A stretch of 64,000 nucleotides of DNA, taken from Halomonas sp. CUBES01. GTDB lineage: Bacteria; Pseudomonadota; Gammaproteobacteria; Pseudomonadales; Halomonadaceae. The notes beneath the pieces are model-generated. The model was not told the origin of the DNA. It did not search any database and worked only from the letters and a program-made list of their open reading frames with translations. Shown here piece after piece: positions 1-64,000 of the stretch. How positions within the stretch are numbered: the first letter of the stretch is position 1; every line of letters starts with the position of its first letter. Position numbers and translations under genes: made by a program. Where the stretch lies: contig NZ_JAJLLW010000004.1 in assembly GCF_020991005.1 (NCBI RefSeq), positions 124,001 through 188,000 on the forward strand. The letters run 5' to 3'.

Positions 1-1849
1 GGATACGCATTGCCCAGCTGCCGTCGCCCAGGTCTTCTCCCATGGCCACGTAGAGATCGCGGAACAGGCCAGGGCTAAGCGCCACCTGGGTCATGGGCAT
101 GCCGGTCGCCAGATAGAGACGCTTCTCGGGCTGCATCACGAACCGGCGGCGGCTGTCGCCACGCTGCACTTCGATCACGGCGGTATCGGCCAGGTAATTA
201 GGGCCACGCCGTTCGCTTATCCCGGTCATGGTGAACTGATAACCCGCGACGGAAACGCTTGTGTCCGGCGCCATGCGCACGCTCTCTTCCACCGCATAAT
301 GGGACACCACAGTGGCGCCGATGATGGTCACCGCCACACCCAGATGGCCGAGCACCATGCCCCAGTATGACAGCGAAAGACGGCGCAGCGCCTGCCGCGC
401 CGAGCGGCCCTGGCGCAGCCTGCCGACCAGGTCACGGCCCAGCGACAGCACGATCCATAGCGCCATCGTCAGGCCCAGCGTCACCCATAGGTTCCACTCG
501 CCGCGATACACCAGCGGAATCAGCGCGCCTAAAACGAGCGCGGCGAGCCCGGCCCACCATAGCCGGCGCACGAGCTCGCCTGGCGAGGTCGACTTCCAGC
601 GCGCCATGGGCCCAAGCCCCATGAACAGGCAAGTAATGACCGTGAGCGGTACAAACAAGGCATTGAAGTAAGGCGGCCCGACGCTGATTTTACCCAGCCC
701 CAGCGAATCCAGGATCAACGGGTACAGGGTGCCCAGCAGCACCGTCATCGTCGCGGTCACCAGCAACCCGTTATTGATCAGCAGCAGGGCATCCCTGGAC
801 AGCCAGTTGAACCCCACGGCATGGCTGACCCGAGGCGCGCGCAGCGCGAACACCAGCAGTGACAGCGTGACGGTAATCGCCAGCAGCACCAGAATGAACA
901 GCCCCCGGGAAGGGTCGTTGGCGAAGGCGTGCACCGAGGTCAGCACGCCGGAGCGCACCAGAAAGGTGCCCATCAACGACAGCGAGAAGGTGGCAATGGC
1001 CAGCAGCACGGTCCAGCTCTTGAAGGAGCCGCGCTTTTCGGTGACCGCCAGCGAATGTACCAGGGCCGTTCCGGTCAGCCAGGGCAGCAGCGAGGCGTTT
1101 TCCACCGGGTCCCAGAACCACCAGCCACCCCAGCCCAGCTCGTAGTAGGCCCACCAGCTGCCCAGGGCAATGCCGACCGTCAGAAACGCCCAGGCAATGT
1201 TGGTCCAGGGCCGCGCCCAGCGGGTCCAGGCAGCGTCCAGCCGCCCGCCAAGCAGGGCGGCGATGGCAAACGCGAAGACCACGGAAAACCCCACGTAGCC
1301 CATGTAGAGCATCGGCGGGTGAACGATCAGCCCGATATCCTGAAGTAACGGATTGAGGTCGGCGCCGTCTGCGGGCGTCGTCAAGAGCTGCCGCTCAAAG
1401 GGATTGGAGGTCAGCAGTACGAATAGCAAAAAGCCGCTGCTGATCAGCCCCAGCACCCCCAGCACCCGGGCGAGCATATCCCGGGGCAGGCGCTGCGACC
1501 GCCAGGCGGCGACGCACCCCCAGCCCGCCAGCATCAGACTCCACAGCAGCACCGAGCCTTCGTGATTGCCCCATACGGCGCTCAGCTTGTAGTACCAGGG
1601 CAGCAGCGAATTGGCGTTGCTGGCGACGTTGACCACGCTGTAGTCGTCCAGCAGGTAGCTTGCCGTCAAACACCCGTAGGCCAGCAGCACGAACACGAAC
1701 TGGCCGGTCGCCATCGGCTGGCCGTAGGCCATCCATAGCGGCCGACGCGTCGCGGCACCGGCAAGCGGCAGCACGGCCTGAACCACGGCCATCAGCAGCG
1801 CAATGATCAGGGCAAAGTGGCCTATTTCAGGGATCAGACGGATCAGCAT
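1..1849 (-). CDS. ccmF: Cytochrome c heme lyase subunit CcmF (3' end beyond window)
   Basis: Integral membrane component of the System I heme lyase that joins heme from CcmE to apocytochrome c in the periplasm. The visible 616 codons start at MLIRLIPEIGHFALI, the typical CcmF N-terminus, with GGAG just before the ATG. They contain the tryptophan-rich heme-handling motif WGGWWFWDPVENAS, and the last visible residues (DLYVAMGEDLGDGSWAMRI) match the C-terminal part of the family. The reading frame is the same at both ends and at the WWD motif, so I see no frameshift. CcmF proteins are about 650 residues, so only the last few dozen residues are missing. It is the last visible gene of ccmABCDEF; ccmG and ccmH would be expected beyond the left edge. 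Confidence 0.95.
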   Translation of the reverse strand, partial: MLIRLIPEIGHFALIIALLMAVVQAVLPLAGAATRRPLWMAYGQPMATGQFVFVLLAYGCLTASYLLDDYSVVNVASNANSLLPWYYKLSAVWGNHEGSVLLWSLMLAGWGCVAAWRSQRLPRDMLARVLGVLGLISSGFLLFVLLTSNPFERQLLTTPADGADLNPLLQDIGLIVHPPMLYMGYVGFSVVFAFAIAALLGGRLDAAWTRWARPWTNIAWAFLTVGIALGSWWAYYELGWGGWWFWDPVENASLLPWLTGTALVHSLAVTEKRGSFKSWTVLLAIATFSLSLMGTFLVRSGVLTSVHAFANDPSRGLFILVLLAITVTLSLLVFALRAPRVSHAVGFNWLSRDALLLINNGLLVTATMTVLLGTLYPLILDSLGLGKISVGPPYFNALFVPLTVITCLFMGLGPMARWKSTSPGELVRRLWWAGLAALVLGALIPLVYRGEWNLWVTLGLTMALWIVLSLGRDLVGRLRQGRSARQALRRLSLSYWGMVLGHLGVAVTIIGATVVSHYAVEESVRMAPDTSVSVAGYQFTMTGISERRGPNYLADTAVIEVQRGDSRRRFVMQPEKRLYLATGMPMTQVALSPGLFRDLYVAMGEDLGDGSWAMRI

Positions 1850-1892
1850 GGACGCTCCGGCGCCGGGCTGAAACGGGCAAGCCGTGCGGGGA

Positions 1893-2381
1893 TCACGTGT
1901 CGTCCTCCTGCTGGCGGCCTACTTCGGCGGCCTTGGCCTGAAAATCGGCGGGGGAGTAGCCGGCGTCTTCCAGGGCCTGCGCCACTTCGGGGGGCATGTA
2001 GTTTTCATCGTGGCGGGCCAGCACGTCATCGGCGCGGAAACGACCGTCGTCCTGCAGCTCACCCACCACCACCACGCCCTGACCTTCGCGGAACAGGTCA
2101 GGCAGGATACCCTGATAGTCAACCGGCAGGTCATCCACATAGTCGGTGACGGTAAACGCCACGTTCAGGCTCTCGGCATCTCGGGATACGGAGCCCACTT
2201 TCACCATGCCGCCCGCGCGAATAGAGCGCTCGAGCGGCGCTTCACCCTGGGCAATCTGCACAGGGCTGAAAAACAGATTGATGTTGGCGCGCAGCGCATA
2301 CAGCGAAAGCCCTACGGCCACGGCAGCCAGGCTGACCAGGGTAACGATGACCAGCAGCTTGCGCTTACGCGTCGGGGTCAT
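1893..2381 (-). CDS. ccmE: Heme chaperone CcmE
   Basis: Periplasmic heme chaperone, 162 aa, which binds heme covalently and passes it to CcmF. Residues 8-30 form the single N-terminal membrane anchor, followed by the OB-fold domain. The family signature HDENYMPPE is present: His124 is the covalent heme ligand and Tyr128 the axial ligand. Its start overlaps the end of ccmD by 17 bp, and ccmF follows after 43 bp, as in other System I operons. Length and motif are normal. Confidence 0.96.
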
Positions 2382-2574
2382 GGGACGGCCCTCTGGGTGG
2401 GGACGGCGTTTGACGGCGTGCCTGACGCTTCAGCTGGCGCAGCAATTGCCGCCGCTCAAGCCGGGCGTGCAGCGCAAGCCCCACCATGAACACGGCGGTG
2501 ACGCCCCAGGCCGACCACACGAAGCGACCATGGCCGCCCATGGCGGCCCATTCAACCAGTGACGCCATCGTCAT
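2365..2574 (-). CDS. ccmD: Heme exporter accessory protein CcmD
   Basis: Small one-pass membrane protein (69 aa from the chosen ATG) that helps release holo-CcmE from the CcmABC complex. It has the [13 protein letters not shown] segment typical of CcmD, a hydrophobic helix, then a basic cytoplasmic tail. An upstream in-frame start at 2607 would add 11 residues, but the ATG at 2574 shares one base with the ccmC stop (TAATG). That suggests translational coupling and matches the family length, so it is preferred. An ATG two codons further in is also possible. Confidence 0.85.
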
Positions 2575-3314
2575 TAGCGGGCCTCCTCGATCAGCGCCTG
2601 AACCCACCTTGCCTTGGCTTCACGGCGAAGTATTTCGCTGCGCGTTCGCATTAGCGTAAGGGCAATGAAAAAGCAGTAAAAGCCCAGCACCATGATGAGC
2701 AACGGCAGCCACATTTCAAGCGGCATCGAGGGCCTGGCGGTCAGCGTAAACGACGCCGGCTGGTGCAGGGTGTACCACCAGTCCACGGAGTACTTGATGA
2801 TGGGAATATTGATCACCCCGACCATCGCCAGTACCGATGCTGCCCGGGCACCGCTATCCCGACGACCAAAGGCACCGCGCAGCGCGATCACCCCGATATA
2901 CAGAAACAGCAGAATCAGCATGGAGGTCAACCGAGCGTCCCACATCCACCAGGTGCCCCAGGTAGGCACTCCCCAGACCGCGCCGGAAAACAGCGCTACA
3001 AAGGTCATGGCGGCACCCAGCGGCGCCATGGCCGCCGCCGCCATGTCGGCGACCTTGATTTTCCAGACCATATAGACCAGGCCGGCCACCGCCATGGTCA
3101 CGAACACCGACTGCGCCAGGAAGGCGGCCGGCACATGGACATAGATGATGCGGAAGCTGTTGCCCTGTTGGTAGTCGGCAGGCGCGAAGAAAAGGCCCCA
3201 CACGCTGCCGGTCACCAGCAGCAGTATCGCCGCCCCCCAGCACCAGGGCTGCAGCCGTGCGCTCAGTTGATAAAACCATTTGGGCGAACCCAGCTTGTGT
3301 ATCAAGCCCCACAT
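2574..3314 (-). CDS. ccmC: Heme exporter/heme handling protein CcmC
   Basis: Polytopic membrane protein, 246 aa, that loads heme onto CcmE together with CcmA, CcmB and CcmD. It carries the tryptophan-rich WGTWWMWD motif (residues 119-126) and the two expected external histidines, His60 in YVHVPAA and His184 in TLHQPAS. Six hydrophobic segments are readable. The gene lies 13 bp after ccmB, and its stop overlaps the ccmD start. A normal member of the family. Confidence 0.96.
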
Positions 3315-3327
3315 ACAGTGCCCATCC

Positions 3328-4095
3328 CTACCCGTTGATACTGATACGAAGCGACGCCGCGATGGCCCAGGGAGAAAATATCAGCGCGGCGGCCAGCAAG
3401 GCCCCCAGCAAGGCCAGGTGGGGCAGCACGGCGTCGCCCATGATGGCGGCCTGCACCGCCCCACTGCCAAAAATCAGCACCGGAATGTAAAGCGGCAGCA
3501 CCAACAGCGAGAGTAACACGCTGCCACGCGGCAAACCGACGGTCAGGGCCGCGCCGATCCCGCCGATCAGGCTCAGGCTGGCGCTGCCCAACACCAACGA
3601 CGCCATCAGTACACCGATACTGTTCATCGGCAGCGCCAGCAAAATGCCAAGCACGGGGGCCATCAGCGCCATCGGCAAGCCGGTCAACAGCCAGTGCGCC
3701 GCCACTTTGGCGACGGCTAGCGACGTGAGCGGATGCGGGCAGAGCATCATCTGCTCCAGACTGCCATCGTCGAAATCGCTGCGAAACAGGCCATCCAGCG
3801 ACAAAAGCGCGGCGAGCAGCGCCGTGACCCAAAGCAGGCCGGGCGCCATCACCGCCAGTAGCGATGCCTCGGGAGAGATACCCATCGGAAACAGACTCAC
3901 CGCCAGGGCATAAAACACCAGCGGATTGAGCACATCGCCGGGGCGCCGCCGCATACGGTTAAGATCACGCATCAGGGTAGCGCCCAGCGCAATGCCGAGG
4001 TGCTGTTTGTCAGCCGGCTCGCTGATGACCGCGACGCGCCGTGTGGTTTCTGAAAGCGGCAACCCTGGCTCCTTTACCCCAGCGCAATATGACAT
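3328..4095 (-). CDS. ccmB: Heme exporter permease CcmB
   Basis: Membrane subunit of the CcmAB ABC transporter that powers release of holo-CcmE. The protein is hydrophobic, with the family segments [14 protein letters not shown] and [22 protein letters not shown] and the terminal ALRIS motif. The ATG used gives 255 aa and overlaps ccmA by 22 bp. Family members are usually nearer 220 aa, so the true start may be a downstream codon around residue 30-42; the first 35 or so residues are not conserved in character. Confidence 0.93.
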
Positions 4096-4694
4096 AGCGG
4101 GTGCGCGATATTAAGTGTGTGGTGGGTGGTCATCACAACGGCGCCACCGGCCTGCGCATGAGCCGCTATCTGCGTTTCCAGCGCCGCGACGCCAGCGTGA
4201 TCAATAGCCGTAAACGGCTCATCCAGTATCCACAGAGCCCTTGGCGTCAGGCTCAGCCTTGCCAGCGCGACCCGACGCTGCTGCCCCGCCGACAGTCGCC
4301 CGGCGGGGACATCTTCCAGCCCCTCGAGCCCCATCGTCGAGAGGGCCGCTTCACGCTGTGCTTCGCTGCCGCGTTCGCCGTGTAACGCCTGATACCAGGC
4401 CAGATTCTCAAGCGGCGTGAGACCCGCGCTGACGCCTGGGGCGTGACCCAGATACAGCAGATTGGCCGCGAAGTGCGCGCGGGCGCGGTGAAGGGGGTTG
4501 CCTTGCCAGCGCAGCGTGCCTGAATAATCCGCCAGCTGGCCGGCAAGGATTTTCAACAGGGTGGTCTTGCCGCTGCCGTTGGGGCCGTCCACGCGCCAGA
4601 TGTCACCGCCTTTGACGTCGATATCCAGCCCCTCGAAGAGCCAGCGGTCATCACGCTCGCAGCCCAACTGACGGGCTTCCAGACATAGCGCCAC
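4074..4694 (-). CDS. ccmA: Heme exporter ATP-binding protein CcmA
   Basis: ABC ATPase, 206 aa, energising CcmB in cytochrome c maturation. Walker A GPNGSGKTT is at residues 37-45, the ABC signature LSAGQ at 134-138, Walker B LWILDEP at 154-160, and the switch histidine is His191. The start is GTG; no in-frame ATG lies nearby, and GGAG sits five bases upstream of the GTG. It is the first gene of the ccm operon, with a 230-bp divergent gap to the LexA-controlled gene on the other side. Confidence 0.95.
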   Translation of the reverse strand: MALCLEARQLGCERDDRWLFEGLDIDVKGGDIWRVDGPNGSGKTTLLKILAGQLADYSGTLRWQGNPLHRARAHFAANLLYLGHAPGVSAGLTPLENLAWYQALHGERGSEAQREAALSTMGLEGLEDVPAGRLSAGQQRRVALARLSLTPRALWILDEPFTAIDHAGVAALETQIAAHAQAGGAVVMTTHHTLNIAHPLCHIALG

Positions 4695-4807
4695 GGCGAC
4701 TCCAGACAGATTTATCTTGCTCGAACGTTAGCGAACTCTACACGTAAAGCCCCCCTCTCGCCAGTCGAGGCAGAGGGGGTGAACCCCTGGATAAATTTTC
4801 CCTGGCA

Positions 4808-4857
4808 CTGTATGCAAAAACAGGTTTATACTGGATAAACACTGTATGAAAAGACAT
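4808..4857 (+). promoter_or_regulatory. Tandem LexA (SOS) boxes and promoter of the UmuD-like gene
   Basis: The first box at 4808-4823 reads CTGTATGCAAAAACAG, a perfect match to the CTGT-N8-ACAG core of gammaproteobacterial LexA sites. A second, CTGTATGAAAAGACAT at 4842-4857, matches seven of the eight core bases. Between them lies a -10-like TATACT (4827-4832). The first box would cover the -35/-10 spacer and the second the start of the transcript, a typical repressor layout. The target is the gene starting at 4929. Confidence 0.82.
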
Positions 4858-4928
4858 GTACTGCCGCACTGATCAACATGTCTACCGTTTGCCTGCCTAG
4901 GGATAGGGCGCTGATTTGGAGAAAGCCG

Positions 4929-5303
4929 ATGAACATGTCGATGAATACCTCATTGCCGCCGATTCGCCCCATGCCAAGCCCCTACACGATCCCGTCGCCG
5001 GCCGCCCGGATGACGCGTCGCAATACCTACACCCTGAAAGTGCGGGGTAATCGAATGGCCAACTGCAACCTGTTCGATGGTGACGTCATCGTGATTCGGC
5101 GCTACCAGCACGACAACCAGGACGAAACCGTCATCGCCGAGATCAACCACCAGACACTTGCCCTCAAGCAGTTGTCGATCAGCCGAACGGGCGTTCGCCT
5201 ATGGCTGGATGATGGCCGGCACTCCGAGGTGTTTTTGCACAATCGTGATATTCAGGTACTTGGCATGTTCATGGGAATTGAGCATCATTCCGTGACACAT
5301 TAA
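4929..5303 (+). CDS. LexA/UmuD-fold S24-like protein lacking the catalytic serine
   Basis: Protein of 124 aa that aligns by eye with the C-terminal domain of LexA and UmuD: YTLKVRGNRM, LFDGDVIVI and LALKQL correspond to the segments holding the Ser/Lys dyad. The lysine is kept (Lys80), but the serine position is arginine (Arg42, codon CGA, in GNRM instead of G-x-S-M). No Ala-Gly or Cys-Gly cleavage site or helix-turn-helix is visible, so it is neither a repressor nor an evident protease. The ATG at 4929 is chosen because GGAG lies eight bases upstream; ATG 4878 lacks such a site. Two LexA boxes precede it and yigZ follows after 9 bp. It may act like processed UmuD, or as a partner of LexA or a polymerase; the function is unknown. 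Confidence 0.75.
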   Translation: MNMSMNTSLPPIRPMPSPYTIPSPAARMTRRNTYTLKVRGNRMANCNLFDGDVIVIRRYQHDNQDETVIAEINHQTLALKQLSISRTGVRLWLDDGRHSEVFLHNRDIQVLGMFMGIEHHSVTH

Positions 5304-5312
5304 ACCGCCTGG

Positions 5313-5942
5313 ATGTTAATGCGCTACCGCATACCCCACTTGCCCCCGGGCCGCTGGCACATCGACGAGATCGACGTCGAGAAAAGCCGCTTTATTGCCT
5401 GGATCGCCCATACACCCGACCTCGACGCCGTCAATGCGCTTGCCACGGCGGCCAGACAGGCGCACCCCAGCGCCAGCCACCACTGCCTGGCCTATATAGC
5501 CGCCGCTCCCGGCGAGCAGCAGCGGATTGGCTTCTCCGATGACGGCGAGCCCGGCGGTACCGCCGGCCGGCCCATGTACCAGGCGCTTCAGGGCAGCCAG
5601 CTGGGCGATATCGGCTGCGTGGTCATCCGCTACTTCGGCGGCACCAAACTGGGCACCGGCGGCCTGGCGCGCGCCTACGCCCAGGCGGTGAATCACGCCC
5701 TGGCTACGCTGCCCACCCGCGAAATCATCGAGCGCGATCACTACCGGGTACGCTTCACCTTTGCCGACGAGGCAATTGCCCGGGCGTGGTGCGATGAACA
5801 GGCCATCCCGGTCATTGATGCTCAGTACGATGGAAACGGCGTGGCGCTGACGATTGGCTGGCCCAGCGATTGGCCGCTCGACCTTGGCCCGCTGGAAAGC
5901 CGCCTCAAGCAGTCCCTCAGCGCGCAGACGGTCTCGCTATAA
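5313..5942 (+). CDS. yigZ: YigZ/IMPACT family protein
   Basis: IMPACT (UPF0029) family protein, 209 aa, the usual length. Family landmarks are SHHCLAY, the glycine-rich FSDDGEPGGTAGRP and VVIRYFGGTKLGTGGLARAY in the N-terminal domain, followed by an EF-G-domain-IV-like C-terminal domain. The biochemical role in bacteria is poorly defined; eukaryotic IMPACT regulates translation by binding GCN1. It starts 9 bp after the LexA-controlled UmuD-like gene with no promoter or terminator between, so it is probably in the same SOS-inducible transcript, which is an unusual setting. ATG 5319 is an alternative start. Confidence 0.92.
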   Translation: MLMRYRIPHLPPGRWHIDEIDVEKSRFIAWIAHTPDLDAVNALATAARQAHPSASHHCLAYIAAAPGEQQRIGFSDDGEPGGTAGRPMYQALQGSQLGDIGCVVIRYFGGTKLGTGGLARAYAQAVNHALATLPTREIIERDHYRVRFTFADEAIARAWCDEQAIPVIDAQYDGNGVALTIGWPSDWPLDLGPLESRLKQSLSAQTVSL

Positions 5943-5944
5943 GC

Positions 5945-5974
5945 AAAAAAATGGCCGCCCCTGAAGGAGCGGCC
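5945..5974 (-). terminator. Rho-independent terminator of the oadGAB operon
   Basis: Read on the minus strand, a GC-rich hairpin (GGCCGC...GCGGCC, 5953-5974) is followed by seven T residues (5945-5951). It lies about 40 bp after the oadB stop. yigZ ends just to its left from the other strand. Confidence 0.8.
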
Positions 5975-6013
5975 GATTGCGTGGTTAGAGATACATGTTC
6001 GCCTGGAGCGTGG

Positions 6014-7336
6014 TCAACCCAAGTACTTGATCATCACGCCCGCAGCCACCGCCGAGCCGATGACCCCCGCCACGTTGGGTCCCATGGCGTGCATCAGCAG
6101 GAAGTTATGCGGGTTGGACTCGAGCCCCACCTTGTTGGCGACTCGCGCTGCCATCGGCACCGCCGAGACCCCCGCCGCGCCGATCAGCGGGTTGATCGGC
6201 ATTTTGCTCACGACGTTCATCAGCTTGGCCATCAACACGCCAGCCGTGGTGCCGATCCCGAAGGCCACGATCCCCAGTGCCATGATGCCCAGCGTTTCGA
6301 CCGACAGGAAGCTCTCCGCCATGAGCTTGGAGCCCACTGCCAGGCCCAGCAAGATCGTCACGATATTAATCAGCGCGTTCTGGGCCGTGTCACTCAGCCG
6401 CTCGACCACGCCGCATTCGCGCATCAGGTTGCCAAAGCAGAACATCCCCAGCAGCGGCGAGGCGTCGGGCAGGAACAGCGCCACCAGGATCAGCAGCAGT
6501 ACCGGAAAGACGATCTTCTCGAGCTTCGACACCGGGCGCAGCTGCGTCATGGTGATCTCGCGCTCTTTCTTGGTGGTCAGCAGACGCATGATCGGGGGCT
6601 GAATCAACGGCACCAGCGCCATGTAGGCGTAAGCGGCCACGGCAATCGCCCCCAGCAGTTCGGGCGCCAGCATGCTCGATACGTAGATCGAGGTCGGACC
6701 ATCCGCGCCGCCGATAATACCGATGGCGGCGGCCTGGTTGAGCGAGAAATCCATCCACCCCATCGACGACAGCAGCACGGCGCCAAACAGCGTGGCAAAG
6801 ATGCCGAACTGTGCGGCGGCACCCAGAAACAGCGTGCGCGGGTTGGCCAGCAGCGGGCCGAAGTCGGTCATCGCGCCGACGCCCATGAAGATGATCAAGG
6901 GGGCAATCCCCGAGGTAATAGCCACGGTGTAGAACACGTACAGCATGCCGTCGCCATAGCCGGCACCGCTGGCGATGGCCTTCGCGCCGGCTATCTGTTG
7001 GGCCGTGGCGTCACCCGCCATCATCTGCTCAAGCGACGTGCGCCAGCTGTCGACGCTCGCCTGGCTATCCAGACTGCCACCCAGTGCCGAGGCCAACTGC
7101 TCCAGCAGCGCAGGACGACCGACCTCGACCGCCTGCTCAAGGGCCGAGAGCGCCAATCCCGCCTCGGGAATGTTGGCGAGAATGCCGCCAAAGCCGATCG
7201 GCACCAGCAGCAACGGCTCAAACTTCTTGTAGATGGCGAGGTACAGCAGCAACAGCCCCACCGCGAGCATTACGACTTGGCCAAGCTCAAGGTTATAAAG
7301 CCCGGAGCCTTCCCATAAGGTTACGAGTTTATCCAT
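6014..7336 (-). CDS. oadB: Oxaloacetate decarboxylase beta subunit, sodium pump
   Basis: Membrane subunit, 440 aa, that decarboxylates carboxybiotin and couples this to export of sodium ions. The hallmark segment GGADGPT (209-215, with the essential Asp212) is present, along with [35 protein letters not shown] and the C-terminal [19 protein letters not shown]. About nine hydrophobic segments are readable. It follows oadA by 10 bp. In a halophile it could contribute to the sodium gradient as well as to anaplerotic balance; the latter point is inference. Confidence 0.97.
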
Positions 7337-7346
7337 GTCGGAATCC

Positions 7347-9155
7347 TCAGAGTTCGATCAGCGTATCGCCGACGGCAACGCTGTCGCCTTCACTGACGCT
7401 CACGGCCGACACGGTCCCGGCGCTGCTGGCGCGCACCTCGGTTTCCATTTTCATGGCCTCGAGAATGATCACCACGTCGCCCTCGGCGACGGTGTCGCCC
7501 TTGCGCACATTGACCTTGAAGATGTTGCCCGCCAGGGGAGCGGTGATCGCCTCGCCACTCGGCGCGGGCGCCTCGGGGGCGGCGCCGGCGGTAGCCTGCT
7601 CCTTGACGTCGCTGATGTCGCCGCCTTCGGCGACTTCGACGACAAACGCCTTGCCGTTGAGCTTGACGGTGTAGGTTTCCGGACCGCTGCTGCTCGCCAC
7701 TGGCGCCGCACCTTCCGCCTTGGCGGGTCCGCTGGCGCTTTGCGCCTCGGCCGCCTGGGGTTCGGGCTCAAAGGCGTCCGGATTGTCGCGTTTCTTGAGG
7801 AATTTGAGGCCAATCTGCGGAAACAGCGCGTAGGTCAGCACGTCGTCGACCTGCTGCTCGCCGTCGGCCAGGCGAATACCGTCGGCCTTGGCGTGGTCTT
7901 TCAGCTCGCTTGCGAGCTTATCCATTTCCGGTGAGAGGTTGTCCGCCGGACGGCAGGTGATGGGCTCACCACCGTCCAGCACGCGCTGCTGCAGCTCGCT
8001 GTTGAACGGTGCTGGCGCGGCGCCGTATTCGCCCTTGAGCAGCGCCTGAACTTCCTTGGAAATCGACTTGTAGCGCTCGCCCATCATCACGTTCATGACG
8101 GCCTGGGTACCGACAATCTGCGAGGTCGGCGTGACCAGCGGGATAAAGCCCAGGTCTTCGCGCACGCGGGGAATCTCGGTCAAGACATCGTCCAGCTTGT
8201 CGCCGGCGCCCTGCTCCTTGAGCTGGCCTTCCATGTTGGTCAGCATGCCGCCGGGCACCTGGGCGATCAGGATGCGCGAGTCGATGCCGCGCAGCGAGCC
8301 TTCAAAGGCGGCGTACTTCTTGCGTACGCCGCGGAAGTAGCTGGCAATGTCTTCCAGCAGCTCGAGATCCAGCCCGGTATCGCGATCGGTATCCTTGAGC
8401 ATCGCCACCACCGACTCGGTGGGGCTGTGGCCGTAGGTCATCGACATCGACGAAATCGCGGTATCGACGTTATCGATGCCGGCTTCGACCGCCTTGAGAA
8501 TCGTCGAGGTAGAGAGCCCGGTGGTGGCATGGCAATGCAGGTGCACGGGGATCGACAGCTCTTTCTTGAGGCGCGATACCAGCTCATACGCCGTGTAGGG
8601 CGTAAGCAGGCCCGCCATATCCTTGATAGCCAGCGAGTCCGCGCCCATGGACGCAATGGTCTTGGCGAGGTCAACCCAGCTATCCAGGGTATGAACCGGG
8701 CTCACGGTATAGGAAATGGTGCCCTGGGCATGGCCGCCGACCTGACGTACCGCCTTGATGGCACGCTCCAGGTTGCGCGGGTCGTTCATCGCATCGAACA
8801 CCCGGAACACGTCGACGCCATTGGTCTTGGCGCGCTCGACAAACTTGTCCACCACGTCGTCGGCATAGTGACGATAGCCCAGCAGGTTCTGACCGCGCAG
8901 CAGCATCGCCTGAGGGGTGTTGGGCATGGCGTCTTTCAGAGCGCGAATACGCTCCCAGGGGTCTTCACCCAGATAGCGAATGCAGGCGTCGAAGGTGGCG
9001 CCCCCCCAGGTTTCCAGTGACCAATAACCGACCTGATCCAGCTTTTCCGCAATGGGCAGCATGTCCGCCAGCCGCAACCGGGTAGCAAACAGCGATTGGT
9101 GGGCATCGCGCAGGACGACATCAGTAATGCCTAGTGGGCGTTTTGTTTCGTTCAT
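7347..9155 (-). CDS. oadA: Oxaloacetate decarboxylase alpha subunit (carboxyltransferase-biotin carrier)
   Basis: Soluble subunit that moves the carboxyl group of oxaloacetate to biotin. The N-terminal TIM-barrel carboxyltransferase domain (about residues 1-300, with VVLRDAHQS and the metal-binding HLHCHAT) is followed by the conserved PYC/OADA region, an Ala/Pro/Glu-rich linker, and a C-terminal biotinyl domain. The biotin lysine lies in [10 protein letters not shown], 33 residues from the end. The ATG at 9155 gives 602 aa; a TTG at 9173 is a possible upstream start. oadG lies 91 bp upstream and oadB 10 bp downstream. Confidence 0.96.
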
Positions 9156-9246
9156 GGCTTGGCTCGTAGTCAAGGAATGTTTATTTGTAGTAAAAATAAC
9201 AAAATTATACCCGGTTTGCGCGAATCACCCCGGCAAACCAGGAAAG

Positions 9247-9504
9247 TTAACGACGTGTTTTATGGCGATAACGGTGCACGGCAGCACTGATCACTGCGAG
9301 GGTTTCATCATCCTGCGAGGCTGGCGAGGCAGCCGGCTGGGTCCTGGCCCGCGGCGCGGCCGGTGCGGGAACGGGCTGAAAACGCCTGATGACGCCCGAC
9401 ATGAGCGTCATCGAAAACACTAAAACCCCAAGAAAAACAAACACAAACCCCATGCCAAGTGCCATCAGGCCAAGGCCTTCTTGTAATAGTTCAGGATCCT
9501 GCAT
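9247..9504 (-). CDS. oadG: Oxaloacetate decarboxylase gamma subunit
   Basis: Small subunit, 85 aa, that anchors the alpha subunit to the membrane. It has a glycine-rich N-terminal membrane helix (about residues 11-35, LGLMALGMGFVFVFLGVLVF), then a Pro/Ala-rich linker and a short basic tail, as usual for OadG. It is the first gene of oadGAB. The shortness and low complexity of the family make sequence evidence modest, but the context is decisive. Confidence 0.9.
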   Translation of the reverse strand: MQDPELLQEGLGLMALGMGFVFVFLGVLVFSMTLMSGVIRRFQPVPAPAAPRARTQPAASPASQDDETLAVISAAVHRYRHKTRR

Positions 9505-9631
9505 AAGGCCTCTCCTTCCTTATAGCCGATAAGACCATCAACGCGACTGCTCATTGACGCTTGGCGCAGTGCGGGGAATACACTAACCTGCCACACCCTA
9601 TGAAGAATGCAATGGCGCGATGGTTTAAGTC

Positions 9632-10627
9632 ATGGTTGTTAATTTACTACATAAAGGCGAAATCGGACTAGCCCCCATGGAGGGGGTGATCGATGCCGTC
9701 ACCCGCGAGCTACTGACGGTCACCCCCGGGTTTGACTGGACGGTGACCGAGTTCGTCCGCGTGGTCGACGCGCGTCTGCCACCGCGCGTGTTCTACAAGC
9801 ACTGCCCTGAACTCGCCCAGTCTCCGGTTGCCACCCCCAGCGGCATTCCCGTCCACCTACAGCTGCTGGGCGCCGATCCGGCGGCTCTCGCCGCCAACGC
9901 TCGCCAGGCGCTGTCGCTGGGTGCACGCAGCATCGACCTCAATTTCGGCTGCCCGGCGAAGCTCGTCAACCGCCACGACGGCGGCGCGTCGCTACTGCGC
10001 CAGCCCGAGCGCGTTTACCAGGCCGTGAAAGCGGTTGCTGACGCCCTCGACGGTGACATTCCCGTGACGGCAAAAATCCGCTTGGGGTTTTCTGACCGCC
10101 GCCTGGCCGTTGCCTGCGCCCAGGCCACCGAAGCCGGCGGCGCGGCGCGGCTGGTGGTTCACGGCCGCACCCGCGACGAAGGCTATCGCCCACCCGCCCA
10201 CTGGGAGTGGATTGCCAAGATTCGCCATTGCGTATCGCTGCCGGTGGTGGCAAACGGTGATATCTGGACGCTGGAGGATTACTGGAAGGCGCGCACGCTA
10301 TCAGGCTGTCGCGATGTCATGCTGGGACGCAGCGCCCTGGCCGACCCCTGGCTGGCGCCCAGAATACGCCACTGGCAGAGCACCGGCGAACGCCTGGCCG
10401 ACACTACCTGGCCAATGCGCGCCGGGGTGCTCAAGGAGTACGCCCACCGCCAGCGCCAGCAGCTTCCCGACCGGGTTGTGGTCTCGCTGGTCAAGCAGTG
10501 GCTTGCGCAGATGCGTCAGGGGAATGCGGAGGCCGACCACCACTTTCAGCGCGTCAAGCGGGTTACCGCCCTGGACACCTTGCTTGAAAGCCTGGTCGTG
10601 CCCCTCAGAACCGCCGAACCGGCATAA
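9632..10627 (+). CDS. dusC: tRNA-dihydrouridine synthase C
   Basis: FMN-dependent enzyme, 331 aa, that reduces uridine in the D-loop of tRNA; DusC acts on U16 in E. coli. Motifs seen are the N-terminal LAPMEGVID, the LNFGCPAKLVNRHDGGASLL segment with the catalytic cysteine, VTAKIRLG, VVHGRTRDEGYRPPAHWEWI and VVANGDIW. The short loop after GCPAK and the overall length fit the DusC rather than the DusA/DusB branch. It is a single gene, divergent from oadG and convergent to the tRNA genes, an apt but probably coincidental neighbourhood. Confidence 0.93.
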   Translation: MVVNLLHKGEIGLAPMEGVIDAVTRELLTVTPGFDWTVTEFVRVVDARLPPRVFYKHCPELAQSPVATPSGIPVHLQLLGADPAALAANARQALSLGARSIDLNFGCPAKLVNRHDGGASLLRQPERVYQAVKAVADALDGDIPVTAKIRLGFSDRRLAVACAQATEAGGAARLVVHGRTRDEGYRPPAHWEWIAKIRHCVSLPVVANGDIWTLEDYWKARTLSGCRDVMLGRSALADPWLAPRIRHWQSTGERLADTTWPMRAGVLKEYAHRQRQQLPDRVVVSLVKQWLAQMRQGNAEADHHFQRVKRVTALDTLLESLVVPLRTAEPA

Positions 10628-10657
10628 AAAAAGCGCCCTACCGTTAAGCGGGGCGCT
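10626..10657 (-). terminator. Hairpin with T-run, second terminator after the tRNA genes
   Basis: A seven-bp stem AGCGCCC/GGGCGCT (10632-10638 with 10651-10657) is followed on the minus strand by seven T residues. It sits immediately after the dusC stop, so it can block transcription coming from the tRNA side. Confidence 0.65.
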
Positions 10658-10702
10658 ACACACGATCGCAAGACTCCGGCGCGAGCCACCTGAGCCTGGC
10701 TA

Positions 10703-10739
10703 GAAAACAGAAAACCCGTCCTCATAAAAGGACGGGTTT
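10703..10739 (-). terminator. Terminator of the tRNA-Ser/tRNA-Arg transcript
   Basis: A ten-bp perfect stem AAACCCGTCC/GGACGGGTTT (10712-10721 with 10730-10739) with an eight-base loop, followed on the minus strand by a T-rich tract. It lies 6 bp after the tRNA-Arg CCA end. Confidence 0.8.
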
Positions 10740-10745
10740 GGAATC

Positions 10746-10822
10746 TGGCGCGCCCGGGAGGATTCGAACCTCCGACCCTCTGATTCGTAGTCAGATACTC
10801 TATCCAGCTGAGCTACGGGCGC
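10746..10822 (-). tRNA. tRNA-Arg (anticodon ACG)
   Basis: 77 nt including an encoded CCA (10746-10748). The acceptor stem GCGCCCG pairs with CGGGCGC, the D-arm contains AGCTCAGCTGGATAGAG, the anticodon stem-loop CTGACTACGAATCAG presents ACG (10786-10788), and the T-arm has GGTTCGAATCC. ACG is normally edited to ICG and reads CGU/CGC/CGA. It lies 17 bp after tRNA-Ser in the same transcript. Confidence 0.97.
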
Positions 10823-10839
10823 AGACCTTAATGTGCGGT

Positions 10840-10932
10840 TGGCGGAGAGAGAGGGATTCGAACCCTCGATAGGGCTATAAACCCTATACTCCCTTAGCAG
10901 GGGAGCGCCTTCAGCCACTCGGCCACCTCTCC
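10840..10932 (-). tRNA. tRNA-Ser (anticodon GCT)
   Basis: 93 nt including an encoded CCA (10840-10842), with the long variable arm expected of a class II tRNA (GTATAGGGTTTATAGCCCTA region). The acceptor stem is GGAGAGG/CTCTCTCC-type, and the anticodon loop CTGCTAA presents GCT (10896-10898), reading AGC/AGU. It is the first gene of the tRNA pair downstream of csrA, the same order as in Pseudomonas. Confidence 0.97.
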
Positions 10933-10949
10933 TTAACGGCACGGCGCGA

Positions 10950-10978
10950 ATATTACCGATTTGAGGGAAAGTTGTCCA
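10950..10978 (-). promoter_or_regulatory. Sigma-70 promoter of the tRNA-Ser/tRNA-Arg operon
   Basis: On the minus strand, -35 TGGACA (10973-10978) and -10 TAATAT (10950-10955) are separated by exactly 17 bp. A GC-rich discriminator (TCGCGCCG) follows, as is common at stringently controlled stable-RNA promoters. Confidence 0.75.
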
Positions 10979-11054
10979 GCCCCGTCCGGAATTTTTTTCG
11001 CGCCGACCTTACCTTACGCGCATGACGCGATACTAGTGCGCCGCTGACCAGCGC

Positions 11055-11243
11055 TCATTCCGCTTCATTTTCACCGCTACGTTCGCGCTGAATACGCTGG
11101 TAGATTTCTTCACGGTGAACCGCCACGTCTTTTGGCGCATTAACGCCAATACGTACTTGGTTACCTTTCACACCTAGTACTGTGACGGTGATTTCGTCCC
11201 CTATCATCAGGGTTTCGCCGACACGGCGGGTTAGGATGAGCAT
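11055..11243 (-). CDS. csrA: Carbon storage regulator CsrA/RsmA
   Basis: Post-transcriptional regulator, 62 aa, that binds GGA motifs in mRNA leaders. The sequence is canonical: [20 protein letters not shown] at the start, Leu4 and the RNA-contacting Arg44 in [14 protein letters not shown] strong ribosome binding site (AAGGAG) precedes the ATG. It follows lysC in the same orientation, as in Pseudomonas and other gammaproteobacteria. Its likely antagonist, a GGA-rich RNA, is encoded 10 kb away at about 21.1-21.4 kb. Confidence 0.98.
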
Positions 11244-11299
11244 GGCTGATCTCCTTCTCAGACGTTTTTATACAACGGGATGTGTCCGCCAGCAGCGGC

Positions 11300-11322
11300 A
11301 CCATGCCATTATGCGGCATGGT
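11300..11322 (-). promoter_or_regulatory. Inverted repeat in the csrA leader
   Basis: An eight-bp perfect stem ACCATGCC/GGCATGGT with a seven-base loop lies 57-79 bp before the csrA ATG. There is no following T-run, so it is not an ordinary terminator. It could be a leader structure or an operator; its role is unknown. Confidence 0.45.
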
Positions 11323-11436
11323 ACCCCCGACCACCAATGGCAACGGCTCCATGACACCTTAACCTCCCGTTGAAAGAAAGCTCACCACCACACGGCAGCA
11401 AGTACCCTTCAGCGTAGAAGGTATCAGGCGTTAATG

Positions 11437-12687
11437 TTATTCAGATTCGATATCTGATTTATCCAGGCCAAATGCCTTGTGCAGGGCATTGACGGCAAGC
11501 TCCATGTGTTTCTCGTCGATGACCACCGAAATCTTGATTTCCGAGGTGGACACCATCCGGATATTGACGTTCTCGTCGGCCAGGACGCGGAACATCTTGG
11601 AAGCCACCCCAGCGTGGGAGCGCATGCCAACACCTACCAGCGACACCTTGGCGATATTATCATCGCCACGCAACTCGCCGCCGCCGAGCCCCGGGATCAC
11701 GGTCTCTTCGAGCAGCTTCTTGGTGGCCTTGTAATCGCCCTTGGCGACGGTAAAGGTAAAGTCGGTGTAGTCACCCGCCGGTGCCACGTTCTGAACGATC
11801 ATGTCGACTTCGATGTTGGCGTCGGCGATCGGGCCCAGAATACGTGACGCCACACCCGGCACGTCGGGGGTATTGAGCAGGGTCAGCTTGGCTTCGTTTT
11901 TCGTGAAGGCGATACCGGAAATCAGCGGTTCTTCCATGGAGTCCTCGTCTTGGTCTGCTTCAGCAACAATCAGGGTACCGGGGCCGTCTTCAAAGCTGGA
12001 CAGCACCCGCAGGGGAACGTTGTACTTGCCGGCAAATTCGACCGCGCGAATCTGCAGCACTTTCGAGCCCAGGCTTGCCAGCTCGAGCATTTCTTCAACG
12101 GTAATGTTTTCCAGCCGCTGCGCCTTGGAGCAGACGCGCGGGTCGGTGGTGTAGACACCATCGACGTCGGTATAGATCTGGCACTCATCGGCGCCTAGCG
12201 CCGCCGCCAGGGCCACCCCGGTGGTGTCCGAGCCGCCTCGCCCGAGGGTGGTAATGTTGCCGTCTTCGTCCACGCCCTGGAAACCGGCGACGACGACCAC
12301 CTGACCCGCGTCCAGGTCGGCTTTCAGGTCATCGGTCTCGATACGCTGGATACGCGCCTTCGTATAGGCACTGTCGGTATGGATACCGACCTGCGCGCCG
12401 GTATGGGAGGTAGCGGCGACGCCGGCCTGCTGCAGCGCCATCGCCAGCAGCGAGATCGTGACCTGCTCACCGGTAGACAGCAGCATGTCCATTTCCCGGG
12501 GCGCGGGATCGTCGTTCAGCGCGTTGGCCATCTCGGTCAGCCGGTTGGTCTCGCCGCTCATCGCGGAGACCACCACCACGACCTGGTGCCCCTGGTCGCG
12601 GAACCCTTTGACCTTTTCCGCCACGGCCTTGATACGGTCGACAGAGCCCACCGAGGTGCCGCCGAACTTCTGTACGTATAGTGCCAT
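11437..12687 (-). CDS. lysC: Aspartate kinase LysC
   Basis: Phosphorylates aspartate in the first step of lysine, threonine, methionine and diaminopimelate synthesis; in halophiles the same step feeds ectoine synthesis. The 416-aa protein has the kinase signature KFGGTSV (7-13), the [12 protein letters not shown] region and two C-terminal ACT domains (about 265-335 and 345-410), as in the allosteric lysine/threonine-sensitive class. The gene lies between alaS and csrA, the conserved order in this lineage. Its leader has a tandem repeat and a strong hairpin. Confidence 0.97.
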
Positions 12688-12714
12688 ATGCCGTTTTCCT
12701 GTGTTTTGACAATG

Positions 12715-12774
12715 TATGTGTTGGAAATCTATGTTTTTGAGATCTGTGTTTTTGAAATCTATGTGTTGGAAATA
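12715..12774. repeat. Four-copy 15-bp tandem repeat in the lysC leader
   Basis: Four head-to-tail copies are seen: TATGTGTTGGAAATC (12715-12729), TATGTTTTTGAGATC (12730-12744), TGTGTTTTTGAAATC (12745-12759) and TATGTGTTGGAAATA (12760-12774). They lie 28-87 bp upstream of the lysC ATG, in a low-GC patch quite unlike the surrounding coding DNA. Confidence 0.85.
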
Positions 12775-12807
12775 TAGAGAGTGAAAGTGTAGGGAATGGA
12801 AGATACC

Positions 12808-12840
12808 GGGGGAGGCGAAAGATGACGTTTCGCCCTCCCC
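12808..12840 (-). other. Strong hairpin between alaS and lysC
   Basis: GGGGAGG and CGAAA on one arm face TTTCG and CCTCCCC on the other, around a six-base loop, with one unpaired base. No T-run follows on the minus strand, so it looks like an mRNA leader or processing structure rather than a terminator. Confidence 0.55.
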
Positions 12841-12846
12841 ACAAGC

Positions 12847-12877
12847 AAAAGGCCGATAGCAGATAATGCCACCGGCC
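12847..12877 (-). terminator. Weak terminator-like hairpin after alaS
   Basis: On the minus strand AGGCCG pairs with CGGCCT across a 17-base loop and is followed by TTTTGC, 8 bp after the alaS stop. The long loop and short T-run make it a weak or partial terminator. Confidence 0.45.
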
Positions 12878-12884
12878 TCGCTGT

Positions 12885-15494
12885 TTAGCTAAGCGTGTCT
12901 TCCAACCATGCCGGTACGCTGTTCAACGCACCGGGAAGGGCATCGGGTCGGCTGCCCCCCGCCTGAGCCATATCCGCTCGGCCACCGCCTTTACCGCCGA
13001 CCTGCGAGGCCACGTGATTGACCAGCTCGCCGGCTTTCACTCGTTCGGTAAGATCCTTGGTGACCCCGGCGATCAGGCTGACCTTGCCCGCCGCCTCATC
13101 GGCAACGCCAAGGATGATAACGCCCGAGCCCAGCTTGTTCTTGAGCTGGTCGAGAATGCCGCGCAGCTCCTTGCCAGAGACGCCGTCCAACTGGGTGGCC
13201 AGCAGATTCACGCCGTTGACGTCCTGAACCTGGCTGAGCATGTCGCTACCGGCGGCGCTGGCCAGCTTGGCCTTGACCTGCTCGAGCTCCTTTTCCAGGC
13301 TGCGATTGCGCTCGACCAGCGACTCCACCCGCGACTCGACCTGCTCGGGCTTGGTCTTCAGGCGCTCGCCCAGCCGCTGGAGGCGGGCTTCCTGCTCGCG
13401 GAAATAGGCCAGGGCATTGTCGCCGGTAATGGCTTCGATGCGGCGCACGCCCGAGGCAATACCGACTTCGCTGACCAGGTGGCAGCAGCCGATATCGCCG
13501 CTGCGCGCCACGTGGGTACCGCCGCACAGCTCGATCGAAAAGTCGTCGGCGCCGATGGTCAGGACGCGGACATTATCGGCGTATTTGGCTTCAAATAGCG
13601 CGGCGGCGCCCTTGGCCTTGGCCTGATCGAGGCTCATCTGCTCAATCTTGGTCGGCGCGTTGGCCAGAATCTGCTCGTTTACCAGGCGCTCGACCTCGGC
13701 CAGCTGCGCATCGGTCATCGGCTCGAAGTGGCTGAAATCAAACCGCAGGCGTTCGGCATTCACCAGCGAACCTTTCTGCTGGACGTGGTCGCCCAGTACC
13801 ATACGCAGCGCCTGATGCAGCAGGTGCGTGGCCGAGTGGTTGCGCAGGGTCGCGGTACGCAAGCCAGCATCTACTTCGCCGCGCACGCTGTCGCCGACGT
13901 TCAAGGTTCCTTCGACCATGATGCCCTGGTGAAGATGATGACCGCTCTGCTTCTGGGTATCCGTCACCTGAAAGCGACCACCATCGACATGCAGGTAACC
14001 GGTATCGCCGACCTGGCCGCCGGACTCACCGTAGAACGGGGTGCGATCAAGCACCACGATGCCCTTTTGCCCGGCTTCCAGCGCGGCAAGTTCATTGCCT
14101 TGGGCATCGACCAGCGCGGTGACGCTCGCCTGATCTTCCAGGCGCTCGTAGCCGGTAAAGGTGGTTTCGCCCTCGAGCTCGATCGAGGCACTGTAGTCGG
14201 CGCCAAACTGGCTTGCCGCCCGGGCACGCTCGCGCTGGGCTTCCAGTTCACGGTGGAAGCCCTCTTCATCCAGCGTGACCTCGCGCTCGCGGCACACATC
14301 GGCGGTCAAGTCGTAGGGGAAGCCGTAGGTGTCATAGAGCTTGAACACGGTTTCACCGGGCAGCACGTCGCCCTGCAGCTCATCCAGCGCCGCATTGAGA
14401 AGGCCCATGCCGTGATCCAGCGTCCGCGCAAACTGCTCTTCTTCTTTTAGCAGTATCCGCGCGATCTGGCTGTTGGCGTCGCGCAGTTCGGGGTAGGCAT
14501 CGCCCATCTCTTCATCCAGGGCGTCGACCAGCTTGTGGAAGAACGGCTCGTTGGCGCCCAGCTTGTGGCCGTGGCGAATCGCCCGGCGAATGATCCGGCG
14601 CAGCACATAGCCACGGCCTTCGTTGGACGGCAGCACGCCATCAACGATTAGAAACGCGCAGGAGCGGATATGGTCGGCAATCACGCGTAGCGACGGCGTT
14701 TCAGTATCGCCGTGCCCGGTAGCTCGGGCAGCGGCCTGAAGCAGGTTCTGGAACAGGTCGATCTCGTAGTTGGAGTGCACACCCTGCATGACGGCGGAGA
14801 CCCGCTCGAGCCCCATGCCGGTATCGATAGACGGCTTGGGCAACGGATTGAGCGTACCCGCCGCATCACGGTCGAACTGCATGAAGACCAGGTTCCAGAT
14901 TTCGATGTAGCGGTCGCCGTCTTCTTCCGGGCTTCCCGGCGGGCCACCCCACACCTCAGGCCCGTGATCGAAGAAGATCTCGGAGCTGGGGCCGCAGGGG
15001 CCGGTGTCGCCCATCTGCCAGAAGTTATCCTCATCGAGCTTGGAGAAACGCTCGGGGTCGATGCCGATGTCGTCTTTCCAGATACGCTCGGCTTCGTCGT
15101 CGCTGATATGCACCGTGACCCACAGTTTGTCTTTGGGCAGCCCGAGCGTCTCGGTCAGGAAAGTCCAGGCGAAGTAAATGGCATCACGCTTGAAGTAATC
15201 GCCGAAGCTGAAGTTACCCAGCATTTCGAAGAACGTGTGGTGGCGCGCGGTATAGCCGACGTTATCCAGGTCGTTATGCTTGCCACCCGCCCGCACACAG
15301 CGCTGCGCCGAGGTTGCGCGCACGTAGGGGCGCGGGTCGCGACCCAGAAAGACGTCCTTGAACGGCACCATGCCCGCGTTGGTGAACAGCAGCGTGGGGT
15401 CATTGCCCGGCACCAGCGAACTGGTGGGCACGATGGTGTGGCCATTCTCTTCAAAGAAGGATAAAAATGCCTGTCTGATCTCTGCGCTCTTCAT
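12885..15494 (-). CDS. alaS: Alanyl-tRNA synthetase
   Basis: Charges tRNA-Ala; 869 aa from the chosen ATG (E. coli AlaRS is 876). The N-terminus [19 protein letters not shown] is canonical, so the 22 in-frame residues upstream are not counted. Domains in order are the class II aminoacylation core ([18 protein letters not shown]), the editing domain with zinc-site motifs HSATHLLH and CGGTH (Cys657), and the C-terminal oligomerisation region ending in [15 protein letters not shown]. It stands between recX (157 bp upstream) and lysC. Confidence 0.98.
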
Positions 15495-15651
15495 AGGGTA
15501 TCCGTAACAAGAAAGCGTGATGCCCCAGGGCGCTGTCGCCGCTACCCGCTGGGGTCGCAAAGCCGCTATTATAGCGCAGTTGTCAAACGACTAAAGCCGC
15601 AGTTAGTGGCAAAGGGGTCATCAGGAGGGGATTATTGCCCGAAAAGACAGG

Positions 15652-16113
15652 CTAGAGGGCGTCCAGGGCGTACCGAATCTGGTCGAAATTAAACCCCCGG
15701 GTCGCCAGAAACCGTTCGCGCTTGGCGCGCTCTTTGGGGGTGTCACCGGGCGACGCGAAACGTCGCGCCAGGGTCTCTCGAGCAAGTTCGAACCAGTCTA
15801 CACCCTCGCGTTCTTCAACGACGGCAAAGGCTTCGGTGGCGATCTCGCGATCAACGCCGCGCTGGCGTAGTTCGCCCTGGATGCGAATAACGCCCTGCCC
15901 CCGGTTGATACGCGAGCGGATAAACGTTTCGGCAAAGCGCACGTCTGACTGCAGGCCCTGCTCGACCAGCGCGTCCAGACAGGCGTCGATGTCGTCGGCG
16001 GCGAAGGCCTTCTGTTCGAGCTTGCGCACCAGCTCAGCGCGGGAATATTCGCGCCGGGCCAGCAGTTGAATGGCCACCTCCCGGGGGGTGGCGTCTTGAG
16101 ACGATGACAACAT
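15652..16113 (-). CDS. recX: Regulatory protein RecX
   Basis: Modulator of RecA filaments, 153 aa, in the normal range. It is built of three-helix RecX repeats, with ALQLLARREYSRAEL-type and LVEQGLQSDVRFAETFIRSRINRGQG segments readable. It starts 15 bp after recA, so both are expected on the same SOS-induced transcript, as in other proteobacteria. Confidence 0.95.
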   Translation of the reverse strand: MLSSSQDATPREVAIQLLARREYSRAELVRKLEQKAFAADDIDACLDALVEQGLQSDVRFAETFIRSRINRGQGVIRIQGELRQRGVDREIATEAFAVVEEREGVDWFELARETLARRFASPGDTPKERAKRERFLATRGFNFDQIRYALDAL

Positions 16114-16128
16114 GATGCCGCCAGCTGC

Positions 16129-17202
16129 TTAGAGCAGGCCGTCTTCGGCATCGGTGTCGCTAACCGCATCCGCCGTGGCGGCGTCTTCCTTGTCCTTTTT
16201 GGGTTCGGGCTGGGCAAGCAGCTGGGCACGGATCTGGCTTTCGATCTCTTCCATGGTCTCCGGGTGCTCTTCCAGATACTGGGCGGCGTTTGCCTTGCCC
16301 TGACCAATCTTCTTGCCCTTGTAGCTGTACCAGGCGCCCGCCTTGTCGACCAGGTTCTGCTGCACGCCCAGGTCAACGACTTCCCCGGCATGGTAGATAC
16401 CCTTGCCGTAGAGGATCTGGAACTCGGCCTGGCGGAACGGTGGCGCCACCTTGTTCTTGACCACCTTGACGCGGGTTTCGTTACCGGTGACTTCATCTCC
16501 CACCTTCACCGAGCCGGTACGGCGGATATCCAGGCGTACGCTTGAGTAGAACTTCAGGGCGTTACCGCCCGTGGTGGTTTCGGGGCTGCCGAACATCACG
16601 CCGATCTTCATGCGGATCTGGTTGATGAACACCACCAGGCAGTTGGCGTTCTTGATATTACCGCTGATCTTGCGCAGCGCTTGCGACATCAGGCGCGCCT
16701 GGAGACCCACGTGGGCGTCGCCCATTTCGCCTTCAATCTCCGCACGGGGCGTCAGGGCCGCCACCGAGTCGATGATGATGACGTCAACGCCGCCCGAACG
16801 CACCAGCATATCGGTGATTTCCAGCGCTTGTTCGCCGGTATCCGGCTGCGATACCAGCAGGTCGTCCAGGTTGACGCCCAGCTTTTCGGCGTAGCTCGGG
16901 TCGAGGGCATGCTCGGCATCCACAAAGGCACACACTTTGCCCTGCTTCTGCGCCTGGGCAATTACCGACAGCGTCAGGGTCGTCTTGCCCGAGGACTCAG
17001 GGCCGAAGATTTCAGCCACGCGGCCGTACGGCAGGCCGCCGATTCCCAGGGCGATATCCAGCCCCAGCGAACCGGTGGACACCGACGGCATGACGACGCG
17101 CGGCGCATCGCCCAAGCGCATGACCGTGCCTTTGCCAAACTGGCGGTCAATCTGGGTAAGTGCCGCGTTAAGCGCCTTGGTACGGTTGTCGTCCTGAGCC
17201 AT
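16129..17202 (-). CDS. recA: Recombinase RecA
   Basis: DNA strand exchange protein and co-protease for LexA; 357 aa. Walker [10 protein letters not shown] is at residues 67-75. The sequence is canonical through [32 protein letters not shown] and an acidic C-terminal tail ([16 protein letters not shown]). A LexA box lies 21-37 bp upstream of the ATG, and recX follows after 15 bp. Confidence 0.99.
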
Positions 17203-17223
17203 TCAGATCATCCTCATCATAAG

Positions 17224-17239
17224 CTGTATAATTAGCCAG
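17224..17239 (-). promoter_or_regulatory. LexA box of recA
   Basis: On the minus strand CTGGCTAATTATACAG matches seven of eight core bases of CTGT-N8-ACAG. It lies 21 bp before the recA ATG, as expected for SOS control. Confidence 0.85.
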
Positions 17240-17292
17240 TAGTATGCCAAAGATTAGTCGTTAAACAAATCCTCAGCGAGTGTTTCGCACGA

Positions 17293-17826
17293 TTATTTCT
17301 TGCCCGGATCTTCGGTCTGCTCCATCAGGCGCACCACCAGGCCTGCCAGCGCCTGACGCACCGCCTGCTCGCGCACTGCCTGGCGGTCGCCGGGGAACTG
17401 AAAGCGCTCGGCGTGCTGCTGCTGCGCATCGCCCCAGGCCAGCCAGACGGTGCCCACGGGCTTGTCCTGGCTGCCACCTTCGGGACCTGCCACGCCGCTG
17501 ACCGCCACGCCAAGCCTCGCACCGCTTTCACGACAGGCCCCCGCCACCATGGCCTTGACCACCGCGTCGCTCACCGCGCCATGGGCCTCAAGCGTGGTCT
17601 CGGGCACCCCCAGAAGGCGCGTCTTGGCCGCATTGGCGTAGGTCACATAGCCGGTGGTGAAGTACGCCGAGCTGCCTGCCACCGAGGTGATGGCACTGGC
17701 AATGCCCCCGCCCGTGCATGATTCGGCGGCAGTGACTTCCACCCCGGCTTGCTGGCAAAGCCGCCCCAGGCGCTGAGCCAGCAACGACAGATCCAGATTC
17801 AGCAAACTCGAGACACTAGGTGACAT
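17293..17826 (-). CDS. pncC: Nicotinamide-nucleotide amidase PncC (CinA C-terminal family)
   Basis: Converts NMN to nicotinate mononucleotide in pyridine nucleotide recycling; 177 aa, a stand-alone CinA C-terminal domain. Motifs are [56 protein letters not shown] and the terminal RQ.ALAGL helix. It lies next to recA and is divergent from mutS, an arrangement common in Pseudomonas relatives. Confidence 0.93.
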
Positions 17827-17933
17827 GGTCGCTCCTTCATGTGCGTCGTCAATTCAGCGTAGAATACTGCGTTTCCGTTGCTCAAAGAACCGCTAGCAAG
17901 CCAACGCTTGCGCCACGCTCAATTAGGACGCCC

Positions 17934-20504
17934 ATGTCACAGGCCAGCCCCGCGCACACGCCAATGATCGCGCAATACCTGAAGATCAAACGCGAGCACC
18001 CCGAGGTACTGCTGTTTTACCGGATGGGGGACTTCTACGAGCTCTTTTTTGACGACGCCAAGCGCGCCGCGGCGCTGCTCGACATCACCCTGACCCAGCG
18101 CGGGCAGTCGGGCGGCAAGCCGATCCCCATGGCGGGCGTCCCCTATCATAGCGCCGAGGGGTATCTGGCCCGCCTGGTGGCCGCCGGTGAATCCGTCGCT
18201 ATCTGCGAACAGATTGGCGACCCGGCCACCAGCAAGGGCCCAGTCGACCGTCAGGTCGTACGTATCGTCACGCCCGGTACGCTGCACGATGAAGCGCTGC
18301 TTGATGCGCGGCGCGATAACGTCCTGGTGGCCCTGGCCCCTGGCAAGGACGGCTTCGGACTGGCCTGGCTGGAACTTTCCAGCGGCCGCTTCAGCCTGCT
18401 GGAGGTGAACAGCGAGGCCGAGATGCTCGCCGAGCTCACGCGGCTTTCCCCGGCGGAGCTGCTGGTGCCCGAGAGCCTCACCCTGCCCGAGGCCTGGTCG
18501 CAGGCACCCGGCCTGCGCCGCCAGGGCGAATGGCTGTTCGACCTGCAGAGCGCGACCCGCAGCCTGTGCGATCAGTTCGAGGTGCAGGATCTGCGGGGCT
18601 TCGGCTGCGCGCACCTGACCACCGCGCTGATCGCCGCCGGGGTGCTGATCGACTATGCGCGCGACACCCAGCGCTCCCGTCTGCCCCACGTCACGGCGAT
18701 CAGCGTCGAGAACCGCGACGATGCCGTGGTCATCGATGCCGCCAGCCGACGCAACCTGGAAATCGACATCAACCTCGGCGGCACCACCGACAACACCCTG
18801 GCCAGCGTGCTGGACACCTGCACCACGGCCATGGGCTCGCGCCTGCTCAAACGCTGGCTGAACCGCCCGCTACGCCAGCGCGAGGTTATCCAGGGGCGCC
18901 AGGCGGGGGTCGCGCTGCTTGGTCTGGACGCGCGCTATCTCGCGATGCGCGACACCCTGAGCGACGTGGGCGACGTCGAGCGGATTCTGGCGCGCGTCGC
19001 GCTGTACAGCGCCCGCCCCCGTGACCTGGCACGCCTGCGCGACGCCCTGATGACGCTGCCCACCCTTGAACAGCAGCTCGGCGAGGTCGAGGACGGCAGC
19101 CTGCTGGATAGCCTCCGCCCGCATATACGGCCCTACCCTGAAATGGCCGATACGCTACAGCGGGCGCTGGTCGCCAACCCGCCGGTGGTGATCCGCGACG
19201 GCGGGGTGATTGCCCCGGGGTACGACGCGGAGCTGGACGAGCATCGCGGCCTGGCGGAAAACGCCGGCGACTACCTGGTGCAGCTTGAAACCCGCGAGCG
19301 CGAACGCACCGGCCTTGCCAACCTCAAGGTCGGCTACAACCGCGTACACGGCTACTTCATCGAGCTGCCCCGGGCCCAGGCCCAGCAGGCCCCGGCCGAC
19401 TATATTCGCCGCCAGACGCTGAAAAATGCCGAGCGGTTTATCATCCCCGAGCTGAAAGAATTCGAGGACAAGGCGCTGTCGGCGAAATCCCGGGCGCTAT
19501 CCCGGGAAAAGTGGCTCTACGACCAGCTGCTCAACGAACTCAACGAATCGCTCAACGCGCTGCAGCGGACATCCCAGGCGCTGGCCGAGCTGGACGTACT
19601 GTGCGCCTTCAGCGAACGCGCCGAGGCGCTTAACTGGGTTCGCCCGACCCTGGGGGCGTCCACGGGTCTGACCATCCACGCCGGTCGCCACCCGGTGGTC
19701 GAGCAGGTCAGCGACCACCCCTTCGTGCCCAACGATGTCACGCTGACGCCCGAGCAGCACATGCTGATCATCACCGGCCCCAACATGGGCGGTAAGTCGA
19801 CCTACATGCGCCAGACCGCGCTGATTGCGCTGCTGGCCCATAGCGGCAGCTTTGTCCCGGCGGATGCCGCCGAGATAGGCCCGGTCGACCGTATCTTCAC
19901 CCGCATCGGCTCGTCGGATGACCTGGCGGGCGGGCGCTCGACGTTCATGGTCGAAATGACCGAAACCGCCAACATCCTGCATAACGCCACCGAGCACAGT
20001 CTGGTACTGATGGATGAAATCGGCCGTGGCACCAGCACCTTCGACGGCCTGTCGCTGGCCTGGGCAAGCGCCGAGCATCTGGCCAATACCCGAGCGCTGA
20101 CGTTGTTTGCTACCCATTACTTCGAGATGACCGGGCTTCCCGATCAGGCCGACGGCGTGGCCAACATCCATCTGACCGCCACCGAGCACGGCGACAGCAT
20201 CGTCTTCATGCACCGCATCGAGGCCGGGCCGGCCAGCCAGAGCTACGGGCTGCAGGTTGCCCAGCTGGCGGGGGTGCCCAACCAGGTGATACAGCGTGCG
20301 CGGGAGAAACTCGTGACCCTTGAGCAGCGCGATGTTGAGGAGCAGCGCCATGCACCGCTGTCGCAACACGCCGCCCCTCAGCAAAACGATCTGTTCGCCA
20401 GCGCCCCGCACCCGGTGATCGAGGCGCTGGAGCAGGCCGATATCGACGACCTGTCACCGCGCGAGGCATTGGCGCTGTTATATCAATGGCGCGAACTGCT
20501 CTAA
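17934..20504 (+). CDS. mutS: DNA mismatch repair protein MutS
   Basis: Mismatch recognition ATPase, 856 aa from the chosen ATG (E. coli 853). The mismatch-reading GDFYELF motif is at residues 32-38 (Phe34, Glu36), and Walker [10 protein letters not shown] at about 615-623. The [12 protein letters not shown]alker B region and the C-terminal helix-turn-helix ([19 protein letters not shown]) are present. An upstream in-frame start at 17820 would add 38 residues of uncharacteristic sequence overlapping pncC and is rejected. It is followed by fdxA, as in Pseudomonas. Confidence 0.98.
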
Positions 20505-20589
20505 TCCGGCGCAACAGAACCGCGCTGCGGTGCTTGCCGCCAGGTTAGGGCACCTCTAGAATGTCGCCCATACTTTTTAACTTATAAAA

Positions 20590-20644
20590 AATGGTTGATT
20601 TATAACCATTCACGATTGACCACGACCAAGGGCGCCCCCTTGGT
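20590..20644 (+). promoter_or_regulatory. Two inverted repeats in the fdxA leader
   Basis: AATGGTT/AACCATT (20590-20610, seven-base loop) and ACCAAGGG/CCCTTGGT (20625-20644, four-base loop) lie directly upstream of the fdxA ribosome binding site. The second stem ends 20 bp before the ATG. Either may be an operator or an mRNA structure; the sequence alone does not say which. Confidence 0.5.
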
Positions 20645-20664
20645 CCCGCAAGAGGGATAGCAAG

Positions 20665-20988
20665 ATGACGTTTGTCGTTACCGAGAACTGCATCCAATGC
20701 AAATACACTGACTGTGTCGAGGTCTGCCCAGTCGACTGTTTCTACGAAGGCCCGAACTTTCTGGTGATTCACCCGGACGAGTGTATCGATTGCGCGCTGT
20801 GTGAGCCGGAGTGCCCCGCCGAGGCGATTTTCTCCGAAGATGAACTGCCCGACGGGCAGGAACAGTTTATCGAGATCAACGCCGAGCTTTCCGAGGTGTG
20901 GCCCAACATTGCCGAGAAGAAGGACCCGCTGCCCGATGCCGAGGAATGGGACGGCAAGAGCGGCAAGCTTGAAAAACTCGAACGCTGA
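20665..20988 (+). CDS. fdxA: Seven-iron ferredoxin FdxA
   Basis: Electron carrier, 107 aa, with one [3Fe-4S] and one [4Fe-4S] cluster, the Azotobacter ferredoxin I type. The cluster ligands are in [20 protein letters not shown] and [18 protein letters not shown]; the C-terminal extension ([24 protein letters not shown]) is typical of FdxA. It follows mutS and has its own leader with inverted repeats and a downstream terminator. Confidence 0.97.
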
Positions 20989-21038
20989 GCAACGCGCGGC
21001 GCTGTTGAGTCAGGCCGCCCTTGCAGCATGCGATGAGA

Positions 21039-21062
21039 AACCAGCGATAGCGCTGGTTTTTT
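21039..21062 (+). terminator. Rho-independent terminator of fdxA
   Basis: The perfect stem AACCAGCG/CGCTGGTT with loop ATAG (21039-21058) runs straight into a T-run on the plus strand, 50 bp after the fdxA stop. Confidence 0.9.
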
Positions 21063-21098
21063 ATGCGCGAATGGCTGAGCGCTCAGCCACTCGTGCAT
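21063..21098. repeat. 36-bp near-perfect palindrome between two convergent terminators
   Basis: Eighteen bases pair with the next eighteen with no loop: sixteen Watson-Crick pairs, one G-T and one mismatch, centred between 21080 and 21081 with GGCTGAGCGCTCAGCC at the core. It begins exactly where the fdxA T-run ends and stops where the opposing RNA's T-run begins. Confidence 0.8.
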
Positions 21099-21123
21099 AA
21101 AAAAAGGCGGCCCGTAGGCCGCC
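21099..21123 (-). terminator. Terminator of the RsmZ-like RNA
   Basis: A seven-bp perfect stem GGCGGCC/GGCCGCC with a four-base loop is followed on the minus strand by seven T residues. Confidence 0.9.
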
Positions 21124-21375
21124 CGCTCCAAGCACTTCCTCTGACCACTCCCTGTGTCAACTTCCTCTGGTGTCGTCCTTGCCAGGGCTCACATCGCTGT
21201 GTCACCCGGCGCACCACCTGCATCCCGTTGTTGCATCCTGCCTGAGAGCGTCCTTGCCTCCCCTTGTCCTTCGCGAGCATTGTGGCAGAACGCCAAAGCA
21301 TCACAAGGCGGTCTAAAACGACAAGGGGCAGACCCGGCCGGCCCACCCCTTTTAAAAAAGCTTTAATAAACAAAA
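21099..21375 (-). ncRNA. Candidate CsrB/RsmZ-family CsrA-sequestering RNA
   Basis: On the minus strand this stretch contains ten GGA motifs: six AGGA (including AGAGGAAG twice and CAAGGACG twice), three GGGA and one TGGA. Several can sit in hairpin loops, for example CTGG-GGA-CCAG and TGACAC-AGGGA-GTGGTCA. It ends in a terminator: GGCGGCC/GGCCGCC stem at 21106-21123, then seven T (21099-21105). A GacA palindrome lies upstream at 21443-21460. In Pseudomonas the RsmZ gene occupies this same spot beside fdxA. The 5' end is uncertain: -10-like TATATT at 21382-21387 predicts a start near 21375, and a second candidate near 21356. There is no protein-coding gene here. The length of about 275 nt is closer to CsrB than to RsmZ. 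Confidence 0.82.
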
Positions 21376-21440
21376 GCTTAAAATATAGTTAGTGGAAAAT
21401 TTCTGTTTTTCTTACCCGATTCGAGCGAATTTCGACGGCA

Positions 21441-21484
21441 TTTGTAAGAGATCTCTTACAAAATTTTGAGACATCTCTTACAAA
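21441..21484 (-). promoter_or_regulatory. GacA upstream activating sequence (perfect plus degenerate copy)
   Basis: TGTAAGAGATCTCTTACA (21443-21460) is an exact match to the known GacA/UvrY site TGTAAG-N6-CTTACA and is itself a perfect palindrome extended by two bases on each side. A second site at 21465-21482 keeps one perfect half (CTTACA on the plus strand) and a degenerate other half, 22 bp away, two helical turns. It lies between eno (20 bp) and the GGA-rich RNA, about 75 bp upstream of the predicted RNA start. Confidence 0.88.
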
Positions 21485-21503
21485 GCCACTGCCACTTCTA
21501 GCC

Positions 21504-22826
<1,323 letters not shown>

Positions 22827-22852
22827 TTAACGTATCACGTTTAGCGGCGCCA

Positions 22853-25404
<2,552 letters not shown>

Positions 25405-25531
25405 TCAGAAGGCACGGCAGAAAGCCACACCAGGATGGGATGGCAGAATAGCAGAGTACGCCTAAAGGCTCAATTTGAACTGAGCATCCAAAACCTACTC
25501 AATTGAATAACACTTGTGCCAACGCCCCAGC

Positions 25532-25616
25532 GATAGGTCTCCGCGAGGGCGCTGTGAACTCATCCCTGGGCGCTACTTTCGCCATCCCTGGCGAAAGACC
25601 CTCGCTACGACCTATC
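25532..25616. repeat. Nested inverted repeat between gltD and pyrG
   Basis: Three nested arms close on one another: GATAGGTC/GACCTATC (25532-25539 with 25609-25616), GCGAGGG/CCCTCGC (25543-25549 with 25599-25605), and an inner CTTTCGCCA/TGGCGAAAG hairpin (25576-25597). The motif ATCCCTGG also recurs three times in direct orientation. No T-run follows, so it is more like a REP-type intergenic element than a terminator. Confidence 0.7.
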
Positions 25617-25646
25617 CCTGGCGCTGCTCTATGCGTCAGGCGCGCG

Positions 25647-31542
<5,896 letters not shown>

Positions 31543-31941
31543 GGGCGTGCCTCTAGTCAGCGTGTTTTTTTGGTAGCGGGGGTGTGATACAAAGGCGGGT
31601 TATTGATTTTTTGGTGGTGATGGCCTGCCCGCTAAAGGGAGGCGCTTGCCTTCGCTACCGTCTTTAAAATGGCCGATCAGCATAGCGATTTGCAGCCGTC
31701 TTGCGCAATCCTTCCGCGTTCAGCGAACGCTCAAAACCCTTGCCAAATCCTGTAGTTGCACAACCAGTCAACTAAAAAAACGATACCCTTCAACCACTTG
31801 CGAAGCCGAAAAACGCTATTTTAACGAAGCAATTCCGCCACTAGACTTTAGTCTAAAAAGGCGGTTTTTAGCCATGCCGATGCTGCATGAGGCATACGGA
31901 TTAGCTAAAGCAAAACCGCCCCAAGCAGCCATCCAACAAAA
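31543..31941 (-). other. Non-coding gltB upstream region
   Basis: About 400 bp without a convincing gene. It is lower in GC than its surroundings and should hold the gltBD promoter and leader. A terminator-like structure lies at 31835-31869: CCGCC and GGCGG arms around an inner TAGACT/AGTCTA palindrome, followed by TTTTT on the plus strand. A 114-codon open frame on the plus strand runs into the 31942 terminator and is not taken as a gene. Confidence 0.5.
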
Positions 31942-31971
31942 ACACCCCGCTGCCTGGAGCGGGGTGTTTTT
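31937..31971. terminator. Bidirectional terminator after aroB
   Basis: A ten-bp perfect stem ACACCCCGCT/AGCGGGGTGT (31942-31951 with 31958-31967) is flanked by A5 on the left and T5 on the right, so it can act on both strands. It lies 23 bp after the aroB stop and ends the pilMNOPQ-aroKB transcript. Confidence 0.88.
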
Positions 31972-31993
31972 ATTGAATGACCGTCGGTAAAGG

Positions 31994-33100
31994 CTAGCGT
32001 CGTGGGTAGTGGTCGAGCAGGCGCTTCAATTGATCAACAGGTACCGCATCGCTGACGCAGGCGCGGCCCAGTGCTTCCAGCAGCACCAGGCGCAGGCGGG
32101 TGTCGATATTTTTCTTGTCCAGCCGCATACGAGCGAGAAAGTCGTCGCTCGACATGCCCTGGGGGGCGTGGACGGGTAAGTCAGCGCTCTTGATCACCGC
32201 CAGGCTGCGCTCACGCTGCGCCGATGAAATCCAGCCCAGCGCATGGGAAAGCGTCGCGGCCATGGCCATCCCCGCCCCCACGGCTTCGCCGTGCAGCCAG
32301 TTGCCATAGCCCTGGTGCGCCTCGATAGCGTGACCAAAGGTGTGCCCCAGGTTGAGTAGCGCGCGCACGCCCTGCTCGGTCTCGTCCTCGGCCACCACGT
32401 CGGCCTTTATCTGGCAGCTCTGGGCAATCGCCTCGGCGATGACTGCGGGCTCCACGCGGCGCAGCGCCGTCATGTTATTTTCCAGCCAGTCCAGAAAGTC
32501 GGCATCGCGGATCAGGCCGTACTTGATGACTTCCGCCAGGCCTGCGGAGAGTTCCCGCGCGGGCAGCGTGGTGAGCGTATCGATATCCACCAGCACGGCC
32601 TTGGGCTGCCAGAATGCGCCGATCATGTTTTTGCCCAGCGGATGATTGACGCCGGTCTTGCCCCCCACCGAGGAATCCACCTGGGACAGCAACGTGGTCG
32701 GCACCTGGATAAACGCCACGCCGCGCTGATAGGCAGCGGCGGCATAGCCCACCATGTCACCGATTACGCCGCCGCCCAGCGCCACCAGCGTACAGCGGCG
32801 ATTGAACCCGGCTTCCAGCAGCGCATCCCAGATGCGGCCTACCTGCTCCATGGATTTGTACTGCTCGCCATCGGGCAGCACCACCGTACGCACCTCCAAA
32901 TGATCCGGCAGGCTGGCGCAGAGCTTATCAAGGTACAGCGGGGCAATCGCGGTGTTGGTCACCACCATGACCTGCTGCCCCGCCAGATAGGGCGTCAGCA
33001 GTTCGGGCTTGCCTATCAGCCCGGTACCAACATGAATCGGATAGCTGCGCTCGCCGAGCGACACGGTAAGCGTACGCTGTACGCCATCGACTGCGGTCAT
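31994..33100 (-). CDS. aroB: 3-dehydroquinate synthase
   Basis: Second step of the shikimate pathway, making 3-dehydroquinate from DAHP with NAD and a metal ion. The 368-aa protein shows [42 protein letters not shown] and [13 protein letters not shown] with its metal-binding histidines. It overlaps aroK by 4 bp and ends the pil-aro operon. Confidence 0.97.
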
Positions 33101-33660
33101 GGGGATACCTTGTTGGACGATTGTGCGGGTTCAAGCGGGTCGACGATGCGCCGCACGCGACGCAAAATCTCGTTGACCACCGCGCGCGGGCTACGCCGGT
33201 CGGTACGCACGGTGATATCGGACGTGGCGCGATACAGCGGGTCGCGCTGGGCGAACATGTCGTTGAGCACCTGTTCGCGATTGTCGCACTGAAGCAAGGG
33301 CCGGTTGCGATCCTTGGCCGTGCGCCTGAGCTGCTGGTCCACCGTGGTCAGCAGGTACACCACCGTGCCGCGCTCGCGCAGCGCTCGGCGATTTTCCTCG
33401 CGCAACACCGCGCCGCCGCCGGTCGCCACCACCACCGATGGACGCTGGGTCAGCTCGTCAATCATGTGGACTTCGCGCTGGCGAAAGCCATGCTCGCCTT
33501 CCACATCAAAGATCCACGGGATATCGGCCCCGCAACGGGCTTGGATGGCGTGGTCGCTATCGAAAAACTCGCGCGACAGTTCGGCGGCCAGCAGCCGACC
33601 AATCGTGCTTTTGCCGGCCCCCATGGGGCCAATCAGAAAAAGGTTGGGTAAATCCTGCAT
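33097..33660 (-). CDS. aroK: Shikimate kinase
   Basis: Phosphorylates shikimate; 187 aa. The P-loop GPMGAGKST is at residues 11-19, and the substrate-binding [21 protein letters not shown] and the RxxxY lid region are seen. The ATG shares one base with the pilQ stop (TGATG), and the 3' end overlaps aroB by 4 bp, so all three are translationally coupled, as in Pseudomonas and E. coli relatives. Confidence 0.96.
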
Positions 33661-35696
33661 CAGCGAACCGTTAAGCCATCATCAAGAAGTCGGGGTGTAA
33701 TAAAGACTAACAACTCTACCTTTTCATTGCTCTCTTCGGTATAGCGAAACAGTCGACCCAGCAAAGGAATATCGCCAAGCAACGGTGTTTTGGAAACTTG
33801 CCTTAACTCTTCAGTGGTCAAGATTCCCCCCAGCACCACCGTTTGGCCGTTATCCACCAGCACCTGGGTCTCGATCTCGTTGGTATCGATGGGCGGCTCA
33901 CCGCCAAATTCAGACTCACGGAAGCTGTCGTTGCGAATCAGCAGGTCCATGATAATACGGTTGTCCGGGGTAATCTGCGGGGTCACCTCAAGTGATAACA
34001 ACGCCTCCTTAAACTCGGTATCCGGATTATCGTTACCATCGACGCTCTGAAAGGCACGCTCCTCGCCCTGGCTGATGGTGGCGGTGCGCTGGTTGGCGGT
34101 GATGATCTTGGGCTGGGAGATCGTCTGGCTCTTGCCCTCGCTCTCCAGCGCCCGCAGCTCAAGGTCGAGCAACACGTCGCCGGCCAGATAGCCGAAGCTG
34201 AACCCGGTGCCGGCGTCAGAGGTATCGCCCAGGTCGACCGAGAGCCCGCCCCGCGCCCGGTTCAGACCGCCAGGGTTGATATCGCGGCTTTCGAAAGTGC
34301 CGTCACCGCTGTCCTGAAAGCCTCGGGTGCTGGATGCCCCCCAGTTGATCCCCAGCTCACGGGAAGCCGTATCGCGGGCAATCACGATACGCGCCTCGAT
34401 CTGGACCTGGCGCACGGCGACATCCAGACGATCCAGGGTGCGGGTAATATCGCGTACCTGATCGGGCGTATCCTGGATCAGCAGCGTGTTGGTGCGCTGG
34501 TCAACGCTGACCCGACCACGTTCGGTGAGCAGCCCAAAGCCATCGGCACCGCGCAGCAGCTGGGCCAGGTCTTCGGCGCGCGCGTACTTCACTTCGATAA
34601 ACTCGGTAATCAAGGGTGCCAGGGTTTCCTGCTGGTTGCGGGCCTCAAGCTGCTGGCGCTCCATCTCGGCGAGCTCATCCGCCGGGGCCACGACAATGAC
34701 GTTGCCCTTTTCCCGGCTGGCGAGCCCCTGGCTCTGCAGAATCAGATCCAGCGCCTGATCCCAGGGCACGTCATTGAGGTTCAGCGTCACGCGGCCGCTG
34801 ACGCTGTCGCTGGCCACCAGGTTCAGGCCGGTAAAATCGGCAAGCGTGGCCAGTACAGTGCGCACTTCGATATCCTGGAAGTTAAGGCTCAGACGTTCAC
34901 CGGTGTAGTCCTCGCCGCGCTCGGCCCGGGCTTCCTGGGGCGCGTCGCTGACTGGCTGCACCTCCACCGTCAGTTGATCCCCCGACTGCGACGACACCAT
35001 GGCGTAGGGGCCATCGGTGGAAAGCACCAGTTCGCTGCCGCGCTGCCCGCGACGCGGGGTAATGCGGGAAATAGGCGTGGCGAAGTCGGTGACGTCATAG
35101 ACCTGGTTGAGCGCGTCGGGCACGTTGACGTCACCCAGCTCGACGATCACCTTGTCGCTGCCACCTTCGCGCACCCTGGGGCTCACGCTGTCACGGTCGA
35201 AGGTCACCATCAGGCGCCCGGCGCCGTCTTCTCCGCGCCGGAAGTCGATATCCTGCACCTGAGGGCCTTGCGCCGTTTCGAGAGACGACCCTGTCGAGCG
35301 CTGCTCATTGTCGTCAAGCAGTGTCACAGTGAGGCGATCCCCGGACACTGCCGAACGAAAGCGGCGGGGCCCATCCAGGTCGAGCACCAGGCGCGTGCGG
35401 CCGCTGCCCTCCAGCGCCGTGATACCTTGAATGCCGCCTTCGTCGATGCGCATGCGTCGTTCGTCCAGGCCGTTTTCGGTCGCGGACAAGTCCAGCGCCA
35501 GACGCGGCGGGTTCGTTAATGGATAGCCGTTGAGCTCAGGCACCTCACCGCTGAAGCGCAGGTTCAGCGTCACGTCACCGCGAGGGGTCTCGCCCACGTC
35601 CAGAGCGGTGAGTACCGATGCCATCGCCCAGCCGGGGAGCAGCACCAATGCCAACAGCATACCTTGCCGAACATGACGTATCAGAGTGTTTGCCAT
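33660..35696 (-). CDS. pilQ: Type IV pilus secretin PilQ
   Basis: Outer-membrane secretin through which the type IV pilus passes; 678 aa. Domains in order are a signal peptide ([13 protein letters not shown]), two AMIN domains binding peptidoglycan (about 30-230), STN/N0 (about 270-340), secretin N-domain (about 350-420) and the C-terminal secretin pore ([31 protein letters not shown] ending). The ATG at 35696 is preferred to a frame start at 35747, because GGAG lies five bases upstream and the signal peptide then begins correctly. Confidence 0.96.
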
Positions 35697-35750
35697 GGGT
35701 CTCCATCCACTTGCCTTGGGTCGCAGCGTAAGCCGCGCGCCCCTCATTGT

Positions 35751-36290
35751 TTAGCGCTCATCGTCAATGGTGAGCGAGGCCGGTCGTGCCTGCCAGCCGC
35801 TTTGCTGGGTGTAGATACGCTCGCGAATATCTACCCGCTGCTCGGAGATAGCGGTGATCCGCCCGTAGTCGCCGCCCACATAATTGCCTTCCCTAACAGT
35901 GACTACCTCGCCCTCTGGCGTGGCGATCATGGCCAGCTGGCGCCCGCCCATGCGCAGCGTGCCGACCAGTTGCAGTTCCTGGAGCGAAAATTGCTCCAGC
36001 GGCTCGGCGGGGCGCTGTTGATCCGGCGCGTTCTCGCTGCCCGCCAGCAGGCCGGACACGCCGCTCTGAACCGATTCAGGCGGGCTGAACGGGCTGCGCG
36101 CCTCGCTATGTCGATAGCGCTGCGTGGGATAAAGCGGCACGTAGGGAACCACTATTCCCGGCTCGTTGCTGGGCATGTGCCGAATCTCGGCGAGGGTGGT
36201 TTCCAGCTGCGAAAGCGACGGGTCGGCGCAGCCCGCTAGCAGGCCAAACGCCACGACCCATCCCAGCCCTCGACACCCTTGCCGCCTCAT
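35751..36290 (-). CDS. pilP: Type IV pilus lipoprotein PilP
   Basis: Inner-membrane lipoprotein, 179 aa, linking the PilMNO platform to the PilQ secretin. The lipobox LLAGC places the lipidated cysteine at Cys21. The C-terminal beta domain has the family features LQELQLVGTLRMGGRQLAMI and VREGNYVGGDYGRITAI. It overlaps pilO by 4 bp and lies 54 bp before pilQ. Confidence 0.95.
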   Translation of the reverse strand: MRRQGCRGLGWVVAFGLLAGCADPSLSQLETTLAEIRHMPSNEPGIVVPYVPLYPTQRYRHSEARSPFSPPESVQSGVSGLLAGSENAPDQQRPAEPLEQFSLQELQLVGTLRMGGRQLAMIATPEGEVVTVREGNYVGGDYGRITAISEQRVDIRERIYTQQSGWQARPASLTIDDER

Positions 36291-36916
36291 GGTGTGTCCT
36301 CCCGTTCGCGGTAGGTACGCGCCAGCAGCGACAGTCGCAGGGTATCGCCGCTGCTGTCCGCCGGGGCCAGGGTAAAGTCGTGCTGCGTCACCAGCCGTGA
36401 CAGCGACGCTATATCGGCGGCAAAGCGGGCAATCTGGTGGAAGTCGCCGCGCACCTGAATGTCCAGCGGCTGTTCCACATAGTGCGTTCGGGAGACCGTG
36501 GGGCGCAAACGCACGGTTTCGATGGTCAGTCGATTATCCACGGCGGCATCGCTGATGCTGTCGAGCAGCGACGGGATTTCCGCATCCGTTGGCAGTATAG
36601 CCCGCAGGCGCGTCATCTGATCCTGAAGCGTCGCGATCTGCTCGCGTATCTTGGGCAGCTGAGCCGCCTCCCCCGCCTGGCGCCGGTAATCGCTGAGCAG
36701 CCGCGATTCCTGCTGCTGGGCGCTGTCCAGCGCCGCGCGTCGCTCGCCGATCACCCACCACTCCATGAGCAGCAGCGCCACCAGCAAGGCCAGCACGCCG
36801 CACAGCCACTTGAGCAGCAGCGGCCAGCCGCCGGCTTCCTTGACGTCCAGATCGCGCAAGTCGACGCTGCGCAGCTGCTGCCATTCGTGTGTCCAGCGCG
36901 CCCGACTCCACATCAT
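36287..36916 (-). CDS. pilO: Type IV pilus assembly protein PilO
   Basis: Inner-membrane partner of PilN in the pilus alignment complex; 209 aa. A short cytoplasmic N-terminus, one membrane helix (about 36-53, WLCGVLALLVALLLMEWWVI), a coiled-coil stretch (about 57-105) and a ferredoxin-like periplasmic domain with LDIQVRGDFHQIARFAADIASL. It overlaps pilN and pilP by 4 bp each. Two ATG codons in a row begin the gene. Confidence 0.95.
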   Translation of the reverse strand: MMWSRARWTHEWQQLRSVDLRDLDVKEAGGWPLLLKWLCGVLALLVALLLMEWWVIGERRAALDSAQQQESRLLSDYRRQAGEAAQLPKIREQIATLQDQMTRLRAILPTDAEIPSLLDSISDAAVDNRLTIETVRLRPTVSRTHYVEQPLDIQVRGDFHQIARFAADIASLSRLVTQHDFTLAPADSSGDTLRLSLLARTYREREDTP

Positions 36917-37476
36917 GGCTGCTCCCCGGCAGAGGTCGCGAGCGACGATTGTTCAACGTCGAAGCGAAAGCGCCGGCCGCTCCCCTCAGCGTCGCTTTCA
37001 ACTTCCGACAGCGACGGTACGCCCAGCGCAGGGCTATCAGCGATCCGGCGTAGCTGATCGGAAACCTGGCGTTCGCTGGCCGCTACGCCTTCGACGCTGA
37101 CCCGAGCACCGCTGCGCGATACCTGCTGATAGACCACGCCGTCGACAACGCTGCCCGCCAGGGCATTGAACAGCGCCACGGTGCTGGCCCGCTGGGTCTG
37201 CAGCGTCTGAAACAGCACCAGCTGTTCGCCCAGCCGCAGGGCATCGGCTTGGTAGCGCTCCAAGTCGCCGATATCCTGACTCAATTCGCGAGCCTGCTCC
37301 TCGATAAACGCATTGCGCTGCTGCTGGGCCGTCACCTGGGCCGCGTAGAATTCGGCAATGCCCCACCCCAGCGCGGCCCCCAGCAGCAGCATCGCCGCCA
37401 CCGCGTAATAAAAACGCCGCGTGCGGCGCTCGCGCTGCTCCTCCCGCCATGGCAGCAGATTGATGGTGATGCTCAT
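36913..37476 (-). CDS. pilN: Type IV pilus assembly protein PilN
   Basis: Bitopic inner-membrane protein, 187 aa. The N-terminal INLLPWREEQRERR is the conserved segment that docks on PilM; then follow one membrane helix (about 22-42), a coiled coil and a small periplasmic domain. It overlaps both neighbours by 4 bp, so pilMNOP translation is tightly coupled. Confidence 0.95.
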   Translation of the reverse strand: MSITINLLPWREEQRERRTRRFYYAVAAMLLLGAALGWGIAEFYAAQVTAQQQRNAFIEEQARELSQDIGDLERYQADALRLGEQLVLFQTLQTQRASTVALFNALAGSVVDGVVYQQVSRSGARVSVEGVAASERQVSDQLRRIADSPALGVPSLSEVESDAEGSGRRFRFDVEQSSLATSAGEQP

Positions 37477-38534
37477 TGGCCGATCCTCATGGCCAGGCCC
37501 CCGGCGGTCAGCATGGCCGGGGCGTCATTGGTCAGCGCTTCGACGTTGAGGCGTTTGTTGACCCCCATCGCCTGGAAGGGGTTGGCAATGGTCACCGTCA
37601 TGCCGCTGTCCTCGGCAATACGCTCGGCAAGCCCGGGAATCACGCTCGACCCGCCCGCCAGGACAATATGCTTGACCTCGTGCTGGCGCCCCGCCGTGTA
37701 GTAAAGCTGCAGCGAACGCCCCACCTGCTGAACCACGGTTTCCAGAAACGGGTTCAGCACGCTGTCATGATAGTCATCGGGCAGGCCGCCGCGTTTCTTG
37801 GCAAACCCGGCCTCTTCCATACTCAACTGGTAGCGGTCGCGAATCGCGTCGGTAAGCTGACGACCGCCAAATACGGTGTCACGGCTATAAACGATGTGCC
37901 CGCCACGGACAACGTGAAAGGCGTTCATGTTGGCGCCGATATCCACCAGACCGACGCAGGCCTCTGGATCGTCCGAGACGTGCAGTTGGCGGCGTAACAC
38001 CTCGAAGGCACGCTCCATGGCAAAGGTCTCTACCTCGACGGCCGCGGGTTCAAGGCCGGCGCGTTCAAGGGTGTCGGTCAGTTGAGTCACGTCCTGCTGG
38101 CGGCAGGCCACCAGCACTACCCGCTGGTGATCATCGTCAAACGGCGATGGCCCCAGGCATTCGAAGTCGAACGCCACTTCATTGAACGGGAAGGGAATAT
38201 GCCGGTCTGATTCGGCGACGATGCGGGCTTCGATATCTTCTTCACTGAGCGAGCGCGGAAAGCTCAACGTCTTGGTGATCGCCGCGCTCGCCGGCACCGC
38301 CACCGCCGCCTTGCGCGTTGAAGGGCTCGCGTGCTCTACCGCACGGCTCAGCACATTGGCCACGTCATCAATGTCGCGAATGCGTCGCTCCACCACGGCG
38401 CCTTCTCGTAACGGGCGCACAGCGTAGCTTTCCACCTGGAAATTCTGGTGAGCATATCTGAGTTCGAGCAGCTTGACGGTCGCCGAGGTAATATCGACCC
38501 CGATCAACCCGTTACGGGGTTTGAGTAAGCGCAT
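37473..38534 (-). CDS. pilM: Type IV pilus actin-like ATPase PilM
   Basis: Cytoplasmic actin-fold protein, 353 aa, that binds the PilN N-terminus. Actin-family nucleotide motifs are GVDITSATVKLLEL near the start, VGLVDIGANMNAFHVV centrally and IVLAGGSSVIPGL near the end. It is the first gene of pilMNOPQ-aroKB, divergent from mrcA across 194 bp that must hold both promoters; I see no distinctive operator there. Confidence 0.96.
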   Translation of the reverse strand: MRLLKPRNGLIGVDITSATVKLLELRYAHQNFQVESYAVRPLREGAVVERRIRDIDDVANVLSRAVEHASPSTRKAAVAVPASAAITKTLSFPRSLSEEDIEARIVAESDRHIPFPFNEVAFDFECLGPSPFDDDHQRVVLVACRQQDVTQLTDTLERAGLEPAAVEVETFAMERAFEVLRRQLHVSDDPEACVGLVDIGANMNAFHVVRGGHIVYSRDTVFGGRQLTDAIRDRYQLSMEEAGFAKKRGGLPDDYHDSVLNPFLETVVQQVGRSLQLYYTAGRQHEVKHIVLAGGSSVIPGLAERIAEDSGMTVTIANPFQAMGVNKRLNVEALTNDAPAMLTAGGLAMRIGQ

Positions 38535-38728
38535 TGTGGGTCCGGTATCGCCTGCCTATCGCGTTGCCTGAGGTTACATGATTTTCCACCAAGTCACACT
38601 CACATCGCCTTCCGGGCATATCAGCACTGGTGGCGGCCGCTTCGGCTTCCTATAATGGCAGCCAGCTGCGTGATACGGTCGTTTAGATACCGTCTCTTTT
38701 TTATTCATCCCATGGGTACTTTCCATTC

Positions 38729-41260
38729 ATGACGTTCCTCCGCACCTTTATTGTGTCGCTGTTAGGCATCGTGGTTTCGCTTGCCGGTGCCGTTACCCTC
38801 GCGGTCGTCGGCGCCGCCATCTATTTCGCCCCGGGTCTTCCCGACGTGCGCCAGCTGCAGAACTTCGAACTGCATTCCCCGCTGCGCATCATGACCCGCG
38901 ACGGACGTATGATCGGTGAATTCGGCGAAGAACGGCGCATCGAAGTTGACTTCGACGCGATTCCCGAGAAGATGATCGACGCGCTGACCGCTGCCGAAGA
39001 CGCCAGCTTTTTCGATCACCATGGCGTCGCGCCGAGCTCGCTGGCCCGCGCGTCCCTGGAGCTGATGCAAAGCGGCGGAGCGATCCAGTCCGGCGGCTCC
39101 ACCATTACCATGCAGGTCGCGCGAAATTACCTGCTCACGCTGGATCAGACATTTACCCGCAAGATCCGCGAAATTCTGCTCGCCTTGCAGATGGAGCAAT
39201 TGTTAAATAAACAAGAAATTTTCGAACTTTATGTAAATAAAATATTTTTAGGTAACCGAGCGTATGGCATCGCCGCTGCCGCCGACACCTACTACGACAG
39301 ACCGCTTGATGAGTTGACGCTGGCGGAAACCGCCATGATCGCCGGTCTACCCAAAGCGCCTTCGGCCTTCAACCCGCTGGCCAACTCGGAACGTTCGCTG
39401 ATTCGCCGCAACTGGATCCTGTTCCGCATGCGCGAGCTGGGGCATATCGACGAAGCCACCTACCGCGAGGCCGTCCAGGCCCCGGTAACCGCGCGCCGTC
39501 ACTCCACCGAGCCCGAAGTCGACGCCTCCTATGTGGCGGAAATGGCGCGCCAGTACGCCATCGACCGCTTTGGTGACAAGGCCTACACCGGCGGATACCG
39601 CATTTACACCACCATCGACAGTGACCTGCAGCCCACCGCTCGCCGCGCTCTGGCCGACGGCCTGATTGCCTATGACCGGCGTCACGGCTGGCGAGGTCCG
39701 GAAGAGCGCGACATTGCTGCAAGCCTCGTCGAAGCCCAGGAAGAAACCGCCACGCAGGGGCTCGAGGAAGAACTTGCCGAGTCGCCGGAAATTCGCGAAA
39801 CCGCCCGCCAGGCGGCTGAACGCAGCCAGACCAAAATCGACGGCATCGAGGGCGACGTCAGCAACTGGTTGCAGGTACTGGAGCGCACACCACGCTACGG
39901 CCTGCTCGAGCCGGCCATCGTGGTCGAGAGCAGCGGCCAGGAAATGGCGGTTCTGCATGAGGGCGAGCTACGCCGTATTCCCTGGGAAGGGCTAAGCTGG
40001 GCGCGCCCTTACCGCTCGCCGCGCAGCCGGGGAGCACAACCCAACACGGCGAGCGACATCGCCACCCGGGGTGACCTGGTGCGTGTCGTAGAAGACGAGG
40101 AAGGCCAGTTACGCCTGTCGCAGTTACCGCAAGCTCAGGGCTCGCTAGTGGCCCAGAATCCGCGCACCGGCGCTATCCTGGCGCTTCAGGGCGGCTTTGA
40201 TTTCAACGCTAGCAAGTTCAACCGCGCCGTTCAGGCTCAGCGTCAGGCAGGCTCCATCTTCAAGCCGTTCATCTACCTGGCCGCGCTGGAAGATGGCGAC
40301 CTGAACGCGGCCAGCGTGGTCAATGACGCCCCCGTGGTCATGGATGACGGCAGCGACACCCTGTGGCGCCCGGTCAACTCGAGCCTTGATTTCAATGGTC
40401 CGATGCGGCTACGGCCGGCGCTGGCCCGCTCGCGCAACCTGGTGACCATCCGCGTACTGCAAAGCCTGGGGCTGGACTACACCCTTGACTATCTGAAAGG
40501 CTTCGGCTTCGCCGAAGGACGTCTGCCACACGGCCTGTCGCTGGCGTTAGGCAGCGCCACGCTGACGCCAATGGAAATGACCAACGCCTATTCGGTGCTT
40601 GCCAACGGCGGCTTTCAGGTATCGCCGTGGTTTATCGAGCGCGTCACCCGTGAAGGTGAAAACGGCGAGGAAATCCTCGACGAAGCCAGCCCCCGGGTGG
40701 CCTGCCGCGAATGCGATGACGACCAGGAGACGGTGGAAATCGACGGCAACGAGTACCCCGTCGCGCCCCGCGTGGCCGACGAAGCCGCCTTGTATATTCT
40801 GCGCGACATGATGCGCGACGTGATTGAAAACGGTACCGGCCGTGCCGCGCTGAGCCTGGAACGCGATGACATCGTCGGCAAGACCGGCACCACCAACAGC
40901 CAGCGCGACGCCTGGTTTGCCGGCTTCAACGACCGCCTGGTGACCACCGTCTGGGTCGGCAAGGACAGTAACGAAACCATCGCCGAGTACGGATCCAACG
41001 CGGCACTGCCGATTTGGATCGACTTCATGGGGAATGCGCTGGAGGGCACCCCATCAGCGATGCCCGAGCGTCCTGACGACGTGGTGACGGCACGTATCGA
41101 TCCTGATAGCGGCCGCCGCCTGCGCGACGACCAGTCCGGGGGTATCACCGAGCTGTTCCATAAGGATCACCTGCCCGATTACCAGGCCCGCCAGATCAGC
41201 CGTGAGTTGGAAGAAGCCAGCGGCTCCCAGGGCTCGGGCACCGCAGAGTCCATCTTCTAA
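38729..41260 (+). CDS. mrcA: Penicillin-binding protein 1A
   Basis: Bifunctional peptidoglycan synthase, 843 aa. After one N-terminal membrane helix comes the glycosyltransferase domain (catalytic Glu90 in TAAEDASFFDHHGV; GGSTITMQVARN), an OB-like insert as in PBP1A, then the transpeptidase domain. The transpeptidase has the active serine in SIFK (Ser509), SRN (568-570) and KTGT (718-721). Divergence from pilM is conserved in Pseudomonas (ponA). A short AT-rich patch near 39200-39250 is unlike the rest of the gene, but the frame is intact. Confidence 0.97.
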   Translation: MTFLRTFIVSLLGIVVSLAGAVTLAVVGAAIYFAPGLPDVRQLQNFELHSPLRIMTRDGRMIGEFGEERRIEVDFDAIPEKMIDALTAAEDASFFDHHGVAPSSLARASLELMQSGGAIQSGGSTITMQVARNYLLTLDQTFTRKIREILLALQMEQLLNKQEIFELYVNKIFLGNRAYGIAAAADTYYDRPLDELTLAETAMIAGLPKAPSAFNPLANSERSLIRRNWILFRMRELGHIDEATYREAVQAPVTARRHSTEPEVDASYVAEMARQYAIDRFGDKAYTGGYRIYTTIDSDLQPTARRALADGLIAYDRRHGWRGPEERDIAASLVEAQEETATQGLEEELAESPEIRETARQAAERSQTKIDGIEGDVSNWLQVLERTPRYGLLEPAIVVESSGQEMAVLHEGELRRIPWEGLSWARPYRSPRSRGAQPNTASDIATRGDLVRVVEDEEGQLRLSQLPQAQGSLVAQNPRTGAILALQGGFDFNASKFNRAVQAQRQAGSIFKPFIYLAALEDGDLNAASVVNDAPVVMDDGSDTLWRPVNSSLDFNGPMRLRPALARSRNLVTIRVLQSLGLDYTLDYLKGFGFAEGRLPHGLSLALGSATLTPMEMTNAYSVLANGGFQVSPWFIERVTREGENGEEILDEASPRVACRECDDDQETVEIDGNEYPVAPRVADEAALYILRDMMRDVIENGTGRAALSLERDDIVGKTGTTNSQRDAWFAGFNDRLVTTVWVGKDSNETIAEYGSNAALPIWIDFMGNALEGTPSAMPERPDDVVTARIDPDSGRRLRDDQSGGITELFHKDHLPDYQARQISRELEEASGSQGSGTAESIF

Positions 41261-41278
41261 CGCGCTGAACGGCGATAA

Positions 41279-41312
41279 CAAAAGGGCCTGGCAAGTTGCC
41301 AGGCCCTTTTTT
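41279..41312. terminator. Bidirectional terminator between mrcA and the TAXI TRAP operon
   Basis: A twelve-bp perfect stem AAAGGGCCTGGC/GCCAGGCCCTTT (41281-41292 with 41298-41309) with T6 on the right and an A-rich left side serves both converging transcripts. Confidence 0.9.
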
Positions 41313-41326
41313 ATGCGCCGATATTG

Positions 41327-43336
41327 TCAGGCGGCGACGGCAGATTGCCGCCGGTTGGCCAGCCAGTTGGCGGCAATCGCCGTACTCATGACGACCACCC
41401 CGGCGACTTCCGCCATCAGGTTCGGGTAGAACACGCCAATGATCGCCACGCTGATGGCCATGCGCGACGGCCACCCCATGCGGGTGAACAGATAGCCTTC
41501 CAGGGCGGCGGCAAAGGCACACAGCGCCAGCAGGGCAATCACCGCGTTCCAGATCACCAGCGGCACCGGCCCACCGACGATGATCTCCGGGTTGAAGACC
41601 ATGAACAGCGGAATCAGGTACAGCCCCTTGGCGAACTTCCAGGCCTGGAAGCTGGTTTCCATGGGCTTGCTGCCGGCAATGGCCGCCCCGGCAAACCCCG
41701 CCAGGGCCACAGGCGGCGTGACGTTGGAATCCTGGGAATACCAGAACACCACCAGGTGGGCGACCAGCAGCGGAATGCCGAACTCCGTGGTCAGTGCCGG
41801 GCCGACCAGCACAATGAGCACGATATAGCTCGCCGTAACCGGCAGGCCCATGCCCAGCACCAGGCTCGCCAACAGCACCATGACCAGCGCGAGCACGATG
41901 TTGCCGCCGGAGAACGCCATCATCATCGACGAGAACTTGAGTCCCAGGCCGGTCAGCCCGACGACCCCGACGATAATGCCCGCCACGGCGCAGGCCATGG
42001 ACACGGCCACGGCATTGCGCGCGCCCAGCTCAAGCCCTTCCACCAGCTTCCTGAGCCCGGCGAAAGTGGTTTCCTTGATGCGGTAGGCGGATACCGGCTC
42101 GCCCTGGCGGGGCGCCACAAAGAAGAACCAGATCACATAGCGCAGCACGGCCACCGCCACCATGGTCACCACGGCGTAAAAGCCGACGCGCATGGGTGAC
42201 ATACTCATGGCCAGCAGCCACACCAGCACGGCCAGCGGCAGCAGGAAGTGCCAGCCGTCCTTCATCACCTGGCGCATCTGCGGCAGCTCGCTGCGGGACA
42301 TGCCCTGCATGCCCTGCTTGAGCGCGATGATATGCACGAACAGGTACACCGTCGCAAAGTACATCACCGCCGGCAGAATGCTGACCTTGACGATATCCAG
42401 GTACGGCGTGTTGGTGTATTCGGCGATCAGGAAGGCACCGGCCCCCATCAGCGGCGGGGTAATCTGCCCGCCGGTGGAAGCCGCCGCCTCGATCCCGCCC
42501 GCTTGCTTGGGCTTGTAGCCCAGGCGCTTCATCAGCGGAATGGTGAACGCCCCCGTGGTGACCACGTTGGCAATCGCACTGCCGGAAATCGACCCCATGC
42601 CCGCAGATGCCAGCACCGCCGCCTTGGCGGGCCCCCCGCGCTGGCGGCCGGTCGCCGCGTAGGCCATGTCGATAAAGAACCGGCCGGCACCGGTGCTTTC
42701 CAGAAAGGCGCCAAACAGTACAAAGATAAAGATATAGGTGGCGGCGACGCCCAAGGGCAGCCCGAAAATGCCTTCCTGGCCGAGATACAGCTGCCCGGCG
42801 ATGCGGTCGAGGCTGTAGCCACGGTGCTCAAGAATCCCCGGCAGCCACTCCCCCAGCCAGGCCAGGTCACCGCGCGGGCCGGCCATGGCATAGGCAATCG
42901 CGACCAGGCCAATCACCGTCATACTGAAGCCCACCGCCCTGCGACTGGCTTCCAGCACCGTGAAGGTGGCAATGCAAGCTACCAGAATATCGGTTTGTGA
43001 CCAGAAGCCTGCCCGGTTGATGATCTCGTCGAGAAACAGCACCAGATAGCCGCCGGTGATCACCGCACCGCTGAAAAACACCGCATCAATTGCCCAGCCC
43101 AACATCCGCCTGGGGCGGGCACCGCCGAACACCGGAAACATCAGGAAGGCCAGCATCATCACCAGCGCCAGGTGGATACTGCGCTGATAGAAAAGCCCCA
43201 GCGGCTGGATACCCGCCGAGTAAAGCTGAAACAGGGAAAGCCCTACCGCCACGATGGTAATACACCACAGCACGGCGCGAGGCTGAACCACGTTGCCGCC
43301 GGGCATGACCACCGAGGGTTGATTGGATTCGCTCAT
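41327..43336 (-). CDS. TRAP transporter fused permease (TAXI type, DctQM fusion)
   Basis: Large membrane protein, 669 aa, in which the small (DctQ-like) and large (DctM-like) TRAP permease subunits are fused, the form that goes with TAXI receptors. DctM features are GSISGSAIANVVTTGAFTIPLMKRLGY, AAASTGGQITPPLMGAGAF and GMGLPVTASYIVLIVLVGPAL. The ATG at 43336 is chosen for its GAGGA ribosome binding site; a GTG six codons earlier is also open. The partners DUF1850 and the TAXI receptor lie upstream at 20-25 bp spacing. The substrate is unknown; some relatives move C4/C5 dicarboxylates or amino acids. Confidence 0.92.
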   Translation of the reverse strand: MSESNQPSVVMPGGNVVQPRAVLWCITIVAVGLSLFQLYSAGIQPLGLFYQRSIHLALVMMLAFLMFPVFGGARPRRMLGWAIDAVFFSGAVITGGYLVLFLDEIINRAGFWSQTDILVACIATFTVLEASRRAVGFSMTVIGLVAIAYAMAGPRGDLAWLGEWLPGILEHRGYSLDRIAGQLYLGQEGIFGLPLGVAATYIFIFVLFGAFLESTGAGRFFIDMAYAATGRQRGGPAKAAVLASAGMGSISGSAIANVVTTGAFTIPLMKRLGYKPKQAGGIEAAASTGGQITPPLMGAGAFLIAEYTNTPYLDIVKVSILPAVMYFATVYLFVHIIALKQGMQGMSRSELPQMRQVMKDGWHFLLPLAVLVWLLAMSMSPMRVGFYAVVTMVAVAVLRYVIWFFFVAPRQGEPVSAYRIKETTFAGLRKLVEGLELGARNAVAVSMACAVAGIIVGVVGLTGLGLKFSSMMMAFSGGNIVLALVMVLLASLVLGMGLPVTASYIVLIVLVGPALTTEFGIPLLVAHLVVFWYSQDSNVTPPVALAGFAGAAIAGSKPMETSFQAWKFAKGLYLIPLFMVFNPEIIVGGPVPLVIWNAVIALLALCAFAAALEGYLFTRMGWPSRMAISVAIIGVFYPNLMAEVAGVVVMSTAIAANWLANRRQSAVAA

Positions 43337-43361
43337 GAAGTCCTCGTCAGACACTTTTGGC

Positions 43362-43919
43362 TTACTGGCTAGTGGCGCCGGATGGCGGCGCGTCCTGGGT
43401 CAGGCGTAGCGTTACCCGCTCGCCGGCGGCGCGCTGACTCAGGCTGACGCTATGCGCCTCCCCCTCGCGCTGCCACACCAGACGATGATCCACGGCGGGC
43501 GCGCCGACACGCAACACGTACTGATTGCCGGGCACGGCTTCGTCGATGTCCTCGATCCAGTAGCCTCCCTGACCGTCGGACACCTGTACACCTCGGCCGT
43601 GAATATGCCCAAGCCCGGCCGCAAAATCGGGTTGGTGACTACGCTCAAGCTCCATCACCCCCGCGTGATTGCGGTAGCAGTCCAGCACCGCAAATTTTTC
43701 CACCGAGTGATGCCATTGCAGGCACCAGCGGGCGCCCTCAGGCATGGCCGCTTGAAAGAGTGTTTCGCCCTGCTCGTCGATCACCACCAGGAATGCAGAC
43801 GCATTAGCCGGAGAGGAGTACGACTCCGCTCCGGCTAATGGTGAGCCGATTAGCCCCAGCGCCAAGGCTGGGGCCAACCACCTGGTCATGATGCGAGGCA
43901 GGCGTCGTGGATAATCCAT
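43362..43919 (-). CDS. DUF1850 protein of TAXI-TRAP operon
   Basis: Probable exported protein, 185 aa. A hydrophobic N-terminal segment ending in SPLAGAES suggests a signal peptide, and WCLQWHHSVEK is the hallmark of DUF1850, a family found next to TAXI TRAP permeases. Its function is not established; given the tight operon (25 bp before the permease, 20 bp after the receptor) it is probably an accessory transport component. An internal ATG at residue 11 is a possible start. Confidence 0.85.
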   Translation of the reverse strand: MDYPRRLPRIMTRWLAPALALGLIGSPLAGAESYSSPANASAFLVVIDEQGETLFQAAMPEGARWCLQWHHSVEKFAVLDCYRNHAGVMELERSHQPDFAAGLGHIHGRGVQVSDGQGGYWIEDIDEAVPGNQYVLRVGAPAVDHRLVWQREGEAHSVSLSQRAAGERVTLRLTQDAPPSGATSQ

Positions 43920-43939
43920 GGTGACGGCCTGCGTGAGGA

Positions 43940-44899
43940 TCAGGGACGTAGACGATCAGGAATGTCAGCGTCCACTTCTTCGAAGTAGCGAATGGCGCCC
44001 GGGTGCAGCGGCACCGGAGTGGACGCCATGGTGAATTCCACGGTGGTATCGTTGGCCGCCGGGTGTACCGCGATCAGCTCGTCGGTGTTCTCGAACAGCA
44101 ACTGAGTCAGCTGATAGGCCAGTTCTTCGTCCATGTCCGAGTTGACCACCAGCACGTTGGGAATCCCGATGGTTTGCACCGCTTCGTCCATGCCTTCGTA
44201 GAGACCTTCCTGGAGCTGATAGGGCGCGAAGACCTCCACTTCGTCACGCGCGTTGGCGACTTCCTCATCGGACAGGCCGATAACGCGGATGTCGCGTGTG
44301 GTCGCCAGGTTCATGATGGAACTCGTGGGCGGCCCGACGCTCCAGAAACCGGCATCGATATCGCCGTCACGAATGGCGTCGGCGGTTTCGTTGAAATTCA
44401 GCCGCTGGGGCGTGAAATCGTCATAGCTCATGCCGTTGGCTTCCAGCAGTGCGCGAACGTTCAGCTCGGTACCGCTGCCCGGCGCCCCCACGGAAACCCG
44501 CTTGCCTTCCAGGTCGGAAAGCGACTCAACGTCGGAATCGGCCAGCGTGACCAGCTGCACGGCATTGGGGTAAACCGACGCAAGGGCACGGGTATTCTCG
44601 ATCTGGCGGCCTTCAAAGTCGTCGGTTCCGGTATAGGCCTGGTAGACCGTGTCGGCCAGCGCCAGGGCCATGTCGACGTCGCCGCGCATGATCAGCCCCA
44701 TGTTCTCGACCGAAGCACCGGTGACTTCGGCGGTGGCCTTGGCGCCTTCGATGTGTTCGTTGATCATCTCGGCAAAACCGCCGCCGATGGGGTAGTAAAC
44801 CCCCCCGGTACCGCCGGTGGCGATCGACAGCTGCTGGGCGCTGGCAGGCAGCGCAATGGCCAAGAGTGAAGCCGCAGCGGCTTTAGGTAGCGTTCGCAT
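43940..44899 (-). CDS. TAXI-family TRAP solute receptor
   Basis: Periplasmic substrate-binding protein, 319 aa. The signal peptide MRTLPKAAAASLLAIALPASA is followed by LSIATGGTGGVYYPIGGGFAE, the typical TAXI opening, then GDVDMALALADTVYQA, VGAPGSGTELNVRALLEANG and the C-terminal VPLHPGAIRYFEE. The ATG at 44899 has GGAGG eight bases upstream. An in-frame extension of 83 residues to 45148 lacks a signal peptide and is rejected. It is the first gene of the transporter operon, with a 278-bp divergent gap to the TSUP gene. Confidence 0.94.
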   Translation of the reverse strand: MRTLPKAAAASLLAIALPASAQQLSIATGGTGGVYYPIGGGFAEMINEHIEGAKATAEVTGASVENMGLIMRGDVDMALALADTVYQAYTGTDDFEGRQIENTRALASVYPNAVQLVTLADSDVESLSDLEGKRVSVGAPGSGTELNVRALLEANGMSYDDFTPQRLNFNETADAIRDGDIDAGFWSVGPPTSSIMNLATTRDIRVIGLSDEEVANARDEVEVFAPYQLQEGLYEGMDEAVQTIGIPNVLVVNSDMDEELAYQLTQLLFENTDELIAVHPAANDTTVEFTMASTPVPLHPGAIRYFEEVDADIPDRLRP

Positions 44900-45177
44900 A
44901 AGCATGTCCTCCGTCCGTTTGGACTTATAGGTATGAGTGACGATAAGGAGATGCCTCCAGCGTCTGTTGCGCTGGAGGCAGTACACTGAAATTAGCATGC
45001 CTTTGCTGTGGGATGCCAATAACATGACGTTGACGCTCAGTTTTCTTCGGCCCACCGATGAGGCTGACCGCGCGTCATGGTGCGTTTTTCGTGCGTTACT
45101 TATATGATCAAGCACTAACATGTCCACAAGGAGATGACGATGCAGCATGGAGACCGCTATCCCAAAGGGGGCCTGCC

Positions 45178-45924
45178 ATGATGATCTGGGAGGCCGCCGC
45201 GCTGGTGGGCATCGGCACCATCGCCGGGTTTATCAACGTGCTGTCGGCGGGCGGCTCGATGCTCGCCCTGCCGCTGCTGATGTTTCTCGGCCTGCCCACC
45301 CAGGAGGCCAACGGCACCAACCGCGTGGCCATCGTGCTGCAGAGCGTCTCGGCGATCGGCAATTTTCGCCGGGCGGGGGCCTCGCACCTGGGCCTGAGCC
45401 TGCGGCTCTCGGTGCCTGCGGTGGTCGGCTCGCTGGTGGGCGCCTGGCTGGCCCTGCAGGTCAGCGATGCGCTGTTCGAAGCGATTCTGATCGCTGTGAT
45501 GGCGGGTTCGGCGGTGTTGATGCTGCTGCCCCAGCCCAAGCTGGATACCCGCCCGCTCACCGCCGACCGGCTGACTCCGGTCATTTACCTTGCCATGTTC
45601 GTGATCGGCATTTACGGCGGCTTTATTCAGGTCGGCGTGGGCGTGCTGTTCATCATCGTGCTGTACCGCCTGCTGAAAATCGACCTGGCCCAGGTCAACG
45701 TGTTCAAGGTGCTGATCATCCTGGTTTACAGCCTGCCCGCCCTGGCGCTGTTCATGTGGTTTGACCAGGTTCGCTGGCATTACGGGCTACTGCTCGCGCT
45801 GGGCAGCATGACCGGCGCCTGGCTGGCGGTAAAGGTCAACATGAGCCCCCGCGGCGCGATGTGGATCAAGTACCTGACGCTTGCCATGATCGCCGCCATC
45901 CTGCTGCGTCTGCTGTTCGGTTAA
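45178..45924 (+). CDS. TSUP (TauE/SafE) family membrane transporter
   Basis: Membrane protein, 248 aa, of the sulfite exporter TauE/SafE family. The family N-terminal motif appears as GTIAGFINVLSAGGSMLALPLLMFLGL, with a repeat-related motif YGGFIQVGVGVLFIIVL in the second half, as expected for this internally duplicated family. AGGGGG precedes two consecutive ATGs (45178 and 45181). The substrate cannot be read from sequence; the neighbouring catabolic genes suggest an organic acid or sulfonate, but this is weak. Confidence 0.88.
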   Translation: MMIWEAAALVGIGTIAGFINVLSAGGSMLALPLLMFLGLPTQEANGTNRVAIVLQSVSAIGNFRRAGASHLGLSLRLSVPAVVGSLVGAWLALQVSDALFEAILIAVMAGSAVLMLLPQPKLDTRPLTADRLTPVIYLAMFVIGIYGGFIQVGVGVLFIIVLYRLLKIDLAQVNVFKVLIILVYSLPALALFMWFDQVRWHYGLLLALGSMTGAWLAVKVNMSPRGAMWIKYLTLAMIAAILLRLLFG

Positions 45925-45936
45925 GGCGCCTGAAGG

Positions 45937-47133
45937 TCATTCGATAAGCTGGTCGGCCACCTGTTGGACAATATGCGCGCCAATCGGCAGCGCCGAGGTG
46001 GCCGCCGGAGAGGGCGCGTTGCCCACGTTCAGCGTGCGGCGGGTATTCACGAACAGAAAGTCGTCCACCAGCTTGCCGTCGTTGGATACCGCCTGCGCCC
46101 TCACCCCCGCCGGATAGGGCAGCAGGTCATCGGCGGTGAGGCTCGGGCAGTACTTGCGCACCAGCTCCAGGTAGCCGCGCTTGTACAGCGAGTTCTTCAT
46201 CTCGACAAGCCCCGGCCGCAGGTGGCGGCCCAGCACCTTGAGAATGCCTGGATGTGTCAACATTCGACCCATATCGCCAAGCGATACATCCTGCTTGCGA
46301 TAGCCTTCGCGCTTTAACGCCAGCACCGCGTTGGGTCCCACGGTCACGCTGCCATCGATCATGCGGGTCAGGTGCACGCCAAGAAACGGCATGGCCGGGT
46401 CGGGAATCGGATAGATCAGGTGGTTCACGATCTGGTTATGCTGCTCGGGCAGCCGGTAATACTCGCCGCGAAATGGACAGATAGTGAAGTCAGGTGTTTG
46501 CCCCAGCATGCGAATCACCCGATCCGCCATCAGCCCCGAGCACGACACCAGATAGCGGCTCGTCAGGCGTTCATCAGCGGTGCTCACGACCACCTCCTGG
46601 CGGCGCTCTTCGAGCGCGGTGACCTCGGCGCCGTAGCGGATGCTGCCCCCCAGGCGCTCGAAGGTGGCCGCCATTGCGCGGGTCACCTCGGCGTAATCGA
46701 CAATGCCGCTCGAGGGCACGAAAATCCCCGCTACGCCCGTAATATTGGGCTCGCGCTCGCGCAGCGCACCGACTTCCAGCCATTCGCGTTGGAGGCCGTT
46801 GGCGGCGGTGCGCTCCCATAGCGCTTCCATGCGCTGCTTTTCGACCTCGTTGGTGGCGACCAGCAGCTTGCCGCAGATGTTGTAGGCAATGCCGTGCTCG
46901 TCACAGAATGCGCGGGTGGCGCGGTTGCCTTCCAGGCAGAACCTGGCTTTCAGGCTGCCCGGGGTGTAATACACCCCGGCATGGATCACGCCGCTGTTAT
47001 GCCCCGTCTGGTGCTGCGCGGGGCCCTGTTCCTTTTCGAGCACCAACAGGCGTTTGTCGGGATAGGCCTGCTGCAGTTGCATCGCCGTGGACATGCCAAG
47101 GATGCCGCCGCCAATAATGATAAAATCCCACAT
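45937..47133 (-). CDS. lhgO: L-2-hydroxyglutarate dehydrogenase/oxidase
   Basis: FAD-dependent enzyme, 398 aa, that oxidises L-2-hydroxyglutarate to 2-oxoglutarate and feeds electrons to the quinone pool. Rossmann motif IIIGGGILGMSTA is near residue 5; then TGHNSGVIHAGVYYTPGSLKARFC, CGKLLVAT and a C-terminal LNVGNAPSPAATSALPIG. The ATG at 47133 has AGAGGA eight bases upstream. In E. coli and Pseudomonas lhgO follows the glutarate hydroxylase csiD/glaH; no such gene is present here. It is divergent from the GntR gene. Confidence 0.93.
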   Translation of the reverse strand: MWDFIIIGGGILGMSTAMQLQQAYPDKRLLVLEKEQGPAQHQTGHNSGVIHAGVYYTPGSLKARFCLEGNRATRAFCDEHGIAYNICGKLLVATNEVEKQRMEALWERTAANGLQREWLEVGALREREPNITGVAGIFVPSSGIVDYAEVTRAMAATFERLGGSIRYGAEVTALEERRQEVVVSTADERLTSRYLVSCSGLMADRVIRMLGQTPDFTICPFRGEYYRLPEQHNQIVNHLIYPIPDPAMPFLGVHLTRMIDGSVTVGPNAVLALKREGYRKQDVSLGDMGRMLTHPGILKVLGRHLRPGLVEMKNSLYKRGYLELVRKYCPSLTADDLLPYPAGVRAQAVSNDGKLVDDFLFVNTRRTLNVGNAPSPAATSALPIGAHIVQQVADQLIE

Positions 47134-47234
47134 CAATCTCGTCCTCTACGCCAAATTGATAACATTTTCCCATATTAGCCGTTATTCTTTGGGCATCATT
47201 TATCCGTCAGCCGCTACCCAGGAGCCGCCCCGCC

Positions 47235-47924
47235 ATGGAGCCAGACGCGCCGCGTCAGAATCTCGCCATTCGCGCCTACCGTGAACTCAAGCACGATATT
47301 ATCCGCGGCCGCTACGCGCCGGGACAAAAGCTGCTGATGAGCCGCCTGAAAGATTACTACGGCGTGAGCACCGGCCCGCTGCGCGAGGCACTGTCGCAGC
47401 TGGTGGCCGACCATCTGGTGGTCGCCATCAGCCAGCGCGGCTACCGCGTCGCCGCCATGTCGCTCGCTGAACTCAACGACATCTACGATGCCCGCGCCCA
47501 GCTCGAAGGGCTCATCCTGCGTCTGGCCATCGAACGCGGCGACGACGACTGGGAAGCCTCGGTGGTGGCCGCCGCCCACCGGCTGGCCAAGGTCACCGAT
47601 ATCAGCTCACCGGATGACGTGCTCGATGGCTGGGACCAGCGCCACAAGGCGTTCCATACCGCCATCGCCAGCGGCTGCAACTCGCCGCATTTACTGCAGA
47701 TGCGCGACACCCTGTTCAATCAGGTGGAGCGCTACCGTCATCTGTGGCTTCAAGAGACCGTCATGTCCGTCCAGGCGCTCGAGCAGAAGCGCCAGGAGCA
47801 CGCCGGCCTGGTCGAGGTTATCCTGGCCCGCGACGCCGCGCGAGCCTCCGCCCTGATGCGCGACCATTTGATGACGCCGGTGCCGATCATCACCCGTGTA
47901 TTACAGGCCCGCAGCATCGATTAA
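47235..47924 (+). CDS. GntR/FCD family regulator (CsiR/GlaR-like)
   Basis: Transcription factor, 229 aa. The winged helix-turn-helix (about residues 10-75: AYRELKHDIIRGRYAPGQKL, YGVSTGPLREALSQL) is followed by an FCD effector domain (about 85-215) with metal-ligand-type residues in RHKAFHTAI and H-rich positions. It lies between lhgO and gcdH, and CsiR/GlaR of E. coli also controls glutarate and 2-hydroxyglutarate use, so it probably governs the neighbouring catabolic genes. Effector and operator are not shown by the sequence. Confidence 0.85.
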   Translation: MEPDAPRQNLAIRAYRELKHDIIRGRYAPGQKLLMSRLKDYYGVSTGPLREALSQLVADHLVVAISQRGYRVAAMSLAELNDIYDARAQLEGLILRLAIERGDDDWEASVVAAAHRLAKVTDISSPDDVLDGWDQRHKAFHTAIASGCNSPHLLQMRDTLFNQVERYRHLWLQETVMSVQALEQKRQEHAGLVEVILARDAARASALMRDHLMTPVPIITRVLQARSID

Positions 47925-48055
47925 ATTCTGCGTTTTAAAAAAATGTAGATATTTTCAAAAAACGGCGATACATTGGCATGAACATACCATTGACCGACAT
48001 ATTACTGCCGTGGTCGCTTGCAGGCGTCTGCGGGACGGCACCAAGGAGTTCAGCC

Positions 48056-49234
48056 ATGACACACTTCAACTGGGACGACCCGCTGTTACTGGAGTATCAA
48101 CTCAGCGACGAAGAGCGCCAGATCCGCGACGCCGCACACGACTACTGCCAGGAAAATCTGCAACCCCGCGTGCTCAGCGCCTTCCGTGAAGAGCGCTTCG
48201 ACCGCGAGATCATGACCGAAATGGGCGAACTTGGCCTGCTCGGCGCCACCGTTTCCCCCGAGTACGGCGGCGCGGGCGTCAATCATGTCGCCTACGGCCT
48301 GATTGCCCGCGAGGTGGAGCGCGTTGACTCCGGCTACCGCTCCGCCATGAGCGTGCAGTCATCGCTGGTTATGTACCCCATCGAGGCCTACGGCTCCGAA
48401 GCACAGAAGCACAAATTCCTACCCAAGCTGGCCAGCGGCAAGATGGTCGGCTGTTTCGGGTTGACCGAGCCGGATCATGGTTCGGACCCCGGCTCGATGA
48501 TCACCCGGGCGGAGAAAGTCGACGGCGGCTACCGCCTGACCGGCGCCAAGATGTGGATCACCAACAGCCCGATTGCCGATATCGCCGTGGTCTGGGCCAA
48601 GTCGGCGGCCCACGACAACCAGATCAAGGGCTTTATCGTCGAGCGCGGCACCGAGGGTTTCTCCACGCCCAAGATCGAGGGCAAGGTTTCCCTGCGCGCC
48701 TCGATCACCGGCGAGATCGTGCTGGAGAATGCCTTCGTCCCCGACGACAACCTGCTGCCCAATGTTAGTGGCCTGAAAGGCCCGTTTGGCTGTTTGAACA
48801 AGGCCCGCTACGGCATCGCCTGGGGCGTGATGGGCACCTCAGAGTTCTGCTGGCACGCCGCTCGCCAGTACACCCTGGACCGTAAGCAGTTCGGCCGCCC
48901 GCTGGCCGCCAACCAACTGATCCAGAAAAAGCTCGCCGACATGCAGACCGAGATCACCCTGGGGCTCCAGGCGGCGCTGCAGGTCGGCCGCCTGATGGAT
49001 AGCGGCAACTGGTCGCCGGAAATGGTCTCGCTGATCAAGCGCAACAACTGCGGCAAGGCGCTGGATATCGCCCGCCAGTCCCGGGACATGCACGGCGGCA
49101 ACGGGGTGTCCGACGAGTACGGCGTGATTCGCCACATGGTGAACCTGGAGTCGGTGAATACCTACGAAGGCACCCACGACGTGCACGCGCTGATTCTGGG
49201 CCGTGCCCAGACCGGTATCCAGGCGTTTTTCTAA
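48056..49234 (+). CDS. gcdH: Glutaryl-CoA dehydrogenase
   Basis: Oxidative decarboxylation of glutaryl-CoA to crotonyl-CoA in lysine and glutarate breakdown; 392 aa, FAD enzyme of the acyl-CoA dehydrogenase family. The catalytic base is Glu371 in [20 protein letters not shown], and [15 protein letters not shown] and the [11 protein letters not shown] segment mark it as GcdH rather than a general acyl-CoA dehydrogenase. The ATG at 48056 has AAGGAG seven bases upstream; an in-frame start at 47978 is rejected. It overlaps the ribosome binding site of the next gene. Confidence 0.95.
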
Positions 49235-49242
49235 GGACGTTC

Positions 49243-50457
49243 ATGAGCGTATCTCCCAAACCGCTGGCAGGCATTAAAGTACTCGATATTTCCCGGGTGC
49301 TGGCAGGCCCGTGGTGCGGGCAAATGCTCGCCGACATGGGCGCCGACGTGATCAAGATCGAGCGCCCACAACGCGGCGACGACACGCGCCACTGGGGGCC
49401 GCCCTGGCTCTCGGGCAGCGCCGAGTCGGCTTATTATCTGTGCGCCAACCGTGGCAAGCGCTCGGTGACCGTCGATATGGCCACCCCCGAAGGTCAGGCG
49501 GTGATCAAGCAGCTCGTCGAAGCATCCGATGTGCTGATCGAAAACTTCAAGGTTGGCGGCTTGAAGCGCTACGGGCTGGATTACCCAAGCCTGAAAGCGT
49601 TGAACCCCCGGCTGATTTACTGCTCGATCACCGGCTTTGGTCAGGAAAGCCCCTACGCCCATCGTGCCGGCTATGACTTCATGATCCAGGCCATGGGCGG
49701 GATCATGAGCCTGACCGGCAAGCCCGACGATGAGCCCGGCGGCGGGCCGGTGAAGAGCGGCGTGGCGTTTACCGATATTTTTACCGGCCTGTATGCGGCC
49801 AACGCGGTGCTCGCCGCGCTCTACCAGCGCCGCGACACCGGCACCGGCTGCCATATCGACATGGCGCTGATGGACGTGCAGGTGGGGGTGCTTGCCAACC
49901 AGGCGCTGAACTACCTGACCTCGGGCAAGGTGCCGCAGCGCCTGGGCAACGCCCATCCCAATATCGTGCCTTACCAGGCGTTTGCCACCCGGGATGGCCA
50001 TATGATCGTGGCGGTGGGCAACGACGACCAGTTCAGGCGCTTCTGCCAGGTGCTTTCGCTACCCGCACTGGCCGATGATCCGCGCTTTGCCACCAACGGC
50101 GTGCGCGTTCAGTACCGCGACCAGCTGGTGCCGGTGCTCGAAGCCGCCCTTGCCCAACGCGGTACTGACGAGTGGCTGGCCGCCTTTGAAGCCGTTGGCG
50201 TGCCCTACGGCCCGATCAATACGCTGGATCGGGTGTTCGACGACCCCCACGTCAAGGCGCGCGGGCTCAAGCAGACGCTACCCCATGCGCAGGCGGGCCA
50301 TGTCGACCTGGTGGCCAACCCCATCCGCATGAACGGCGAATCGATAAGCGCCTCCACGGCACCACCCACCCTTGGCGAGCATACCGACGCCGTGCTCACC
50401 GACATCGGCCTCACCGCCGCACAACGCCAGGCGTTGCGCGATGCCGGGATTATCTAG
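49243..50457 (+). CDS. Class III CoA-transferase, probable glutarate CoA-transferase
   Basis: CaiB/BaiF family, 404 aa. Family segments are LDISRVLAGPWCGQMLADMGADVIKIE, NRGKRSVTVD and GFGQESPYAHRAGYDFMIQA, where Asp145 is the expected acyl-anhydride nucleophile. It starts 8 bp after gcdH, the same pairing as P. putida gcdG-gcdH, so activation of glutarate to glutaryl-CoA with succinyl-CoA as donor is the best guess. The function is inferred from context; the family itself covers many acids. Confidence 0.9.
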   Translation: MSVSPKPLAGIKVLDISRVLAGPWCGQMLADMGADVIKIERPQRGDDTRHWGPPWLSGSAESAYYLCANRGKRSVTVDMATPEGQAVIKQLVEASDVLIENFKVGGLKRYGLDYPSLKALNPRLIYCSITGFGQESPYAHRAGYDFMIQAMGGIMSLTGKPDDEPGGGPVKSGVAFTDIFTGLYAANAVLAALYQRRDTGTGCHIDMALMDVQVGVLANQALNYLTSGKVPQRLGNAHPNIVPYQAFATRDGHMIVAVGNDDQFRRFCQVLSLPALADDPRFATNGVRVQYRDQLVPVLEAALAQRGTDEWLAAFEAVGVPYGPINTLDRVFDDPHVKARGLKQTLPHAQAGHVDLVANPIRMNGESISASTAPPTLGEHTDAVLTDIGLTAAQRQALRDAGII

Positions 50458-50498
50458 CCGCCCAGTGCGCCGTCGCGTTGCGCATGGCAAGCCGTGCG

Positions 50499-50519
50499 AG
50501 CGCCCAGCGGGGCGCTTTC
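50499..50519 (+). terminator. Weak terminator-like hairpin after the CoA-transferase gene
   Basis: The stem AGCGCCC/GGGCGCT with a four-base loop lies 41 bp after the stop, followed by only TT. It may end the gcdH transcript. The remaining 150 bp before the EAL gene hold nothing I recognise. Confidence 0.4.
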
Positions 50520-50672
50520 AGGCGACAAACGCCGCAAGCAAACACTCTATACAAGACATGTACAAGAAGAGTAATTATGACTAGACTTATCGTAGGGCGA
50601 TTCAATGAGCCCCACGCTTAATAACATCATGCTGGTCTCGCCGCTGGCGAGCGCAAAGCATCAGGAGTCAAG

Positions 50673-51479
50673 ATGAGTCAGTGTGCTCGAGTCAACGGGA
50701 GCTGCAAACGCTGCGAGGGCGAACTGCCTTTCGACTTCACGATGGCATTCCAGCCCATCGTGGATGTTTCGCTCGCCAAGGTCTACGCTTATGAAGCGCT
50801 GGTTCGAGGCCCTCAGGGTGAATCCGCTTGGAGCGTGATTTCTCAGGTGACCGACGAGCTCATGTACCGCTTCGACCAGGCCTGCCGGGTCAAGGCGATC
50901 GAGATGGCCAGTGCAGTGGGCATGCAGACGGCACTGTCGATCAATTTCCTGCCCAATGCCGTGTACGAGCCCGAGGCGTGCATCCAGGCTACGCTGGACG
51001 TCTCCCGTCGGGTCGGCTGGCCTACCGACCAGTTGATTTTCGAGATCACCGAGACCGAGCGCGTCCGCGACCGTCAGCATCTTTTCAACATCATTGACGC
51101 CTACCGCTCCATGGGCTTCAAGACGGCACTGGACGACTTCGGCAATGGATACGCCAACCTGGACCTGCTTACCGACCTGGCTCCAGATAAAATCAAGATC
51201 GACCGTGAGCTGATCATCGACTGCGACCACCATCCCCGTCGCCAGGCGCTGCTGCGTTCGATCATCCAGCTGGCTGCCGAACTGGACATCAAGCTGATTG
51301 CCGAAGGCGTCGAGACCCACGCCGAAGCCTTGTGGCTGGCTCGGGAAGGCATCCATTGCCAACAGGGATTCTACTACGCACGGCCTGCCGTCAACGCCCT
51401 GGCTGACGACCTGACTCAATCACTCGCTGCCTTGCGCGCTGAAGCGTGGCCCTCAAGCCGTCAGGAACCCTATGGATAA
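50673..51479 (+). CDS. EAL-domain c-di-GMP phosphodiesterase
   Basis: Stand-alone EAL domain, 268 aa. All residues for catalysis are present: Glu41 (EALVRG), Asn91, Glu124, Asp154-Asp155 (DDFG), Lys175 and Glu211 (AEGVET), with Gln231 in QGFYYARP. It is therefore expected to hydrolyse c-di-GMP to pGpG. A short N-terminal head holds three cysteines (Cys4, Cys11, Cys14), possibly a metal or redox site. No membrane segment. It overlaps the following GGDEF gene by 8 bp, so an opposing enzyme is made from the same message. Confidence 0.92.
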   Translation: MSQCARVNGSCKRCEGELPFDFTMAFQPIVDVSLAKVYAYEALVRGPQGESAWSVISQVTDELMYRFDQACRVKAIEMASAVGMQTALSINFLPNAVYEPEACIQATLDVSRRVGWPTDQLIFEITETERVRDRQHLFNIIDAYRSMGFKTALDDFGNGYANLDLLTDLAPDKIKIDRELIIDCDHHPRRQALLRSIIQLAAELDIKLIAEGVETHAEALWLAREGIHCQQGFYYARPAVNALADDLTQSLAALRAEAWPSSRQEPYG

Positions 51480-52407
51480 TGCGACAACGCACGACCTTTA
51501 CCAGCGATTTCAACGCACCCAGCGCAATACAGAGAACGTGATCAACACCGCGCCGCTGGGTATCTGTATCACCGACCCAAAGGGTCATTTCGAACTGGTC
51601 AACCCGTCCTATTGCGAGTTTTACGGCTATCGTGAAGAGGAACTGCTGGGCAAGCATTTCACGATCGTGGTGCCCCAGGCCTACCGCCCTACCATGTCGG
51701 ATCTGCACGACCTTTTTATCGAAGGGGAAGATAATCAGGAGCTGCGCCAGGAGTGGGAAGTCCGCTGCAAGAACGGTGAAGTGCGCACCATCATTGCCGA
51801 AGCCGCACGCATTGAAGGCGACGACGGCCAGCCACGCAAGGTCACCTTCATCGTCGATATTACCCAGCGAAAACAGCTGGAAGAGCGCCTCAAGCAGGCC
51901 AACGAACGCCTTGACCATATTGCCCACCATGACGAGCTCACCGGCCTGCTGAACCGTCGGGCCGGCCTGCAATGCCTGGAGCAGGAACTGCGCCGCAGTT
52001 CACGCTACGGCAACCCGTTGAGCGTCGCCATGTTCGACCTGGACAACTTCAAGGCCATCAATGACACGCATGGTCACAGCGTAGGTGATAAGATTCTTGA
52101 AGAAGTGACCGCGACGGTGAACCAGGCGTTGCGCGAGACCGACGTGCAGATTCGCCTGGGCGGTGAAGAATTTCTGGTGGTCATGCCCGAGGTAAACGCC
52201 GAGCACGCCAGGCTCGCCATGGAACGCATTCGTCGCATTGTCGGTCAGACAACGTTTACCGAGCAGGCCTTGACGGTTACGCTTTCCGCAGGCGTGGCAA
52301 GTTACGTTGAAACGTCGACCACCCGATTGCTTGATCACGCTGACAAGGCCATGTATCAAGCTAAACAGTCGGGTCGCAATCGCGTGGTGGTCGCTTCACC
52401 CATGTAA
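51472..52407 (+). CDS. PAS-GGDEF diguanylate cyclase
   Basis: Soluble sensor cyclase, 311 aa. A PAS domain (about 20-135, starting IINTAPLGICITDPKGHFELVNPSY-like) leads through a short coiled coil to the GGDEF domain (about 148-308). The active site is GGEEF (230-234) with metal-binding Asp189. An inhibitory I-site RETD (221-224) lies exactly five residues before it, so feedback inhibition by c-di-GMP is predicted. The start overlaps the EAL gene by 8 bp (AGGA five bases upstream). The PAS ligand is unknown. Confidence 0.93.
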   Translation: MDNATTHDLYQRFQRTQRNTENVINTAPLGICITDPKGHFELVNPSYCEFYGYREEELLGKHFTIVVPQAYRPTMSDLHDLFIEGEDNQELRQEWEVRCKNGEVRTIIAEAARIEGDDGQPRKVTFIVDITQRKQLEERLKQANERLDHIAHHDELTGLLNRRAGLQCLEQELRRSSRYGNPLSVAMFDLDNFKAINDTHGHSVGDKILEEVTATVNQALRETDVQIRLGGEEFLVVMPEVNAEHARLAMERIRRIVGQTTFTEQALTVTLSAGVASYVETSTTRLLDHADKAMYQAKQSGRNRVVVASPM

Positions 52408-52465
52408 GTCTGTTTATTGCGCACTATGCTGACGCATACCGCCCCATCAACTCAGGAGTTGAGTC

Positions 52466-53740
52466 ATGAGCAATGCCGAGCTAAATGAGCTGAAACACAA
52501 ATACGTCGCCGCCGGTGCCGCCAGCCCCGCCACCGCCTTTGCCGCGCGCGCTGAAAATGCCGAAGTGTGGGACGCCGACGGCAACCGCTTTATCGATTTT
52601 GCCGGCGGCATCGGCGTACTGAACGTCGGCCACCGCCACCCGAAAGTGGTCGCGGCGGTGAAAGCCCAGCTCGACAAGGTCATGCACACCTGCCAGACGG
52701 TGATGCCCTATGAAGGCTACGTCAAAGTCGCCGAGAAACTCAGCCATATCGTCCCGGTACGCGGCCACGCCAAGGTCATGCTGGCCAACTCTGGCGCCGA
52801 AGCGCTGGAAAACGCGGTCAAGGTCGCCCGTGCGGCCACCGGTCGCTCCAACGTCATCTGCTTTGACGGCGGCTACCACGGCCGTACCTTCTACACCATG
52901 GCGATGAACGGCAAGGTTGCACCCTATCAGACCGACTTCGGTCCGATGCCGGGCACGGTCTTCCGCGCGCCCTACCCGGTGCCCTACCACGGCGTCAGCG
53001 AAGACGAAGCCATTCGCGGCCTGAAGATGGCGCTGAAAACCGACGCCAACCCCAAGGACACCGCAGCAATCATTCTCGAGCCGGTGCTGGGCGAAGGCGG
53101 CTTCTACCCGGCGCCCAAGAGCTTCCTCGAGAAAGTCCGCGCCATCTGCGATGAGCACGGCATTCTGATGATCATCGACGAAGTCCAGTCGGGCTTTGGC
53201 CGTACCGGCAAGATGTTTGCCATCGAGCACAGCGGCGTTGAGCCGGACATCATGACCATGGCCAAGAGCATGGGCGACGGCATGCCGATTTCCGCCATCG
53301 TGGGTACCGACAAGGTGATGGACGCCTCCGGCCCCAACTCGCTGGGTGGCACCTACACCGGCAGCCCGACGGCCTGTGCCGCGGCGCTGGCGGTCATGGA
53401 AGTGTTCGAAGAAGAGAACATTCTGGAGAAGAGCCAGGCGCTGGGCGAGAAGCTGGCGACGCGCTTCAAGGACTGGCAGGGCAAGTTCGACTGCATCGAC
53501 AACATCCGCAACATGGGCGCCATGGCCGCGTTCGAGCTGGTGTCCGACAAAGACAACCATACGCCCAATCCGGAACTCGCCGCCAAGCTGTGCGGCAAGG
53601 CCCGCGAAGAAGGGCTGATCCTGCTATCCTGCGGCATGTACGGCAACACCATCCGCTTCCTGATGCCGGTCACCATCGAAGACAACGTGCTCAACGAAGG
53701 GCTGGACATCATCGAGTCCTGCCTGGACTCGCTGGTATAA
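52466..53740 (+). CDS. gabT: 4-aminobutyrate/5-aminovalerate aminotransferase
   Basis: PLP-dependent class III aminotransferase, 424 aa. Lys267 (TMAKSMGDGMP) is the Schiff-base lysine and Asp238 (IIDEVQSGFGRTGKM) pairs with the PLP nitrogen; NSGAEALENAVKVARAATGR binds phosphate. GabT and DavT are close homologs; since gcdH and a CoA-transferase are 2-3 kb upstream, action on 5-aminovalerate in the lysine to glutarate route is as likely as GABA use. The succinate/glutarate semialdehyde dehydrogenase partner is not in the window. Confidence 0.92.
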   Translation: MSNAELNELKHKYVAAGAASPATAFAARAENAEVWDADGNRFIDFAGGIGVLNVGHRHPKVVAAVKAQLDKVMHTCQTVMPYEGYVKVAEKLSHIVPVRGHAKVMLANSGAEALENAVKVARAATGRSNVICFDGGYHGRTFYTMAMNGKVAPYQTDFGPMPGTVFRAPYPVPYHGVSEDEAIRGLKMALKTDANPKDTAAIILEPVLGEGGFYPAPKSFLEKVRAICDEHGILMIIDEVQSGFGRTGKMFAIEHSGVEPDIMTMAKSMGDGMPISAIVGTDKVMDASGPNSLGGTYTGSPTACAAALAVMEVFEEENILEKSQALGEKLATRFKDWQGKFDCIDNIRNMGAMAAFELVSDKDNHTPNPELAAKLCGKAREEGLILLSCGMYGNTIRFLMPVTIEDNVLNEGLDIIESCLDSLV

Positions 53741-53763
53741 CGACACGTTCGTCAGCAAGCACC

Positions 53764-53792
53764 AAAACGCCGCCCAATGGGGCGGCGTTTTT
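53764..53792. terminator. Bidirectional terminator between gabT and the DctPQM operon
   Basis: An eleven-bp stem AAACGCCGCCC/GGGCGGCGTTT (53765-53775 with 53780-53790) with T-run to the right and A-run to the left serves both converging transcripts. Confidence 0.9.
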
Positions 53793-53818
53793 GATTGCGT
53801 GGACAGCTGACCACCGGC

Positions 53819-55123
53819 TTACTGCGCCATGAAGCGTGGCAGCCATAGGGCAATATCCGGCCAGACGCTGATGATCAAGGCCGCCACGCACATCAGCAGG
53901 AAGAAAGGTAGCGCGGCCAGGGCCACCCGGCTGATGCTTTCGCCCGTCAGACTTTGCAGCACAAACAGGTTGAAGCCCACCGGCGGCGTTATCTGGCCAA
54001 GCTCGATCATGATGATCAGGAAGATGCCAAACCAGATGGGATCGAACCCTGCCAGCAGCACGATCGGCAGCGTAATCGGCAGGCTCATCACGGTGATCGA
54101 AATCCCGTCCAGGAAAAGCCCCAGCACCACATAGAAAACCGCCAGCGCCACCAGCAACAGCATCGGGCTGAAGTTTTGCGCGGCGATCCACTCCGCAAGC
54201 TCCCGGGGCAGATGCAGATAGCCCATCGCCGTGGAGAGCAGCGTGGCGGTAATCAACAGACTGCACACCATGATACTGGTGATCAAGGTGCCTCTGAACG
54301 CCTCGATAAACAGCCGAATGGTAAGCTGGCGCTCGACACCGAGCAGCACCAGCGTCGCGGCCACGCCCACCGCCGCCGCCTCCGAGGGCGTGGCAATACC
54401 GCTATAGATAGAGCCAATCACGATGCTGATCAGCACCAGCACGGGCAGCAGCAGCAAAATGGATTGTCCTATGCTCTGACCAGTCGCCGCCTGTTTGGGT
54501 GCCAACGACGGCGATAAATAGGACCTCGCACCGATATACACGCTGTACAGCAGCGCGATCAACAGGCCCGGCACGACCCCCGCCATGAACAGCTGGCTAA
54601 TGGAGACTTCCGCCTGAACGCCATAGACAATCATCACGATCGAAGGCGGAATCAACAGCCCCAGGCTACCGGCACCCGCCAGCGAACCGATCGACAGGTT
54701 GCGATCGTATCCCCTCGTTTTCAGCTCCTGGGTAGTGATTTTGCCGATCGTTGCGGTCGTCGCCGCGCTGGAGCCGCTCACCGCCGCAAACAGCGTACAG
54801 CCAAGCACGTTGGTGTGGAGAATGCCGCCCGGCAAATGGCGGGTGACCGGCACCAGCCCTTTGAAAAGCCGCTCGGAGATGTTGGAGCGAAAAATCAGCT
54901 CGCCCATCAATATAAACAGCGGGATGGCCGATAACTCCCAGCTGTTGCTGGCACGGTAGAGAACTCGCGAAAAGATCAGACCAATACGATCAGCATCGAA
55001 GTCGCCAAAGAGCCAAAGCGAGCCAATGGAAACGGCCAGCATGGACGCAAAAATCCAGGTGCCCATCGATAAAAAGAGCAACAGCAGTACGCCGACCCCG
55101 ACAGCCGACCAGAAAATATCCAT
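53819..55123 (-). CDS. dctM: TRAP transporter large permease (DctM family)
   Basis: Membrane protein, 434 aa, about twelve hydrophobic segments, the ion-coupled translocation subunit of a TRAP transporter. Typical features are SWELSAIPLFILMGELIFRS, AAVSGSSAATTATIG, GSLGLLIPPSIVMIVYG, YSGIATPSEAAAVG and the C-terminal ELGQITPPVGFNLFVLQ. It follows dctQ by 25 bp. The substrate is unknown; DctPQM systems carry organic acids with sodium symport. Confidence 0.94.
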   Translation of the reverse strand: MDIFWSAVGVGVLLLLFLSMGTWIFASMLAVSIGSLWLFGDFDADRIGLIFSRVLYRASNSWELSAIPLFILMGELIFRSNISERLFKGLVPVTRHLPGGILHTNVLGCTLFAAVSGSSAATTATIGKITTQELKTRGYDRNLSIGSLAGAGSLGLLIPPSIVMIVYGVQAEVSISQLFMAGVVPGLLIALLYSVYIGARSYLSPSLAPKQAATGQSIGQSILLLLPVLVLISIVIGSIYSGIATPSEAAAVGVAATLVLLGVERQLTIRLFIEAFRGTLITSIMVCSLLITATLLSTAMGYLHLPRELAEWIAAQNFSPMLLLVALAVFYVVLGLFLDGISITVMSLPITLPIVLLAGFDPIWFGIFLIIMIELGQITPPVGFNLFVLQSLTGESISRVALAALPFFLLMCVAALIISVWPDIALWLPRFMAQ

Positions 55124-55148
55124 AACGCCTTTCCTATTAATCGCTGCT

Positions 55149-55661
55149 TCAATTGACGCGAGCCGAGTAGCCTGAACGCAGAACCATTATTTTCAGGGCT
55201 CTGACTAACAGCGTGATGGAAATTAACCACATGCCCACGAGGATGGCGCTTTCCGGCAGCCAGATAGGCGTCTCTGCCATGGTTTCGCTGACGGTGCCGC
55301 GGCTGTAGCTACGCAGAACGTTCTGAAACCAGAAAGTCGATAGCCACACAAAGCAGCCTGCCGTGACCAGGCTGCTGAATAGTTCCAGCGGCCAGCGCCG
55401 GGGTTCCGGCAAGCGCTCCAGCAGCAGCGAGACACGGATCAGCCCGCCCTTCTCCAGCACATAGGGCAGGCCCAGAAACGACATCGTGGCCACGGCATAG
55501 CCGATATACTCATCGAGGATAAACGTCGAGTGGCCAAACAGCCGCAGCGCAATCTCTAACAGGATGTGGCCGAGCATATAAATAACGAGCAGCACGGCAA
55601 TGACAGCACCGACCCGATTGAGCAGTTGAGAGATACGCTCGATGATGTTGAGCGCCCTCAT
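55149..55661 (-). CDS. dctQ: TRAP transporter small permease (DctQ family)
   Basis: Four-helix membrane protein, 170 aa. Hydrophobic segments lie at about 15-37, 52-70, 90-112 and 130-155. Its start overlaps the dctP stop by 4 bp (ATGA), and dctM follows after 25 bp. DctQ proteins are poorly conserved, so the call rests mainly on topology and operon context. Confidence 0.9.
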   Translation of the reverse strand: MRALNIIERISQLLNRVGAVIAVLLVIYMLGHILLEIALRLFGHSTFILDEYIGYAVATMSFLGLPYVLEKGGLIRVSLLLERLPEPRRWPLELFSSLVTAGCFVWLSTFWFQNVLRSYSRGTVSETMAETPIWLPESAILVGMWLISITLLVRALKIMVLRSGYSARVN

Positions 55662-56677
55662 TCAGTGCCTCGGAACTCGCTCAGGATCGACTCACCGGCA
55701 TCGCCGGTCTTCGCAAGCCAGTTCTCGACCACGCCATTGGCGGCGTCCTTGAGCGGCGTCAGCAGCTCGTCTGGAACGGGATCGCTGATCGTCACGTCGT
55801 GCTCACCCAGCGTCTGGTAGTTCTCTTCGGTACGCGTTTCCACCGCTGCCCAGTTATGCTGGTCGGTCTGGCTGGCCGCGTCCATGACCGCCTGCTGTTG
55901 CGCGTCGGTCAGCGATTCGAACGCATCGCGATTCATGTGCACCATGTTAAGGGGAATGGCGTACTGAACCCCGGCAAAGTAATTCTGGTGCTCCCAGAAG
56001 CTGGCGTTGGCTCCCGCTTCGGCGGACGTCAACACCGCCTCGATACCGCCGGTGGCCAGCTGAGGGACAACATCGGCCCAGGACAGGCTGACCGGCGAGG
56101 CGCCTACATTTCTAAATGTCTCGGTACCGTTACGGTCAAAAGTGCGAATCTTCAGGTTCTCGAGATCGTCCTGGCTTGCGATCTCGTCTTCAGACCAGAT
56201 GCCGCTCGGCGGCCAGGGCGAGGCATACAGCAGCACCTGGTTATTATCGGCGAACACTTCTTCGTAATAGGGTTTTGCGATGTCATAAAGCCGCCGAGCA
56301 TCGGCAACGTCGTCGACAATAAAGGGGAGCGAAGAGAGTAGGAACAGCGAATCGATACCGCTCATGGTGCCCGAGAGCGTATCCGCTATCTCGACGGCAC
56401 CATCGGCCACGCCATAAAAATGATCGCCGGAATTAAAGCCCAGCGAGCCACCCGTATGCAGCGTGATATCAATATCGCCATCGGTTAATTCGGCAAGCTT
56501 ATCAATGAAATAGGCGTCGCCCTGAGCATGAATGGAGGAGGCATTATACTCGTTGGAGAAGTCCATACTGACCGACTGGGAATGCGCATAGCCACTGACG
56601 AGCAGCGCCCCCAATGCTATCGAAAGCTGCTTACCCACATGAGGGAATTTATTATTTAAATCAGCAGGATGGAACAT
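55658..56677 (-). CDS. dctP: TRAP transporter solute receptor (DctP family)
   Basis: Periplasmic substrate-binding protein, 339 aa, with an N-terminal signal peptide (LSIALGALLVSGYAHSQ, cut near residue 34). DctP features are FIDKLAELTDGDIDITLHTGGSLG, LRIRTFDRNGTETFRNVGASPV-like with its conserved arginine, WADVVPQLATGGIEAVLTS and LNMVHMNRDAFESL. The message begins with a hairpin that covers its ribosome binding site. This gene is visibly less GC-rich near its 5' end than its neighbours. Confidence 0.93.
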   Translation of the reverse strand: MFHPADLNNKFPHVGKQLSIALGALLVSGYAHSQSVSMDFSNEYNASSIHAQGDAYFIDKLAELTDGDIDITLHTGGSLGFNSGDHFYGVADGAVEIADTLSGTMSGIDSLFLLSSLPFIVDDVADARRLYDIAKPYYEEVFADNNQVLLYASPWPPSGIWSEDEIASQDDLENLKIRTFDRNGTETFRNVGASPVSLSWADVVPQLATGGIEAVLTSAEAGANASFWEHQNYFAGVQYAIPLNMVHMNRDAFESLTDAQQQAVMDAASQTDQHNWAAVETRTEENYQTLGEHDVTISDPVPDELLTPLKDAANGVVENWLAKTGDAGESILSEFRGTE

Positions 56678-56683
56678 TATTTC

Positions 56684-56712
56684 AACCCCTATTTTTGATT
56701 GGTATAGGGGTT
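56684..56712 (-). promoter_or_regulatory. Hairpin sequestering the dctP ribosome binding site
   Basis: In the dctP mRNA, AACCCCTAT pairs perfectly with ATAGGGGTT nine bases later across an 11-base loop. The second arm contains AGGGG, the only good Shine-Dalgarno, eight bases before the ATG. The rest of the gap to 56895 has a weak GACCGCC/GGCGGTC hairpin (56848-56879) and nothing else I recognise. Confidence 0.65.
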
Positions 56713-56894
56713 AAACTACAGCCATTTGGGAACTATTTATGTCCCATAGCGACGCGAACGGACCAGACAACGACACACTGCCCACCCTGTATCGCCTGGG
56801 ATGACGTTCTAGCGCACCATTAAACCTTATACTAACGTCTAATTAACGACCGCCAAAGAATGGCAGGTACATGGCGGTCGAGTGCAAGAAAGCA

Positions 56895-57143
56895 TTAACG
56901 CGGCCGACGATCACCTTCGAGAAAGTTAACCGTGAAGACCGCTTTGCCGTGGGTTTCGAACGACCACTTCATCACCTCGCCAAGCGCCGCCATGACCGCA
57001 TCAAACTCGCCAAACACCTGGGTGCTCATGCGGTTGGGATGCACTTCAAGGCCGGATGCCTCAAGGCGCTTGACCACTTCTTTGACCGCCGGCTTGAAGT
57101 CATCGGCCAGCGGGTAATAGCTCAGCTGTACGGAAAGATACAT
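56895..57143 (-). CDS. YkoF/thiamine-binding-like small protein
   Basis: Soluble protein, 82 aa, resembling the MTH1187/YkoF fold that binds thiamine or hydroxymethylpyrimidine: an opening strand with alternating residues (LSVQLSYYPL), a helix, the VHPNRMSTQVFGEFDAVMAAL segment and a closing KAVFTVNF strand. No catalytic motif is present. It lies 9 bp after the hydrolase gene, so they may be co-transcribed. The role (thiamine salvage or sensing) is inferred from the family. Confidence 0.7.
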   Translation of the reverse strand: MYLSVQLSYYPLADDFKPAVKEVVKRLEASGLEVHPNRMSTQVFGEFDAVMAALGEVMKWSFETHGKAVFTVNFLEGDRRPR

Positions 57144-57152
57144 AACGCCTCC

Positions 57153-57980
57153 TTACGCCGTGTGTGAAGAACGGTGGCGTGACGCCATTCGCTGCCAGGC
57201 CGCCAGTATAGCGCCACGGGTGTCGTCGGGGTGCTCCATGGGAAACATGTGCGTGCCCGGCACGCCGCTGACGGCGATCCCATAGCGTTTCAAGCGCTTG
57301 ATGCGCGACGGGGTCAACAGGTGCGACTCCTCACCTGCCACGACCTCCAGCGGCACGCTCAGCCGACGCGGCAGGCGCGTCAGGTGATCCGGCAAATGGC
57401 GGAATATCTCCACCTCGATACGCGGATCGAACGTGAGCTCGGCGCTGCCGTCCGCCAATACCTGGGTACCTGCTTCAATGTAGTCGTTGAGCGCTTCCGG
57501 GGTAAAGCGCCGGAACAGCCCCCGGCGCCTCAAAGAATTCGCCATGGCCTCCCGGCTCGGCCAGACCGCCCGTCGCCCCAGGGTCTTGCCGGCCGGGGTA
57601 ATGCGGTCGATGAAGCCAAAGCGCTTGGCGGCCTTCATCGCCCAGGCATCGGTGCCTAGCATCAGCGGCGGGTCCAGCATGATCACACCGCTGAAGCGCT
57701 CGGGCTGCTTGTCAGCGGCCATGGCCATGAGCGTGCCACCCAGCGAATGGCCGACGCCAAGCAGCGGCGTGTCACTCTCGGGCAGGCGGGTCAGCAGCTC
57801 GTCGACCAGATTGGCCCAATTGTGATTGACCGGGTAATCCGGATGGTGGCCCAGGCGCTCGATGGGATGCGGATCAAAGTGCTCGGCCAGCGGCGCCAGC
57901 AGGCTGCGATAGCTCAACCCGGGAAAGCCGTTGGCATGGGCAAACACTAAGCGGGGGCGTGGCGCGGTATCGGCAGGCAT
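57153..57980 (-). CDS. Alpha/beta hydrolase
   Basis: Hydrolase of the alpha/beta fold, 275 aa from the ATG at 57980 (a TTG ten codons upstream is also open). The oxyanion segment is VFAHANGFPG, the nucleophile Ser lies in GHSLGG, and the base histidine is probably in PGTHMFPMEHP. No signal peptide or membrane segment. The substrate cannot be predicted; relatives are annotated only as hydrolases. Confidence 0.88.
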   Translation of the reverse strand: MPADTAPRPRLVFAHANGFPGLSYRSLLAPLAEHFDPHPIERLGHHPDYPVNHNWANLVDELLTRLPESDTPLLGVGHSLGGTLMAMAADKQPERFSGVIMLDPPLMLGTDAWAMKAAKRFGFIDRITPAGKTLGRRAVWPSREAMANSLRRRGLFRRFTPEALNDYIEAGTQVLADGSAELTFDPRIEVEIFRHLPDHLTRLPRRLSVPLEVVAGEESHLLTPSRIKRLKRYGIAVSGVPGTHMFPMEHPDDTRGAILAAWQRMASRHRSSHTA

Positions 57981-58093
57981 GGCGAGGCTCGTGGTCAGAT
58001 TCTTGATCAAGCGGTTAACGGGCTATCTATCATACACCTGTTTTAACTCGCCCCCTGACCAGCGTCAATCTTCCCTGCGGGGTCAGGAGCGAA

Positions 58094-59140
58094 TTAAAAC
58101 AGCGCCAGCTGTTGCGCTTGCGTATTCTCGGCCAGCCGGTAACCCACTCCCAGCAGACGCACCGGCCGCTCGCCCCGGGCCCAGCCGACGTTAAGCAGGG
58201 TTTCGAACTGGACGAGATCCGGCGCGGGGTCGGCGTGTTCCACGGTGGTCTGGGTAAAGTCGTTGAACTTGACCTTCACGATCAGCCCGCGCACCGCCAG
58301 CGGCGGGTCAAGCCGGGCGTAGCGACGTTCCAGATCCTCAAGCAGCGTAGGCAGCTCGCGGCGGCAGGCGTCGAGGCTGGGTAAATCCTGGGCGTAGGTT
58401 TGCTCGGTGCTGATCGATTTGCGCTCGCGGTGGGTTTTCACCGGGCGCTCATCGCGCCCCCAGCTCAGTTCATGCAGCCGCCGCCCGAAACGGCCAAAGT
58501 GTTCGACCAGATCTGTAAGCCTGCGGGCGCGCAAATCGGTGCAGGTGTGGATATCGAGCCCGGCCAGCTTTTCCGCCGTACGCGGGCCGACACCGTGAAT
58601 TTTCTTCACCGGCAGCTGCTGTACGAAGCCATCCACCTCATCCGGGGTGATCACGCACAGGCCGTCGGGCTTTTTCCAGTCGCTGGCAATCTTGGCCAGA
58701 AACTTGTTGGGCGCCACACCGGCCGAGACGGTAATCCCCACTTCGCGGCTGACCCGCTCGCGGATGGCTTCCGCCATGAGCGTAGCGCTGCCGTGGTGCA
58801 GGGTGACCTCGGAGACATCCAGAAACGCCTCATCCAGCGACAGCGGCTCGATAAGCTCGGTGACATCGCGGTAGATGGCAAATACCTGCCGGGCGACGGT
58901 CTTGTATTTGGCCATGTCGCCGCGAATGATGGTCAAATGCGGGCAGCGCTTGAGCGCCTGGGCCATGGGCATCGCCGAATGAATGCCGAATTCGCGGGCG
59001 GGGTAATTGCACGTGGCGACCACCCCGCGCTGCTCGACGCTACCGCCAATGGCAATCGGTATATCGCGCAGCGCCGGATTGTCGCGCATCTCCACCGCCG
59101 CGTAAAAACAGTCACAGTCGCAATGAATGATTTTGCGCAC
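58094..59140 (-). CDS. dinB: DNA polymerase IV
   Basis: Y-family translesion polymerase, 348 aa. The start is GTG, giving MRKIIHCDCDCFYAAVEMRDNP, which aligns with E. coli DinB. Catalytic acids are Asp8 and Asp103-Glu104 (SLDEAFLD). The helix-hairpin-helix (VKKIHGVGPRTAEKL) and little-finger domain follow, and the C-terminus LALF resembles the beta-clamp binding tail. A LexA box lies 16 bp upstream of the start codon. Confidence 0.97.
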   Translation of the reverse strand: MRKIIHCDCDCFYAAVEMRDNPALRDIPIAIGGSVEQRGVVATCNYPAREFGIHSAMPMAQALKRCPHLTIIRGDMAKYKTVARQVFAIYRDVTELIEPLSLDEAFLDVSEVTLHHGSATLMAEAIRERVSREVGITVSAGVAPNKFLAKIASDWKKPDGLCVITPDEVDGFVQQLPVKKIHGVGPRTAEKLAGLDIHTCTDLRARRLTDLVEHFGRFGRRLHELSWGRDERPVKTHRERKSISTEQTYAQDLPSLDACRRELPTLLEDLERRYARLDPPLAVRGLIVKVKFNDFTQTTVEHADPAPDLVQFETLLNVGWARGERPVRLLGVGYRLAENTQAQQLALF

Positions 59141-59155
59141 TGACTAGCCTTCTAC

Positions 59156-59171
59156 CTGTAAAAAACCACAG
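59156..59171 (-). promoter_or_regulatory. LexA box of dinB
   Basis: CTGTAAAAAACCACAG on the plus strand, a perfect CTGT-N8-ACAG core in either reading, lies 16 bp before the dinB start codon and 21 bp after the selO stop. Confidence 0.85.
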
Positions 59172-59192
59172 TTTATCACAAGCCCTAGCCCT

Positions 59193-60656
59193 TCATGTGC
59201 CGCAAAACGTCCGCAGCACCTGCTCACTATCGATCGCCGGCGCTGCCAGACGGCGCGCTTCCGTTGAGTCATCAAACGGCTGGGTGACCACGCCCAGCAG
59301 CGTGTAGAACGGCGCAAAATCGCCGTCGTAGGCGGCATCGATGGCCTCTTGAACGCGGTGGTTGCGGGGGATGATGACCGGATTGCCACGGCGCATGGCC
59401 GCAAAGCGCTCATCGTCCTGCCCGGCCACCTGCGCTGCCTGCCACGCCTCCAGCCACGCGGTTAGCGCCTGGGGCTGGGTCGTCAGCGCCAGCAGCGCGT
59501 CGCGGCGTTCATCACTTGGCGAGGCGGCGTAGTGGGTAAGCGCATCAAAGGTGGCGGTCATGTCCATCCGGCCCTGGTGCATCTGGCTTTCCAGGCCTTC
59601 CATCAGCGCATCCGCGTCGTTGCTTTCCGCCGCAAGGCCCAGCTTATCGGCATGCAGACGGCGCTGTTCGGCGCTGAACACGCCATCAAAGCGGCGAATG
59701 GCGTCGGTGGCCTGGGCGACACCCGCATCGCCCTGCTCGTTCAGCAGCGGCAGCAGGGTCTCGGCAAAGCGGGCCAGATTCCACTGGGCAATCCCCGGCT
59801 GACTGGCAAAGGCGTAGCGCTTGCCCTGGTCAACCGAGCTATACGCCTTTTGCGGGTCGAACTGCTCCATGAAGGCGCAAGGGCCGTAATCGATGGTTTC
59901 CCCGGCAATGCTGCAGTTATCGGTGTTCATCACGCCATGAATGAAGCCGATGCTCATCCAGCGCGCCACCAGCTCGGCCTGGCGGGCGACGACGGCCTCC
60001 AGCAGCGCCAGGTAAGGGTCTTGTGCATTGGCTGCCTCGGGGTAGTGGCGCTCGATCGCATGATCCGCCAGCGCCTTGAGCGCCGCTTCATCCCGGCGCA
60101 CGGCGGCAAACTGGAAGGTGCCTACCCGGATGTGGCTGCTGGCGACACGGGTAAAGACCGCGCCCGGCTCGGGCAGTTGGCGCACCACCCGCTCGCCGCT
60201 GGTCACCGCGGCCAGCGCACGCGTGGTGGGGATGCCCATGGCGGCCATGAATTCGCTGACCAGGTATTCGCGCAACACCGGCCCCAGCGGTGAACGGCCA
60301 TCGCCGCCACGGGAAAACGGCGTGCGCCCGCTGCCTTTCAGCTGCACGTCGCGGCGCTTGCCGTGCTGGTCGACGACTTCACCGAGCAGCAGCGCACGGC
60401 CGTCACCCAGCTGCGGCACGAAGTTGCCGAACTGGTGGCCCGCGTAGCCAAGCGCGCGTGGCTTGGCGCTGGGCATCGTCTGATTGCCGCTGAACCACGC
60501 GGCCAGGGTCGCCTCATCGGGTATTTCGTCAGCGCCCAGCTCGGCGGCCAGGGGCGCATTGAACGCGATCAGTTCAGGGGTCGCCACGGGAGTGGCCGCG
60601 CATTCCACCGACAGCGGTTCAGGCAAGGTGGCATAGCGATGTTCAAATGACAGCAC
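59193..60656 (-). CDS. selO: Protein adenylyltransferase SelO (YdiU)
   Basis: Pseudokinase that transfers AMP to protein hydroxyls; 487 aa. Family segments are the ALGYAGHQFGNFVPQLGDGRALLLGE nucleotide site (split here as GYAGHQFGNF and LGDGRA), LKGSGRTPFSRGGDGR, the GFIHGVMNTDNCSIAGETIDYGP catalytic loop, and a cysteine near the C-terminus (TFCGT), where SelO proteins keep a Cys or selenocysteine. The start is GTG with GGAG six bases upstream. It is linked to redox stress in other bacteria. Confidence 0.95.
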   Translation of the reverse strand: MLSFEHRYATLPEPLSVECAATPVATPELIAFNAPLAAELGADEIPDEATLAAWFSGNQTMPSAKPRALGYAGHQFGNFVPQLGDGRALLLGEVVDQHGKRRDVQLKGSGRTPFSRGGDGRSPLGPVLREYLVSEFMAAMGIPTTRALAAVTSGERVVRQLPEPGAVFTRVASSHIRVGTFQFAAVRRDEAALKALADHAIERHYPEAANAQDPYLALLEAVVARQAELVARWMSIGFIHGVMNTDNCSIAGETIDYGPCAFMEQFDPQKAYSSVDQGKRYAFASQPGIAQWNLARFAETLLPLLNEQGDAGVAQATDAIRRFDGVFSAEQRRLHADKLGLAAESNDADALMEGLESQMHQGRMDMTATFDALTHYAASPSDERRDALLALTTQPQALTAWLEAWQAAQVAGQDDERFAAMRRGNPVIIPRNHRVQEAIDAAYDGDFAPFYTLLGVVTQPFDDSTEARRLAAPAIDSEQVLRTFCGT

Positions 60657-60739
60657 GATTGACTCCGCGTCTATTGGCTTTCGTTGGCTAATACCCTAGC
60701 ATTTTACTCAAGTAAACGCCGAAGCGAAGCCTCTTCATC

Positions 60740-61366
60740 ATGCCGATTGTCTCAGACCATTACCCCGCCCCGCTTGCGCGGGCGTTTTATAACCGCGACA
60801 CCCTTGAAGTCGCCCACGACATGCTGGGCTGCTGGCTGGTGCGCGAGCATAACGGCGAGCGGATCGCCGCGCGGATCGTGGAAACCGAGGCCTACTGCGG
60901 CGCCGAGGATTCCGCCTGCCACGCCCACCGGCGCCGCTCGCCACGCACCGAAGCCATGTTCGGGCCGCCAGGCCACGCCTACGTGTACCTGGTGTATGGC
61001 ATGCACTGGCTGTTGAACGTGGTCACCGAACCGGAGGATTCGCCCTGCGCGGTATTGATTCGCGCCGTGGAGCCGACGATCAACGAAGCGGCAATGCGCG
61101 CCACCCGCCAGGCAACGGGTAAACAGCTAAGCAACGGCCCTGGCAAGCTTACCCGCGCCCTGGGCATCGACAAAGCGCTATACGGGCATGACATGACTCA
61201 GGGCAACCGGCTGTGGATAAGCCACTCCGCAACGGATGAAGGGCTTACCACCGGGCCGATTGCCACGGGCCCACGGGTGGGGATTGATTATGCCAAGCCG
61301 GAGCACCGCGACTCCCCCTGGCGGCTTTGGCTGAAGGATAATCCGTGGGTATCGAAGGCCCGCTAG
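60740..61366 (+). CDS. mpg: 3-methyladenine DNA glycosylase (AAG/MPG family)
   Basis: Removes alkylated purines from DNA; 208 aa. The catalytic Glu50 and base-flipping Tyr52 lie in RIVETEAYCG, with the family segments MFGPPGHAYVYLVYGMHWLLNVV and NGPGKLTRALGI. The substrate range cannot be told from sequence. It is divergent from selO, and its 3' end overlaps the sirtuin gene by 4 bp in convergent orientation. With dinB and recA it is a third DNA repair gene type here, but no LexA box precedes it. Confidence 0.95.
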   Translation: MPIVSDHYPAPLARAFYNRDTLEVAHDMLGCWLVREHNGERIAARIVETEAYCGAEDSACHAHRRRSPRTEAMFGPPGHAYVYLVYGMHWLLNVVTEPEDSPCAVLIRAVEPTINEAAMRATRQATGKQLSNGPGKLTRALGIDKALYGHDMTQGNRLWISHSATDEGLTTGPIATGPRVGIDYAKPEHRDSPWRLWLKDNPWVSKAR

Positions 61367-62202
61367 TGGTCTTGAAGGCAACGTACCGCCTGCTCCAGCA
61401 CCGGCGTTAGCGGCGCACGCCACTGGCGGGTCAACAGCGCATCGGCGCGGGTGACGCCCAACGACAGTGAGGCCACCGGCAGCCCCATGGCATGGGCCTC
61501 GCGGCAGAAGCGGTAGCCGGAATAGACCATCAGTGACGTCCCCACGGCCAGCACCGCCTGCGCGCTTTGCAAGCCTGTCTGGGCAGCGAGCCGTCTTGCC
61601 GGCGGAACCACGTCGCCGTAATACACCACGTCCGGCTTGAGGATGCCGCCGCAGCGGGGGCAGTCGAACACCGTAAACCCGGAGAAGTCGGTTTCCAGAT
61701 CGGCGTCGCCATCCGGGGCATGGCCCGCATCAAGCGCGGCAAAACGTGGATTCAGCTGCGCCATTTCGCTGTGCATGGCGTGGCGCATCATGTGGTAGCC
61801 GCACCCCATACAGCTGACGGTATCGGCCCGGCCGTGCAGGTCGATGACCTTTCTGGAGCCCGCCCGCTGGTGCAGGCGGTCGACGTTCTGGGTGACCAGC
61901 ATCTCCACAAAGCCCATGTGCTCGAGCGCCGCCAGCGCCCGATGCGCCCCGCTGACCTGCGCTTCGCGCAGTGCCTTGAAGCCCACCAGGGCGCGCGCCC
62001 AGTAGCGCTGGCGCACCGCATGCGAGCCCATGAAGTCACCGTGCTGAACCGGCGGCGAGCGTTTCCACTGGCCTTGCGCATCGCGATAGTCGGGGATGCC
62101 GCTGTCGGTACTCACGCCCGCACCGGTGAGTATCCACAGCTTGGGGTGGCGGGCAATGAAGTCCGCCAGCTCAGCGCCCGCTTGGGCGACGCTTTGAGTC
62201 AT
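61363..62202 (-). CDS. Sir2 family NAD-dependent protein deacylase
   Basis: Sirtuin, 279 aa. The NAD-binding ILTGAGVSTDSGIPDYRD and TQNVDRLHQRAGS, the catalytic His in VIDLHGR, and four zinc cysteines (CMGC and CPRCGG) are all present. The size and inserts suggest a class II/SIRT4-like sirtuin rather than CobB. The start is unsettled: the ATG at 62202 is used here, but GAGGTG fits better with a TTG at 62220, and the frame stays open to a TTG at 62238. It is convergent with mpg. Confidence 0.93.
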   Translation of the reverse strand: MTQSVAQAGAELADFIARHPKLWILTGAGVSTDSGIPDYRDAQGQWKRSPPVQHGDFMGSHAVRQRYWARALVGFKALREAQVSGAHRALAALEHMGFVEMLVTQNVDRLHQRAGSRKVIDLHGRADTVSCMGCGYHMMRHAMHSEMAQLNPRFAALDAGHAPDGDADLETDFSGFTVFDCPRCGGILKPDVVYYGDVVPPARRLAAQTGLQSAQAVLAVGTSLMVYSGYRFCREAHAMGLPVASLSLGVTRADALLTRQWRAPLTPVLEQAVRCLQDH

Positions 62203-62316
62203 TTCCACGGCCTGCGTCAAATGTTCACCTCTAGGCAATCCTGCACTCTGTCGACGATACTGTATGACAACGACGACGCCTACTGTGTGTCGGGCATTTC
62301 ATCCAAGGAGCGTGCT

Positions 62317-63507
62317 ATGCAAGGGTCTCATCAACAGTCGCAGCAGCATGATGTCATTATTGTCGGCGGCGGCATGGTCGGCGCGGCACTGGCGGCCCGC
62401 CTGGGCAACGCCGGCAAGTCAGTCGGGCTGATCGAGCAAGGCGATGCGCCCGCCCCGCCCGAGGGTGACTACGACCTGCGCATTTCATCGCTCAACGCGC
62501 GTTCGCTGGCCTTTATCAATGCCAGCGGCACGCAGCTGCCCGAGGAACGCAGCTGCCCTTTCCGCCACATCGATGTGGCCAATCAGGATGGCACCGGCCA
62601 CTCGCTGTTTTCTGCCGCCGACAGCGACATGGACGACTTCGGCGTCTTTGTCGAAAACCGTACGCTGCAGTATGCGCTCTGGCAGCGCCTGGCCGACCTG
62701 CCCGGCGTGACCTGCTATACCCAGTGCGCGCCGATCAGCACCCTGGCCAGCGGCGATATGCGCCTGGTCGAGCTGGACAACGGCAAGACCCTCAGCGCGC
62801 CGCTTGTCGTCGGGGCCGACGGCGCCCGCTCCACCCTGCGTGAGCTGGCCGGCATCAGCGTGACCCACTACGACTACCACCAGCGGGCGATGATCATTAA
62901 CGTGGAAACTGAGCTGCCCCAGCAGGATGTCAGCTGGCAGGTGTTCACCCCCACCGGCCCGATTGCCATGCTGCCGCTGCCCGGCCAGCGCGCTTCCCTG
63001 GTGTGGTACGACAGCGACGACGCCACCAAGGCCCGCGAACAGCTGGACGACGACGCGCTCAAGGCCGCCATCGAAGAAGCGTTTCCCAAACGGCTGGGCA
63101 AGCTCACCCGGGTCGTCGCCCGGGCCAGCTTCCCCATCAAGCGCCAGCACGCCAAGCGCTACATCGGCAAACGCCTGGCGCTGATCGGCGACGCCGCCCA
63201 CGTGGTGCACCCGCTGGCAGGGCAAGGGCTGAACATCGGCCTCCACGACGCCGACACCCTGGCCGAGCTAATCATCCACGGCCGTGACCCCGGCGACCAT
63301 ATCAACCTGCACCGCTTCGAGGTCCAGCGCCGCCTGGCCAACCAGGCGATGATCGCCGCCACCGACAGCTTCCACCACCTGTTCACCGGCGCCAGGCCGA
63401 TGCGCCAGTTGGGCGATCTCAGCCTGCACATTGCCGAACGCATACCGTTCGCCAAACGCATCATGATGCAGCAGGCCAACGGGCTGAATCCGTTTAAACG
63501 GCGCTAG
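62317..63507 (+). CDS. UbiH/UbiF-type FAD-dependent hydroxylase
   Basis: Flavin monooxygenase, 396 aa, of the family that hydroxylates ubiquinone precursors. Motifs are VIIVGGGMVGAALAARLG near the N-terminus, VVGADGARSTLRELAGI at mid-length and ALIGDAAHVVHPLAGQGLNIGLHDADTLAE. UbiF (C6 hydroxylation) is a plausible identity since the gene stands alone, but UbiH, UbiF, UbiI and UbiM cannot be told apart by eye. The ATG at 62317 has AAGGAG eight bases upstream; the frame is open far upstream, antisense to the sirtuin, but that part is not coding. Confidence 0.9.
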   Translation: MQGSHQQSQQHDVIIVGGGMVGAALAARLGNAGKSVGLIEQGDAPAPPEGDYDLRISSLNARSLAFINASGTQLPEERSCPFRHIDVANQDGTGHSLFSAADSDMDDFGVFVENRTLQYALWQRLADLPGVTCYTQCAPISTLASGDMRLVELDNGKTLSAPLVVGADGARSTLRELAGISVTHYDYHQRAMIINVETELPQQDVSWQVFTPTGPIAMLPLPGQRASLVWYDSDDATKAREQLDDDALKAAIEEAFPKRLGKLTRVVARASFPIKRQHAKRYIGKRLALIGDAAHVVHPLAGQGLNIGLHDADTLAELIIHGRDPGDHINLHRFEVQRRLANQAMIAATDSFHHLFTGARPMRQLGDLSLHIAERIPFAKRIMMQQANGLNPFKRR

Positions 63508-63537
63508 TGTGCTGACAGCAACTCATGTTCAGCTTAC

Positions 63538-63584
63538 TGTACAAGTCAGGCACTTAAGCCTAGACTTGTACGGTCAGCTGTACA
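63538..63584 (+). promoter_or_regulatory. YefM-type operator of the toxin-antitoxin operon
   Basis: Three TGTAC cores lie just before yefM: TGTACA (63538-63543), TGTACG (63567-63572) and TGTACA (63579-63584), the last two 12 bp apart. The first two are arms of the inverted repeat GTACAAGTC/GACTTGTAC. YefM of E. coli binds TGTACA palindromes in its own operator, so autoregulation is likely. Confidence 0.75.
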
Positions 63585-63596
63585 GTGGAAGGTTTC

Positions 63597-63851
63597 ATGA
63601 AAATTGTATCGTTCACGGAAGCTAGAAATGGCCTGAAAGCGGTATTGGACGGCGTGATTAATGATGCCGATACCACGGTTATTACGCGTCGGGATTCAGA
63701 AGATGCTGTCGTGATGTCGTTAGATTATTACAACAGCCTGATGGAAACGGTGCACTTGCTGCGTTCGCCCGCCAACGCAGAGCACCTCAATCGCTCCATT
63801 GAGCAGTTTAAATCAGGGCAAACAACGCAAAGAGATTTGGAGGATGAGTAG
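63597..63851 (+). CDS. yefM: Antitoxin YefM (Phd/YefM family)
   Basis: DNA-binding antitoxin, 84 aa from the ATG with GGAAGG upstream; a GTG four codons earlier is also open. The Phd/YefM fold is clear: MKIVSFTEARNGLKAVLDGV, TTVITRRDSEDAVVMSLDYYNSL. The acidic C-terminal tail should bind and block the toxin. The base composition is poorer in GC than that of its neighbours, fitting a mobile toxin-antitoxin module. The last 8 bp overlap yoeB. Confidence 0.93.
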   Translation: MKIVSFTEARNGLKAVLDGVINDADTTVITRRDSEDAVVMSLDYYNSLMETVHLLRSPANAEHLNRSIEQFKSGQTTQRDLEDE

Positions 63852-64000
63852 TCGTCTACTGTCGTGGACAGACGAGGCGTGGAACGACTATGTGTACTGG
63901 CAAACGCAGGACAAAAAGACCCTCAAGCGGATCCATAAACTTATCAACGATGCAAAACGCTCCCCTTTCGAGGGGTTGGGCAAGCCGGAACCTCTGAAGG
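63844..64000 (+). CDS. yoeB: Toxin YoeB (cut by window end)
   Basis: Ribosome-dependent mRNA interferase of the RelE superfamily; 52 residues are visible of an expected 84 or so. The readable part SWTDEAWNDYVYWQTQDKK, then RSPFEGLGKPEPLK, matches YoeB closely, including the catalytic Glu in PFEG. The ATG lies inside the last codons of yefM (8-bp overlap) with GGAGG abutting the ATG, so translation is probably coupled to the antitoxin. The C-terminal catalytic residues are outside the window. Confidence 0.93.
   Translation, partial: MSSRLLSWTDEAWNDYVYWQTQDKKTLKRIHKLINDAKRSPFEGLGKPEPLK

Follow-up and report, generated by a model that had tools for sequence, protein, structure and literature searches.

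The eno-fdxA intergenic region

The window, by which we mean the whole 64,000-nucleotide stretch of Halomonas sp. CUBES01 DNA analysed here, contains between eno and fdxA a series of elements that all read on the minus strand. Read 5' to 3', two GacA-type boxes come first, then AT-rich DNA that contains an IHF-like site and a 10-bp hairpin leading into a run rich in T; further 3' on the same strand come a promoter, a GGA-rich stretch and finally a GC hairpin trailed by seven Ts (Table 1). The 3' end of the predicted sRNA lies about 110 bp beyond the stop codon of fdxA, whose coding sequence it does not overlap, and the closest named fdxA found in one scan is that of Vreelandella jeotgali (92% identical). 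A csrA gene, which an earlier note on this DNA had placed about 10 kb from the sRNA, does lie at that distance, and the genome also contains a gacA-family gene: family NF007018, which we take to be UvrY/GacA, scores above its cut-off in the window genome and in 56/61 genomes of the genus. The surroundings of csrA show the order tRNA - csrA - aspartokinase (window positions 10749-12687), a synteny reported for Alcanivorax too (PMC9788540).

Table 1. Features of the predicted sRNA locus and its presumed target gene in the window.
Feature	Position	Strand	Remark
csrA, 62 codons	11055..11243	-	presumed target protein of the sRNA
fdxA (ferredoxin)	20665..20988	+	convergent neighbour of the sRNA
Predicted CsrA-titrating sRNA, RsmZ/CsrB type	21099..21272	-	~170 nt, ten GGAs
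sRNA intrinsic terminator (helix 7)	21099..21124	-	hairpin GGGCGGCC-TAC-GGGCCGCC followed by T7
Hairpin UGAC...GUCA presenting AGGGA (helix 5)	21142..21159	-	4/4 pairs changed on both sides
Hairpin with AAGGAC loop, CsrA-site-like (helix 1)	21244..21260	-	99.2% of cells paired
Extended -10 TGCCACAAT	21279..21287	-	16-bp spacer to the -35-like element
-35-like TTGTGA	21301..21306	-	promoter pattern in 50/52 loci
Hairpin, 10 bp, before T-rich run; probable eno terminator	21325..21349	-	ends upstream of the sRNA
IHF-like site TAAGCTTTTGTTT	21368..21380	-	one mismatch to consensus YAANNNNTTGATW
Perfect GacA/UvrY-type box (UAS) TGTAAGAGATCTCTTACA	21443..21460	-	centre ~180 bp before the predicted start
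Half-degenerate GacA-type box TGTAAGAGATGTCTCAAA	21465..21482	-	22 bp from the perfect box
eno (enolase)	21504..22793	-	same-strand neighbour upstream of the sRNA

The minus-strand GGA motifs lie at 21269, 21261, 21253, 21238, 21225, 21178, 21165, 21151, 21139 and 21129. The count of ten that had been reported for about 275 nt is thus correct, but the motifs span 143 nt, and the 100 nt upstream of them hold the IHF-like site and the probable eno terminator. When both strands of the 64 kb were scanned, a 143-nt segment with at least nine GGAs was found only at the sRNA, whereas at least ten GGAs arose in 9.4% of 2000 dinucleotide shuffles of the RNA itself. The count is therefore unusual for the window and unexceptional for an RNA so rich in G and A. 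Density alone was accordingly rejected as proof, and because shuffles reach ten GGAs it is conservation, not the count, that carries the case. Across 52 aligned loci (50 of the genus and the named relatives L041 and L044) the number of GGAs ranges from 6 to 13 and is exactly 10 in 31. In the predicted fold the unpaired probability is 0.76 for GGA nucleotides against 0.39 for the others; the prediction pairs the last motif, at 21129, and in part that at 21178.

Upstream boxes and promoter

The exact TGTAAG-N6-CTTACA site described earlier reads as such, and its half-degenerate companion deviates at 2 of 12 specified bases with a start-to-start distance of 22 bp. These are the two boxes with at most two mismatches found in the window, where shuffling leads one to expect 0.39. 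The complete genome contains five perfect boxes and three with one mismatch, and the reversed control (at most one mismatch) matched once. From the centre of the perfect box to the end of the -10 element is 173 bp, which would put the centre at -179.5 if +1 is near 21272. Between box and promoter, the IHF-like block has one A and the TG invariant in 52/52 aligned loci, and a site with at most one mismatch to the IHF consensus is present in 37/52 spacers compared to 122/1040 shuffled spacers. Further downstream, all ten pairs of the hairpin before the T-rich run show compensatory changes (51 loci, L041 left out), and this conserved hairpin and T-run is probably the terminator of eno.

The promoter reads TTGTGA, 16 bp, and CACAAT carrying a TG extension, and the alignment shows it conserved as TTGaGa...TGcCACAaT directly 5' of the GGAs. 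Judging from the -10 element, the 5' end of the sRNA is most probably near 21272, and for this reason we take the RNA to be about 170 nt long and not 275. The claim that it is larger than RsmZ survives this shortening, as the Rfam model for that RNA (RF00166) has 133 positions, while the length first proposed does not. The hairpin with seven Ts claimed for the other end is present as described. A start further upstream, near 21375, would restore the ~275-nt RNA originally drawn, and a TATATT hexamer at 21387-21382 falls within the interval marked in the earlier note. This hexamer is not conserved in the alignment whereas the promoter just before the GGAs is, the long form would include the conserved hairpin and T-rich run resembling an eno terminator, and it is the start near 21272 that gives the spacing of about -180 found at csrB and rsmZ. 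We regard the upstream start as improbable and proceed with the start near 21272.

Covarying structure of the predicted RNA

The structure was analysed in an alignment of 49 loci (L018, L035 and L041 were left out of the 52), in which RNAalifold places 35 pairs, 20 with compensatory changes. Over the 48 distinct alignment rows, 97.6% of the cells are paired, a value that falls to at most 49.3% when pair partners are slid along the alignment. Pairs changed on both sides number 20/35, compared to a mean of 8.9 in shuffles and a value as high in 0/500 of them, and shuffles yield 23.9 cells with both sides changed where the alignment has 93; these figures come from an alignment that was not fitted to the structure, yet the structure was derived from the same alignment. 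Helix 1 has the consensus GAGGC-AAGGAU-GCUUC and displays AAGGAY in a six-base loop. The fold of the single sequence is modestly stable (z -1.49; 18/200 shuffles fold equally well), and the longest ATG reading frame within the RNA has a median of 22 codons (range 2-57, 49 rows). The RNA has the conserved secondary structure, the terminator and the non-coding character of an RsmZ/CsrB-type sRNA. It is very unlikely that it acts by base pairing or as an antisense regulator of fdxA instead of as a CsrA sponge: it does converge on fdxA and ends shortly past its stop codon, but the coding sequence is not overlapped and the GGAs are kept while the helices change sequence yet stay paired, as binding of a protein predicts.

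Distribution in the genus and the family

A DNA search of the genus produced a match in 57/61 genomes, of which 56 carry the body of the RNA, because G003 matches in the box stretch only. As its best fdxA match is just 36% identical, the locus is either absent from the G003 assembly or lost. G049 gives no DNA match, and reading its locus (L144) revealed a longer variant of the RNA. In G032 no match was obtained and the contig ends shortly past fdxA, before any RNA, and in G042, a 66% complete assembly, we found neither a DNA match nor a good fdxA match. In G009 (locus L145), a near-complete genome of the genus, eno and fdxA are present and neither the RNA nor the tandem box was found; its gacA-family gene is present but scores below the cut-off. 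Among the 50 genus loci of the alignment, eno is found in all and fdxA in 39, the remaining 11 being truncated stretches that show no fdxA. Longer variants with extra GGA-bearing inserts occur in G049 and in Vreelandella jeotgali (L041).

At the family level, a covariance model of the RNA (R1) matched 47/61 genomes at E<=0.01 and left 14/61 without a match; strong matches (E below 1e-6) were obtained in 41/61 genomes and 16/24 genera. The 30 loci kept from this search, 5 from the genus and 25 from other genera, have 8-12 GGAs, and a box with at most three mismatches is found in 29/30, centred at -171 to -196 from the 5' end of the model. The earlier note had tied its proposal to presence in related genomes, and the RNA is indeed present in most relatives, though not in all. 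In nine fdxA loci of named Halomonadaceae, R1 matches six at 51-128 bits, including Halomonas sp. M20 (L052), where the match lies more than 1 kb from fdxA, and finds nothing in the two Salinicola loci and in Modicisalibacter ilicicola; a box with at most two mismatches lies within 1.2 kb of fdxA in only four of the nine. In Larsenimonas suaedae (L055, 2488-3214) the eno-fdxA gap contains several repeated GGA-bearing units, which may form a long CsrB-like RNA; R1 gives three matches there, at 57, 44 and 41 bits, and no box with at most two mismatches was found within 1.2 kb of fdxA. Outside the family, an R1 match of 26.5 bits on the same side of fdxA in Marinomonas ushuaiensis (L095, 2389-2486) is a possible counterpart.

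In all 30 family loci the RNA is preceded by eno on its own strand and faced by a convergent fdxA on the downstream side. The constant position of eno immediately upstream is what a 3' product of the eno mRNA, made by read-through and processing with no gene of its own, would require. Between eno and the sRNA, however, lies the conserved hairpin and T-run, and the gap holds a conserved promoter and a regulator box in nearly fixed geometry, so that we give this origin very little credence and retain an independently transcribed sRNA as the preferred reading.

Relation to rsmZ and other known sRNAs

The prediction that covariance models would miss this RNA proved accurate. At the gathering score Rfam returns two tRNAs for the window, with neither CsrB nor CsrC, and a permissive search of 801 bases yields only rsmX at 13 bits (E 9.7). 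RF00166 (PrrB_RsmZ) recognises 6/6 Pseudomonas loci and 0/14 Halomonadaceae loci at gathering, placing the RNA outside this family. In the same six Pseudomonas loci the Rfam-recognised rsmZ has the neighbour and orientation seen here, bearing out the statement that RsmZ adjoins fdxA in Pseudomonas. Like the Halomonas RNA, Pseudomonas PrrB/RsmZ is convergent with fdxA and carries multiple GGAs, the box centres of the six rsmZ promoters (-170 to -183) are as at the Halomonas sRNA, and in five of the six an IHF-like match (one mismatch or none) begins at -107/-108, a count made without a shuffle control. The two differ in that the six rsmZ promoters have no half-box at 21-24 bp and in the gene upstream, which is eno in Halomonas and presumably rpoS in Pseudomonas. 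R1 in turn gives weak matches at the place of rsmZ in 16/22 loci titled Pseudomonas (12.4-21.6 bits, E 0.0005-0.2). By place, promoter and design, the proposed orthology to rsmZ is well supported.

CsrB and CsrC of E. coli, linked to UvrY, presumably occupy a different genomic place, but share the distal box, and the half-site arrangement of csrC is as in Halomonas. The csrB box TGTGAGAGATCTCTTACA lies at -183/-182 and is separated from the promoter by a stretch with a putative IHF site, and at csrC a half TGTAAG is found 16 bp upstream of the repeat (PMC4682653). In Alcanivorax dieselolei, dRNA-seq identified CsrR2, a CsrA-related sRNA beside a ferredoxin gene that was likened to the fdxA-rsmZ arrangement (PMC9788540). 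Although from another lineage and reported to have six unpaired GGAs, CsrR2 is, by the description given there, the nearest reported relative of the Halomonas sRNA.

Boxes and RNA candidates elsewhere in the genomes

The tandem arrangement TGTAAG N16 TGTAAG N6 CTTACA recurs throughout the genus: with at most one mismatch it is found in 56/61 genomes, a count that includes the sRNA's own box and often consists of it alone, against 0 in 61 for the reversed control. A strict 22-bp half-box spacing was rejected, since the N17 form (23 bp) also occurs in 27/61 genus genomes; reversed controls for the two spacings gave one match and none. Outside the genus the tandem is rare, being found with at most two mismatches in 20/61 family genomes and 9/24 genera (5 of the 20 are the genus itself; the reversed control matched in 2 genomes). 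In four loci (L225, L237, L238, L239) a tandem box lies ~200 bp upstream of an alpha/beta hydrolase, identified as Pfam Abhydrolase_1 in L225, which we take to resemble RhlA.

None of the other box regions yielded a convincing second RNA. A weak R1 match in the window genome (contig C10, 32.2 bits) was dismissed as an intergenic terminator of similar appearance. R1 had no match at E<=10 in the other six box-bearing regions of this genome (L005-L010) and just two, at a chance-like 4.5 bits, in 36 box regions of relatives (L217-L252). Counts of GGAs per 160 nt in 22 box regions (single-box L006 was left out) did not exceed 6 downstream of the tandem box, the value seen in L225; on the opposite side they reached 8 in L007, where the stretch lies inside an ORF, and 7 in L221, where it is partly intergenic. 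Downstream of polA, the gene near which E. coli csrC and spf presumably lie, the window genome has two tandem boxes separated by 254 bp (L005, contig C3, 1997-2290); a csrC-like RNA was rejected here, as the region has 5 GGAs per 160 nt, no clear terminator and no R1 match. RNAs diverging far from R1 may still exist in these genomes.

Boxes upstream of type VI secretion genes

Elsewhere in the genus the tandem box was found upstream of various other genes and of vgrG genes, three of which were scanned and contain a Phage_GPD domain. To obtain a denominator we took the 400 bp upstream of 86 vgrG genes (loci L253-L302 and L306-L345). These are all the matches above the cut-off in the search of 61 genomes that start no later than position 11 of the profile; fragments without a start and matches below the cut-off were left out. 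A single box with at most two mismatches is present upstream in 63/86 (30 perfect, 22 with one and 11 with two mismatches), that is 20/26 in genomes picked partly for their boxes and 43/60 in other genomes; the vgrG genes are partly related copies, hence these counts are not independent. The controls gave 17/1720 for mononucleotide shuffles and 2/318 for 400-mers of the window, where both matches are perfect and come from the single perfect box of the window, counted once per strand. The tandem (at most one mismatch) precedes only 18/86 vgrG genes, and the second half-box is therefore weak or absent at most of them. In L251 and L252 a tandem box with 23-bp spacing lies between divergent hcp and tssB (vipA), as identified by domain scan in L251 and by likeness in L252. 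In the window genome a profile search found no vgrG match.

The position of these boxes suggests direct control of type VI secretion (T6SS) genes by GacA, provided that GacA binds the Halomonas boxes, as their sequence leads us to infer. We lean slightly towards a scheme in which GacA directly drives the vgrG modules, the hcp/tssB promoter region and certain additional genes, with the sRNA lifting CsrA repression in parallel. In P. aeruginosa, ChIP-on-chip found GacA bound only at rsmY and rsmZ (cited in PMC4682653), a later ChIP-seq study reports it at other promoters too (PMC6610081), and according to a 2023 review the Gac system controls T6SS in this species through RsmY/Z (PMC10482370). 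Among the matches listed for GacA, vgrG and direct binding, no title concerns a GacA box before vgrG, and the main text of a paper on the H. elongata T6SS (PMC13337758) mentions neither GacA nor CsrA.

Discussion

Taken together, the intergenic region very probably encodes a GacA-activated sRNA that titrates CsrA and is the Halomonadaceae counterpart, and probable ortholog, of RsmZ. The earlier proposal that this is the CsrA-titrating RNA of the organism is supported by synteny and promoter geometry shared with rsmZ, by a covarying RNA with mostly unpaired GGAs, and by the gacA-family and csrA genes that the genome contains. In the mechanism we envisage, phosphorylated GacA (gene on contig C30) would bind the perfect box with the aid of the half-box located 22 bp farther upstream, and IHF would bend the DNA between box and promoter, although the IHF-like site is degenerate in this genome, which counts against this part of the explanation. 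RNA polymerase would then transcribe from the extended -10 promoter, beginning near 21272 and stopping at 21099. The resulting ~170-nt RNA would present its GGAs in loops and single-stranded linkers and bind several CsrA dimers, and the mRNAs repressed by CsrA would thereby be freed.

The sRNA is real and conserved, and it is probably functional and of the RsmZ type; it is new as a family member and ordinary in kind. Halomonas strains are studied for the production of ectoine and bioplastics. A 2020 review connects GacS/GacA of H. anticariensis to quorum sensing, exopolysaccharide and biofilm formation, and lists for this species GacS-GacA, a bracketed CsrA and an unknown sRNA (PMC7366521). 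Among the matches listed in the open-access literature for Halomonas or Chromohalobacter with Csr or Gac, no title or abstract opening is on this RNA; the main text of the predictor paper PMC5568370 names neither genus, and PMC13414033 brings up Halomonas for an engineered PrrF1 scaffold.

The RNA described here is therefore a candidate for the sRNA that is missing from the Halomonas Gac pathway, and its coordinates are given exactly, together with a map of the promoter and a covariance model. With a spacing near -180 that hardly varies between Halomonadaceae, Pseudomonas and E. coli, a general model in which GacA/UvrY activates from a distal site becomes testable. The set of vgrG and T6SS operators is a more surprising lead than the sRNA: if it is real, GacA would reach beyond an 'sRNA-only' regulon and act on transcription and translation at once, and if T6SS mRNAs are CsrA targets, the two branches would form a coherent feed-forward loop.
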